From the NCBI RefSeq assembly GCF_018873765.1, contig NC_057922.1, positions 15,699,563-15,763,562 on the forward strand: 64,000 nucleotides of DNA, written 5' to 3'. This stretch comes from Telopea speciosissima. Its lineage: Eukaryota; Streptophyta; Magnoliopsida; Proteales; Proteaceae. Each line of letters opens with the position of its first letter. Within the stretch, counting starts at the first letter, position 1. The notes under the pieces are model-generated. The model saw only the letters and a list, made by a program, of their open reading frames with translations. It did not search any database and was not told where the DNA came from. The translations under genes were made by a program, and so were the position numbers. Of the stretch, positions 1 to 64,000 are shown piece after piece.

Positions 1-585
1 TCCTCTCTGCACAATAATGCAATAATAGAGATGGAGATGTGACATGGGAATGATATTGTACCTCGTATTTCCTTCTGCAAGGCATACATTATACATATAT
101 TAATTATACAAATGAATATTTGATTAAACTAAGCACTAAAAGTTTGACATTTGGTTCCGGTTTGATGGTTTCAATTAATTGGTTTTTATTGGTTTTGGTT
201 TCGATTTTATTGTTGGTTCGTGTTAATAGTTTTGGATTTAATTGGGTAGCCCAATAAATAAGTCTGATGTTACTGAGCCTGAACCACAGCACCCAGGCCC
301 AAATTGTGACTCAAGAAATAAATACAATTTGAAATAATTTACATGGCGTAAATTCAATAATTGTTTTTTTCCTTGTTCAGTATGTATAATTGGTTCAACA
401 GACTTACCAATTCTAATTGATTTTAGTACGTTCAAAGCCGATAGTTTAAATAGGTGTTTTTAAAACTATTACCAAACGGTTTCAGTACTTCTTAAAACCA
501 AAACCAAACAAATTGATAAATGATTTATCAGTTCCGATTTAACTGTTTGAATTTGGATAAATAAAACTTTATCCAAGAGCTGCAT

Positions 586-722
586 AGCCTATGCTAGTGT
601 TCCCATGTATTGATCTCTCTCTTCCCCATATAAAAAGACATCTCCACCCTTGTTTGAAGGAGGAGAGCGATAGACAAAGAGTGTTGACGTAGGCCTCGTT
701 CACATACAGAGAACCACTTCCC
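586..722. mobile_element. MITE relic in the BBI copy 1 promoter
   Basis: About 137 bp resembling the terminal-inverted-repeat MITEs at 49,857-50,016 and 51,197-51,361: the same order of a gagtct/ctctctc block, a 'ccatataaaaagacatct' block, a 'cttgttt..gaggaagagagagatag'-like block and an 'acagagaaccacttccc' end. It lies 380-510 bp upstream of the ATG and is shared by BBI copies 1, 2 and 3, so it predates their duplication. Confidence 0.6.
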
Positions 723-985
723 AAGAAAACTAGGAGAAAAGTTCTCTATGGGAGAGTGCACTACTGCCCATGCCTAGATACAGAGGGAAGCGAAGTGACC
801 GTCTTGTCCCCACCCCATAAAAGATGAAAATTTCAATCACCTCCGTTATGCCAATGTGTGTGATCTCATTGGAACACGTACAGGAGCCACACTCCCCGAC
901 AGTAAACATCAACCCAAAAAACAAATAGAAAGAATGACAAGGGTATTTAGGTAAAAGAAAATGGTGATTAGAGGCGTGTTCCGGT

Positions 986-993
986 TATAAATA
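986..993 (+). promoter_or_regulatory. TATA box of BBI copy 1
   Basis: TATAAATA lies 107 bp before the ATG in an otherwise GC-mixed proximal promoter. The same motif sits at the same distance in copies 2, 3 and 4, which supports it as the core promoter. Confidence 0.75.
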
Positions 994-1099
994 CTGCCCC
1001 AAGCAATGAGCTTGTAACTTGCAATTAAGAGCAACAAGTTATAACTGGTTTGTGTGAGTGAGTGAAGAGTGTAAGTGAGAGAGATCAGATCAGATAGAG

Positions 1100-1572
1100 A
1101 TGGCTCTGAAGGTTGTGCTGATGACACTAATGGTGTTGTTTTCTCTGGGAACAATGCCTTTTCCATTGGCTGGTGCTACTAGGGTCGACGTTGCTGAGCT
1201 GCTCTCAGCCATAGAAATTCCAACTGGTAATATACATAACTCTGCAATTTGGTTAATTGGTTCCCTTTATCTTTCCTCCCATGGGTTTATGTGCTCTCTC
1301 TCTCGCTCTCTCTCTGACATTGTGTTATGATTCTTGTTTGTTTAACAGGAAAGACTGGAGACAGTAGCTGGTGCGACAACTGTGTGTGCACAAAATCAAA
1401 CCCACCATACTGCCGCTGCACCGATGCTTCTCTCTGCACCAAATGCGTCTGCTACTTATTTGTGCCTGCTGCTGTTAAGTCAACTTGCGAATCTATTGCT
1501 TCCAAATTCGACAGCTTCTGTCCTTCCTCCGTTGCTACAACTGCTGAGAGGACCCAATTTATCCTCAACTGA
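1100..1572 (+). CDS. Bowman-Birk-type serine protease inhibitor, copy 1
   Basis: Two exons, 1,100-1,226 and 1,349-1,572, encode 116 aa. The intron is GT-AG in phase 1, giving I-P-T-G-K-T at the junction. Residues 1-25 form a hydrophobic signal peptide and residues 26-47 a likely propeptide. The mature part has ten cysteines (51, 54, 56, 64, 66, 72, 75, 77, 89, 100). C56-T-K58-S59-N-P-P-Y-C64 is the canonical nine-residue Bowman-Birk loop; Lys58 at P1 predicts trypsin inhibition. The second head expected in legume BBIs is not canonical: after C77 the sequence is Y-L-F-V-P and lacks the T-x-S-x-P-P pattern. The product is expected to be secreted and to act in defence or in control of endogenous proteases. 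A TATA box precedes it, an AATAAA lies at 1,782-1,787, and the intron carries a CT-rich microsatellite. Family assignment is firm; target specificity is inferred. Confidence 0.9.
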
Positions 1573-4087
1573 GCCCAAGTGCCCAACCCTAAATAAGTCT
1601 CCTCTAGCTTAGCTATGTCGTCGTCGTCTCTGAACCATGGTCGTGGTCCTACGTACTTACTACTACGTGTTGTGCTCTTTGTGTCTTGTATCTTCTAATT
1701 TGGAATGCCTACTACTCCTTAAGTTTTATCTTCATAAGATTGTAACCAAATGTGTGGGTGTTACCAAATTGGCTAGTTTATAATAAAGAGGAGATTTTCT
1801 TATTATTTCTCATTACTGTTTTCATTTTGTGTCATTCTATTTGCAATTAATGCCTACTCTGGACATATCCTGTATTACCCAATCAGATCATGGCATTTAG
1901 AATCTCTTGTAGATTAGGTCATTGATTCCTTACCCATTTCCTTACCCATTTAATCTTTGGGTGGACACCCATAGAAATATTCTTTACAATAGATGCATAA
2001 GATCCCCTTTTAACCCCATTTTCAATTTCCCAAAAAAAAATAATTAAAAATAAACATTTTTTGGGTGAATGAAAAATTTAATTAAAAAAAAACAAAGAGG
2101 AAAGAAAAAGAGATGATGCTTCAAAAATGGGGATAGAGAGAAAACAACAATTAAATGATGGTATTACACCAAAAGCTTGGGTGGGTCAGAAACATCATTA
2201 AAAGGATGATTACATCAAAAAATCGGGGATTAGAGAACAAAGCTAAATCTCAAACCTGACCAAAATTGTAGTTCACATTTAAGCTTGAATTTATAACATG
2301 GGCCAACAAGAGTTTCAATATTTGTCATGAATCGCCTGAACTCGACCATGTTCAAACAATCGAAATATTTAATTTTAATACGACTGGCGGTTCTTGGATG
2401 AGAATCTTCTTGCTTTGATTGTTTCATTTGATTTGATCTGATCAGCTTTGGCCTTGCGGGGTTTTGATGTGATCCGTGGTTTTGATCAAGAAAGTCACTA
2501 TTAGGTTATCATCCCATCGCCATACAAAGAAATAATACAGTTTTTGGATTTTGTTTTGGTAATGGATGAATTTATTGTTCCATAAACAAGAAAAAAAAAA
2601 AAAACTATTTTGTTTTGAGATTATCAACCATGAATTAAACAAAACAACAACGGCCAAACAGTGAAAAATTGAAGGATAAATTTTTTGGGGGATTCGGGTT
2701 TTTTTGGGTAGTATGGATCACAATAAATCTATAATTCGTAACCTAGGATGAAGGCTTTTAACCAACCCTTCATTTTTTTGGATTCAAATTTTGAAAGCTA
2801 AATATTTTAGAGAATGCAAATTTATGGTAATAAAACCTCTCCCTACCCTTTGACTATTATAAATATATATCAATCGTTGGGTCTACGATTTAAAGATTTT
2901 ACACCTTGTTGAACCATTAATCAGGACACAAGATCATACCTTCTTATGCCTCGAAGGTTATCAATGTTTTTGTTCTTAGGATCATCCTATTATAATTTTG
3001 GGCGACAGTTTTGATCCCAATATTGCATAGATTGACAGGGCTTCTGTTATCTTCTTTAACCATCAATTTTTTTCGACATATCTAAATTTTTATATTTACG
3101 ATGTGTTCAAGAAGCGCAAGCAAGGGGATTGTAACAATGACCTCAAGGAACGCTGACGGTGGGATGCAAAGAATTAGAAGTATGGATGACTATCAAGATT
3201 TTATTAATTAGTTAGATAAAGGAGAGTAAACTTTGTTGGACGTGGAAAATGTAGTTCTCTTTGTTATTGGAGTTATCTATTATTCTCTAAGTGGTTCTGT
3301 AATTATTCTGAAGAAGAATAGATTATTATTATTATCTATAACCAATTGGATAATAATATTGACATGAATCGTTATCCTCTCTTGTCTGTTGCCCAAACAG
3401 GACTGTGCTGTCCTTTCACATGGGGTACGTAAAATAATGACCTAACCCCCTGTCCGAAGACACTGTCCGAACATGGTTAAATTGTCATTTTATACCCCCA
3501 TTTGAAGGGACCCCCATTTGAAGGGATAGTAGGATCCTATCCGAGCAGCGTACAGGAGGGGAAAAAATTCCAGTTGACATACACTATTGTGTTTTTCTCT
3601 TTATTTATTTTTTCTCTCTTCAAAAATATTCCACATATGTTGGCTGAGCTAGACCTTTTGGAAGACATGTTTCTCATGAGGTATCTCACTCTTTCTCTCT
3701 TTCAATCAATCAATCAATGCTTTCAAATAGTATTTCAAATGGTTACATCACGTGGAAATGTACGTACCTTATAACTCTCCTTTTGTATAGTCCAGTTTTA
3801 ATTATGAGCAAAAAGACAATACTCATTTCTGGCTTTTAGTCATGATTCCTAACAGAACAGAGCAAATGGGCCATATATATAGGTCCCCCTTCCACAAATA
3901 AGCCAATAAACACAATCAATGGTTCTATCTAGCCTTATCCATCTCCATTATTAAACGAGGAGAATAGAAATCGTGCTCCTCTTTACCCAAAAATAAAATT
4001 GCCAAAGATCAAAGAGTTGCTTTGGTGAGATTTGCCTTTGAAAATATAATTAAAATCTATGGAGAATCCAAATAAATCTATAAAAAA
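1573..4087. other. 3' flank of BBI copy 1, no gene
   Basis: AT-rich flanking DNA of the duplication unit. A poly(A) signal is at 1,782. I see no coding exon. A small MITE lies at 3,391-3,560. The whole stretch recurs inverted at 18,076-21,235. Confidence 0.7.
3391..3560. mobile_element. Small inverted-repeat MITE
   Basis: About 170 bp bounded by a 'gtcctttcacatgggg'-like motif and its inverted counterpart 'ccccatttgaaggga', the latter locally duplicated in tandem here. The allelic position in unit 3 (19,259-19,411) carries a copy in which the two inverted ends match better, so the element predates the duplication. Confidence 0.55.
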
Positions 4088-4879
4088 GGGAAAAATTATG
4101 AAATTAGCCACAAATGAGTTTCACTCTACAAAACTGTCTACTCCATCTGTAATTTAACAAATATAACCAAAGAAAAGATTACAATTACAAAAATAGGCAA
4201 AACAGTGTTATACAATCTTGGGTACAACAATCGTGTTTTTTTTTGGGGACAATTTTACCCCTCCACCTTTCCTTCTCGATTACCATGTCCGCCTTTGTAA
4301 CCCCTACCGCCCCACCACTGCTGCCATATCCCGCCCCTACTGCCGCCCTCGCAATCACCGTAACATCTGTTGTATCTGCTTTATCTGGACTACCATCCTC
4401 CAATCCACCCGGCCATCCCCTCGCAATGGCCGCAATGCCCAAGCCCGGTCTCCTTTGGCTTCGGGGACCAACTTCTCCAGTTTTTCTTCTTCTTCTTTGG
4501 CCCCAGGGACAACCTTCTCGCGAAGAGGGGCTTGCATGGCTGAGGTTGGGTCTTCTTCTTCTGCAAGCCGCCAACAATGTCCCTGAAAGAAATAGAGAAC
4601 GTTATTTTTCTGCAGTTTAACCCATCTTCGAACAGGATAATATATTAGAAATTCTACATCTCCAAGTCCTAGATACCAGCAAACTGTTGCTACTTCCTTT
4701 TAAGCTTCTTCTCACCGTTTTCGTCCTCTCCCACGGCCTCAAGGAATCCAGCCTCAAATCCTTCCCAACCTTCCTTTCTATTCCTGAAATCGTATTCTAC
4801 GTCTATCTCGCTCAAACTAATTATGACCGAAGAGAATAGATTAGCATGGGATTTAATAGAGAAAGATTTTGATCCACTT

Positions 4880-7800
4880 TTTTACTTTTAAACGAATAGG
4901 AATTGTTGTTGGAATAAATCGATCCAAATAGGGACAAAATCCCAAAAGCCAGGATCTCCATAGGGCATTCAAGAACACAATCAAGTAAATAATAGAAAAT
5001 AGGGATAGAACCACTGACCTTGTTTCGTATCCATAGTGATGATGATTGCAGCGGAAAATAAAGAACAAAGATCTAGGTGCTTCCCCTCTATTCCCGAAGT
5101 AACTGGCCTGATGAGAATACCGAATGCGCAGTGACGACGAACACTGAATATCTCCCTCTCTTTCTAGAATGCACTCCTCAATAGCAATTGAGAATAATAA
5201 GTTGTGTTGGGTAGAGGGGGGACCTAGCTCTCCTTATATAGTAATCACTATAGGGTCTGACTCATCACAGTCCCAATAGGAATCTATCTGGCCCACACTA
5301 AGCCAGTCCACATTAGACTTCTAATATAACTTAATGACCCCACTTTATTAGACCAAAACCCTAATTAGCCTGGTTTAGGGATTTAATTATGTCCATATAT
5401 AATTTTATTAGAACTAAAATTCTAATATTCTCCCACTTGGACTTACATTAAATTCCTTCTTTTTAAAAGGATTTAAAACAGTTTTGACCAAAACAAATCA
5501 CAGGCTAACAACTCTTTAAGAAAACTTTATGTGCACAATTTTTAAAATAAATTGATCTAGAGGTCATATCAGAAAGTCAATCCTATCCCATAGAGTTTTA
5601 GACACCGAATCATGGCGGTAACTGCATCTATGATCAAGCGACACAGAGCCTTCCATGGTCACGAGAGCCCTCAACTCTACTAACATGGATACAATGTGGT
5701 AGTGTGGCAACGAGATAATAGTCACGCAGTGATTCCTTATGTATTATCCGTTTATCACCCAAAATTTCTCTTCTTTAAGTGGCACAGGCTCACTAGAGAA
5801 ATAAACTTCGTGATTCTAACGAATCTGTATGTCTCATCGAAATAACTCGAGTTATACTTTATGTGTTACAAGACATACCTTTAGGCTAACAACTTAATGC
5901 TGACCTTGCTTAAGATTAACACATTCCTTAAGACTTTAAAATCGAAATATATACATCATGTCAATAAATAAAACACTCATGTGTTTAAAAGAAACCGCAT
6001 GCAATGACACGATATGTATATAAATCAAAGTTTACCATAAGGTAAAAATACAGATGAAAAGAAACTTTAAATTGAAATGAAGCAAAATAAAACAAACTCC
6101 CACTAACTAACCACATCCCATGATGCAACTAAGCCCATGCCCATGACATGTCTCTCAAAAACACAAGGGCGAAGACCTTTGGTTAGGGGATCTGCAACCA
6201 TATCATCTGTACTAATATGCTCCACTGTAATGTCACCTTCCTTTACTTTCTCCTTTATGGTCAAATACTTGACCTCCATGTGTTTAGACCCTCTAAGTCC
6301 TTTATTGTTGTTTATAACCAACACAGCAGAGCTGTTATCACAATATATCTGGATGGGTCTATCCACAAAATCTACAATAGTCAACTCCTTTATGAGATTT
6401 CTGAGCCAAATAGCCTGAGTAGCAGCCCCATAGCATGCCACAAACTCTGCCTGCATAGTCGAAGTGGTCACCAATGTCTACTTTTTACTCTTCCATGATA
6501 CGCCCCTCCGCCATCAAGAAAACATAACTCGATGTGGATTTCTGTCATCCTCACAGCCAGCAAAGTCGAGTCGTATACCCCACTAGCTTGAGTTCAGGAA
6601 CGTGTCGTAAGTCGCATATAATCTCTTGTCCCCTTCAAGTACCTCAATACTTTCTTAGCAAGCAACCCAGTGACTAAGACCAGGATCTCGATCGATACCG
6701 CCAAGAAGTCCGTCACAAAAGCAATATCCGGTGCAGTACGCACTGAGCATACATGATACTACTAAGTGCGCTAGCATAAGGCACCTTCTTCATTTCATCC
6801 CTCTCGCTTTATTTTTCGGCACTGTGTCGAACTCAGTTTGTCACCCTTGAGAATAGGAACATTCCCAGGTTTGCAATCCAGCATACTGAACCTCTCCAGA
6901 ACACGATCAACATAAGCCCTCTGAGAAAGACTTAATAAACGGCGAGAACGATCCCTATGGATCTCAATCCCAAGAACAAAAGAGGCCTCACCAAGGTCCT
7001 TCATGTCAAATTCCCTAGATAAAAGTTGCTTTGTATTATGCAACATCCCTAGGTCACTGCTTGCAAGCAGGATGTCATCCACATACAGAATGAGAAAATA
7101 GAATTTGCTCCCACTGACCTTGTGATATATGCACTGATCCACTTTGTTTTCCATAAAACCAAACGAAGTCACAACACTGTCAAATTTCAGATACCACTGC
7201 CTAGAAGCTTGTTTAAGACCGTAGATAGACTTCTTGAGTCTACACACAAGATGATCTGAATCATCCACTGCAAAACCCTCAGGCTGAACCATATATACTT
7301 CCTCATCAAGATTGCCATTGAGAAAGGCGGTTTTAACATTCATCTGATGCAGCTCCATATCAAAATGAGCTACCAATGCCATGATCACCCTGAAGGAATC
7401 CTTCGAGGAGACTGGAGAAAAGGTCCCATTGTAGTCTACTCCCTCTCTCTAAGTGAATCCCTTGGCTACCAGCCTGGCTTTAAACCTCTCAACTTTTCCT
7501 TTGGAATCTCTTTTGGTTTATACACCCATTTGCAACCAATGGGCTTACAACCTTTAGGTAAATCAACAAGCTCCCAAACATCATTATGTTTCATTGATTG
7601 CATTTCATCTCTCATCGCATCTATCCACAAATCTGACTGAGGACTAGAAACAGCGCTTGAATAAGTAACTGGATCGACCACACAACCAATATCATAGTCA
7701 TGTTCTCCCAGATAGACCTCATAGATAGGTGATATAGTGACCTTCTCTCCCTGGTGGATCTCCGTAATGGTGCCACTATCGCCTCAACCTGAATCGAGGA

Positions 7801-8520
7801 ATCTCACTGGGCGCATCAATGATAGGATCCTCAACCTCATCCTGAATAAGAGGAATCTCATCGGGTGCTACATGAATGTCGGGGACGGTATCAATATCGA
7901 GGCTCTGAACTCCAAGAGTGTAACCAATGGCACAGTATGCCCCACATCGATCGAATAGGTAGAAGAATGGGTACCGATGTACCAACCATGTGACTATCTT
8001 GAACATCGAGAACAGTCATTCTTTTGCCACATCAAATTCCGAAACTTCATGTCTGTGACTCCACAATCCTAGTGCCTCCCAGGATTATAAAATTTATATC
8101 CCTTGAATGATCTAGGTAGCTGACAAAGTAGAACGAGTAGTCTTGGGATCCAACTTGTTTAAAGTTGGATTATACAACTTCACTTCTGCAGGGCACCCCC
8201 AAACTCTAAGATGGTTTAAACTGGGTTTACGGCCGGTCCATAACTCAAAAGGTGTAAGAGGAGCGGCTTTAGTAGGTACACGATTAAGGATATAAAGAGC
8301 AGTTTTCAAGGCTTCACCCCATAAGAACTTAGGTAAATTTGTCCTACTAACCATACTCCTCACCATGTCCATAAGGGTACGGTTACGCCTTTCGGCGACC
8401 CCATTTTGTTCAGGACTTCCTGGCATAGTAAACTGACTAACTATTCCAGAGTCCTCAAGGTATTTGGCAAACGAGCCCTTAAGCTGTCCAGCATCGCCAT
8501 GTCTGCCATAATAATTGTAT
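4880..8520 (-). mobile_element. Ty1/Copia retrotransposon fossil, 5' truncated
   Basis: A broken Copia element on the minus strand. Parts in its own 5'-3' order: end of integrase (about 8,430-8,110), reverse transcriptase (about 7,700-6,795, with the Y-V-D-D active-site motif), RNase H (about 6,474-6,103), a purine tract at 5,431-5,440, and a 3' LTR of about 550 bp (about 5,428-4,880) with a TATA-like box. Gag, protease, the start of integrase and a 5' LTR are not seen. There are several breaks, about four or more, so it is inactive. It sits inside the MULE at 4,088-9,335 and is absent from the matching MULE half at 17,290-18,075. Moderately old. Confidence 0.85.
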
Positions 8521-9164
8521 CAAATAAAAAAAGCTACCAAATCACAAATCTCTTCGATTTGAATAGGAAAACAGGGGCTCCGTTCCCCTGTTATTTTCTC
8601 AAAATTTTTTCACAATGAAAAAAAAGTTAACATAACACAAGTTCTCTTTGATTCGATTCAGAAAATGAGTGTGATGACCAATTCGGCTGAGTTTTTGTTC
8701 TCCATCCATTTCGGACATGGCAAAGCCACGTTGGAAGGTTCCAAGATTAGGTGAATCACCTCTTCCCCATCCGTCCATGTTGCCTCCGCTGCAGAAGCAT
8801 ACTTTCTTCTTCCCTGCCACATGTAAAATCCCATTCTATACCTTCACCTGCTCACCACCACCACCATCCAAAACCAAAAAATACCAATCCCCTACTTATC
8901 CATTTCCGGTTGCAGAGCCAGCGGCGCAAAGATGGTGGACAACGCCACAGATCCAATGCCCTGCAACAATACGGTGCTAGGCTGGCCGACAAAGCCGATA
9001 GGGCGGCTGTGCTAATTTGGCAGTCAAAGGTGAGATGCAGGGACGCTGGTGGCAGAGGAAACCATACGTGGTGGGTGAGTGCAATGGCAACAGGGGTGGG
9101 ATGTGGTAGCAGTGGTGGGGTGGTAGGGTTACAAAGGCGGACATGGTAATCGAGAAGGAAAGGT
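8521..9164. other. Interior and right subterminal part of the MULE
   Basis: Holds GC-rich sequence resembling the left subterminal part (4,250-4,600) and a 100 bp stretch near 8,715-8,815 that looks like a scrap of coding sequence on the minus strand. No intact gene is supported; it could be captured host sequence, as is common in MULEs. Confidence 0.4.
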
Positions 9165-9335
9165 GGAAGGGTAAAATTGTCCAAAAAAAATATGATTGTT
9201 GTACCCTGGATTGTATAACACTGTTTTGCCTAATTTTATAATTGTGATCTTTTCTTTGGTTATATTTGTTAAATTAAATTGAGTAGACAGTTTTGTAAAA
9301 TGAAACTCATTTGTGGCTAATCTTGTAATTTTTGC

Positions 9336-10307
9336 TAGAAAAGATCCTCGTTAACCCTTCCATGTCTCACTTAAATTTCACTAACAAAGTTCACTAGTAA
9401 TTATATCTATCAAGTAACTGTTAAACATTTGGATGCAAATTTCACAAGTAATCCTATTTATTAGGAGTGTCAAAAAAACCCGATCAGCCTGAGCCTGCCC
9501 AAACCCGTCCTGAGCCCGATTGATCTAGGGATAAGCAAAGGTCGGGCTGTGTTTGATATTTGCATGGCCTTGGCGGGGCCAACCTGATTCTCTATTACAT
9601 AATATAAATTTATAAAATATCTAGAAGTTTTGCTTTGGTGCAATGGTCAAAATTGATCTGTTATGATCAAATTATTATGGGTTTAAATCATAAAATTGTT
9701 TTTTTATTTATTTATTAGTCTAGGTCGTGATTGGGTTTTATTAGTATTACAATTCAATGAACCAAGATATTCAAGGACAATCAGGACTGGACCGGGCTTG
9801 AAAAAACCTTGCCAAGATCGAGCTGGATTGAGGGTATGCTTGGCTTTGGTAGGGCGGGGCTGGACTTGGGTTTAGGCTAAGGCTCCTAGTGTTGGATTAG
9901 GGTTTAGGTCAAGCCCAGTCCAACCTGGCCCGTTGACACCTCTACTATTTATCAAGTATGGGTGGAATAATAGTGTCCTAATTAAGCTTTTGAAAGTACA
10001 AATATGCCATTTATCTCTAAATTTATTGTATGAATGTGTCTTAGCACTCTTAATTAGGATGACCAGTGAAGCTTTCTTCCTTAATTGACATTTTTCAGAC
10101 TCCATAATTTTTTTTTGTTCATTGATATTTCCTTATTACAAAAATTAATATATATATATAAAAAAAAAAAAAAGAAACCTAAGTTAAAAATGTGCTTACC
10201 ACTATATCACTTATTAAGGTGGATTGTTCTGCATGGTGACATAGGCCCAATACATTTGCATTCCAATCTTTAAAGGTTCTTCACGTGGTTAAATGTACCA
10301 TTTCTGT
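9336..10307 (+). repeat. Distal part of duplication unit 1
   Basis: Continuation of unit 1 to the right of the MULE. It matches 22,834-24,360 on the opposite strand, where two extra hAT MITEs are present, and 28,050-28,700 on the same strand. It contains the hAT MITE at 9,462-9,944. No gene seen. Confidence 0.8.
9462..9944. mobile_element. hAT MITE with 8 bp target duplication
   Basis: The ends are TAGGAGTGTCAA and TTGACACCTCTA, flanked by a perfect 8 bp duplication CTATTTAT at 9,454-9,461 and 9,945-9,952. The 8 bp target and T-A-G-G-start identify the hAT superfamily. The orthologous copy in unit 3 is 23,472-24,254, so insertion preceded the duplication. About 480 bp, non-coding. Confidence 0.85.
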
Positions 10308-10912
10308 TCCTCTCTGCACAATAATGCAATAATAGAGATGGAGATGTGACATGGGAATGGTATTGTACCTCGTATTTCCTTCTGCAAGGCATACATTATA
10401 CGTATACTAATTATACAAGTGAATATTTGATTAAACTAAGCACTAAAAGTTTGACATTTGGTTCCGGTTTGATGGTTTCAATTAATTGGTTTTTATTGGT
10501 TTTGGTTTCGATTTCAATTTTATTGTTGGTTCGTGTTAATAGTTTTGGATTGAATTGGGAACAAATCTATTTTTAAGCCCAATAAATAAGTCTCATGTTA
10601 CTGAGCCTGAACCACAGCACCCAGGCCCAAATTGTGACTCAAGAAATAAATATAATTTGAAATAATTTACATGGCAAAAATTCAATAATTGTTTTTTTTT
10701 CTTGTTCAGTATGTATAATTGGTTCAACAGACTTACCAAAAAAAATTGGTTCAACAGGGTAACGAATCTACTTGATTTTAGTACGTTCAAAGCCGATAGT
10801 TTAAATGGTTGTTTTTAAAACTATTATCAAACGGTTTCAGTACTTCTTAAAACCAAAACCAAACAAATTGATAAATGATTTATCAGTTCTGATTTAACTG
10901 TTTGAATTTGGA

Positions 10913-10921
10913 TAAATAAAA
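10913..10921. repeat. Target-site duplication of MULE, left
   Basis: TAAATAAAA, repeated exactly at 12,488-12,496. Copies 1 (near 565) and 3 (near 22,265) have a single copy of the site and no insertion. Confidence 0.9.
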
Positions 10922-12487
10922 GGGGAAATTTCTTAGATCTACGAGATTAAAAAAAGAATTACAAGATAAGTATAATTTAAATTTGTTTTATATCCACAAA
11001 TTTAGATTTTGAAAAGATATACCTAATCCCCAAATTAGTTAGTTCTCTTCCCGTTCAACAAGAAAATATAACTAAACTTCCTAAAATACCCTCTAACATC
11101 ATTTGTTTCCTTACCGGTTATCACAGGAAAACTGGCCGGTAAGTATTGGCTCTCCCTCTCTCTCTCTCTCTCTCTCTCTATGTCTTTCTCTACCCTTGTT
11201 TTAGCTTTCTTTTTTTCCACTTCTTCTCCGTCTTGGGCTTCCCCTCCCCGTTGCGCCCATTCGAGGCCTTCCCTGTGATAAACCTCACCAAGCTTGTGCG
11301 AGAGGTATAGCAGCACCTATAACCATGCACCCTTGCGATGTCTGGTCATGGTGGTTATGGGATACACATGATGTACTTGGTTCCTAGTGGCGTACAAGCG
11401 TTCGTCCAGCTACCATGCGGTTTCACTTGCAGAGCTTTGTATTTGCAGCAGAAAGAATTCCACCTTAAACTGTGAGTCAGGTGAACAATCCCGCTCCGGC
11501 TCATTATATTCTACGAAGCATGATCACACTCGAGAATTCTATCAAAAACCAATTCCGCAAATTAAAATGAACTACATGAAGAAAGGACACATTTGAACCA
11601 AGAAACCCAGGATTTACACCTGGAAGGATAACCTAGGGGAACGCTGGTTCCAGGTGAGATCTTGAGATCACCAAAATTTTTATTTTCAAGGGAATCTTGC
11701 CATTAATATCGTGGAAATCAGCTTTTCTTCCAGAAAGGCTTGTTTCCTTAGCGACATTGACTGAAATCCAACTTAATCAAAGGGATTTCCGAAAAAAAAA
11801 TAATACTAATAGCTATATAAGAAATCAAAATCTACTGTTGATGAAACTTTACAACAGAAGAGAATGGGGGAAGAGAGAGAGAGAGAGGGAACAAACTCGT
11901 GTTGTAAAATACAAAGAGAAGGAGGCACTTTCAAGAGTGCTCCATTGTCAAACTACTGATATTTTACTAGTTATGCTGCCATTAATAGAGTTTTATGGAC
12001 GCCGTTACCCTGTTGATGCCGGAATTTCCCCTTCTAAGCAAGCAAACCTCTACAAGGAAGGGAGGAAAAAAAAAACCTACACTAGGGGCAGAGAAAAAGC
12101 AAATCCTCACCTGGTCTGCCTGTGATAACCACTAGAGGATTAAAACAGGGAGTCTAGGACTCATGAAGGTGATTAACCAGTGAAAGAGGGATAATGAGAT
12201 AGAGTGAAGCACCTTGCACTTAGCCAGCCCCGGAACTCAATGAGAGTTGTGCAAACGGTTAAACTATTAAGCATTAATTATCATTAGCCTTTTTTTTAGA
12301 AAAAAAATGATGTCAAAGGGTATTTTAGGAAGTATAATTATATTTTCTTGTTGGGCGGGACGAACACTAATTAATCTAAGGATTAGGTAAATCTTTTCAA
12401 AATCCAAATTTATAAATGTAAAACAAATTTAAAATATATTTATCTTGTAATTGTTTTTTTAATCTCGTAGATCTAAGAAATTCCCCC
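10922..12487. mobile_element. Non-autonomous Mutator-like element in unit 2
   Basis: A 1,566 bp insertion bounded by a perfect 9 bp target duplication TAAATAAAA. Its inverted ends run at least 150 bp, beginning GGGGAAATTTCTTAG on the left and GGGGGAATTTCTTAG on the right strand, continuing through a 'gatctacgagattaaaaaaa' block. A 9 bp target with long TIRs is the MULE signature. Interior: a CT microsatellite at 11,150-11,178 and several short open frames (11,387-12,125) with no recognisable domain; no transposase. Units 1 and 3 preserve the empty site, so insertion followed the duplication that separated unit 2. It lies about 550 bp upstream of the BBI copy 2 start. Confidence 0.92.
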
Positions 12488-12525
12488 TAAATAAAACTCT
12501 ATCCAAGAGCAGCATAGCAGCATAG

Positions 12526-12661
12526 CCTATGCTAGTGTTCCCATGTATCGATCTCTCTCTTCCCCATATAAAAAGACATCTTCACCCTTGTTTGAAGAGG
12601 AGAGCGGTAGACAGAGAGTGTTGACGTAGGCCTCGTTCACGTACAGAGAACCATTTCCCAA
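12526..12661. mobile_element. MITE relic in the BBI copy 2 promoter
   Basis: Same relic as at 586-722, immediately to the right of the MULE insertion. Confidence 0.55.
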
Positions 12662-12922
12662 GAAAATTAGGAGAAAAGTTCTCTATGGGAGAGTGCACTA
12701 CTACCCATGCCTAGATACAGAGGGAAGCGAAGTGACCGTCTTGTCCCCACCCCATAAAAGATGGAAATTCCGATCACCTCCATTATGCCAATGTGTGTGA
12801 TCTCATTGGAACACGTACAGGAGCCACACTCCCCGACAGTAAACATCAACCCAAAAAACAAATAGAAAGAATGACAAGGGTATTTAGGTAAAAGAAAATG
12901 GTGATTAGAGGCGTGTTCCGGT

Positions 12923-12930
12923 TATAAATA
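12923..12930 (+). promoter_or_regulatory. TATA box of BBI copy 2
   Basis: TATAAATA 107 bp before the ATG, same context as copy 1. Confidence 0.7.
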
Positions 12931-13036
12931 CTGCCCCAAGCAATGAGCTTGTAACTTGCAATTAAGAGCAACAAGTTATAACTGGTTTGTGTGAGTGAGT
13001 GAAGAGTGTAAGTGAGAGAGATCAGATCAGATAGAG

Positions 13037-13498
13037 ATGGCTCTGAAGGTTGTGTTGATGACACTGATGGTGTTGTTCTCTCTGGGAACAATGCCTTTTC
13101 CATTGGCTGGTGCTACTAGGGTCGATGTTGCTGAGCTCCTCGCACCCAACTGGTAAAATATATAACTCTGCAATTTGGTTAATTGGTTCCCTTTATCTTT
13201 CCTCCCATGGGTTTATATGCTCTCTCTCTCTCTCTCTCTCTCACATTGTGTTATGATTCTTGTTTGTTTAACAGGAAAGACTGGGGACAGTAGCTGGTGC
13301 GACAACTGTGTGTGCACAAAATCAAACCCACCTTACTGCCGCTGCACCGATGCTTCTCTCTGCACCAAATGCGTCTGCTACTTATTTGTGCCTGCTGCTC
13401 TTAAGTCAACTTGCGAATCTATTGCTTCCAAATTCGACAGCTTCTGTCCTTCCTCCGTTGCCACAACTGCTGAGAGGACCCAATTAATCCTCAACTGA
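13037..13498 (+). pseudogene. Bowman-Birk-type inhibitor, copy 2, exon 1 frameshift
   Basis: Promoter, signal peptide, intron and exon 2 are all present. Exon 1 is 13,037-13,152 and exon 2 is 13,275-13,498. Compared with copy 1, 11 nt are missing at the end of exon 1, in the propeptide (after A-E-L-L). With the conserved splice sites this shifts the frame and gives a stop a few codons into exon 2. Exon 2 itself is intact and encodes C-T-K-S-N-P-P-Y-C and all ten cysteines. An ATG inside the intron at 13,217 opens a frame that runs directly into exon 2 and would give a hydrophobic leader M-L-S-L-S-L-S, so an intron-retained message could still make the inhibitor. I treat it as a probable recent pseudogene. 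Confidence 0.8.
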
Positions 13499-13559
13499 GC
13501 CCAACTCCTACCATGCAAATCAAATAGTCTCTCTAGCTACCTCCTCTACTATGTCTCTA

Positions 13560-14930
13560 GAGAACCATGGATCGTGGTCCTAGTACGTAGCTAGCTAGTA
13601 TGTGTTTCTGGTTTTATGTCTTTATATATGTCCTAATAATTGCAATGCCTACTACTCTTAGTTTCATCTTCATTATAAGATTGTAACCAACCAGTGTGTG
13701 GGTGTTTGAATTGCAAAGTTGTTAATTTCCTGATAATAAAGAGGAGATTTTCTTATTACTGTTCATATATGTCTTCCAATTATAAGATTGTTTGGCTTAT
13801 TATGTCAAAAGAAAAAAAGAAAAAAAAAAAACAAACAAACAAACAAACTTGTATAGTACTTCTGGAGATCCGGTATTACTCAATCAGATCGTTGTATTTG
13901 GAATCTCTCGTAGAGATAGACCTTGACTCCTAACCCACTGAACATTCATAGAAAAATTATTTACGGTGAATGTATGGGAGTCCCATCCCTATTTTTTATT
14001 TCAAAAAAATTATTTAAGCAGAATTGATGAAATTACAATACAGTTAAAACTCAAGCCTGGCCAATTGTAGTTCAAACCATGGTTTCTCACTCTCTAAACT
14101 CCACCACACACAAGACATTCCTCTATAGAACTTTCACCGCCACAAGTACTCTATGAATATTAATCTAACGGACCTTTCCATGGAAAGCCCAGACGTTCAT
14201 ACCCATCTGCAATATCATTTATCTAGCTAGAATCAGTTCGTCATCCCATTTGAATTTGAAGGTTTTGATTTTCACTTTAGTTTAACAATGATGTTATGGG
14301 TAATCTATTTGATATGTGTCCATCAAATCTAATTTAAAATTTTTAGATTTTATTAATTTATATTATTATTATTATGTAGTATATTATCCAAAAGTTTTAT
14401 GCCTTAAAATATTCACAATTAGGGACAAAATTGGGCATTATGTTCATAATGTTATCACATTATAGATTTTATGAATGTAGGTAAAAAATATAAACGTGAG
14501 TCTTCATGTTATATTTGTATCGAACTAGATCATCTGAGAATCTTGTATAGATCGAATACTATAAGTTGTTTTTAAGTTACAAGATTTCTTCTGATAGTTG
14601 TTGGCTCCCTACCTGAGAGAGCTATATATCAGTGCACTAAATTTACAATCTCCATATGCGAATGGAAGAAATACTCAACAAGGAATAATTCACTTCCCAA
14701 ATTAGACGATATTGATATCCTGATAGAATTATACGATTGTAATTAGACCAAATTTTGAGCTTAGTGATAATTTTCCAAAGAGTTTACAAATACATCTAAA
14801 ATATTATTATTTATTTAATAATTATATTTACAAATTTTTCCCAAAATTTGTATGTCCATTCAGTGGTCGAGATTCTCTGACATACCTCTCTTTTGAGGTT
14901 TTTGATGGTGTTTATATTTCATACTTATAA
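13560..14930. other. 3' flank of unit 2, no gene
   Basis: AT-rich DNA. The first 500 bp still resembles units 1 and 4. From about 14,100 I see no match to other parts of the window and no coding exon. Confidence 0.6.
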
Positions 14931-14933
14931 AAG

Positions 14934-15840
14934 TAAGGGTGTCAATTGGGATGGTTTCCGGTATTTGGGACGGGATGGTACCGGTACCGGTACCAAAAGT
15001 ATCCCAGTACTGTCCCATTTAGTTAACGGGACCAAACCTAGATCCCAGTCCCAATTACTAGCGGGACGGGACGGTACCGGTTCTTAAACGGTTCTAGGCA
15101 CTGTAGAAAAATGGAGAAGAAGTTTAATTGTTTCTAACAAGGCGAGTTTATTAGTGTTGTGGAATTTTTTCACTATCATGAAATCGAAGTTGCCTACTAC
15201 TTTTTATAAAACAACTTAAATTATGAAATCATAATTTTACTTCTTCAAACTCCCTAAGATCACATGTAATAAGCTTCTCATTTTTTTAAATCTAGAGAAA
15301 TCCTACAAAATGGAAGAATCTCGTTGTGTTTCCTCTTTGATTTTCCCAAACAAAACTCTATTTATCACACATGTCACATGGTAGTATGATACGAAGTACG
15401 AAGTGCAAAAAGGCAGAACCTGGTAGATGTTGTTGGTCGATGGAGGAGGGAGTAGCACTGTAGCAAGTTCTGTGAGGAGAGACTTCAAGCTACGGCTGTT
15501 GACCTGTTGTTCCTCTTCGTAATCAAAAGGCAATTACTGAAATCCTAATGAGTCGTAATTCTTATACCATTTCTTTTTCTTTTTTTTTTTTACAAAAGAT
15601 CTTATATACTCTTTCTTTTTAAATGGTACTAGTACTTTGGGTACCATCCGGTACCTAATTGGTATTTCGGTACTGGTACCGTTGGAAATCCCGTCCCAGA
15701 ACTGTCCCGTCCTATTTATCATTCGGTACCAAAATCAGATACCAGTACCGTCCCATTTACTAATGAGACGGTCCGGTACCGGGTTTTAGCGGGATGGTAT
15801 TGGGACGATTCCCGGTTCTGATCCCAAATTGACACCCTTA
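14934..15840. mobile_element. hAT MITE, 907 bp
   Basis: The ends are TAAGGGTGTCAATTGGGA and TCCCAAATTGACACCCTTA (inverted). The flanks 'cttataaaag' and 'cttataag' are a near 8 bp duplication. Both subterminal parts are rich in GGTACCGG repeats that could pair with each other. No transposase domain seen. Confidence 0.75.
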
Positions 15841-16089
15841 CTTATAAGCCTATTATATGATATTGTTAGGTGGAGGGACTTCAATATAATTATTTCTATC
15901 AGTTGAAATTAGTAAGTTCCATTTTTTGATCTTGTATATGACCTTCACCAATCATTCCACTAAATTGGTACAGAAAGTTCTTTTATGTGCGTGTGTAACA
16001 AGTGTTTCAAAAACAATTATTAGTGAATTGAAAATCTCTCATTGATGTGCTGAAAGTTGTAATAATATCTTTATCCAAAGAAAGAAACA

Positions 16090-16570
16090 AAAAAAAAAAA
16101 CAATTAATTGTTAAGAAAACAATGCCCAAAATGGCAATTTGCAGAAGAAAAACAAAAAACAGAGAAAAACAAGCAACACAAAACATCAGAAATTTGCGTG
16201 GTTCACCCCTAAGATGGGAAGCTACATCCATGGCCGAGCAATAGAACGAATTTGACTATTCTCTGGAAATATTACAAAACTTTCTTACAGTCCTCTCAGA
16301 GATAAGAACATAATATAGAGAAGCCCTAACCCGAAGAAGTACAAGAATGCCCATGGACCCAGAAATTGTCAAAACGGATAGGATCGGACCAAAACATAAC
16401 GTATATCCCATAATATACCGTTTCGAAGATCTCGACGAGCCCAACACAACCCCCGGCCTCTGGCGAAGACGTTCACCATTTTTCGACAATCCCAGATCGT
16501 TTCGAGGCCAAAATGGCCCTACGAAGATTTCAACCATACATTCTAGACCAAAAATCAGGCTTCACCAATA
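16090..16570. mobile_element. LTR-element-like fossil fragment
   Basis: Contains 'aatttgcgtggttcacccc' followed by 'gctacatccatgg', a motif seen in plant Copia or TRIM-type LTRs. No coding domain and no pair of LTRs is visible. Broken and old; family uncertain. Confidence 0.3.
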
Positions 16571-16599
16571 ACCATATTGTCTAATTAGAATAATGCTAG

Positions 16600-17290
16600 A
16601 TCACCCCTTATTATCCCTAGAAGGTTATCAATGTTTAGCTTCTTAGGATCATCCTATTATAATTTGTGGTGACAGTTTTGATCCCAATAGTATGGAATTG
16701 GATGGGATTCCATTATCTTATTTAACCATCAATTTGTTTCGCGGCATATCTAAAATTTTTGTTTTTAGGATGTATTCAAGAAGTGAAAGTAAGGGGATTG
16801 CAACAAGGACTCTAAGACGCATTGGCGATTGGATGCAAAGAATTAGAAGTAGCTACGGATGGCATGTCAAGATTTGATTAATGGGTTAGATAAGGAGAGT
16901 ACGTAAACTTGGGCATGGGAACTGTTCTCTGTGTTATATTGGACTTATCTACTATTAATCGATCTCATATTAGTTATGTAATTATTCTGAATGAAAATAG
17001 ATTATTAGTATCTGTGTTAAATTGATTAGTACAAGGCCTTCCAGGGCCACTCACATGGAATTCATTTCTCCGATCCTGTGAGTCTCACTGTGAATTCCAT
17101 GTGACTGGCCCGGCCCTAGAGGGCCTTGGACAATAATCATGGCTCTACCAGATGGAATCTCTGACTCACAATAGAATGGGTTGGGACCATTAATTTACAG
17201 GCATTTGTCAATGTCTCTTTCGTTAGAAGGATTTATAACCTTCTGGCTTCTCTCCTTTATTGGGAAAGAGAGGGGAATGGATCGAAATCT
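16600..17290 (+). repeat. Sub-repeat X, copy 1
   Basis: The last 310 bp recurs directly at 24,690-25,000. The first part (16,610-16,980) resembles 2,950-3,320. It holds the short palindrome at 17,032-17,131. No gene. Confidence 0.65.
17032..17131. mobile_element. 100 bp imperfect palindrome (foldback MITE)
   Basis: The arms 'aaggccttccagggccac' and 'gggccttgg' with inner 'catggaattca'/'tgaattccatg' form a hairpin. A second copy is at 24,735-24,833. Confidence 0.55.
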
Positions 17291-18075
17291 TTCTCTATTA
17301 AATCCCATGCTAATCTATTCTCTTTGGTCATAATTAGTTTGAGCGAGATAGACGTAGAATACGATTTCAGGAATAGAAAGGAAGGTTGGGAAGGATTTGA
17401 GGCTGGATTCCTTGAGGCCGTGGGAGAGGACGAAAACGGTGAGAAGAAGATTAAAAGGAAGTAGCAACAGTTTGCTGGTATCTAGGACTTGGAGATGTAG
17501 AATTTCTAATATATTTTCCTGTTCGAAGATGGGTTAAACTGCAGAAAAATAACGTTCTCTATTTCTTTCAGGGACATTGTTGGCGGCTTGCAGAAGAAGA
17601 AGACCCAACCTCAGCCATGCAAGCCCCTCTTCGCGAGTAGGTTGTCCCTGGGGCCAAAGAAGAAGAAGAAAAACTGGAGAAGTTGGTCCCCGAAGCCAAA
17701 GGAGACCGGGCTTGGGCATTGTGGCCATTGCGAGGGGATGGCCGGGTGGATTGGAGGATGGTAGTCCAGATAAAGCAGATACAACAGAAGTTACGGTGAT
17801 TGCGAGGGCGGCAGCAGGGGCGGGATATGGCAGCAGTGGTGGGGCGGTAGGGGTTACAAAGGCCGACATGGTAATCGAGAAGGAAAGGTGGAGGGGTAAA
17901 ATTGTCCCCAAAAAAAACACGATTGTTGTACCCAAGATTGTATAACACTGTTTTGCCTATTTTTGTAATTGTAATCTTTTCTTTGGTTATATTTGTTAAA
18001 TTAACGATGGAGTAGACAGTTTTGTAGAGTGAAAACTCATTTGTGGCTAATCTCGTAATTTTCTCTTTTTTATAG
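17285..18075 (-). repeat. Half of the MULE of unit 1, inverted copy
   Basis: Reverse complement of about 4,088-4,875: one TIR (17,900-18,075), the GC-rich subterminal segment and 250 bp of interior. Several long open frames here (17,534-17,948, both strands) mirror those at 4,185-4,620 and are compositional, not genes. The second TIR is not found on this side. Confidence 0.75.
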
Positions 18076-18374
18076 ATTTATTTGGATTCTCCATGGATTT
18101 TAATAATATTTTCAAAGGCAAATCAGCAACTCTTTGATCTTTGGCTATTTTATTTTTGGTTAAAGAGGAGCACGATTTCTATTCTCCTCGTTCAATAATG
18201 GAGATAAGGCTAGATAGAGCCATTGATTGTGTTTATTGGCTTATTTGTGGAATGGGGACCTATATATATGGCCCATTTGCTCTGTTCTGTCATGAATCAT
18301 GACTAAAAGCCAGAAATGAGTATTGTCTTTTTGCTCATAATTAAAATTGGACTATACAAAAGGAGAGTTATAAG

Positions 18375-18804
18375 TAGGGATGTAAACGGATCGGATTCAG
18401 ATTGGATACGGATCGGATGTGATCGGAGCCGGATATTCCCGGCCGAATACGGATACCTCTAAACGGATTCGGATGCGGATCGGATTTGGATTTTCGACCA
18501 TCCGTTTACATATCGCTTGTGTAACCCGGACCTTCCTCCCCTTAGCGGATACAATTCTCTCTCAATCCATATCTCTTAGATCATGATTCTCTTTTCATCA
18601 TATTCTAGAACTTGTTTAATTTTCAAAAACCCTAAAAATCATTATTTACTTAATTTTTATTATTAAGTATTCGGATTTTTTCGGACGGATTTTAATCGGA
18701 GTATTCGGATTATTTTCCGGATATCTCTAAACGAATACGGATGCCCCTAAACGAATACGGATGCGAATTCGGATTCGGATTTCGGTTATCCATTTACATC
18801 CCTA
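18375..18804. mobile_element. hAT MITE, TAGGGATGTAAAC family
   Basis: 430 bp with ends TAGGGATGTAAACGGA and TCCATTTACATCCCTA (near inverted). A perfect 8 bp duplication GTTATAAG lies at 18,367-18,374 and 18,805-18,812. The interior is full of CGGAT/ATCCG iterations. Unit 1 has the empty site at about 3,765-3,775. Confidence 0.92.
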
Positions 18805-18997
18805 GTTATAAGGTACATATATTCCCACGTGATGTAACCATTTGAAATACTATTTGAAAGCATTGATTGATTGATTGAAAGAGAGAAAGAGTGAGATACC
18901 TCATGAGAAACATGGCTTCCAAAAGGTCTACCTCAGCCAACCTATGTGGAATATTTTTGAAGAGAGAAAAAATAAATAAAGAGAAAAACACAATAGT

Positions 18998-19229
18998 AAC
19001 CTCAAGGGATTAGCGCAGCTGGTTTGGAGGGGACATGAGACTTCGTCTCTGAAAGCGAGGTCTCATGATCAAACCTTCATCAGTGTATAATTTTTTGGGG
19101 CCACCTGCCTGAGGCTCACTAGGGCCCAGAAGCTCCCGATTCGTGTGTGGCACGGGGGTCATGTATGAGCCCAGGAAAGAATTTAGTCGGCCTAAAGTCG
19201 GATATCCCTCTTGTCTCCAAAAAAAAAAA
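18998..19229 (+). mobile_element. tRNA-derived SINE
   Basis: About 230 bp. It begins near a box A-like 'ggattagcgcagctggtt', has a box B-like 'gatcaaaccttcatc' about 50 bp on, and ends in a run of 12 A. The 10 bp duplication ACACAATAGT is at 18,988-18,997 and 19,230-19,239. Unit 1 has the empty site near 3,580-3,592. Structure is that of a Pol III SINE mobilised by a LINE. Confidence 0.88.
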
Positions 19230-19258
19230 ACACAATAGTGTATGTCAACAGGAATTTT

Positions 19259-19411
19259 TTCCCCTCCTGTACGTTGCTCGGATAGGATCGTACTGTCCCT
19301 TCACATGGGGGTGTGAAATGACGATTTAACCCTGCTTGGGCAGGGGGTTAGGTCATTATTTTGCACCCCCCATGTGAAGGGACAGCACAGTCCTGTCCGG
19401 GCAACAAACAA
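19259..19411. mobile_element. Small inverted-repeat MITE, unit 3 copy
   Basis: The ends 'tgtcccttcacatggggg' and 'ccccatgtgaagggaca' are close inverted repeats. Counterpart of 3,391-3,560. Confidence 0.65.
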
Positions 19412-21235
19412 GAGAGGATAACGATTCATGTCAACATTGTTATCCAATTGGCTATCCAATGCGCTATAGATAATAATAATAATCTATTCTTCTTCAGAAT
19501 AATTACAGAACCAATTAGAGAATAATAGATAACTCCAATAACAAAGAGAACTACAGTTTCCACGGCCAACAAAGTTTACTCTCCTTTATCTAACCAATTA
19601 ATAAAATCTTGATAGTCATCCATACTTCTAATTCTTTGCATCAGTGTCCCTTAAGGTCATTGTTACAATCCCCTTGCTTTTGCTTCTTAAACATATCTTA
19701 AATATAAAAATTTAGATATGTTGAAAAACATTGATGGTTAAAGAAGATAATAGAAGCCCTGTCCATCTATGCAATATTGGGATCAAAACTGTCACCCAAA
19801 ATTATAATAGGATGATCCTAAGAACATAAACATTGATAACCTTCGAGGCATAAGAAGGTTTGATCGATCTTGTGTTCTGATTAATGGTTCAGCAAGGTGT
19901 AAATTCTTTAAATCGTAGACCCAACGATTGATATTATTTATGATAGTCAAAGGATAGGGAGAGGTTTTATTATCCTAAATTTGCATTTTTTTAAATATTT
20001 AGCTTTCAAAATTTGAATCCAAAGAAATGAAGGGTTGGTTAAAAGCCTTCATCCAAGGTTAAGAATTATAGCTTTCTTGTGATCCATACTACCCAAAAAA
20101 CCCCGAATCCCCCGAAAAATTTATCCTTCGATTTTTCACTCTTTGGCGGTTGTTGTTTTGTTTAACTCATGGTTGATAATCTCAAAACAAAAAAGGTTTT
20201 TTTATTTTTCTTGTTTATGGAACAATAAATGCATCCATGACCTAAATAAAAATTATTCAAATTAAACAAAATCCAAAAATTGTATTATTTCCTTGTATGG
20301 CGATGGGATGATAACCTAATAGTGACTTTCTTGATCAAAACCACGGATCACATCAAAACCCCGCAAGGCCAAAGTTGATCGGATCAAATCAATCGAAACA
20401 ATCAAAGCAAGAAGATTCTCATCCAAGAACCACTAGTCGCGTTAAAATTAAATATTTCGATTGTTTGAACATGGTCGAGTTTAGGCGATTCATGACAAAT
20501 ATTGAAACTCTTGTTGGCCCATGTTATAATTTTGGTCAGGCTTGAGATTTAGCTTTATTGTAATAAATTTTTGAAATTATTCTCTAATCCCCGATTTTTT
20601 GATGTAATCATCATTTTAATGATGTTTCTGACCCACCCAGGCTTTTGGTGTAATATCATCATTTAATTGTTGTTTTCTCTCTATCCCTATTTTTGAAGCA
20701 TCATCTCTTTTTCTTTCCTCTTTGTTTTTTTTTAATTTAATTTTTCATTCACCCAAAAAATGTTTTTTTTCAATTTTTTTTTTTGGGAAATTGAGAATGG
20801 GATTAAAAGGGGATCTTATGCATCTATTGTAAAGAATATTTCTATGGGTGTCGACCCAAAGATTAAATGGGTAAGGAATCAAAGACCTAATCTACAAGAG
20901 ATTCGAAATGCCATGATCTGATTGGGTAATACAGGATATGTCCAGAGTAGGCATTAATTGCAAATAGAATGACACAAAATGAAAACAGTAATGAGAAATA
21001 ATAAGAAAATCTCCTCTTTATTATAAACTAGCCAATTTGGTAACACCCACACACTTGGTTACAATCTTATGAAGATGAAACTTAAGGAGTAGTAGGCATT
21101 CCAAATTAGAAGATACAAGACACAAAGAGCACGTACAACACGTAGTAGTAAGTACGTAGGACCACGACCATGGTTCAGAGACGACGACGACATAGCTAAG
21201 CTAGAGGAGACTTATTTAGGGTTGGGCACTTGGGC

Positions 21236-21716
21236 TCAGTTGAGGATAAATTGGGTCCTCTCAGCAGTTGTAGCAACGGAGGAAGGACAGAAGCTGTCGA
21301 ATTTGGAAGCAATAGATTCGCAAGTTGACTTAAGAGCAGTAGGCACAAATAAGTAGCAGACGCATTTGGTGCAGAGAGAAGCATCGGTGCAACGGCAGTA
21401 AGGTGGGTTTGATTTTGTGCACACACAGTTGTCGCACCAGCTACTGTCCCCAATCTTTCCTTTTAAATAAACGAGAATCATAACAAAATGTCAGAGAGAG
21501 AGAGAGAGAGAGAGAGAGCATATAAACCCATGGGAGGAAAGATAAAGGGCACCCAACCAATTCAATTGCAGAGTTATATATATTACCAGTTGGAAATTCT
21601 ATGGCTGAGAGCAGCTCAGCAACGTCGACCCTATATGGGGCAGCCATTAATGGAGAGGGCATTGTTCCTAGAGACAACACCACCATCAGTGTCATCAACA
21701 CAACCTTCAGAGCCAT
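21236..21716 (-). CDS. Bowman-Birk-type serine protease inhibitor, copy 3
   Basis: Two exons on the minus strand, 21,716-21,587 and 21,459-21,236, encode 117 aa. It differs from copy 1 mainly in the signal/propeptide (P-S-P-L-M-A-A-P-Y-R-V-D, one residue longer) and at a few positions after the loop (V-P-T-A-L-K). The loop C-T-K-S-N-P-P-Y-C and ten cysteines are unchanged, so trypsin inhibition is predicted. The start is chosen at the ATG shared by all copies; the open frame upstream has no ATG. The intron ends in AAG rather than the CAG of the other copies, and its CT repeat is longer than in copy 1. TATA box at 21,833-21,840; the AATAAA signal lies at 21,017-21,022 (minus strand). Confidence 0.88.
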
Positions 21717-21832
21717 CTCGATCTGATCGGATCTGATCTCTCTCACTTACACTCTTCACTGACAATACTTGCACACACAAACCAGTTATAACTTCTTGGT
21801 CTTGCGAGTGATAAACTCATTGCTTGGGGCAG

Positions 21833-21840
21833 TATTTATA
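21833..21840 (-). promoter_or_regulatory. TATA box of BBI copy 3
   Basis: TATAAATA on the minus strand at the same distance from the ATG as in the other copies. Confidence 0.7.
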
Positions 21841-22102
21841 ACCAGAACACGCCTCTGAGCAGCATTTTCTTTTACCTAAATACCCTTGTCATTCTTCCTA
21901 TTTGTTTTTTGGGTTGATGTTTACTGTGGGGGGAGCATGGCCCCTATACATGCTCCAATGAGAGCACACACATTGGTATAATGGAGGTGATCGAAATTTT
22001 CATCTTTTATGGGGTGGGGACAAGACGGTCACTTCGCTTCCCTCTGTATCTAGGCATGGGCAGTAGTGCACTTTTCCATAGAGAACTTTTCTCCTAATTT
22101 TC

Positions 22103-22243
22103 TTGGGAAGTGGTTCTCTGTATGTGAACGAGGCCTACGTCAACACTCTTTGTTTATCGCTCTCCTCCTTCAAACAAGGGTGGAGATGTCTTTTTATATG
22201 GGGAAGAGAGAGATCGATACATGGGAACACTAGCATAGGCTAT
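22103..22243. mobile_element. MITE relic in the BBI copy 3 promoter
   Basis: Inverted counterpart of 586-722. Confidence 0.55.
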
Positions 22244-23100
22244 GCAGCTCTTGGATAGAATTTTATTTATCCAAATTCAAACAGTTAAATCGGAACTGAT
22301 AAATCACTTACCAATTTGTTTGGTTTTGGTTTTAAGAAGTACTGAAACCGTTTGATAATAGTTTTACAAACAACCATTTAAACTATCGGCTTTGAACGTA
22401 CTAAAATCAATTAGAATTGGTAAGTCTGTTGAACCAATTATACATACTGAACAAGGAAAAAAACAATTATTGAATTTACGACATGTAAATTATTTCAAAT
22501 TGTATTTATTTCTTGAGTCACAATTTGGGCCTGGGTGCTGTGGTACAGGCTCAGTAACATCAGACTTATTTATTGGGCTTAAAAATAGATTTGTTCTCAA
22601 TTGAATCCAAAACTATTAACACGAACCAACAATAAAATCGAAACCAAAACCAATAAAAACCAATTAATTGAAACCATCAAACCGGAACCAAATGTCAAAC
22701 CTTTAGTGCTTAGTTTAATCAAATATTCACTTGTACAATTAGTATACGTATTATGTCTGCCTTGCAGAAGGAAATACACCATTCCCATTTCTCATCTCCA
22801 TCTCTATTATTGAAGTATTGTGCAGAAAGGAACAGAAATGGTACATTTAACCACGTGAAGAACCTTTAAAGGTTGGAATGCAAATGTAATGGGACCATGT
22901 CACCATGCAGAACAACCCACCTTAGTAAGTGAAATATTGGTCAAGCACATTTTTAACTTAGGTTTTTTTTTATTTATTTTTTTTATTAATTTTTTTAATA
23001 AGGAAATATCAATGAACCAAAAAAAAATTATGGAGTCTGAAAAATGTCAATTAAGGAAGAAAGCTCCACTGTTCATCCTAATTAAATTAAGAGTGCTGAC

Positions 23101-23370
23101 TGGGGATGTAAATGAATAGCTGAAATCCGTTTCTGAATCCGTGTCCGTATTTGTTTAGCACTATTCGAATCCGTCCGAAAGCTAAACGGATGCGGATACG
23201 GATAGGCTATAGCTATCCAAAAGGCTATATTTACATGTAAACGGATAAAATATCCGATCTGTATCCGTGTCTGTATTCGTTTAGCACTATCCAAATTCGT
23301 CTGAATGCTAATCGGATGCGGATGCGGATATAGTACTATTCGAGCCGAATCCAATCCATTTACATCCCTA
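23101..23370. mobile_element. hAT MITE, TAGGGATGTAAAC family
   Basis: 270 bp, ends TGGGGATGTAAATG and CATTTACATCCCTA, with a perfect 8 bp duplication GTGCTGAC at 23,093-23,100 and 23,371-23,378. The interior is CGGAT/ATCCG-rich. The empty site is at about 10,038-10,046 in unit 1. Confidence 0.92.
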
Positions 23371-23471
23371 GTGCTGACACATTCATACAATAAAATTAGA
23401 GATAAATGGCATATTTGTACTTTCAAAAGCTTAATTAGGACACTATTATTCCACCCATACTTGATAAATAG

Positions 23472-24254
23472 TAGGGGCGTCAACGAGCCAGGCTGGGCCA
23501 GGCTTGACCTAAACCCTAGTCCAACACTAGGGGCCTTAATCTAAACGCAAGCCTAGCCTCGCCCTATCAGGGTCAAGCATACCCTCAACCCAATTTGACC
23601 CTGCCAAGGTTTTCTCAAGCCCGACCAAGCCCTGATTGTCTCTGAATATCTTGGCTCATTGAGTTGTGGTACTAATAAAGCCCAATCATAGCCCGGATTA
23701 AAAAAAGGCATTTGTCACAACAACAAAAAAAAAAACTAAATTGTTTTAAGATTTGAACCCATAGTAGCTTGATTATAATAGATCAACTTTGACCATTGTA
23801 CCAAAGCAAAACTTCTATATATATTATAAATTTATATTATATAATAGAGAGTCAGGTGGCTCCGCCAGGGTCATGCAGATAGGGATGTAAATGAATAGTC
23901 GAAATCCGTTTTCGTATTCGTATCTGTATCCGTTTAGTACTATCCGAATCCGTCTGAAAGCTAAACGGATACGGATACGGATAGGCTATAGCTATCCGAA
24001 AAGCTATATTTACATGTAAACAAATAAAATATCCAATCTGTATCTGTGTCCGTATCCGTTTAGCACTATTCGAATCCGTCCGAAAGATAATCGGATGCGG
24101 ATGTGGATATAGCACTATCCAAGCCGAATCCGATCCGTTTACATCCCTACATGCAGATATCAAACATAGCCCGACCTTTGCTTATCCCAAGATCTGTTGG
24201 GCTCAGGGCGGATTTGGGCAAGCTCAGACTGATCAGGTTTTTTTACACCCCTTA
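23472..24254. mobile_element. hAT MITE with a second MITE nested inside
   Basis: Inverted counterpart of 9,462-9,944, flanked by ATAAATAG and ACAAATAG (one mismatch). It is 300 bp longer than its partner because of the nested element at 23,880-24,149. Confidence 0.85.
23880..24149. mobile_element. Nested hAT MITE, TAGGGATGTAAAC family
   Basis: 270 bp, ends TAGGGATGTAAATG and GTTTACATCCCTA, perfect 8 bp duplication CATGCAGA at 23,872-23,879 and 24,150-24,157. It is inserted in an older hAT MITE; the unit 1 partner near 9,560 is empty. Confidence 0.93.
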
Positions 24255-24360
24255 ACAAATAGGATTACTTGTTAATTTGCACCCAAATGTTTTATCAATT
24301 ACTTGATAGATATAATTACTAGTGAACTTTGTTAGTAACAGGGTTTTCTTCTATAGATTT

Positions 24361-25010
24361 ATTTGGATTCTCCATAGATTTTAATTAATTTTTTCCAAGG
24401 CAAATCTCACCAAACCAACTCTTTGATATTTGGCTATTTTATTTTTGGGTAAAGGGGAGCACGATTTCTATTCTCCTCGTTCAATAATGGAGGTAGGTAA
24501 GGCTAGATAGAGCCATTGATTGGGTTTATTGGCTTAGAAATGATTACTGTCTTTTTGCTCATAATTAAAGCTGCACCACACAAAAGGAGAGTTATAAGGT
24601 ACAGATATTTCCACGTGATGTAACCATTTGAAATACTATTTGAAAGCATATAACCTACTATTAATCTCTTATTAGTTATGTAAATTATTCTGAATGAAAA
24701 TAGATTATTAGTATTTGTGTTAAATTGATTAGTACGAGGCTTTCCAGGGCCACTTACATGGAATTTATTCCTCCGATCCTGTGAGTTTCACTGTGAATTC
24801 CATGTGACTGGCCCGGCCCTAGAGGGCCTTGGACAATAATCATGGCTCTACCAGATGGAATCTCTGACTCACAATAGAATGGGTTGGGACCATTAATTTA
24901 CAGGCATTTGTCAATGTCTCTTTCGTTAGAAGGATTTATAACCTTCTGGCTTCTCTCCATTATTGGGAAGAAGAGGAGAATGGATCGAAATCGTGGTTCT
25001 GCTCCCATTC
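24361..25010. repeat. Extra partial unit: 3.7-4.1 kb segment plus sub-repeat X
   Basis: 24,361-24,655 is an inverted copy of about 3,730-4,087. 24,690-25,000 is a direct copy of 16,980-17,290. After 25,010 the sequence resembles the beginning of unit 1 in direct orientation for about 100 bp. These are remnants of further rearrangement. No gene. Confidence 0.7.
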
Positions 25011-25294
25011 TTCACGTGGTTATAAATGTACCATGTCTGCTCCTATCTGTCAAATAGAGGGATAATGCAATAGTGAAGATAAGATTTATGACATGATAAT
25101 TAATGGTATATTGTACCTCCATCTTTTTAATTTCCTTCATTCTGCACAACCAAATTTTGATCACAAGTAGGTTGATTCATCAATGCCTTGAAGCCTTTGG
25201 CTTCTTAGCGCCCTTTGAAATCAACCCACAAACCAATCGATAGAATACAAAAAATCGTATTTCAACACAAAATTAAGGATAATTATTATTATTA

Positions 25295-26734
25295 GGAAAA
25301 TTTTCACAAACACCTTCTAAAAGTAGTCAATATCTCATAAATTTACCAAACTTAGTCAAAATAGCAAACGTCCTTCTGACGTTAAGTAGTAGGGTGATCC
25401 TCAAGATAAAATGTCAATTTTACCCTCTTAGTATCATCTAAAATATAAAATATCAATTTTACCCTCTTAGCAAGACCAGTAATTTAACCCTCTCTTCTTC
25501 GGTTATTCCTTTGCAAACTGAAACCTCTGTCTTCTTCCTCTGGCGAAACTAAAACCTATCTACTTCCCACCACCTTCTGAGAAAGAAATGGGGTATTCAG
25601 GCGATGGTTTCTAGATCACAGAGAGGGATGGAGACTTGCAGTGAGGTGGCCAAGGATGCACTGACGGTAACGGTGATGACCAAATCTGGGCTGGGTGATG
25701 GCGGAAAAAAAAAAAAAAAAAAGAAACTTGGACTGAGCTGCACGGTGATGCTTGGAACAGAGGTGCAGCAGGGATGGTGTTGAACTGTTGAAGGATGATG
25801 ATGCGGCCAAAGAGTTCAGTTGATGTTGGGATGACAGCAAGTGGTTTCAGTCATGGTTGAAACGAGAGGCAGCGATGACCAATCTCAAGTGGTTTAAAGC
25901 TTCCGCAATACTGGGCAAGGGATCCCTGAGACGTCCTTCGAGGATTACCTCTGTTTCTGGTTCAACGCATATGGCTCCAATGATAAGGGATTTTAAGGGA
26001 AAGGTGTTGTTGCCGATCCTGTTCACGAGCCACCATCGATGGCTGCTCGCTAGTTACAGGGGCATGCGGAGACGAATAGTACATTTTCTTCGGTCTTCAA
26101 CCTCCTCCACCCTTGTTCTTTTTTTTTTTATTTCTTCTTCTTGAGCAGATACAGACAGAGAAAAAGCAAAGAGCGGTGGGCTGTGATCGTTAGAGACTAG
26201 CATGATGAGGGCGGTCAAGGGAGGTGGAAGTGGTGGTGGCAGCGGCGGTGTTGGTAGTGGAGGAGGGAGACCAACAGTAGAAGAGGAGGCTGGAGACAAG
26301 AACGGCAACACCTGTGACGAAGCCAGTGGGGAGAGAAGAGGCGACACCGATGTAGGAGAGAGAAACCCCTTCTTTGGTTTCTTCGTTTTGGGGACCACCA
26401 TATCTTCCCACCACCTTCTGAGGCGGCGCAACCACTTTTGTCACAGGATAATTCTTGCCGGATTCAATCTGATCACCGAAGAAGAGAGGTTTCACTGGTT
26501 CTATAGAAGAAGATAGGTTTCAGGTTCGCAGAGGAAGAAGAGAGTTGGGTAAGGGGAAAGGGTAATTTCACCATTTAAAAAGAGTTAACACACACTTAAC
26601 TGCATAGACTAATGGAGTGAACTAAGTTGAAATAAATTCATAAAAATTAGGGGGTGTTTGTGATATTTTGATCAAGTTTAGTAAATTTATGAGATATTAG
26701 ATATTTTTGGGGTTGTTTGTAAACTTTTCCCCCC
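25295..26734. mobile_element. Mutator-like element, Pack-MULE-like
   Basis: 1,440 bp. The left end GGAAAATTTTCACAAAC and right end (reverse) GGGGAAAAGTTTACAAAC are followed by further inverted similarity for roughly 100 bp. Flanked by TTATTATTA at 25,286-25,294 and 26,735-26,743 (simple sequence, so weaker evidence). No transposase. The interior is GC-richer than its ends. A minus-strand open frame at 26,495-26,190 has a hydrophobic stretch with V-S-L-S-Y-I-G-V-A-S-S-L-P-T-G-F and looks like a captured host exon. Confidence 0.7.
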
Positions 26735-26758
26735 TTATTATTATTATTTTTTGGGCGC

Positions 26759-26873
26759 TATTCTCTATGTCGCAACGCAGCCTACACCCAGACACATGGG
26801 ATGAGTGCAATGACCACCCTACCCCTCTGCCTGCCATGTATCTAGGCTTAGACTACGCTGCAACATAGAGAAT
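26759..26873. mobile_element. 115 bp TIR MITE
   Basis: The ends TATTCTCTATGTCGCAACGC and its inverted form (right end reads GCTGCAACATAGAGAATA) are about 20 bp long. Confidence 0.7.
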
Positions 26874-27697
26874 ATTTTTCTTTTTTTTTTTTTTTGGGTG
26901 AACAAGTACGATTATTGTTCAGAACATCCACAACCTCGCGCAGTGACTTTGAATTATTTCGTAACTGACCTTTTATCTTGACACTTTCAATTTAGATTTG
27001 AGAAAGACCAACCAAATTATTTCTCTTATGGAGTCTTATAGTCGATGCTTTTTCACATTAATATGCAGGAGTACAAAAACCAAATCTTATCTTGTATGAT
27101 TCTGTGAAAATGAAAGATATAGGTGTAACAAAGCAATGTTTCTCATGATCCAATAAACCCAATCTTATCTTGTATTCAGAACAAAGCCATGTTTCTCATG
27201 AGGTGTAACTGTACTGTATTGTCTTCTCTCTCTCTTTATTTCTTATTTTACCTTACTCTCCTTTGGTGTGGGGCAGCTTTAGTTATGAACAAAAGGACAA
27301 TAATCATTTCTGCCTTTAAACAGACCAAGTGCGCCATAAATAACCAATCAATGGCTCTACCCAGCTGGATTGAGTGAATCATAATACACAGAGAAGTTCT
27401 ATTAATATTATATTCTGTGCATGACTTACAATGGACAGAGAAGTTCTATTATTATATCATCTATAACATCAACTTTACCTAATATAGTGTCTTACAAAAA
27501 AAAGGAAAAATCTAATCTATCATGCATGGCCTGGCCTATCTTTGCCTCCTTGTGGGGCCCTGATGGAGATGATGGTCGGTCGACCCTTGAATTGCACAGG
27601 AAAAAAAAAAAAAAAAAAAACCTCTTTCATTAGAATGATATGACCTTCTCCAGTATTGTGAAGAAGAGAAGATTTGAAATCGTGTTCCTTGTTACCC

Positions 27698-27930
27698 ATG
27701 GTTCTAAGTATTGGTATCGTATTATTCGTATTAGGTGATAGATATCAATTTTGCTAGTCATTGATATCGATATCGTATTAATAGCATGGTATGGATAAGG
27801 GTTAAATAGTCAAAAAAACTCATTTTTTAAGGAAATTCAGGGGTAATTTTGTTTGATACAGTCGATCGCATATCGATATCATATCAATTTTGCATATTAC
27901 TGATACCCGTTCCGATACCGTGCACTAGAG
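27698..27930. mobile_element. Possible MITE rich in GATATCGATATC
   Basis: Begins 'ggttctaagtattggtatcg' and ends 'ccgataccgtgcactagag', with repeated TATCGATATCG-like words on both strands. Ends and target duplication are not clear. Confidence 0.35.
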
Positions 27931-28984
27931 GGGAGTTGTTATCAAAATGATTTTTTTGTGAGATTTGTCTTTGGATTTTTATATTTGAAATCTATCTAAA
28001 ATTCGAATATATTTATAGATAAGAAAACCTTATTAACCCTTCTATGTCTCACTTGATTTCACTAATAAAGTTCACTAGTAATTCTCTATTTATCAAGCAA
28101 TTGGTAAACAATATTTGGGTGTAGTGATTTTACTGGATCAATCAAATTTACACTCAAAAGCCAAAATAGGCATACAATGGAAGGGGAAAAAATGTCCTAA
28201 TTAAGGTTTTGAAATTATAAATATGCCATTAACCTCTTAAGTTTATACTATGATTCTATCATACACTCTTAATTAAGGATGGGCAATGGAGTTTTCTCCC
28301 TTGATTGACATTTTTAGGGACCTCAGTAATATTTTGTGGTTCATTGATATCATCATCTTATTAGTAAAATGAAAAAAGAAAAAAAAAAAAGGGCTTAAGT
28401 TGAAACATATTTACCAGTGATTTTAAAGGAGTGAAAAAAAAATTGGGTTCCTCTCCTTGAAGGGCGTCACTCAATGAGTACCCAATGAAGCATCCAATGG
28501 TTGGACTGTAATGCACACATCCCGATCACTAACTAGGCACATGCCGAGATGTCTGTGGCATTGTCAAACACATTGATCAGTATGTTTTGCAATCTTTCAA
28601 AAAGTCTTCACATGGTAATTAACAACAAAAAAGAAAAAAGTCTTCACATGGTTAAATGTACCATTTCTGCTCCTCTCTGCGCAATAATGGAGATGTAGAA
28701 ATGGGAATGGGATTGTGCCTAATAACAAAGGCAATTATTAGGTATGAATCTAATTTGGTTTTCGGGTGTGTAGTTTGTAGGAGTTAATACATGGACATTA
28801 TTTTTTAGAGTAGTTGGATGTGCATAAATGTCCAATTAAAATGACCAAAGATCCCCTAAAAGACAAGCTTTAGAAATTGATAAAAAAAAAAAGAAGTTGA
28901 AACCGATTATTAAAACAGACGAAATCAATCAAAATCGGAATAAACCAATTTTTCTTTTATTGTACTATATTTCTTTTGGTTGGA

Positions 28985-29136
28985 CAAGAGATCTCTACTT
29001 GATCACATAGTCTCTACACAAGCATCTGGGATAGTGGGTGAGCATGCCTGGGTATCTACCCAGGGGACATAGATGTCATCTCACGATGCCCCGTGGGAGA
29101 TCCTAGGAAACACCCCCAAGTGGAGGTCTTTTTCCC
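28985..29136. mobile_element. TIR MITE (agagatctctacttg family)
   Basis: About 150 bp related to 51,397-51,551 in inverted orientation. Shared words include 'agagatctctactt', 'gggtgagc/gtactcaccc' and 'cctaggtagata/tatctaccca'. Confidence 0.6.
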
Positions 29137-29826
29137 ATTTCTTTTTTATATATAAAAATTAATTAAGATCTAATAAGCAATAATACAATGATAAAAGACT
29201 GATAAGACTTGAGAGAAGATAATAAAGAACCAAAACCGAAATAAGGACTTTGTTAAAAAAAAAAACACTTCTATCATAGATTATTAGTCTTTGATTGAAT
29301 TAAGCATTAAAATTTAACACATGACTAATCTACCCTTATTACTTTTCTATCCAGTTATTAGACTAGCTACTTAATATGTCCGTATGATAGGAGTTGTAGG
29401 AAAGATTCCTACAGTGGATTTATAGAAACCTTAACTTAGGGGGGTATTGAAGTAAATAGGAAAAACAGGAGGGCAGTTTTACTCCTGCCTATCACCCTTC
29501 TGGCGTCTACCCTTACTGCACTGTTTGTCTGTTGGTTGAGTAAGAAAAGCCAATTATTCTTTATACTTGAGGAGGGAAAAAGAACAATAACCGGTTGCGT
29601 GGTTTTTGCGTACAGTTACAGCCTACCGGACTGCATGAATTTATTGTGCAACCCATAGTGAAATTAAAAGTCTCATTCGAATAGATTCTTTTACATGTAC
29701 TCTCATTGGCCCTCACGATGGTGCAGTCACTACACCAACAAACAGCAATCTCTTGACCAACAAATACAAAAAAAATCACAAGAGTATTTAGGTAAAAACA
29801 AATGGTACAAAGAGGGTTGTTCCAGC

Positions 29827-29834
29827 TATAAATA
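29827..29834 (+). promoter_or_regulatory. TATA box of BBI copy 4
   Basis: TATAAATA 114 bp before the ATG. Confidence 0.7.
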
Positions 29835-29947
29835 TTGCCCATAGCAATGAGCATGTAACTTGCAAGTAAGAGCAAGAAGTAATAACTGGTTTGTGTGAGT
29901 GAGTGATCACAGTAAACTGTTAGTGAAGTGAGAGAGGTCAGACCGAG

Positions 29948-30076
29948 ATGGCTCTGAAGGTTGTATTGATGACACTTATGGTGGTGTTGTCTCTAGGAAC
30001 AATGCAGAGCTTCTCAAGACCATTGAGATACCAACTGGTAATATATATATATATATATTTGTGCAAATTTTGGGTT

Positions 30077-30112
<36 letters not shown>

Positions 30113-30432
30113 TTGTGTGTGTGTGTGAGATTGGAATCAGTACTAAATTTTGTTTGTTTGGTTTGACAGGTGGAAGCAATAAGATTGGGGACAGCAGCTG
30201 GTGCGATGACTGTCTGTGCACACTATCATTCCCACCTTACTGCCGCTGCAAAGATGCTTCTCACTGCTCCTTATGCGTCTGCTCCGCAACTGTTTCAGCT
30301 GAGCTTCAGTCAACCTGCGAATCTATCCCTTCCCAATTCGACAAGTTCTGTCTTTACTTCAATAATGCTGCCACTACTGCTACTGCTACTGCTACTGCTG
30401 GGAGGAAGATCCTCGCAAACCTCCCCGCCTAA
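29948..30432 (+). pseudogene. Bowman-Birk-type inhibitor, copy 4, P1 Leu, exon 1 frameshift
   Basis: Exon 1 is 29,948-30,037 and exon 2 is 30,170-30,432. Exon 2 encodes G-D-S-S-W-C-D-D-C-L and the loop C-T-L-S-F-P-P-Y-C. Leu at P1 instead of Lys predicts chymotrypsin- or elastase-like specificity. All ten cysteines are kept, and the C terminus has an A-T-A-T-A-T run. Exon 1 lacks 37 nt of the propeptide region relative to copy 1, so the conserved splice sites no longer join the signal peptide in frame with the BBI domain. The shifted frame stays open through exon 2 to 30,526 and would give a 148-residue leucine-rich product. A different donor or upstream exon could restore use; no sequence evidence decides. 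Called a probable pseudogene. Confidence 0.75.
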
Positions 30433-30526
30433 TGATGAGCAGCTCAACCGGCCCTATCAAACTATCTCCTCTACTCTACTAGTTATGTTCCGTTCCCTGA
30501 AGTACCATGGTCGTGGTTCTACTTGA

Positions 30527-31690
30527 TTACGCTGTGTGCTTAATTTATGTCTTCTTTTATGTTCTATTTCCAATGCCTACTACGTACTCTTATTAGTTTC
30601 ATCTTCCATAAGATGTTAACCGGTACGTGTTCCCAAATTGCCTTATTTATAACAAAGAGGAGATTTTCTTATTACCGTTTCCATGTGTGTATGTACGTAT
30701 GTCTTTCGAATAGAATGTTTAGCGCGCTTATATGTAAAAAATGGGAAATACTAGTGTCGTAGCTCTGGAGATCCGGAATTACCCAATCAGATCATGGTAT
30801 TTGGAATCTCTTGTAGAGTTAGACCTTGACTCCTTTATTACCTTACCCTGCCAGCTACTGAATCTTTGGGTCGACTATCCATAAAAACATACTTTACACA
30901 GTGGATGTTTGGGAGCAGAATTGATGAAATTCTAGTATGGCTAAACCTCAAGCCCGACCAATTGTAGTCCAAATTTGATCTTAAATTTCACCACGAGTCA
31001 CCCCACGAGTCGCAATATTTCTCATGAACCAGCCATGTCTAGATATTAGAAATATTAAATTTTAATGGGAAAAGACAGAAGATGTGGCAAGATGATACAC
31101 CTCTTTGACAAAGAGGTCCTAGTTTTGATGGCGGTATCGCTTGGTTCCACATATTTTAGGGATTTCTTTATTATTTTCTTTCTTTCACTTTTTACCATGG
31201 CCCACATGCAGCATTATTGGTGTGGTGAGCAGATTCCTCTCCACACTGCCATTATAGATATAGAAAGAAGGAACCCTCTCCTTTTATTTTATTATAATTT
31301 TTTTTTTAAAAGTTGGCACTTGAAATACAAAAGAACTCAGAAAATATATGAATCATTTTCAACGTTATAAGGACTTGATATTATATGAATCATTTTTCAG
31401 TTTTATGTAATTTACAAAAAAAAAATAATAATTGAATTAGGCAGTTGTTAATTTTCTTCATTCTTCTAGCCAAAAGTAAAAGAAAGAAAACAAAATACAA
31501 AGAAGATGAAATTTTCACTCTAAATATAACACAGTTACAAATCGATTCTTTGCATATAAAAGGTGTATCCTTCTGCTCTCTGTAACTTTGCTTGGCTAGA
31601 GCAAGGAAAGTTGCATTTGGAAGCCATAAATAATATAACAAAATCCAAAAATGACCTTTACATTCTCCTGTAAGCATATTGGGGATTAAT
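30527..31690. other. Intergenic, end of unit 4
   Basis: AT-rich. Up to about 31,000 it matches the 3' flanks of the other BBI units; beyond that I see no gene or repeat. Confidence 0.6.
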
Positions 31691-31701
31691 CTAAATCACT
31701 T

Positions 31702-34700
31702 TCATTCCTGGTGTCTGGGGTGTTGATTCTTCTCTCTCCTATAAGCTTTAAAGAGATCGAGGCCAAGAAAGATGTTGACCAAATTCATTCCTGCCATCCC
31801 AAAAAGGGCTAGTGGGAGTTCAACACCCTTCCCGAACTTGGACGCATCTTTAATGAGCTTGATTGTGATGAGAATATGCGAACCGAGCCTTGCTAGGAAG
31901 AAGGTGATCCAGTTGAGTGCCCATTCTGCTCTCACAAATTTGCAGTTTGTGTCCCGTACTCCAGCCATTCGCCGCACTTTCCTCACGTGTAGGAATATTG
32001 AATGAAGCTGTTTGTCACACAATACCACTTAGGATGCGTCAACAGCAGCATATGTAAATGTGCAGTGGCTCTATTTCAACAGTTGATAAAGAAAGACAAG
32101 TTGAAACGAGAGGAGACAAAGTGAGAAATTGTTGAGATTAAGATAATGAAAACAATGTTTGTGACATACCTCACAAATAAGGGTGAGAATAAGATAGTTC
32201 ACAGTGACTCTTCGATACAGTGCAAGTGTAAAGCAAACCAGGAGTAGCAGGTGGTGTACAAGGATTGAGGGGATCAATCCACTATACAGCCGGTACCGGA
32301 GCATATCCCACTGGTCGTATGCAAAGTAACCACAGGAGAAGCACAAAGCCAGGTATACACCGGGCCACGTCCCTCCAAACAACTGAGCATGGTCAAACAT
32401 CGTACTTAGACCCTTTGTTGCCCATTGATTAACCAGGATGAGAATGACTGCAAATGAAATCAAGTAGATTTAAGCAAAACAAAGCACAAAGAGCCCAAAA
32501 ATCTGTTAGTAGTCATGGTGCGGTAAAAAACTCACATTGAAATAACTCATCCAGTTAACAACCCAAAAAATTTGCAGACATTTGCATTTACTTTCTTCTT
32601 GAAGAACTGTTGCTAATCCTGGCAACGGCTTTGGTTGCTTCATTGTGTTGTTCAAGTTACATGGTGATTCTTAAAGTACCCTTAGTAATATTATATTAAA
32701 ACCAACAAACACCACAGACAGTCTCTGAACCCAATTAAATCTCTTAAAGAGCACCAAAATTGGAAGGGTGAGGGGGAAGACATGCTTTACAACAACTGCT
32801 GGAAAGTGAAATCGCAGTCTTTTTAAAAAATAAAAACATTGATATGCGGCAAGTGCACGGCCAGATTTGCAAGGATGTCTGTCAGAGGTTGTATCAGCTG
32901 ATCAATAATCTAAAGAACTCATACATGGTTTAGTTGTATAAGTGAAGGCAACATGTCATTTAAGTTCAAGCGAGGTTGGACAAATTCAAGTAAAAGGCTG
33001 CAGGCTTTCTAAGTTCTTACCAAATCCACTAATTTGGATATAACAGGTGTAGATAAATATCACTTAGTAAATATGATAGCAGCTCAGCTATGAGATGGAG
33101 AATGCCAGGCCTCTTTTAGTCATCCAACGGAGCTGAACTGGCTCATTTGGATGAAGCTGTCAATCACACTTCAGCATCATCTCAATCATCATACCCTGAT
33201 CCCAAACTTTGTGCTGCTAAGGCTATATCTTTGTGAAAACTCCCCCGTATCAGATTGACAGCATTCTAATTTTTTTTTTTAGATCGACAGCATTCTGATT
33301 CATGATACATGCCATACTAGTATCAGAGTAATCAGAGAGTTGCCTGTGTCACAGAAAGCAGCTGACTGAACCCTCTGAAATTCTTTATTTTCCTCCCTCT
33401 TTCACTCTTCAATTGGAAGTTACCATACCATTTAGCTACAAATGCATTACCCTAAGTTTGACACATAAAAATGAAAATTTTAAACTACTAGAGGATAAGA
33501 TAGCTCAGAATAGCCCCTGACAACTTCCATTGCCGTTTTGTTTTCTGTACACATCTTCTGTTTAGCACTGTCCCCGGGCCTGCAAATTTCTTTTCTTGAT
33601 GATAAATCTCTTCACAAATTACCAGAGCAATGGTTTAGGTCCTAAAATCAATGGTTCCATACATATATCAGAATACCCACCCACTTTTACCTGTACAACT
33701 GATACAAGCAACTGTATCAATGATGTCATCATTTTAAATTCTTAATTCATCATTACCACTAATCAAATTGAGAAATAAAATGGGTCTAAGAAAACTAATG
33801 TCCTGAACATTTGGTGTCTGTCTTCGAACTGAAGAAGCTCCTTCCTCTGATTTCTTTCTTTGGTTTGTTTTCAAATGGAAAATTCCAACTCCTGGCTAAA
33901 CTCAAAAACATAAAAGGGTTGCACATCAAGGTAAAAGGAACATGAAGAATTAGGTAACGGCACATCCAAGCTAGATAAGAGGTAAAATGGACTGGGAGCC
34001 AAATTTATCAGAATTATGTGATCTGAGGGCCCTGTTCATAATGTAAAACATGATTCTGAATATCCTTTTCTTGCTGGACAAAATGAAGATCTGCAATGAG
34101 TCATATTATAATATACACGTCCTCAAAAATTAAATCTTTAAAGTTAAGAAGCACTTGCATGCAGATTTAAGTCAAGTTTCAAGAGGAACATGTGCAGACA
34201 CCTTAAAACCCATGTCATTGAATTACTTTAGCCTGTTAAGAACCTAATGGTGCTTCCTGTAAATAGAATGCCTCACCAATTGGTTTGGTCTATGCAGATG
34301 TCCGCCAGGTGAAGATTGCGAAGCATCTGCCCCCTTCTGGCTCAAGGAGACTTCAATTAGGATCCTCAGACCTACAGGATGATCTCTAGCTAAGAAATGG
34401 AAGCTTCACAATCCATCTAGAAGACCAGTTATAGGCTAACTGGGTTGGTTGACTAGCTGGGAATATTGAAGTTTGACATCATAAACCTTCCAAATCCATT
34501 GACTGGAAAAAGCTGCGAGGTCATGAGCTAACTATTTTGGGATTTTTTTTATTGTAATGAGCTTACCCTATAAGCCCAAATATGGGGTTTGTGAGGTCTA
34601 TACAAAATTAGATGTTAATTTCTATTTTCGCTGTTATTTAGTAGTGCTTCTAGAAGGGCTGGACAGGTGTCCTACATTCCAACCATAGTTTCTATTTTGT

Positions 34701-37700
34701 AATGGTCTAGATAGTTTCTATTTTATGGAGACATTAAAGTTGTAGGGGACTCCTCCTACCATACATAGGATTTCCTATATTATGATAGTTATGGAAGTTA
34801 TAAATAAAGAAGAGGGGCCGTAAACCTCTCCTATGAGTTAAATTAAGAAGAAAACTTGGGTTTAGCCTCTTTGGGTCAGTGGTGATGTTGTTCCTTGGAC
34901 TATGGTGATGCAGCTCCATCCCTGTTGTGGTAAATCAACAAGATTATTGGTGGTGATGCCCTTCCCACAGGCCTAGTGGTGATGCTAGGTCATAGCCCCC
35001 TATCCTTCTATTCTGGTTTCTATTTTATGTCCCAGCAAATATTGAAGACTCTTACGCATTCTATTGAGTTTTCCTGCTGTGTTTTGATTCTGAATCTCAG
35101 ATTTAACTGCTTTTAATCATCTAAACAGCAATTCAAGTTCTGATTTGATTTCTTTCCTGTTATGCTAAACTTGTGATGCCCTGTTTCTTTGATTTCCAAG
35201 TTGAGCCAACACCCTATCATAATTCATAAGTCATAACAGCAGATCCAGCCACTTGATTGGGGTAAACTTTTGGGGCTTTATTCTCCTTTACAGTATCCAT
35301 GCTCAACCTGAATTTGCGGCTAATTGGCACTACTGATCTTGAGTTACAGGTTCTCTATTCACTTGCTAATTTAGGAATTTTCTAAGTTCCTAATTTCTGT
35401 CCTGTTATGCCATCTCAGATCCAACCGTTGGATTTTCTTGAAATTTGGGAACTAATTTCGGCAGGTTATTAGCCACCTATTAAACTTCTACTATATTCTG
35501 GTTCACTTTCATTCACTGCAATCCTATCCTGAGTTTGGCTTCCTAAATCTGATTGTCAGGTTATTGAAATGCATTAATATGAGGTGAAGGAACCTTGGAC
35601 CTTGAATCCTATGTCAACGGAAAGGTGGATCACATTATTAATGGAGATCAATTTCCTCCAATGGGAAATAATTTTATAGGCATGTAGAAGAAACATGGCA
35701 AAGTTCTTATTGTGGATAACTAGTCTGTTAATAAGAATTTCATCTAATTTTGTCATCAACAAACAAATAGAATACAACAAAGCATTATAACAAACTTTTT
35801 ATCTGTCTCTTCATTGAGGCTTATGCAATGAATTCAGAAGTGCTATTATAATGTCTCAACACGCTGTCACATATGTTATAACAGCAACCATGCAAGTTTG
35901 TTAATTTAAATGTTTGTACTCACTATGGCCATAATCTATTGGAATAGCAGAAAAGGGCTCACATGGCTGTTCCCAAATATTTGATATAGGTTGTAGTCGA
36001 ATTTGACTATGAGGTTTGCATATCATTCAATACTATAGTTAAAAGGATGTGATTATTCACTGCTGTAATATTCTGTGTCCATTATTTCCAATAGAGCATA
36101 AAACCTAACATTACTACTTACAAGTATCATACCAAGATCTCTACAAAAGCTAAACAAAAGGAGAAGCAATATTATTTCCAAAATCCAAACCATCCAATAA
36201 TTATGACACTATTAACAATAAGCATACTCTATCAGTTATTGCATTTTATAGTTTAATAGAAATAATTTGATTAAAATATTAGACAATCTTTCTCCACTTG
36301 GACTTGTACTTTACCATTCTGATCATTTTCCAATTTCTTGTTTTCATCTCCATAACTTGAAAGCAGTCTACTACTTCACAGGTTCTTGAATGTTCAAGGA
36401 ATTTCATAGACAAACCCAGATGAAGTTTATCTATCTATCTATCTCACACACACTCACTAGCAAACACGCATTTCATATTGTAAATTTAAAGTAGAAATTT
36501 CAATTATGTTCTTTTCTTTTCGAATTCCTTGTTAATGAATGAACGTCTAGAGTAAACTGACTACAAGTGCGTTGATTTTGGGAAGGGATGGGGGAGAGAC
36601 AGGATCGAGGAGAGTTTTCTCTTTGGGATCAGGAGGGGGAGAAGAAAGAAGGAAGAGAATGAGGTAATGAGCTTCTTAAATTCAATATTGGGAGTGTGGT
36701 ATTTTACATAGATATGAAATTCTAGTCTGCCGACTAGATAACTGACATTGTAGTCTCCAAACCACGCAAATCAAATATATCTCCCTTATTGGACAAAGGG
36801 TCAAAAATACCCTCCCTTTTTATTTTTTTCTCCCTCGCATGTCCCCAAATACCCGGGGTATATATATATATATATCCAAATCAAGACCACTTCCTCTCTT
36901 TGTGAGTCCAAATCACTTATAAAGACGGATATTCCTTAGACTCTAAAGTATGTTGATATTCCTTCAACCATTTAATATTGAGATTTTGAATATTTGAAAC
37001 TTATGATTTAATTTTTAGACTCTACTCTCTTTGTTCAACTCAATTCAGCCTGAGTTCCCTTGACTATGTTTCTTCTTGGTTTCTCCTATGTTTCGTTTTA
37101 TAGTACTTTATACCCTTTCTCTTTTTCAAAAGCATCTCTCTTTCCAAGGTGTTAAATGAGTTAGATTAGAGGGATGACTGAGAGAAGAACATGTAAAAGG
37201 CTATAAGGTGTACAAAGCCAAGGAATACAAGTTTTGGGGGGGGGGTGGGGGGGGGGGGAAACCCACAAGGCACTTTCCCATACCCCCTAACCCATCCAAC
37301 AGCCCAAAATCCATTACCTAAAAACAACGAAGCCAGGGGGAAAAATCGTTAAAAATACAATTCCCACTTTATATTTTAAATAATAAAAAAATCCAAATGA
37401 AATCACTAGAGTTCATCCCTATAATAAATTGATTTTTACACATGCTAAATCTAATAATCTTCCTTGATATGGAGGAGAAACAGATTATTCAGCTTATTCT
37501 CATTTTTTTTTTTTTGGGTGGGATGGGGGGCAGGTTAAATAGCTTCTGATTCACTGCATTTTCTTAGCCTTATCCCAACTTAATGGGGTCGGCAACATGG
37601 ATCCAAACAAAGCAAAGTAGGTAAAATTGCAGTCTAAACAAATAAAAGAGAATGAAGAGAAGGGAAAATAGGGATGCGAAAAGAAAAAAAAAATGAAAGA

Positions 37701-39476
37701 TGAAAGTAAGAGGAAAGAGGCACAACCCAACAAGTCAAAAGAATCCACGAAGTAGTATCAAATGTAATTACTAAAGAAATATGAAAAGCTCCCTAATTAG
37801 GTTTAAGAGTTGAAACATAGGAAACTTTTGGATTCAACTCAAATCAGCCTTATCCCAACTGAATGGGATCAGCCACATGGATTCGCATTTTCTAATCAGC
37901 TCTATTAAAAGACATACTTGTTACTAGTCCTAAGCTATGCATGTCTTTTCTCACCACTTCACCTAGAGTCATTTTAAGCCTACCTTGTCTCTTTTAGCTC
38001 CTTTGATCTGGAATCAAATCACCCCTCCGTACTAGAGTACTCAAAGGCATTCATTGCACATGTCCATCCCACCTCAAACGACTTTTCTCACAACTTATCA
38101 TGTATCAACTCTTAATTTAGCTCAAACTTGTTAATTCCTTATTTTATTTTTTCTTGTTTTACTACGGATTCATCTCAACATCCTTGTTTCAGCTGCACTA
38201 AGTTTGTTTATACGTTGTTTCTTCAGCGCCCAACATTCATCTCCATACATCATTGCAGGCCGTATAACTGTCCTATAAAATTGAGAATGTTTTCCAAGTG
38301 ATTATTCACAAAAACTTCAAGATTTTTCTTTGTCGATGGGGGGGGGGGGGGGTTGAAGTTTTTGCCAATTAATGAAAAACAAAAGTCAAACTTTTCGTAG
38401 CCTTTTCCCAATTAAATCGGGTTGGCTACACTTGTCCTCCGCCATTTGACTCTGTAATGAAAAAGAGAAGTAGAGTGAACAAAATCCATTTTAGAAACAG
38501 AACATTGGTAATAAGTGATAAGCACATAAAACTATCAAGAGAACAGACTGGGGGAATGAAACAGCAGCACCTTAATAGGAAAAAAGTAATTTTTATTAGT
38601 TTTTTATGAGCAAAAACAAAAAGAAATCCATTTGAACAACACCAACAACATCCATTGACAAAAGCAAACCTTATCTCCCAAAGAAATTCAAGAAAGGGAA
38701 TAATTAGGAATATTTCAGAGTTCATATCAATGCAATATATAATTCTAAAACTAAAACAATAAAATTAGGAATATTTCAGACTTCATATCAATGCAATAGG
38801 TAATTCTAAAACTAAAACTATCTCAAGTTGATCTCTATTTCAGTTCAATTCAGTAAACATTTGCAAGACCCTGGCCTATTGCCTCCAAGAACCTCCAGTT
38901 CACAGATGGAGCATCAAATCCAAAAGTAGACACTGATCCAAACTCCACATTATTAAGCAAGGGGGGAAAAAGGGGTTTCTCAACGACCCACAAGGAGAAA
39001 GCTTCGTCCTAGAAAACCCAATTTGGGGGGAAAAGGAAATTCAACCACCAAAATCAGTAGAAGCAAAACAAAACAATCCATAAACCACACATGTTCCAAA
39101 AACGCGCACTTCTAAAACAACCAACCAAGTCGAACAAATAAAGTACATAAAGCAACCAAACCCAGAAAGAAAAAGAAAAAAAAAGGACAATTCTGTAGAA
39201 AATGAATCAAGAAAGAGAAAACAAAGATTGAGCACCTGAAATAGAAGCAACGGAGGAATGGAGCAAAGACACGCTGGTGTTGACAAAAAGAGGATCACGA
39301 AATACAAAGAATCGGATGACCCAGTTGGCAATTTGGTAGAAACAGCAACCAGCAACCACATAGACTAGTTCTGTTCTCTTATGGAAGACGATTTCGAACA
39401 CAACAGAGACGAACCACAGAACCAAAGTGGCCACAAAGAAAGCTCCAGTATTGTTCTCATGGCTACCCCTCGCCAT
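31702..39476 (-). CDS. TLC-domain membrane protein
   Basis: Three exons on the minus strand: 39,476-39,236, 32,447-32,170 and 32,007-31,702. They join in consistent phases to 274 aa. All introns are GT-AG. The protein has several hydrophobic segments (about 11-33, 37-58, 79-95, 108-122, 136-158, 163-175, 204-225, 236-258), as expected for the TRAM-LAG1-CLN8 (TLC) fold. A paired histidine H145-H146 lies in the central helix I-L-V-H-H-L-L-L, and the segment L-I-C-E-L-H-S-I-F-L-H-V-R matches the conserved region of plant TLC proteins such as the At1g31300/At4g19645 type. TLC proteins act in lipid handling in the endoplasmic reticulum or other membranes; the substrate of this subfamily is not inferable here. 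Intron 1 is 6.8 kb. Confidence 0.87.
34600..35400 (+). mobile_element. Possible solo-LTR fossil
   Basis: A 'ttataaataaagaagagg' TATA-like motif followed by a leader-like stretch and tandem 'gtggtgatg' words resembles a plant LTR. Ends and family are not certain; no coding part. Old. Confidence 0.25.
37232..37258 (+). repeat. Guanine run
   Basis: About 20 G interrupted once by T, in the TLC intron; on the transcribed strand of that gene it reads as a C run. A second run of about 14 G is at 38,338-38,352. Confidence 0.9.
37845..38300 (-). mobile_element. 3' end of an RTE-like LINE
   Basis: On the minus strand the frame reads R-P-A-M-M-Y-G-D-E-C-W-A-L-K-K-Q, then A-E-T-R-M-L-R, the classic C-terminal region of plant LINE reverse transcriptase. 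It is followed 250 bp later by N-R-A-D and V-A-D-P-I-Q-L-G. The 3' terminus 'cccattcagttgggataagg' is the usual end of these elements. It has internal stops and is inactive. Extra copies of the terminal motif occur at 37,566-37,612 and 38,397-38,440, suggesting serial insertion. Confidence 0.8.
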
Positions 39477-40289
39477 TCCTCAATCAATTCAGAGACTCTT
39501 CGTCTCTGCTTTGGTTCCTTTCCTGTGCTTCCTCCCTTGGCAGCCCATTCTTTACGAGCTTCAAATCTCGAAAAGTGTGTGGGTGAGACTTACAAAGAGT
39601 GTTGTGTTCTTTAAAGAAAGGTATAACGGATGATCTGTCGCTCTTCTTGCAATAATGTAGACAGCGGTAACGGTCTATTATCATGAAGGTCAGTATGGGC
39701 TTTTGCAAGAGCAAAGTTGTTGAGTTGAATTGATTGATGGGCTCGTAGCTCCAGGGCCCATGAATCCCTAAGAGGATGACCTCTCTGTGTTGCACTCTGT
39801 AGCCTCAGCGCTACGCAATGAATATTGTTGCTAAGCCAACGCGCAACGAGTAACTTGTGCCACACGACAAGTGGTGGGCCATGGCTGACTCTAATTTGCC
39901 ACGTGCTGAGTGCCAAAGTGAGAAGATGGGATCCATTGTTGAGGGATAAAAATCCTTTGCCTTAATCTTGTGGTGTCTTGCAATACGGGATTGTGAACTC
40001 GACAAGTGGAAGATGTGACATCCAATGGTGCTGAGCTCTAGAAGAAAAAAAACGTAAATAAATAAAAATTGGGTCAATCCAGTACGCACCGTTTGATGAA
40101 GCATCTTCCACGCGTTGAGCTCTTAGGCTTGAACTGCAAGACTCCACATGATGAAGGAATTGCCGAAGATTTTAGTCTCACTGTTGAGTGGTTTCATGAT
40201 TAAAATGGGAAAAGATTCACACACTATTCTCAGGTTTTTTTTTTTTCCAAGCTCTCTCACAAAAGTAAGGATTCATATTTTTTTGGGGA

Positions 40290-40392
40290 GAGAAAGAATG
40301 CTACCTAGTTGCGTGCGGTGTGCAGCTAGCCCCTATGCCCAGTTACAAGGCAGCATGAAATGACTACCACACCAGGTAGCATTCGCTTTCCT
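40290..40392. mobile_element. 100 bp TIR MITE
   Basis: The ends 'aaagaatgctacctag' and 'caggtagcattcgcttt' are inverted. Related sequence occurs at about 49,630-49,735. Confidence 0.6.
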
Positions 40393-40404
40393 CTTTTTTT
40401 TTTT

Positions 40405-41127
40405 GGGTTTTTTACAAATGCCCCTTGAAAATGCTCATTTGTCCAAATGCCTCCTTACAATTTTTCTAATTGCAAACTTCCCTTTACTTTCAAAACAATG
40501 TAGCACTTTGGGCCAATCCATTAGTCTGGGACGTTATGTTCAAATGACTGGACTTTTTGACCATTATGCCCTTGATATGGTAGAATGACCAAATTGCCCT
40601 CATTAACACTCAACCCTGCAACTCATCTTCCAATCCCTAACAGCGAAGTTCACAGAAAGCCTTTTAAAGGCGTCAAAATTTGGGGATTTGACTGAAATTA
40701 GAACTGAAAGCGGATTCCATATGGGATTAGTTTGGGGATTCGACTAAAATCAATACTCTTTCTAGTCAACCAAAGTTGTAGGATTTCAGTCGAATCCCCA
40801 AACTAATCTCATATGGAAACCGCTTTCAGTTCTGATTTCAGTCAAACCCCCAAACTTCAATGCCATTAAAAAGCTTTCTGTGAACTTCACCACTAGTGTT
40901 TGGAAGATGAGTTGCAGGGTTGAGTGTTAATGAGGGCAATTTGGTCATTCTACCATATCAAGGGCATAATGATTAAAAAAGTCCAGCCATTTGAACATAA
41001 CATCCCAAACTAACGGATTGGACCAAAGTGCTACACTGTTTTGAAAGTAGGGAGAGTTTGCAATTAAAAAAGTTATAGGGAGGCATTTGAACAAATTGAC
41101 ATTTTCAAGGGGGCATTTGTAAACAAC
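40405..41127. mobile_element. Palindromic MULE-like element
   Basis: About 720 bp in which 40,405-40,640 and 40,895-41,127 are near-complete inverted copies, beginning 'ttttacaaatgcccc' and 'gtttacaaatgccccc'. A second inverted pair lies inside it (about 40,680-40,745 and 40,780-40,865). The flanks are T-rich on both sides, so the target duplication cannot be read. No coding sequence. Long TIRs suggest a Mutator-type non-autonomous element. Confidence 0.7.
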
Positions 41128-41984
41128 TCTTTTTTTTTTATGAGAAAATGAACTCTAACGGAGCATAGCATACACTAACATTTTTATCTATTTTGCATTA
41201 GGTTTGTTGCTTCAGCGTGCATCTGAACCGGGTTAATCCATAAACCAACAGAAACCCCCACCCCCCATTAAGTAGAGGAGTAGTGCATTTCCGAATGCAT
41301 CCCATCCAAGGGTTTTCTACCTCAAGTAGACTCCGTTTGGTTGCAAGTTAAGGAAAATGAAATCATTTTTGAAAAATAAAAGAAAATTGTAATTATGTTA
41401 GTTATGTAATGCTCTTTCCAAATTTGATAAATTACTTTTCAATGTAATTTATTTTATTTTTTAAGTCAATGGGATTAAATTTCAAAGAAAATGATATTTA
41501 TTAACCAAATTTGTTATATTTTTGGAGTTAAATACACTATCATATGAGGTAATGATTAAAAAAATTTCTTCTTTAAAAAAAACAAGTTTATGTAAAAAAC
41601 ATAAGCATTAGACAAAAGAAGAAACATCAAATCCATGGCAGTTGAGTGGTTGAGCCTACCTAACCCAGCCATCCTAGTCAATAATCCTCTCCAATTTCTA
41701 AAAGTGTGCAGTCCGGTAATGCTAGGTGGAGATCTCGACACTTGGTATCTCGGACATCCAACAGTCTGAGCTCATTGGTATTAACCGTTGAATGTTCGAG
41801 CTGCCAGGTGTCAACATCTCCCCCTAACACTACTACATTGCACACCATTAGGAATTAGAGAGAAATAAAATCTAGTATCATCTTATCCTTTTAACATTCA
41901 TTAACAAACTTAAAACATTTAAGCAAAGATAACCCATCCAACAACAACACAAAAGATCCCAAGGCCATCCCTATTCGATGTCCA

Positions 41985-42600
41985 CATGATAAACCAAAAA
42001 TATATGGGCCAATCCCGAGATGCCACGTGTCCTAACCTGAAGAGGAGGTCAGCTCAAGTCTGGTCGCGACAGAACCAGTTCGGCAGCCCAAGAGGAATAG
42101 GACCCAAGAGGCCACCCCAAAGGCCAAGTCTACCATGCAAGCCACGGAGTCTAACCATGGCGTCATCAGCAAGATCTACATTATCCTATCACTAAAAGAT
42201 CGTAACTGAAGGTATACCAAAGGGACGACTATCCCAAAGAGGTACAAACCTAATCAAACTCAACACGAGAAGATGACGCTTAGGGAACCTCTTCCCTACT
42301 AGGACTCTACATCTCACAAGGAGCTATTCCAAGTACAACTCTAATACGTGATAGACTCTTCCATGAGGAATACTTATCACCAACTGGAACTCTCCACACC
42401 GCCATACACAACTATAAATACTCAGGTATTCCAACCCATTATTCATCTTGAATTCTAATAATTCATCTGTTGCTGAGAGAGATTTAACTTAGGCATCGGA
42501 GAGTCCTAGGCCGGAACCACTCCAGTTCTTCCTTGTCCCTGACGTCCTTTTACAGGTTGCGTCACCCGAAGGACCTATTAGAGATTTTCTGACGCAACAC
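41985..42600 (+). mobile_element. Possible solo LTR (Gypsy-like)
   Basis: Features include 'aactataaatactcagg' as a TATA region and 'cttaggcatcggagagtcc', a phrase common near the end of plant Gypsy-type LTRs, ending about 'ttctgacgcaaca'. No coding region. Broken, age unknown. Confidence 0.4.
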
Positions 42601-42920
42601 CACGCATTAACCAATTGGCAATGCATTTCTCTCTCTCTCAATTGCCAATGCTCCCTCTATCTCCTCTCACCGCTGCAATTCACCTCTCTCTCTCTCTGTC
42701 TCTCTCATCATGTAAATTAGTAGCAGAATCAATTATTTCCTCCAAAAGTCGAAAAGATTACAAACCGCATAATACATCCATCTTGTCGAGATGTTCTTCT
42801 CCATGAACCCACTCAACATTGTCATCAAACTCATCTCTCAAGTCACAACCATCTGTTCTCCTTGATGGATGGATCGGAATTTCGAAATGATTTGAAGGTG
42901 AAGACAGAACAATCGAACCC

Positions 42921-43008
42921 CATGACCTCCTGGGACCCTGCACTCTATCAACATGGCACCAACCATGACCTCCTGGGAGCTTGCACTCTACCAACGTGGC
43001 ACCAACTA
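42921..43008 (+). repeat. 43 bp tandem duplication
   Basis: 'atgacctcctgggaccctgc...' at 42,921 is repeated at 42,966 with a few changes. Confidence 0.8.
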
Positions 43009-43251
43009 ACTAGGCAAATAGTTGTCTTCTATCCCTACACTTAAGACCTCCATAATTTTCTATGAAATTTCTAAAAAGAGTCCACAATGAAATGGTTTAA
43101 TGTTCTTCAATCTATACTCTATAGGCAAACTCTTTGGTCGGAACCACCATAGAGTGGGCCCTAATGTTACGCAAATAACGTTTTTATCTTCAGGAATAAA
43201 TCTCAGCCAAAATTGGGAGTTTTGCATATATAATGGAGGACTCCTTCTACT

Positions 43252-43527
43252 TGGGGATGTAAACGGATCGGATTCGACTCGGATAATGCTATATCCGCAT
43301 CCGCATCCGCATCCGATTAGCTTTCAAACGGATTCAGATAGTGCTAAACAGATGCGGACACGGATATGGATAGGATATTTTATCTGCTTACATGAAAATA
43401 TAGCTTTTCGAATAGCTATAGCCTGTCCGTATTCGCATCCGTTTAGCTTTCGGACGGATTCGGATAGTGCTAAACGGATACAGACACAGATACGAAAACG
43501 GATTTTGGCTATTCATTTACGCCGCTA
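43252..43527. mobile_element. hAT MITE, TAGGGATGTAAAC family, near CAO
   Basis: 276 bp, ends TGGGGATGTAAACGGA and CATTTACGCCGCTA, perfect 8 bp duplication CTTCTACT at 43,244-43,251 and 43,528-43,535. CGGAT/ATCCG-rich interior. It lies 600 bp upstream of the CAO start codon. Confidence 0.9.
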
Positions 43528-44126
43528 CTTCTACTACTCAATGGATCCCACCAAAGAGATCAACAAAACCAGGCCACAATAGGCAGGCCCGTATATAACA
43601 ATCTCCCATATCACATTAAAGTATTTCCGAATCACTCCAATATGGTTCCAAGATACAGGCCAAGGCCCAAGCCCAAGCCCAAGCCCAAGCCTAGACCGTG
43701 GCCCAGACGGATCAGCTCTTATCCTATTTATTGGTTAGGGATATACCGTAAATCCGGTACTACCACATGAGTTATCTACAAAAGATTACAGAAGATATCA
43801 ATTCCATCCGAGCTGGCAAACTATAAAGACCTACTGAGTCAAGATACTCTAAACGGTAATGAACCCTCGTTTTCACAAAGGATGTGGGAAAGGAGTGCCA
43901 CGTAATCACGTATACAGCTGAGCAGTCCACGCTTATCCACGTGTCAACCCGTGGGAGGCAAACCTAGATCGTGCACAACACCAGCCTCTTATGTTTTCAT
44001 CAAAAAAAAAAAGAAAAAAAAACACCAGCCTCTTATCAACAATTCTCCAAAATAAAGTATAAAATTCTCTCCCTAAGATTGTCCCTATTTTTCTCGCTCC
44101 TCCCCTGTTCTGCAGCTTCAAACGCC

Positions 44127-47100
44127 ATGACCACCTTTGCTACAGCTGCAGCTCTATCTTTACCAATCTCGCTCTGTAGATCCTCTAAGGTTAACACTAA
44201 GAAGGTAATTTAAACTCTCTTTTTTTTTTTTTTTATCATTTGATCTGTTCAATTTATCAGAAACCCACTAAATTTAGCAGAAAGTTTCACTTGGGTTAAT
44301 AGCTCTGAAGAGATTGATGTTGGGTTTCAGGGAGTCAGACGAGGGTTTGGTGTATTTGCTATATTTGGAGAGGAAGGAGGGTTCTTGGAGAAGAAGAACA
44401 CTTGGGGTACACTGTTCGACGTCGAGGATCCGAGGCCTAGAGTTCCTCAGTGTAAAGGGAAATTCTTGGATGCGAATCAAGCTTTGGAGGTGGCCAGGTT
44501 TGATATTCAGTACTGTGATTGGCGAGCTCGGCAAGATCTTCTTACTATCATGCACCTTCATGAAAAGGTAATTTTTCTTCAATCTTTTGGTGGGTTTGAA
44601 GTTGAAAGTTGATGGGTTTGTCCTCATACTTGAATGGCCTTTTCAGTTTGTATTTGATTTTGTTCTTGAAGGTTTTAGTTTTTGGGTTTGGGGTTGCAGA
44701 TTGATTGGGTTTTTCTTGTTTTATTGTTATAATTGAGTTTTGATTTTCAATTTAAGTTTTTAAATTTAGAATGGATGGATTCTTTCTGATTGTTTAGTTG
44801 GTCATTACTGTTTGTGTTTGTGTGGCTGTAGGTAGTGGAAGTTCTGAATCCCTTGGCAAGGGATTACAAGTCCATAGGTGCCATGAAGAAAGACCTTGCA
44901 GTGCTGCAAGAAGAACTGGCACAGGCTCACAAACAGGTCAGTTGATGGGGTGAACATAGGCTTCTTACACAAATTCATCCATGAGTAACACATTCTCACT
45001 AAAAGCCCATTTAATGTGGACAGTTCCATTGATTAGTTACATTAAAAATTTAAAAAGATCCTCTGATCATGGGAAATATTACATGGATTGAATGTGACTC
45101 AGAATCCAACCTAAGATATCAATCAGGATTAATGGCTTGGTTCAGGATAAATTTATTGTCTACCCAAAGCAGGGGATTGATAGGCTTAGATTAGTTAGTA
45201 GAGGGTCTTGCTTTGGCTCCATACCATAGGTGTCCTATTTGATTAAAGAAGGTCAAGAACTGTGTCATACCTTGTTCCCAGATGAACAATTTTTTCTTCT
45301 GGCTTCTGACTGTACCAGGTTCACATATCTGAAGACAAGGTTTCTGATGCACTTGATAAGCTAGCATACATGGAAGAATTGGTAAATGATAGGCTGTTAC
45401 AAGACAGGAGTACAACTGAATCTGACAGAAGTTCCCTTACTCCTAGCACGTCCTTCTCGTCATCTCTTGACACAGTGAAAGGCAAGTTGCCGCGGAAGAG
45501 CCTGAATGTTTCAGGTCCTGTTCAGCAATATAATCCTCATTTGAAGAACTTCTGGTACCCAGTGGCCTTCTCCACTGATCTGAAAGATGATATCATGGTA
45601 AGTTAATTTCCAAAATGCATAGCAATTTCATATGAGTACATAAGCAAGGTATTTATTCTCTCTATTTGTCTGAATTCCTCCTAACATTTTGCCTTTCCAC
45701 TTATTGTTTCAGATTCCTATAGAGAGCTTCGAGGAGCCATGGGTAGTATTTCGTGGGAAAGATGGGAGTCCTGGTTGTGTTCAGGATACATGTGCTCATA
45801 GAGCATGTCCACTTCATCTTGGCTCGGTCAATGAAGGCCGCATTCAGTGTCCCTACCATGGTTAGTAAGATTAGATGAAAAAAGTTTGGTATGTACTTTC
45901 CAGATATGGTTAATAATACATATATAGGTACATGCATGAGTACAATTGATCATAGGAAGGAATAATTGTTAGACACATACATGTTTTAATTTGTAAATTG
46001 GGCCGGATGAACTTCAGGATGGGAATACTCGACGGATGGAAAATGTGAGAAAATGCCATCAACTCGATTACTTAATGTGAAGATAAGATCACTACCTTGC
46101 TTTGAGCAAGGAGGGATGATCTGGATTTGGCCTGGTAGTGATCCTCCAACTGCCAACCTCCCTTCTCTGGAACCACCTCCTGGATTTCAAATCCATGCAG
46201 AGGTAATTTTCACTGCATTTAGATGTCAGATAACTGTTATATACGAAATACAAAGTTAGCAGAGATGATTGTCTGTTTCCTTGTGTCATTAAGTTGTGCA
46301 GACTCATTTTCCTGATGTATCTTCTATTATTGGGTGGTAATGTTTTGTGCTTCCTTGTGATTTGTAGATTGTCATTGAGCTGCCAGTGGAACATGGGCTC
46401 CTTCTCGATAACCTCCTGGATCTTGCCCATGCCCCTTTCACTCATACTTCTACCTTTGCCAAGGGATGGAGTGTGCCTAGGTCTGCAGTATACCTTTCAT
46501 TCTAAAAATTGTAATGATATTATCAGAAAACATGCTTTATGGATTATTAGTCCTGATGAAACAGTAAAAGTATCCATGAATTATGTGGTTACCAGTAACA
46601 GACATCATCTACTGACAAACATGGCATGAAGTTGATCCAGTAAATTTAGATTCGATTACATTAGGACCATGGGGATCATAGTTACCTGTTGAATTAGAAT
46701 TTCAATCTGCAGTGAACAACTTCATGCTACTAACACTACAAACCTTTCTGAATTCTCAGCTTGGTGAAATTCTTGACTCCTGCATCTGGCCTTCAAGGTT
46801 ACTGGGACCCATACCCAATAGACATGGAGTTCCGGCCACCATGTATGGTGCTTTCAACAATTGGGATCTCAAAGCCTGGAAAATTGGAGGGGCTAAATAC
46901 CCAGCAATGTTCAACACATCTTCACCAGCTTCATGTGTGTTTGCCTTCATCAAGATAGAAAACAAGACTATTGTACAGAATGTCTCTGGATTTCGCTCCT
47001 ATTCTGAAGCAAGTCCCATTCATGTATCTCTTGTGGAGACATTTTGCTGAGAAGGTTAGAATCTCACTCCATAAAGTAGCAGAAAATAAAAAACCCATAT

Positions 47101-47854
47101 ACCATTTATGTCATGAATAAGGTATACTAACTTTATACTTTGGTAAACCCTTTAAAGGTCAGACATGAAACTTCAGTTTACTAATTTAGATGATACACAT
47201 GAAAATACATACGTTAGTTTAGACAATAGATGGATGGGATCTTTGTGCTCTCAATTCAGGTGAGCTGCTGATCCCACCACAACTAGTGATTGGATGACCA
47301 TAAGTTTTTTGCACTAGGAACATAGTGTGGACTGTGGAGGGTTAGTTACACCGTTTGATGATATGAAACTAACACTGTTGGTTATAGTGTTTCAGACAAG
47401 CACCCTGAAAATCCCAGCCAGAACTGGGAAAAAAAATAGCCACACTACCTAAATGTTAGTCCTTGTGCCATTGTTAACTAATGTATTGAGTCTGTTCATC
47501 ATCATAAATTTGCAAGTTAGTATAAGTTAGTATCAAGAAACAGAAGCCAAAGTACGCAGAGGAGGGATCATAGTTCCTCTAAGAATTTGGAGACGTTCTT
47601 GAGATATTCACATGCTTCCCTTCCTATATTTCTTATTACCAATCTTTTGTTGTGTTTGGGCCTAAATCCTGGATATGATGCAGGTCCTGAATGAAGATCT
47701 ACGGCTGGTACTTGGTCAGCAGGACAGGATGATCAAAGGAGCAAATGTCTGGAACTGGCCTGTATCCTACGACAAGCTAGGAGTAAGATACCGGTTATGG
47801 AGAGATGCTGTGGAACGAGGAGCTAAAAGTTTACCTTTCAGCAAAACCAAGTAG
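44127..47854 (+). CDS. CAO: Chlorophyllide a oxygenase, with one in-frame stop
   Basis: Nine exons: 44,127-44,204, 44,331-44,567, 44,832-44,936, 45,319-45,597, 45,713-45,860, 46,018-46,202, 46,368-46,480, 46,760-47,054 and 47,684-47,854. All introns are GT-AG and phases agree; 536 codons, the Arabidopsis CAO length. CAO oxygenates chlorophyllide a to chlorophyllide b in plastids. Order: short transit peptide; regulatory A domain with degron-like [10 protein letters not shown] (94-103); linker; catalytic domain with the Rieske cluster C260-A-H262...C279-P-Y-H282, and mononuclear iron site D362-L-A-H365-A-P-F-T-H370. Exon 8 contains TAG (46,956-46,958, codon 448) where the family has a residue in S-S-K-N-K-T-R; the frame continues conserved beyond it to F-S-K-T-K. 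As written the protein would lose 89 residues. Either a null allele, an assembly error, or a non-functional copy. Confidence 0.93.
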
Positions 47855-48890
47855 ATTATCAGCCAAGAAATGGATTAAATCCTTTACTGGCTCTCAACTC
47901 TAAACCAGCAGTTTACCAAGATGCGGCAAATCCAAATCCAATGTCACGCAATACTCATCGAGTTCACCACCCACCCCTCATATTTCTCATAAGTGTAGCT
48001 GAGACCCTCCGGAAACTGTTGATGGTTCAGAGGCATGGAAGAGATGATCCCCATGTACAAGTGCCTTGTAAAGAAAACTGTACACTATCTTTATTGTTTT
48101 TTTGTGTACAGTGCTGAACCCATTTTTTTGAGCTTGTTCTGCCCATTCAGGTCAACAAATGCACAAATCCTGTCCTATAACTGGTCTTTGTAGTTTGATC
48201 TCTTATCAAGCTATTGTTGTATTAAATTAAGGATATCAGTTATTGGATTTCTACTTTTTTGAGGGCAATGCCACATCAATAAGACAATAACCACATGCAA
48301 TTCAATTGTGGACACCGGTGCATTTTGAATTGCTTCTGATATTTTATTTGATCTTTTTAATTTAAGTGGGTAAAGCTATACAAAAGATCGAGTAAACTTA
48401 TTAGTAATGATTTGATGATCATGGTTTATATCCAAAGGAGGGTTTTCAATTGCGGACACAGTTGAACATTCAAGTGGGCAAACGCTATAATGCCAAATAT
48501 AGAAAAAATTGTTTAGTTATGAGGTGTTCAGCTTAAGGTATAGGCCAAATTCAATTCTTGAGGTGTAGAACATAGAGATTGAGACAACAAAAACCCATCT
48601 CAGGATCAACAAAATTTTCTTTACTATATCACTGAAAGATCACAGCATCAATCACTTTCCTCTCTTGCACTCAGAAATGGACAAAATTCAATCATTCGAA
48701 GTTTAAGCCATATATATTGATACACACCAAAAACCCTTCTCATTAACAATGAAATTTTCGTTATTATTCATTGAAAGATCGTACTACTGAACATAGAAAC
48801 GCCTGTATATAAAAGAAACCCTAACTCCCCAAAAGAAGACAAAGAAGCAAACCATCCTCTCTTCCGCTCGATCCTATCATCTGAGACATA
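47855..48890. other. CAO 3' flank and intergenic
   Basis: Probable CAO 3' UTR to about 48,240, then AT-rich DNA with no recognised gene. Confidence 0.6.
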
Positions 48891-48898
48891 GAAGGACA

Positions 48899-49228
48899 TT
48901 ACAAAGCTGAACCACAATAAGGGCAGAAGATGAAACCAGGATCGACGACACGAGCACAAGAGTGACAACGAAGAACATCAGAGAGCGTGGAAGGAGACGA
49001 AGAGGTTGGAGGAAGGGATACCGACTCAGGGAAAAAGAGATTGCAGTTTCTACAGTGCATTAGAGGCTCTTTACCAGACCAACGCCAAACAGGGACAAAG
49101 AAAATCTTCAGAACTTTCTCGTAATCCACCAGATCAGCTGGAGAACCGCAGGTGATACAGCGACCTACACCGGTCTTGAGAACCTGACGGACTTGTTGCT
49201 CTAATCCACCCACGAAGAAGAAGAACAT
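48899..49228 (-). CDS. Zinc-ribbon 15 family protein
   Basis: Single exon, 109 aa, minus strand. It has four C-x-x-C knuckles: C24-x2-C27, C59-x2-C62, C88-x2-C91 and C102-x2-C105, which can form two zinc ribbons. The first half F-F-F-V-G-G-L-E-Q-Q-V-R-Q-V-L-K-T-G-V-G matches the conserved N terminus of a small plant protein with a zinc-ribbon 15 domain. The middle is aromatic-rich (F-F-V-P-V-W-R-W) and a serine/proline linker precedes the C-terminal ribbon C-P-Y-C-G-S-A-L. The start is the first ATG of the open frame and fits the family length. Biochemical role is not known to me; it could bind RNA, DNA or protein. No membrane segment or transit peptide is evident. Confidence 0.82.
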   Translation of the reverse strand: MFFFFVGGLEQQVRQVLKTGVGRCITCGSPADLVDYEKVLKIFFVPVWRWSGKEPLMHCRNCNLFFPESVSLPPTSSSPSTLSDVLRCHSCARVVDPGFIFCPYCGSAL

Positions 49229-49856
49229 CTCTGCTTCTAATTCTCTGTTTCTGAATTATTTTTTTTTCTACTCTGTCTTGGGTTCTTCGTTTTGATTTAA
49301 ATAATCGCCGTGACAAATGATCAAAACTGGTAGCTCTTTGCTTTCTTCTCTCTTTTCTGCGATTCCCAAGTTTCGAACTTGCTAATCGACTCCTGCAGTT
49401 TCTCGAGGTTTCTTAACACAGATTTGTTCGGTGTTCGGTTCTCCACCCTGTTTGGCTGCTTGACAGTATAAAACCTACATGGAAGATAAGGGGCCAGATC
49501 GGTTTCCAATTCTATATGGTCCGGTTCTGATAGGTTTGGGCTAGCCAAGCCATTACGGATTCATATGCTCCGTTTGGTTGGAAGGGAAATAAAGAGAAAC
49601 AAATAGAAATTTATATTAATATTAAAAAAAAGGAAAAGAACGCTACCTAGTGGCTGGTGGCTGATAGCGTGGCCCGCATTAGCTTGTGTAGACTGTGTGA
49701 AAGTATTGCACTGCCCATATGAAAAGGAAAATCTCGTCCAAAATGATGTTTTCATGCATTCTGTCATTAATCAACACACATGTGCATCCTCTAGTGGCCC
49801 AAGCAACAATATCTTTTCCTTAAAACAAAAACTTTTGTAATCGATTGTAATTAAAA

Positions 49857-50016
49857 GGGAAAAAGATTTCTATCCGGGAGTGTGGCCTACACCAGCACTC
49901 CCATGAGTCTATCTCTCTCCTCCCCATATGAAAAGACGCTTCTACCACCTTGTTTTAAGGAAGAGAGAGATAGACTCATGGGATAGACCACACTCCCGTA
50001 CAGAAAACTGCTTCCC
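49857..50016. mobile_element. TIR MITE (cgggagtgtgg family)
   Basis: 160 bp. The left end GGGAAAAAGATTTCTATCCG and right end (inverted) GGGAAGCAGTTTTCTGTACG share 'gggagtgtgg' just inside. A relative is at 51,197-51,361; relics are in the promoters of BBI copies 1-3. Confidence 0.75.
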
Positions 50017-50806
50017 TTAATTTAAAATATTTAAACGTAATTAATTAATTTTTTTATTTTACAATCAAATCCCTTTGATTTAGAAAATTAATATAAATAT
50101 TACACATTTTTTTATTTTACAATCAAATCCTTTTGATTTATAAAATTGATATAAATATTACACGTGTAACTTATTTTAGTTTGGGTAACTGACACTTAGG
50201 AATTAGGATACGTAATGCTTTCAGAAATTGTACTTTTAAGTACCCGACATGTCACATATTATGTTTAAGGTACCTATATCGGATCAACATTACTTAGGGA
50301 AATTAAATTTTTTTTTTTTTATTTCTAATATTACCTTATAACTTCTTTTTTTACATTTTTAAATATAAAAAACTAGTGGATCCCACGTCATCTCCAACTT
50401 ATCATCCCTTCTTTCTCCGCCAACACTACTGCCCTCATTCCATACTCTGCAACCCCGCCCCTAGCAGATTCTGTCCCCAGCCTCTGCATCTCCATTCTCC
50501 ACTCCACCCTCATGCTCCTCTACCCCCACTCCACCAGATCCCGGCTCCTCTGCAGCACACCCTTGAGCTGCACATCGTTTGGTGGGGCAGCTTGGGTCCA
50601 CACGGGGCCATGATGTCAATCGAATGACGAGGATGAATGAAGCAGACCTGAGCATGGTGCACGTGCAATGGAGAGAAGGATTTCTCTCAAGTATGCTTCA
50701 TCCATCCTTGCCGTTTGATCAGCACTCTAGCCACGAGTTGACCCGAGCTGCCACACCAGACAATGTACAGCTTGGGGGGGCACTGGAGAGCAGCCGAATC
50801 CCACCT

Positions 50807-50982
50807 GGACCTTTATTTGCTCCATTTCCGGGGCAGGTGCATTTCTCAAGTTCTTCTCATAGAGAGGGCAAAAATGACCATCCTACCCCTACTCGAACAT
50901 ACTGCCCAGGTGGAGTCCATCCCCTTCTATTAGAGGAACTTAGAAAAATGAAGCGTATAGGAAATGGAACGGATAAAAATAC
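50807..50982 (-). mobile_element. MITE (ctccatttcc family), inverted copy
   Basis: Matches the reverse complement of 60,441-60,600: a 'tgctccattt' end, a 'ccatcctaccc' centre and a 'gaaatggaacggataaaaat' end. Confidence 0.65.
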
Positions 50983-51196
50983 ATCCCCACCCCACCCCCT
51001 ACTGCAATCCCAGCAACAAGGGGCCAAAGATGGTAAAAAGTTAACCACCCGTCTTACATTCTTCATTTCATTGCCTGTGGGCGTCCAGACTCCGAATGTG
51101 TATGTGCCTTGGTAAGGACGATAGTTTTTCCAAAAGACTAGATCAGTGGGTACTTAAATATATGGGAAAAAGTTCATCAAAAAAAAAAAAAGCTAT

Positions 51197-51361
51197 GGGA
51201 AAAAGAATTTTCTGGGAGTGTGACCTACACCAACACTCACATGAGTCTCTCTCTACTCCTCATATGAAAAGACACATCTGCCCCCTTGTTTTGAGGAAGA
51301 GAGAGATAGACACATAAGAGTGCTAGCGTAGGTCACACTCCCAGACAGAAAACTACTTCCC
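51197..51361. mobile_element. TIR MITE (cgggagtgtgg family)
   Basis: 165 bp, left GGGAAAAAGAATTTTCTGGG and right (inverted) AGGGAAGTAGTTTTCTGTCTGG. Same internal order as 49,857-50,016. Confidence 0.75.
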
Positions 51362-51396
51362 TAAAGATATTTTTTACTCTTATAAAATATATAAAT

Positions 51397-51551
51397 GGGA
51401 AATAGATCTCTACTTGGTGGTGTTTCCTACACCCTCTCATAGGACACCGTGAGATGACACCTCTACCCCCTAGGTAGATACACAGACGTACTCACCCATT
51501 AACCCAGACGCTTGTGGAGAGACCATGCGACCAAGTAGAGATCTCTTGCAC
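51397..51551. mobile_element. TIR MITE (agagatctctacttg family)
   Basis: The left 'agatctctacttggtgg' and right 'ccaagtagagatctc' are inverted. Relative of 28,985-29,136. Confidence 0.7.
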
Positions 51552-51656
51552 TTTTACTTTTTATATCATATCTAACTATTTTTTATCACTTTTTTTTAAG
51601 AAGGAATTTTTTTCATTAATAAAAAAAGGATGAAAAGCAACAAAAAGATTTACATG

Positions 51657-51914
51657 TAGTGGAGTAAATGAATAGCCGAAATCTGTTTCCGTATCTGTGT
51701 CCGTATCCGTTTAGCATTATCTGAATCCATTTGAAAGCTAAACGGATGCAAATACGGATAGACTATAGCTATCCGAAAAGCTATATTTACATGTAAACGG
51801 ATAAAATATCCGATCCGTACCCGTTTAGCACTATCCGAATCCGTCCGATAGCTAATCGGATGCGGATGCGGATATAGCACTATCCGAGTCGAATCCGATC
51901 TGTTTACAGCCCTA
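51657..51914. mobile_element. hAT MITE, TAGGGATGTAAAC family, decayed
   Basis: 258 bp. The flanks TTTACATG and TTTAAATG are an 8 bp duplication with one mismatch. The interior CGGAT/ATCCG pattern closely follows 23,101-23,370. Confidence 0.8.
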
Positions 51915-52527
51915 TTTAAATGACATGGGCATTAATGAGATATTGCACCAATGGAAAAGATTAATCCAAAGAAAAACTTTCTCTTCACCCATGACAATAA
52001 TCTGTCCCCCTGAGTATGCACTTGCTGTTCCCAGACTCCCATCCAATAGTACCCCAAAAATAAAAAATGGTGGGTTGTGGGTGAAGAGAAAATGGGGGTT
52101 TTTTTTTTTTTTTTTTTTGGGATGAATAAAAATTATATTACAAAGAAAAGAAGAGGAGAATATACAAGCCCGAGGGCAAAAAAGAAAGAAAGAAAGAAGA
52201 GTTGGATACTACCTCAAAGGCATACACAGTCCACCAAACAGAATTATACCATAGACATCGGTCATGCTCAGAGGTACATATTATATGTGATCTGGTAAAT
52301 ATCATAAGTAAATGGACCATCGAAATTACAATGTATTGCAGTTCTATACAGAGTATATATGCATCGATAAATGTTACAAACATTTGAAGCAGATTTATTC
52401 CCTTATGAGCTTTTCAGCTTTATCATGTTAGAGAAATACACAGTATGCGAGAAAAAATAACTCATCTCGCTAAGTATTATTGATGTTGCAGAGAACCACT
52501 TCTAAATAATCGAACTGTCATGATCCA

Positions 52528-55500
52528 TCATCTGCTGTCATCTAGAGTACCTACCAGACACTTCTCTAATAAGAACTCAGCGTTCACCCAAGCATGGTAC
52601 TTATCTGGAATAAGGTATTAAGAATAACATTTTGGATGCGTATCAATCTGGGTGACAGTAAAGGGGCAAAGAGGATATGATGAAATTGAGCTTCATTTCA
52701 TGGAGTATTAAGTAAACAAGATGGCCACAAACGAATGAACAAAGAGAAAAAACACAAACACAAATGGGGTCCACAAATTGGATCCAAAGGATAAAAGCAA
52801 ACAGATGGCCCCAGGATCTGCAGATAATCACCGAAAATTTGTAAAGCGAGAAAAGGATACTGAACAAAGATGTGCAATCTTTCCCAGCAGCCATCATTAG
52901 CTTATCAACCCCTATCATACACCCAAATGAGAGGCATTAAAATTTTACACAAAATGAACATTAATGATTAATCAGCAAAAAATCCTTTCAACTAACAAGG
53001 AAACAAAGATAAGTTCAATAGCACAACCAATATACAAGATGACAAAATGTATGCGCAAGACAATAGATAAGCACTATTTGCTAAACAATAGAAAGCTCCT
53101 ATGGTCAAACCAAGAGACTTCTATTTTGTTTGCTTAAAACAAAGCTGCCAAACCACAAGGGTCGACAAGAACAGAGGTGTGTGTTAGTGAAGAGACAGGG
53201 GCAAGGCAGTGACTCATCAAGGGATGCACTTCACACCTGAATCACATCCTTCCATGCACCTTATTATCGCTAGAACAAAAACTCAAGTTGATCCCTGATC
53301 ATCAAAGTAGTCCCTGAGTAACAAAAGGAATATGTGCCACGATGCTATGCAATCTACACATTAAGCCCAAACAAAGAGAATGATGAGACAGATTTTGGAT
53401 GAAAACAAAGCTTATCAACCTTCGGTGTTTAATACAATCCAATCCAATTAGGTAATGTACAATTCTTTTGTACCTTTTATGGACCTGAAAGACATTGGCT
53501 TCACTGGTTTTAGATATCATTAAGAAGGGAATTGTTGTTAAAGATACTGAATCAGTTTCTTGGATTAGCTATATATATATATATATATATATATTGTGTA
53601 TAGTTACGGCGATAATAACTAAGAAACTCATTTCTCACATAAGCAGATATTATTCAGAAACCTGTTTCAGCTGTTTCTAGTTTCTGTTTAGGGGGTAATT
53701 CCAGCATAACCATCTGAATTAGGAGGTTTTCCCTATTTCTGTTTCTTCTGCCATTTCTACTTCCCATCTTTGCTTTCTTTTGTAATAACTACGGGTTCCA
53801 AGCCTCCCATCCTGCTCCTTATTTCCTCCTTGGAGGATTCTATGTTCTTATTGCTGTGTAATATGAAAGGGAGGAAACAATGCCTTCTAATAAACATATT
53901 TTGACCTATTGAAAGAAAACAGTAAGATACTGAATACAGTTAATAAAAGAAAAATGACAAATGATAGACTCTATTCAGAAGATTCTTCTTTAAATGCCAG
54001 AGACTAATTCTGCTCATCTTTGAGAAGCATTCTTACATGCTTCGGCAAAATTACAAGCATCATAACTAAATTTTAGATTGGCAGGTAGTCTTCCACTCCT
54101 ATCCTCAATTACTAGGACCTATCATGAACAGTTGGCCTCTTAACTATCCAGATTGCCTGGTCATCTCTTCTGAATCATGGGATTCAGTATCCGAAAGCAT
54201 GTCCAAGAAATAAGGTGGTTGGAAGAGGAATTTATTTCTCCTTAGGATGACCTTGATAAAATAGACCTCCCTCACTTGTGTTACCCCCTTTAGCCCTTGA
54301 TAAGGTCATTCACTCCCTTGAAAACCTCAGAAATCTTCTTTGCAGGAGCCAGGAATTCCCGAAAAGACCAGCTTGTCAAGTTGAAGGTTGTTTCTGTTTC
54401 CAATGAGAATGTAGGTTTGAGCATTAGGTCACATTAGGGAAAGAACGAGACCCCACCAGTCAAATGCCTCTGGAACTTTCCTTCGGAATCCCAAAGCAAA
54501 GGAATATGATAATTTAAAAAAAAAATAATTATGAGGTTAGTGGTTAGTTAAGATGGTTAGGGACTTGGGCTCCATGATCTACTAAGTTTCTCCATCTCGC
54601 CAGTATAAGGTGCATAGGTGATAGGATTAGATCTGGGAGGATCTTTGTTGGAGGGAAGAATACCTTGAGTGTCAGGTTTGTAGGCTTTTCTTCTCAGGGA
54701 GAAAGGAACGAACATTCTCCTTTGAGTAAAAAATCTAGATTGGAATTTAGGACTCCCCAAAAGAGAAAGCCTAAGACGTGGAAATGGCGGAAATCACATA
54801 ACTCATTTTCTGCCTGAAGAAAGCAGCTAAAAACAACAGATCAATTTCTTCATAAGAGTATATGGAAAATTAGCCACTCCCCTAAGTAAAAGGCCCTGCA
54901 TTGTGAGGTCAGCCACCAGAATAAAGTTAATTCTTTTGATGTGATTCAGAAACCAGCTGCCAGCAGAAAAGAAAGAGCTGGACCTCAAGCCTCTCGTGTG
55001 CCACATGCAAGTAGGATGAAGTCTGTCAACCATTTCTCTACACACTGTTCTGCAAGGAGGCATGAGTGACATTTTTCATGGTTATCACCTTATCGGTTAT
55101 TGTAGCTCTGAAAATTGTCCTATCACCTGACTTCAGATCCTTTCTTCGAATGGGTTTGCTCATTGGCTTTATCAAATAAAGCTCATAACTTTTCAGCACC
55201 ACCCTTTTCCTCCAGCCCCCCCCCCCCCTCCCCCTCAAAAAAAAAAAGTCCCTAGTACTACATTTTATTCGGAGGTGAAAAGAACATAAATGGCGAATCA
55301 GCAATTTTAATAACCAGGACCCGAAAAATAGAATTGCAATACGTAACCAGAAAAGGATTGTTTATGGATGGGCTTCATATGATTGACTTCGACAGAAAAG
55401 AATCAGCTAAAAAACAGAAACATTGTCATAGAAACTTTTACATATTTGATGAAGAATGCAGAATCTAACCCAATCATTACTGCTTAAAATAGAACACAAA

Positions 55501-57730
55501 ATAAATTAAGTCTATACCTCCAGGGTGAAACTTCATGTAGGGTGATATATTGTACACACGACCTTTTAACACAGTCCAAATAGAACCTTCTTTTTGGTGT
55601 TGTATAACTTCTTCTATGGAAATAAGCCTTTTATTTGACTGTCCCTTTAATCCTGAAGCAAAAAAACCAAGAAACTCAGTAAAGAACAGTTTCTGTTATC
55701 AAAAAAACAACATAAGAAATCCACCTGAGACCTTGACAAATCAAGTAAGAATGTAAAACTGTAAAAGGTGTAATAGCACAAAATGGAAAAACGCAAATGG
55801 ACTCAAGGAATGATGTCAATAATCAAGATTTATAATCCATGAAAGCAACATGTGTTCTTTCCTTTATTCTCTAACATCCATGTTGACACACTTCCCTTCC
55901 ATCCTCAGTCCTACATGGCAGTTCCCTTGTTCTCTTCCTTATTCTCTCACATATGTGTCTCTTCACTCTCTCACCTCTTAATTTTTTTAGAAAGGTAACA
56001 TTTTTTTAGACTTTTTTATTAATCTAAACTCCCTTCAATTAGTTAGTCCAATCCTCATGCCCATGCAAATGTAAATTGTCTCCATTAAAGTAAATCTTTC
56101 CATTGTTTCGCTTCCCCTACCTATCTTAATTTCCCTAATCATTTCCCCTATCTCTTTTCCTCTTCATGCTAAGTCACGCCATTCTTTTTTAGGCAGCTCT
56201 CTCTTTATAACAAAAAGGGCATACCCAGTGCACAAGGCTCCCGCCATTGCAGGGTCTAGGGAGGGTCATAATGCATGCAGCCTTAACCCCGCTTTGCGGA
56301 GAGGCTGTTTCTGGACATGGACCCATGACCGCTAGGTCGCAATGCAACCTTACCGATACGGACTCGAACCCACAACCACTAGGAATCTATCTCTTAAAAT
56401 CTCACCTATTCTACCTTCTCGATCAATCTCTCAGACACTGAACCGATCTCTTCTCATACCACTGCCACCAAATTCTCTCTCCCAATATCTCTTGGTAACT
56501 TTCCTCTGAAGTTGTCAAGGCGTCGTCACGCCTTGGTTGACTTGGGCGCCTTAGACGCCTTGGTCACCTAGTTGGTGTCGCCTTACTTTTTTACTCTTTG
56601 GTCACCTAGACACCATGACAACTATGCGAGTTTCCTCTCTCTTATACAATTTTTCTTGAATAAATATGTTATTTCCTAATATAACTCACTGATTTGCATT
56701 CATATTAGCGACCCTTTTCACTTTGGAATTTCCTTTTTCAGGTTTTCCTAAAAATTCAGTTGCTCTTTCTTCCTAAAATCCTATAATCTTAAAAGATCCC
56801 TAATAAGATGGTTCTCTCCTTAGGTGGAGTTTTACCACATTAAGTTAGATATTTACAAGTGGATAAGGAAACTTGGTGTTGCAGAGATGAGGATGTTGCC
56901 CAAAGGATTAAAATAAGGTGAATGAAGAGGAGAGGTGCAACCAGAGTACTGTGTGATCGGCATATCCCTTTAAATCTTAAAGGAAAATTTTATAGAACTG
57001 TCATTAGATCAGCCATGATGTACCCCACATGACAATTCAGCCATGATGTACCCCACACTTGGTAAGGACCATAAAAACTCTATACAACAATGCTATCAAC
57101 TACTAAAGTAACGCAGACATTCGGCACCAATTCAAGGACAGAAACAAAGAGCAACTGCTTAGTGATAAACAGTTAAACGCTATAACATCTATGGCAAAGG
57201 GAATAGTTCATGAAGTACCTGCAAGATCAGGATGTGACCGAGTAAGCTTAAACCAGTCCATTGGGCTATATCCTTTCTCAAAAGGAACCTTGGCGCGAGC
57301 TGCAGGCTTTTTGATAACACTCTTCTGTCCCTGTGAAACTTTACCCGAATCTCCAGCATGTTTTGATGATTCACTCAATTTTTTTGGTGGTGACATATCA
57401 ATAACATTAAAAGACAAAGAACCAACTGTTTCCTGCTTGTTACTGGTGGCACTGTTTAATGAACTTTCTTTCTCTAAAAAACCATCCATTTGATTAATAC
57501 TTGCTGCATTTGGGAAACCCTCCTTTAGAGTGATACGACCAATGTTAGGTACAGTTTCCTGAGGTTCCCAATTGTCTGGGTTGACCGGAGGACCAACCTA
57601 AACGAAAATTTTGAAATAGAAAAAGGTCATAAGGCTGAGTTTGTCCAAGTAAAAAATTAAACTGCAAAAAAAAAAATCAGAAAAGTAGTAAACTTACCTG
57701 ACAAAAGGTGAAGTCATCATTATTGCTCAT
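52528..57730 (-). CDS. RLF: Cytochrome-b5-domain protein, RLF-like
   Basis: Five exons on the minus strand: 57,730-57,698, 57,597-57,219, 55,652-55,518, 52,911-52,861 and 52,604-52,528; 224 aa, close to Arabidopsis RLF (about 210 aa). Introns are GT-AG and phases agree. The N terminus [11 protein letters not shown] is followed by a low-complexity acidic/serine region, then [25 protein letters not shown], which is specific to RLF. The C-terminal half is the b5 fold: [11 protein letters not shown], the heme loop H-P-G-G split across exons 3 and 4, and the second heme ligand in K-Y-H-A-W. RLF (REDUCED LATERAL ROOT FORMATION) is needed for lateral root initiation; no membrane anchor is present, fitting a cytosolic protein. 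Confidence 0.9.
53568..53595. repeat. AT microsatellite
   Basis: (AT)n of about 27 bp in RLF intron 3. Confidence 0.85.
55208..55248. repeat. C run followed by A run
   Basis: About 12 C, a CT-rich break, then 11 A, in RLF intron 3. Confidence 0.85.
56207..56390 (-). mobile_element. Au-type SINE
   Basis: On the minus strand it runs from a box B-like 'gggttcgagtcc' through 'aagcggggttaaggctgc' and 'gaccctccctagaccctgc' to 'gagccttgtgcactgggt' and 'tgccctttttgtt'. This is the consensus order of the Au SINE widespread in angiosperms. It lies in RLF intron 2. The target duplication was not resolved. Confidence 0.82.
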
Positions 57731-59600
57731 CTCACTTTAAATTGCAGTCTTTTCCTGCTCTATATATTGATCTCAGATGTCCAGTCCAAAACTTGTTCAC
57801 TAACAGGTTTGCTTAGTTATGATATGCCCGTAGTATCAATCTGAAACTGAGGGAAGGGGAAAAAAAGAAGGATGATCAAACAGAAATACAACTTGTGTGC
57901 AATTTTTAATACAGAATTACCAAAAAGTAACCATTTGACATCATTCCTATTGGCAATCTGGCATTGTGTCCGACAGCTCCGAGGAGGGAGAGAGAATGGA
58001 AGAAGAAGAAGACGACGGAATGCAGTCTTCTCATTCTAATTGTAAATTTGGTATCGATTCTAATTCTCAATTCTAGCAAAGAATTAGATTTGGTATCATG
58101 ACATACATGCTTGGCCCCAAATCTACAGGCCAATTCTTAATTAGGCTACAATTGAGATTCGGCCTTCAGCCCAATTCTCCAATTACAAGGCACACAAGAG
58201 AGCAACTTTGGAGAGGCAAGAACTCAATTCTGCGCTAAAGTCTAAAATAGGGTTTTGTCATCAACCAAAGGAGATGGGAGGATTTGGAGATGCAAATAGT
58301 ATATCCAAATGCAATTCTCCAATTCTGAGAATTGGAACCAGAATTGCAACTCTGAGTACTCGCCATAATTGAGAATTAGAATTGATCCAAATGTACCCTA
58401 AATATTTTGCTATTTTACTTTTTATAACTAAAGAGAAACATTTTTTATAGGGAAAATCTTCTTGTAACCAAAGTTGGTGAAAAAGCATTTGTAACATTAC
58501 TTTTTTGCTCTTTTAATATAAAACATTTCTTTTTTCAACAAGAGTAAAATCCTATCATTTCACATATGTACTTAAAAAACGTGCAAGACAATGTTAAGAC
58601 ACTTTCAAGTTATTTTGCAAATCCGTTTTTACCCGCCTTAAAGAACTTTTTGGATTAAGACAAGGGACAATCAAAAGAAGGTTACAACTTCTCAGTTCAC
58701 CACTTTGGTTACAACAAGATGCACCATTTTTTTTATTTTATACATCAGTCCACTTATGTTTCGACAAAGAAGAATCAACTTTCTTGTATTACACAAAAAG
58801 GCCTCCTTTAAATTAAAACTACAAATAAGAAATTCTACATAGGGAAAGATGCATTCTTTAAAATTAAAATAAGAATAAGAAGTTCTACTTATTTGGTAGG
58901 CTCAAAAATCTACCACATGGCATATTGGGTGGGACCCAAATTTTGCAGACAAGTAGACCCCTAGGTCTCTTGCTCACATGTCAAGCTAAATTTTCAGAAT
59001 CTATAGAAAACTGCAATAGAATAAATAAAAAGGGTTACCCTTTCGGTCCCAAATTTTTGAGATGGAAAACATCTTATACCTGAATTACTCCATTCCCTGA
59101 CTTTTTGCCATAGTCCACTATTTTGATTGAATTTTGGCTGCTTCCTTCAAATTAGCAAACAAAAGTTTTTTCTTTCCAATTTATTGCTGAACCCAGATTG
59201 ACAATTCAAGGGCACAACAAATAGATGGTGCTTATGGGAATCTGCTCAGTGGTTTATACACATTAAAATCACGAAAAAACAACAAAATTACTTTCCAAAA
59301 GGGTGCCGGGCACAACATCCTTTTCCACATTGCCCAACGAAAGGGGGTTAGAGGGGATGATAGCTCAAACTATCAGGCAACCTTGATAGTTCAATTACAG
59401 AAGCCAATATTTGACAACACATTAAGCTTATAGGCATTAATACATAAAACAAGAAAAGATAGCATAAAAAGGAGAAAAACAGTTAAGTGAAATAAATTTC
59501 AGGATCCATTGACACAACAAGAGACATAAAAAAGCAACTTTTTTACCATATAAAAATCAACGAAGGAAAACAATCTGGAGGAACATAAGAAAATTCAAAC
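57731..59600. other. RLF upstream region
   Basis: A splice acceptor-like 'tgcag' about 28 bp before the RLF ATG suggests a 5' UTR intron. The GA/CT-rich block at 57,975-58,015 may be a 5' UTR. 58,020-58,400 is rich in 'aattctaattctc' words. No gene seen. Confidence 0.45.
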
Positions 59601-59618
59601 TAATTTAATTGGACAGGA

Positions 59619-62305
59619 GTTCAACTAACACCTACTTGATTCTCAAGCGCAGGTGAATTTTGGTCTTCTCCAACAAGTTCAAAACCTGCAAACACAAAAA
59701 GTATGACAACATACTGGACAAATTTCTTTTCAGCGAACCAAAAAAAAAATACAAAACAAAAAGTTAATCAAAACAAAAGAGACAGAATTTTACTTTGATG
59801 AGAGTTCGTTGTCTTAAAATAAATAAATGAGGCCGGAGGGAGGGGAAAGAAAGAAAAAATAACGAATCGAAAAATTCACGAACTAGGGCTTTGATTAATC
59901 GAAACAGTGAAACAATGAAACCACGGAGAAGAACAAGTCGGATAGGTGTTTTGATATCGAGATAAAATTAACTGTCTGAGCTAAAGGAGCTAGAAGCTTA
60001 AGAAAGGATACAGAATCGCATGATTCAGGAAGAAAAGAAAATAAGAGTAACAATTTATTTTTCTTTTTTTCCCTCCCAACGACTTTGTGTTGGTCTTTCC
60101 CAAAGTCCAAACCGAACAATTGAAAAATAGCGACGGAAATTGGACTCTTGTTTCCGGATTTGGATATTCCAAAGGAATTTTAGAAAATAGGGATAATGAT
60201 CCCCACACCAGCGGTGTGAAAATCTCTCTTTCATTCTCTCATATTTTTATCTGCTCCATTTGCTGTCCGCTCCACTTCCCCAAGTTCCAATAATAGAGGG
60301 GGATAGACCCCATCCGGGCAGTGTGTTTAGACAAGGGTAAGATGGTCATTTCCACTTCCTCTATTCGAGGAACTCGGGAAATGAAGCAGATAAAGGTCCC
60401 TCTCTCTCATATTTGTCTTGATGATGTTATATGTCATCCAATATTTTTATCTGTTCCATTTCCTGTCCGCTCTATTTCCCCAAGTTCCTCGAATAGAGGG
60501 GGTGGATCCCATCGAAGCAATGTTTTCGGGCAAGGGTAGGGTGATCATTTTCGCCCCCTTCTATTAGAGGAACTTGGAGAAATGGAGCAGATATAGGTCC
60601 TGTGGTCCCTCTGCTCCTATTGACAAAGTATGAGGTGCCCCTCCCATGTCCTCCATTGGTTTGGCATACCCGAACAAGTCTAGTTGAACAAAGAAAAGTC
60701 AACTAAGACAAGTTTCACAGTCCAACTCTATCTTTTTCCTTCTCCCTTTTAGTAGGGCTACAAGAGGGTCGGGTTGGGCCAGGCTTTATAAAACCTTAGC
60801 CCAACCCTGAGTCCCCTTAGCTGGGCCCATGCCCAACCCGACCCTAACTCTGGGCCTGAAAAATCCAACTCTGACCCTCCCTCAGGGTTGGGCCGGGCTG
60901 ACCCTAATTGGCCCTGATCATGGGGAGGGGGAAAAGAGATGCATGGGCTGGAATGGACCGAGGAGAAAATTATCAATTTTATATAAAATAACACTATAAT
61001 AAAATATATGATATCACTTATTTTCTATATTATATAACAAAATATGGGTGACATTTAAAGTTTATAATATATAAATTATAATAATATATATTTAATAGTT
61101 TACAATATGTTTTAACCATATCCCCCTCTTTTATCTCTCACAAGACTACTCTAGCGACTCACTAGAGAGGATCCTTGCACATAAATATAATGACTTATAA
61201 TTATTTAAAGTTTTAATTGTAGTTAAACAAAATGACCTCTGAAAAAATGAGAAGAGTCACATACATAGTGAACCATATGGTTAAAACATGCTTACGATTT
61301 TGATATAACCTATTTAAAGGACTTTTAGTCTACTAAAGTGATCAAATCATCCCTCATTGTAAAATAAATAAATGTTATGCAATAGCACAAAAAAATTTCA
61401 AAGTTCTTACCCAAAAATTAAAAAAAGTTCAATGCAAAAGTTTGTATTAGGCCAAAAAAATAAAATTTACCCAACCCATGTAGGGAAGACTTCCTCAATA
61501 ACCCATAATGTTGTGGCACATGGAATGATACTGTGGCAATTCTAAAAATTGGGTAGAGAATACATAGTTTGGATTAGGCATGTACCAAATTTACAGAGCC
61601 TAATCCAATAAAATATTCTTCCGTGTATGGACATGCATCAACATATATGCCCATGCATGCCTCCAGTATTCCAATCACCACTTTGTACTTTCCTAGTCTT
61701 GAATTTTCAAAACTCTATTTGTCACTACTAAATCCATTTAGGTTGAAATTTCATGTGAGCAAAGGACCTTGAGGTGTACCTGATCACAAATTTTGGCCCC
61801 ATTAAAGCTACCACATGACAGATATTTAGATCATACAAGAAATCCTTCCTCTGTGATTTGTGCAGGAAGCCTTCACAGGATTCATGTTGATCATGAAGAA
61901 TGAGACAACAAAATGTTCAATCTTTGACTGCGTTTGGTATGCATGATCAAATAGATTGTAGGTATCAAACGTATTCTGAAACCTGATTTTTCTCTATCTT
62001 CTCATTCCAGAATGGATTTTAACAAAAAAATCTATTCCAGGAATTTATACCCAACACATGCTTAATTCGTGCTTGAAAAGCTGAAGAACTCATAACTAGG
62101 CTCTACAAAAAGAAATTAAAAATCATACAAACATTACCTACAACCAAGTTCGGCTCTTTGTAACAGTGCTTACTTCCTTCAAGACTGAAGGTCTCATCAT
62201 CCAATTTAATGTCATTCTGAAAATCATTGCACTCGTTAGAATTTTTACACTTCCACCATTCAACTCGCCAGAGTTTGGGGTTGTAAAATAATGTGCCAGT
62301 CGAAT
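59619..62305 (-). CDS. Unidentified gene, two probable 3' exons
   Basis: A minus-strand segment 62,305-62,138 is bordered by TTTCAG and GTAATG and reads D-S-T-G-T-L-F-Y-N-P-K-L-W-R-V-E-W-W-K-C, then an acidic stretch to H-C-Y-K-E-P-N-L-V-V (56 codons). It joins in phase with 59,685 onward (acceptor TTTGCAG): G-F-E-L-V-G-E-D-Q-N-S-P-A-L-E-N-Q, then V-G-V-S and stop at about 59,619, unless a donor GTAGGT at 59,635 is used. I do not recognise the family. Tryptophan and cysteine richness in the first exon hints at a small structured domain. Upstream open stretches between splice-like signals at 62,833-62,732 and 63,033-62,960 may be further exons, but their phases do not connect cleanly. Confidence 0.4.
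60241..60399 (+). mobile_element. MITE (ctccatttcc family), copy A
   Basis: About 160 bp with 'atatttttatctgctccattt' at the left and 'aaatgaagcagataaaggtcc' at the right (inverted). It is adjacent to copy B in the same orientation. Confidence 0.7.
60441..60600 (+). mobile_element. MITE (ctccatttcc family), copy B
   Basis: Same family as copy A, 40 bp downstream, same orientation. The ends are 'atatttttatctgttccattt' and 'aaatggagcagatataggtcc'. Confidence 0.7.
60755..60930. mobile_element. hAT MITE fragment
   Basis: Begins TAGGGCTACAAGAGGGTCGGG and is rich in GGGTTGGGCC/GGCCCAACCC, resembling the GGGCTTGGGC-rich interior of 9,462-9,944. The right end is not resolved. Confidence 0.4.
60931..62130. 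other. AT-rich intergenic or intronic DNA
   Basis: No coding exon, RNA gene or repeat recognised. It would be an intron if the two exons of the unidentified gene are joined. Confidence 0.5.
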
Positions 62306-64000
62306 CTGAAATTCAGGTTTTATGGCTCTGCAGTGAGATGGCATAACCTACTGGGGGAACTAGGGAGTATCTCCATCAATCTTGTATTCTTACTCGCAAA
62401 GATTGTATTGGGTTCGCATTCTCTGTATTGCATTTGTGCCAGTGCCAGATTCAGTAATCATCCATGGCAAAAACATCATATTCCTCAGAAACCTTATTTT
62501 TTCTGAAAAACTCACTTTGTCACATTGTCCATTGAGGCAAGATCTGGGCAGCAATGTCCTCTCCTCACATCAATGACGAACGGCTGTATGCTGATTTCAA
62601 ACCTGCTTCCTTCATTAACCTCAAAAATACATGTATTGGGGGTAATCAGATCTTTGGAGAACAATCCCAATCGTCAACTATCCAACTCTAACCTACAACG
62701 TTGCTGAAGCTCACTGGAGTGTTGAAGGTACCTGTGCAATATCTACGCTATCCACGAGATTTACATTTCTCTGAATGGTTGGTGCAGAGAATAATTTTGG
62801 AAATGCTCCAGAATTGCCGAATTGGTGCAGCAGCTATCAACACCAAAATGAAATGGCCAAGCCAGTGTAATGGTAAAAAACTCATCTATTAAAAAAAAAA
62901 ACCAATGTAAACCCAAGATGCATTTCAATCCAATAAATACAGCAGATTGTGTGACATACTTGACGGATATGACTATGACGTCCTTAATAGCAATGAGCCC
63001 AACAACACTTCCCCCATCAGTTCCAATGAACAGCTTAAATCGAAATCACAGGCCTATCAGCATGGATGCATACGGAAATGGGTAGCCTCTCCAATGAAAA
63101 ATCATTTGTAACAACATTCTCGAAGAGGTTGATGGACGACAAAGAAAGAAATCTGCAAAACTGGCAAATATCAAGAAGGTGGTTCTTCATCCGTAAACAT
63201 CCAATCCAGAGGATGATAAAGATTAGAAAGCTAATAGTAGTAATGACATTGTAACTACTATTTTACTACGTTATGATCCTGTAAATGTGAATACACAGTT
63301 TGACAGAAAGATGCTGAACCTGCCATAGTACATGGATGTCCTTAAAAACAGAATGCAATATGCATACACAACGCAACATGGACAATGCCCGACATTTTAA
63401 TTACAACCAAGTCCACCCAGATAGAACAAGAACATGTTGAAATCACCACGGCGACAGGTGAGCTTGGCCTTGCAGAAGCTATGCCACCATGGCCAAAGAG
63501 GGGAGAAGAAGAAGGAAAGAGAAGGTGTGAAAAAGGAAAGAGAGAAGAGAAGGAAGTGGGGAGGAAGAGAGGCTGTCCAGCATTGTCGATCACAGGTGCT
63601 TAGAGTTTAAAAATAATCTGGTCCAATTACAACAGTCTGTCCAAATTACCATTTGGAAACCTATATTATACACAGATGATAGATCCCAACAAAATGCGAA
63701 CCTAAAATCAATCTCTAACAACACGCCAAAATTGTATTTTCCAAACGATGGAGAAACCATACACAGCAAACCTTAAAAGCTATTTTAAATCCAGACTTGG
63801 CTAATTTGAATCATAGGTTATACCACCAAGAGTGAAAAAACAGTATATATGCTCATCAAATTATAACTGAAGGCACACAACATGCAAATGACCTGACACA
63901 GAATTGCATCCAGACTTCCCAAAAAAACTTACAATGAGAAGACCCAACAAACTGAAAGTTTTGATCTGGTCCAGATGCCAGAACTAATTAACAAGCGACT
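62306..64000. other. Window end, unresolved
   Basis: Contains several open minus-strand stretches of 20-55 codons next to splice-like signals, for example 62,833-62,732 (34 codons, P-T-I-Q-R-N-V-N-L-V-D-S-V-D), 63,033-62,960 (F-I-G-T-D-G-G-S-V-V-G) and about 63,150-63,035 (N-V-V-T-N-D-F-S-L-E-R). They may be upstream exons of the unidentified gene. No family recognised. Confidence 0.3.

Follow-up and report, generated by a model that had tools for sequence, protein, structure and literature searches.

Comparative analysis of the Telopea speciosissima genome revealed two full genes for chlorophyllide a oxygenase (CAO), one of which carries an in-frame stop codon. The interrupted copy lies in the stretch of DNA analyzed here, 64,000 nucleotides of contig NC_057922.1 (positions 15,699,563 to 15,763,562, hereafter the window), and the intact copy lies elsewhere on the same chromosome. 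The explanation that we favor, as a probable rather than a secure one, is that one member of a duplicated CAO pair was lost recently, while the other supplies chlorophyll b.

The CAO gene of the window and its in-frame stop codon

The gene in the window occupies positions 44127-47854 of the forward strand, where nine CAO exons join to give 536 codons and a terminal TAG (47852-47854). The exons and the internal stop are as follows.

44127..44204, + strand: CAO exon 1, with the start codon and, by position, the transit peptide region; 87% identity to exon 1 of the intact copy
44331..44567, + strand: CAO exon 2
44832..44936, + strand: CAO exon 3; 94% identity to the intact copy
45319..45597, + strand: CAO exon 4, 279 nt; two codons more than in the intact copy, in frame
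45713..45860, + strand: CAO exon 5; Rieske Cys/His ligands, by motif
46018..46202, + strand: CAO exon 6; 95% identity to the intact copy
46368..46480, + strand: CAO exon 7, encoding DLAHAPFTH
46760..47054, + strand: CAO exon 8, with the TAG inside it; 93% identity to the intact copy
46956..46958, + strand: in-frame TAG, codon 448; CAG (Gln) in the intact copy
47684..47854, + strand: CAO exon 9, ending in the normal stop codon (47852-47854)

Translation of the joined exons contained one internal stop, the TAG at codon 448, just where a first-pass annotation made from the sequence alone had placed it in a nine-exon gene of 536 codons; the remainder of the reading is free of stops and frameshifts. 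All eight introns have GT-AG borders, in agreement with that annotation, which had described the splice sites as being in place. It had also stated that homology picks up in the same frame after the TAG, and the same-frame reading does resume directly, as seen over 12 residues in both the window copy and the intact paralogue, while the CAO-like gene of Prochloron didemni reads KTRLLYRLALDF at this segment in a frame that agrees with that of the window copy. A mis-called frame or splice site as the source of the TAG is ruled out by the eight GT-AG introns and by the frame shared with the paralogue and Prochloron, and the TAG is a single in-frame stop of the assembled sequence. The further claim that it breaks a conserved segment holds for the flanking residues only; at residue 448 itself the paralogue has Gln and Prochloron has Gly.

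Regarding the identity of the locus, the intact paralogue gave profile matches to the Rieske, PaO and VanA_C domains. When the protein of the window copy was ended at the TAG, the Rieske [2Fe-2S] domain (PF00355) was retained at 86.3 bits, compared with 87.8 bits in the intact copy, whereas PF08417 (PaO), present in the intact copy, was not found in this shortened protein by the profile search, and the VanA_C match fell from 55.4 bits in the intact copy to 26.6 bits against a cut-off of 23.5, with only 25 residues matched. The DNA encoding the PaO/VanA_C region is still present downstream of the TAG. None of the NCBIfam models matched at its cut-off, all matches lying far below it, and a scan of viral contigs gave no match. 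Three prokaryote loci were found, among which that of Prochloron didemni, which we take to be a CAO, has 54-56% identity to CAO over two segments, compared with 34% and 29% for the other two. Prochloron makes chlorophyll b. In the draft Prochloron contig the CAO-like gene switches frame, from 3 to 1, at L021 2519-2530, facing residues 386-389 of the window copy, which is perhaps a sequencing error of the draft assembly. Judged by its domains and reading frame, the window locus is a copy of the CAO gene but, as assembled, would not encode a working CAO.

With the TAG, translation would stop after residue 447 of 536, and 89 residues (17%) including the PaO domain would be lost. The DLAHAPFTH motif of exon 7, presumably the His pair of the mononuclear iron site, lies upstream of the stop. 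Asp485 (window numbering) aligns with Asp294 of DdmC (dicamba demethylase), a residue that binds the catalytic iron as its third ligand, and also with the Asp in a Glu-Asp pair of NdmA; the DdmC alignment is weak for that part alone (-2.3 bits), while that with NdmA spans the whole domain (71.8 bits). By this alignment Asp485 is the probable third ligand of the mononuclear iron of CAO, and it would be lost by truncation. Thus the iron ligands, all of which the first-pass annotation had regarded as being in place, are indeed encoded, but the probable third one lies downstream of the TAG. The stop is located 96 nt upstream of the last exon junction, and NMD usually needs roughly 50 nt between the stop and the last junction. 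With this spacing and the loss of the 89 residues, the PaO domain and a probable iron ligand, NMD and a null product would be expected. Published rice alleles point in the same direction, a premature stop in OsCAO1 being reported for the pale green leaves of pgl (PMC4762379) and the absence of 18 C-terminal residues being reported to go with reduced chlorophyll b in fgl (PMC11202714).

The second CAO copy and the duplicated segment

The intact copy is found on the minus strand at C7:48025635-48029451, with all nine exons, GT-AG introns, 534 amino acids and no internal stops. A search for a second CAO locus had been proposed in the first-pass annotation, and a complete copy on the same chromosome is what it yielded. 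The codon matching the TAG in this copy is CAG, a difference of exactly one base, consistent with the earlier suggestion that one changed base could explain the stop. Since the second copy is complete and on the same chromosome, the stop need not affect the supply of chlorophyll b, and a loss in the window would be that of a duplicate rather than a unitary one.

A DNA search of the own genome (822.9 Mb in 1287 contigs) with 301 bases of exon 8 gave two places, the window itself and C7:48026405-48026701 on the minus strand (91% identity). At the protein level, the genome search gave 26 matches among the best candidates, comprising the nine window exons, the nine exons of the second copy, one fragment on C8 and seven relatives at 28-40% identity, which we presume to be other Rieske enzymes of the PaO group; no third CAO gene was found among these 26 matches, the search scoring best candidates only. 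The fragment (C8:56470122-56470358; L012 5123-5359) is a lone piece of CAO of about 200 bp, consisting of part of intron 2 and exon 3; its identity is 95% across 202 bp aligned with the intact copy and 84% across 242 bp aligned with the window copy. Because intron sequence is present, it probably did not derive from a spliced mRNA.

Comparison of the window with 89.5 kb around the second CAO gave 36 matching pieces, and of the 25 listed (above 80 bits) 13 are collinear and in the same order, nine of them at window positions 31453-39585 and four over the CAO gene (43792-48223). The other 12 listed pieces comprise eight that hit one same dispersed repeat and four lying elsewhere, with broken order. 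The CAO pair therefore sits in a duplicated segment, the second copy being inverted and about 32 Mb away on the same chromosome. Two features of the upstream part are given here.

31453..39585, no strand assigned: upstream part of the duplicated block, in an order common to the region of the second CAO
32074-32469, - strand: ORF with a TLC domain, in the upstream block

Several other elements were seen in the window. At least four copies of a dispersed repeat (about 270 bp long, with many cggat/atccg words) are present, at 43254-43527, 23103-23372, 23877-24149 and 51657-51917, and each shares 85-90% identity with a copy that lies some 3 kb upstream from the second CAO. The ORFs at 4153-4617 (+) and 17537-17956 (-), about 13 kb apart on opposite strands, have translations that are near-identical over most of their length and are probably a repeated element rather than a gene. 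The stretch 6798-8519 (-) holds retrotransposon remains whose domain content points to the Copia type, with matches to RVT_2 (PF07727) and SH3_retrovirus and an integrase-core match slightly below the cut-off. Tail to tail with the CAO gene there is an ORF of 109 amino acids (48899-49228, -) with several CxxC motifs, zinc-ribbon-like by eye.

Divergence, constraint and the age of the stop

Between the two CAO copies Ks is 0.31 and Ka 0.047, giving a Ka/Ks of 0.15 (0.10 in the catalytic domain), and the introns have diverged by 0.30 over 1920 aligned bases. These values indicate an old duplication and a constrained pair, and the Ks and Ka/Ks suggest that both copies were retained through most of their history as duplicates; codon divergence thus demonstrates past purifying selection on the CAO pair.

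The two branches were compared with Prochloron as outgroup, over the catalytic domain and on an alignment of two tblastn segments with the stop left out, the N-terminal part of the Prochloron protein aligning unreliably. The 20 replacements between the copies divide into two on the window branch, six on the intact branch and 12 unresolved, and those resolved after codon 448 number none on the window branch and two on the intact branch. Identity to Prochloron is 175 of 301 compared positions for the window copy and 171 of 301 for the intact copy. With this outgroup, and on small numbers, no accelerated evolution of the window copy was seen. The nonsynonymous share in the catalytic domain is 11 of 28 changes after the stop versus 13 of 53 before it; the higher share after the stop would fit a longer relaxed period and is a point against the recent loss, but the difference is not significant (Fisher p = 0.20; 0.83 for the whole gene).

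A neutral model, in which 4.1% of substitutions produce a stop, indels occur at 0.10 per substitution (from the introns) and two thirds of these are assumed to be frame-shifting, predicts about 28 disabling events in a copy unconstrained since the duplication, whereas none is seen besides the TAG. Under the assumptions of the model, the unconstrained period would make up less than about 11% of the time elapsed since the duplication, a rough upper bound that loosens to 19% if the indel rate is lowered to 30% of its value and to 29% if stops are the only events counted. An old, decayed pseudogene is ruled out by this shortfall together with the Ka/Ks of 0.15 and the lack of an excess of changes on the window branch. 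A window copy with neither another lesion nor faster change implies that the stop is either recent or a one-base error.

Probable loss of one duplicate and its alternatives

In the reading that we favor, an old duplication of a chromosome segment would have left two CAO genes, one of them in the window. A recent single transition from CAG to TAG, with CAG presumed to be the older state and the T presumed to be truly in the plant DNA, would then have turned the window copy into a null allele, either fixed or still segregating. Its mRNA would be degraded by NMD, and any protein made would end at residue 447 and lack the PaO region and the probable Asp ligand. The intact copy, which lies on the same chromosome, would make the chlorophyll b, assuming that it is active and covers for the loss. 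Duplicate pairs commonly lose one of their members. A literature search, with most subscription papers outside its scope, found neither chlorophyllide a oxygenase and Proteaceae together nor Telopea, Macadamia and duplication together.

The principal rival, to which we give a distinctly smaller though still appreciable chance, is that the TAG is a consensus or base-calling error, in which case the window copy would be intact and the plant would have two working CAO genes. The features that suggest recency count here too, one lesion in 536 codons with no other decay also looking like a one-base assembly error and thus being a point against recent loss; the difference from the paralogue is a single C-to-T change, no relaxation of constraint is apparent in the window copy, and the title of the assembly paper names long reads and linked reads, so that residual base errors are possible. 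There is, however, no positive sign of an error, and the rest of the exon sequence and the splice sites are clean. About as doubtful is a heterozygous site, at which the reference would represent a null allele and the other haplotype an intact one, a sub-case whose odds are contained in those of the recent loss. The stop looks recent, and the heterozygosity of 0.76% quoted for Telopea speciosissima (PMC13080361) makes a segregating null allele plausible, but the search with 301 bases of exon 8 gave its two places and no alternative haplotype contig, although a collapsed assembly would hide one.

It is very improbable that the window copy is still functional, with the stop spliced out or read through or the truncated protein having a regulatory role, despite constraint on the pair having lasted until recently. 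Splicing to exon 9 from alternative donors in exon 8 at 46764, 46848 or 46935 would remove the TAG and keep the frame, but these donors score 0.8, 4.2 and 3.1, compared with 6.0-12.0 for the 16 real CAO donors on a matrix trained on the same 16, and each in-frame alternative splice would delete at least 40 conserved codons. Of the donor-like sites only 46798 is strong (10.0), and it lies out of frame; a scan for in-frame internal introns of at least 60 nt that would remove the stop gave none above the score cut. The AAA ACA following the TAG differs from the plant readthrough context as we know it, which counts against readthrough. Least probable of all is that a truncated protein of 447 residues, or a stop-skipping splice form, has been kept as useful and tunes chlorophyll b by competing with the intact enzyme; a long two-gene period would have come first, after which the N-terminal region but not the full catalytic center would have been kept.

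Among known systems, the pgl allele of OsCAO1 is similar in that, as reported, a one-base substitution creates a premature CAO stop in a plant with two CAO genes, but pgl has been mapped and has a mutant phenotype, and in rice the two genes form a tandem pair with different expression (PMC4762379), whereas the Telopea duplicates are about 32 Mb apart and known here from sequence alone. Rice fgl and cao1 knockouts also resemble the present case, C-terminal loss from CAO, even of 18 residues, being described as going with reduced chlorophyll b (PMC11202714), while in Telopea 89 residues would go, in one of two diverged copies. As in nonfunctionalization of duplicate pairs generally, the intact paralogue is kept and the other copy has a single disabling change, although compared with the typical case the window copy is at a very early stage, with one lesion and no further decay.

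Thus, the remaining choice is between the ordinary early loss of one duplicate and a base error. For annotation, the window locus is a probable recent pseudogene, or a gene with a flagged base, and the other copy is the intact CAO. If the stop segregates in the population, it would amount to a natural experiment relating CAO dosage to the chlorophyll a/b ratio in an otherwise two-copy plant.
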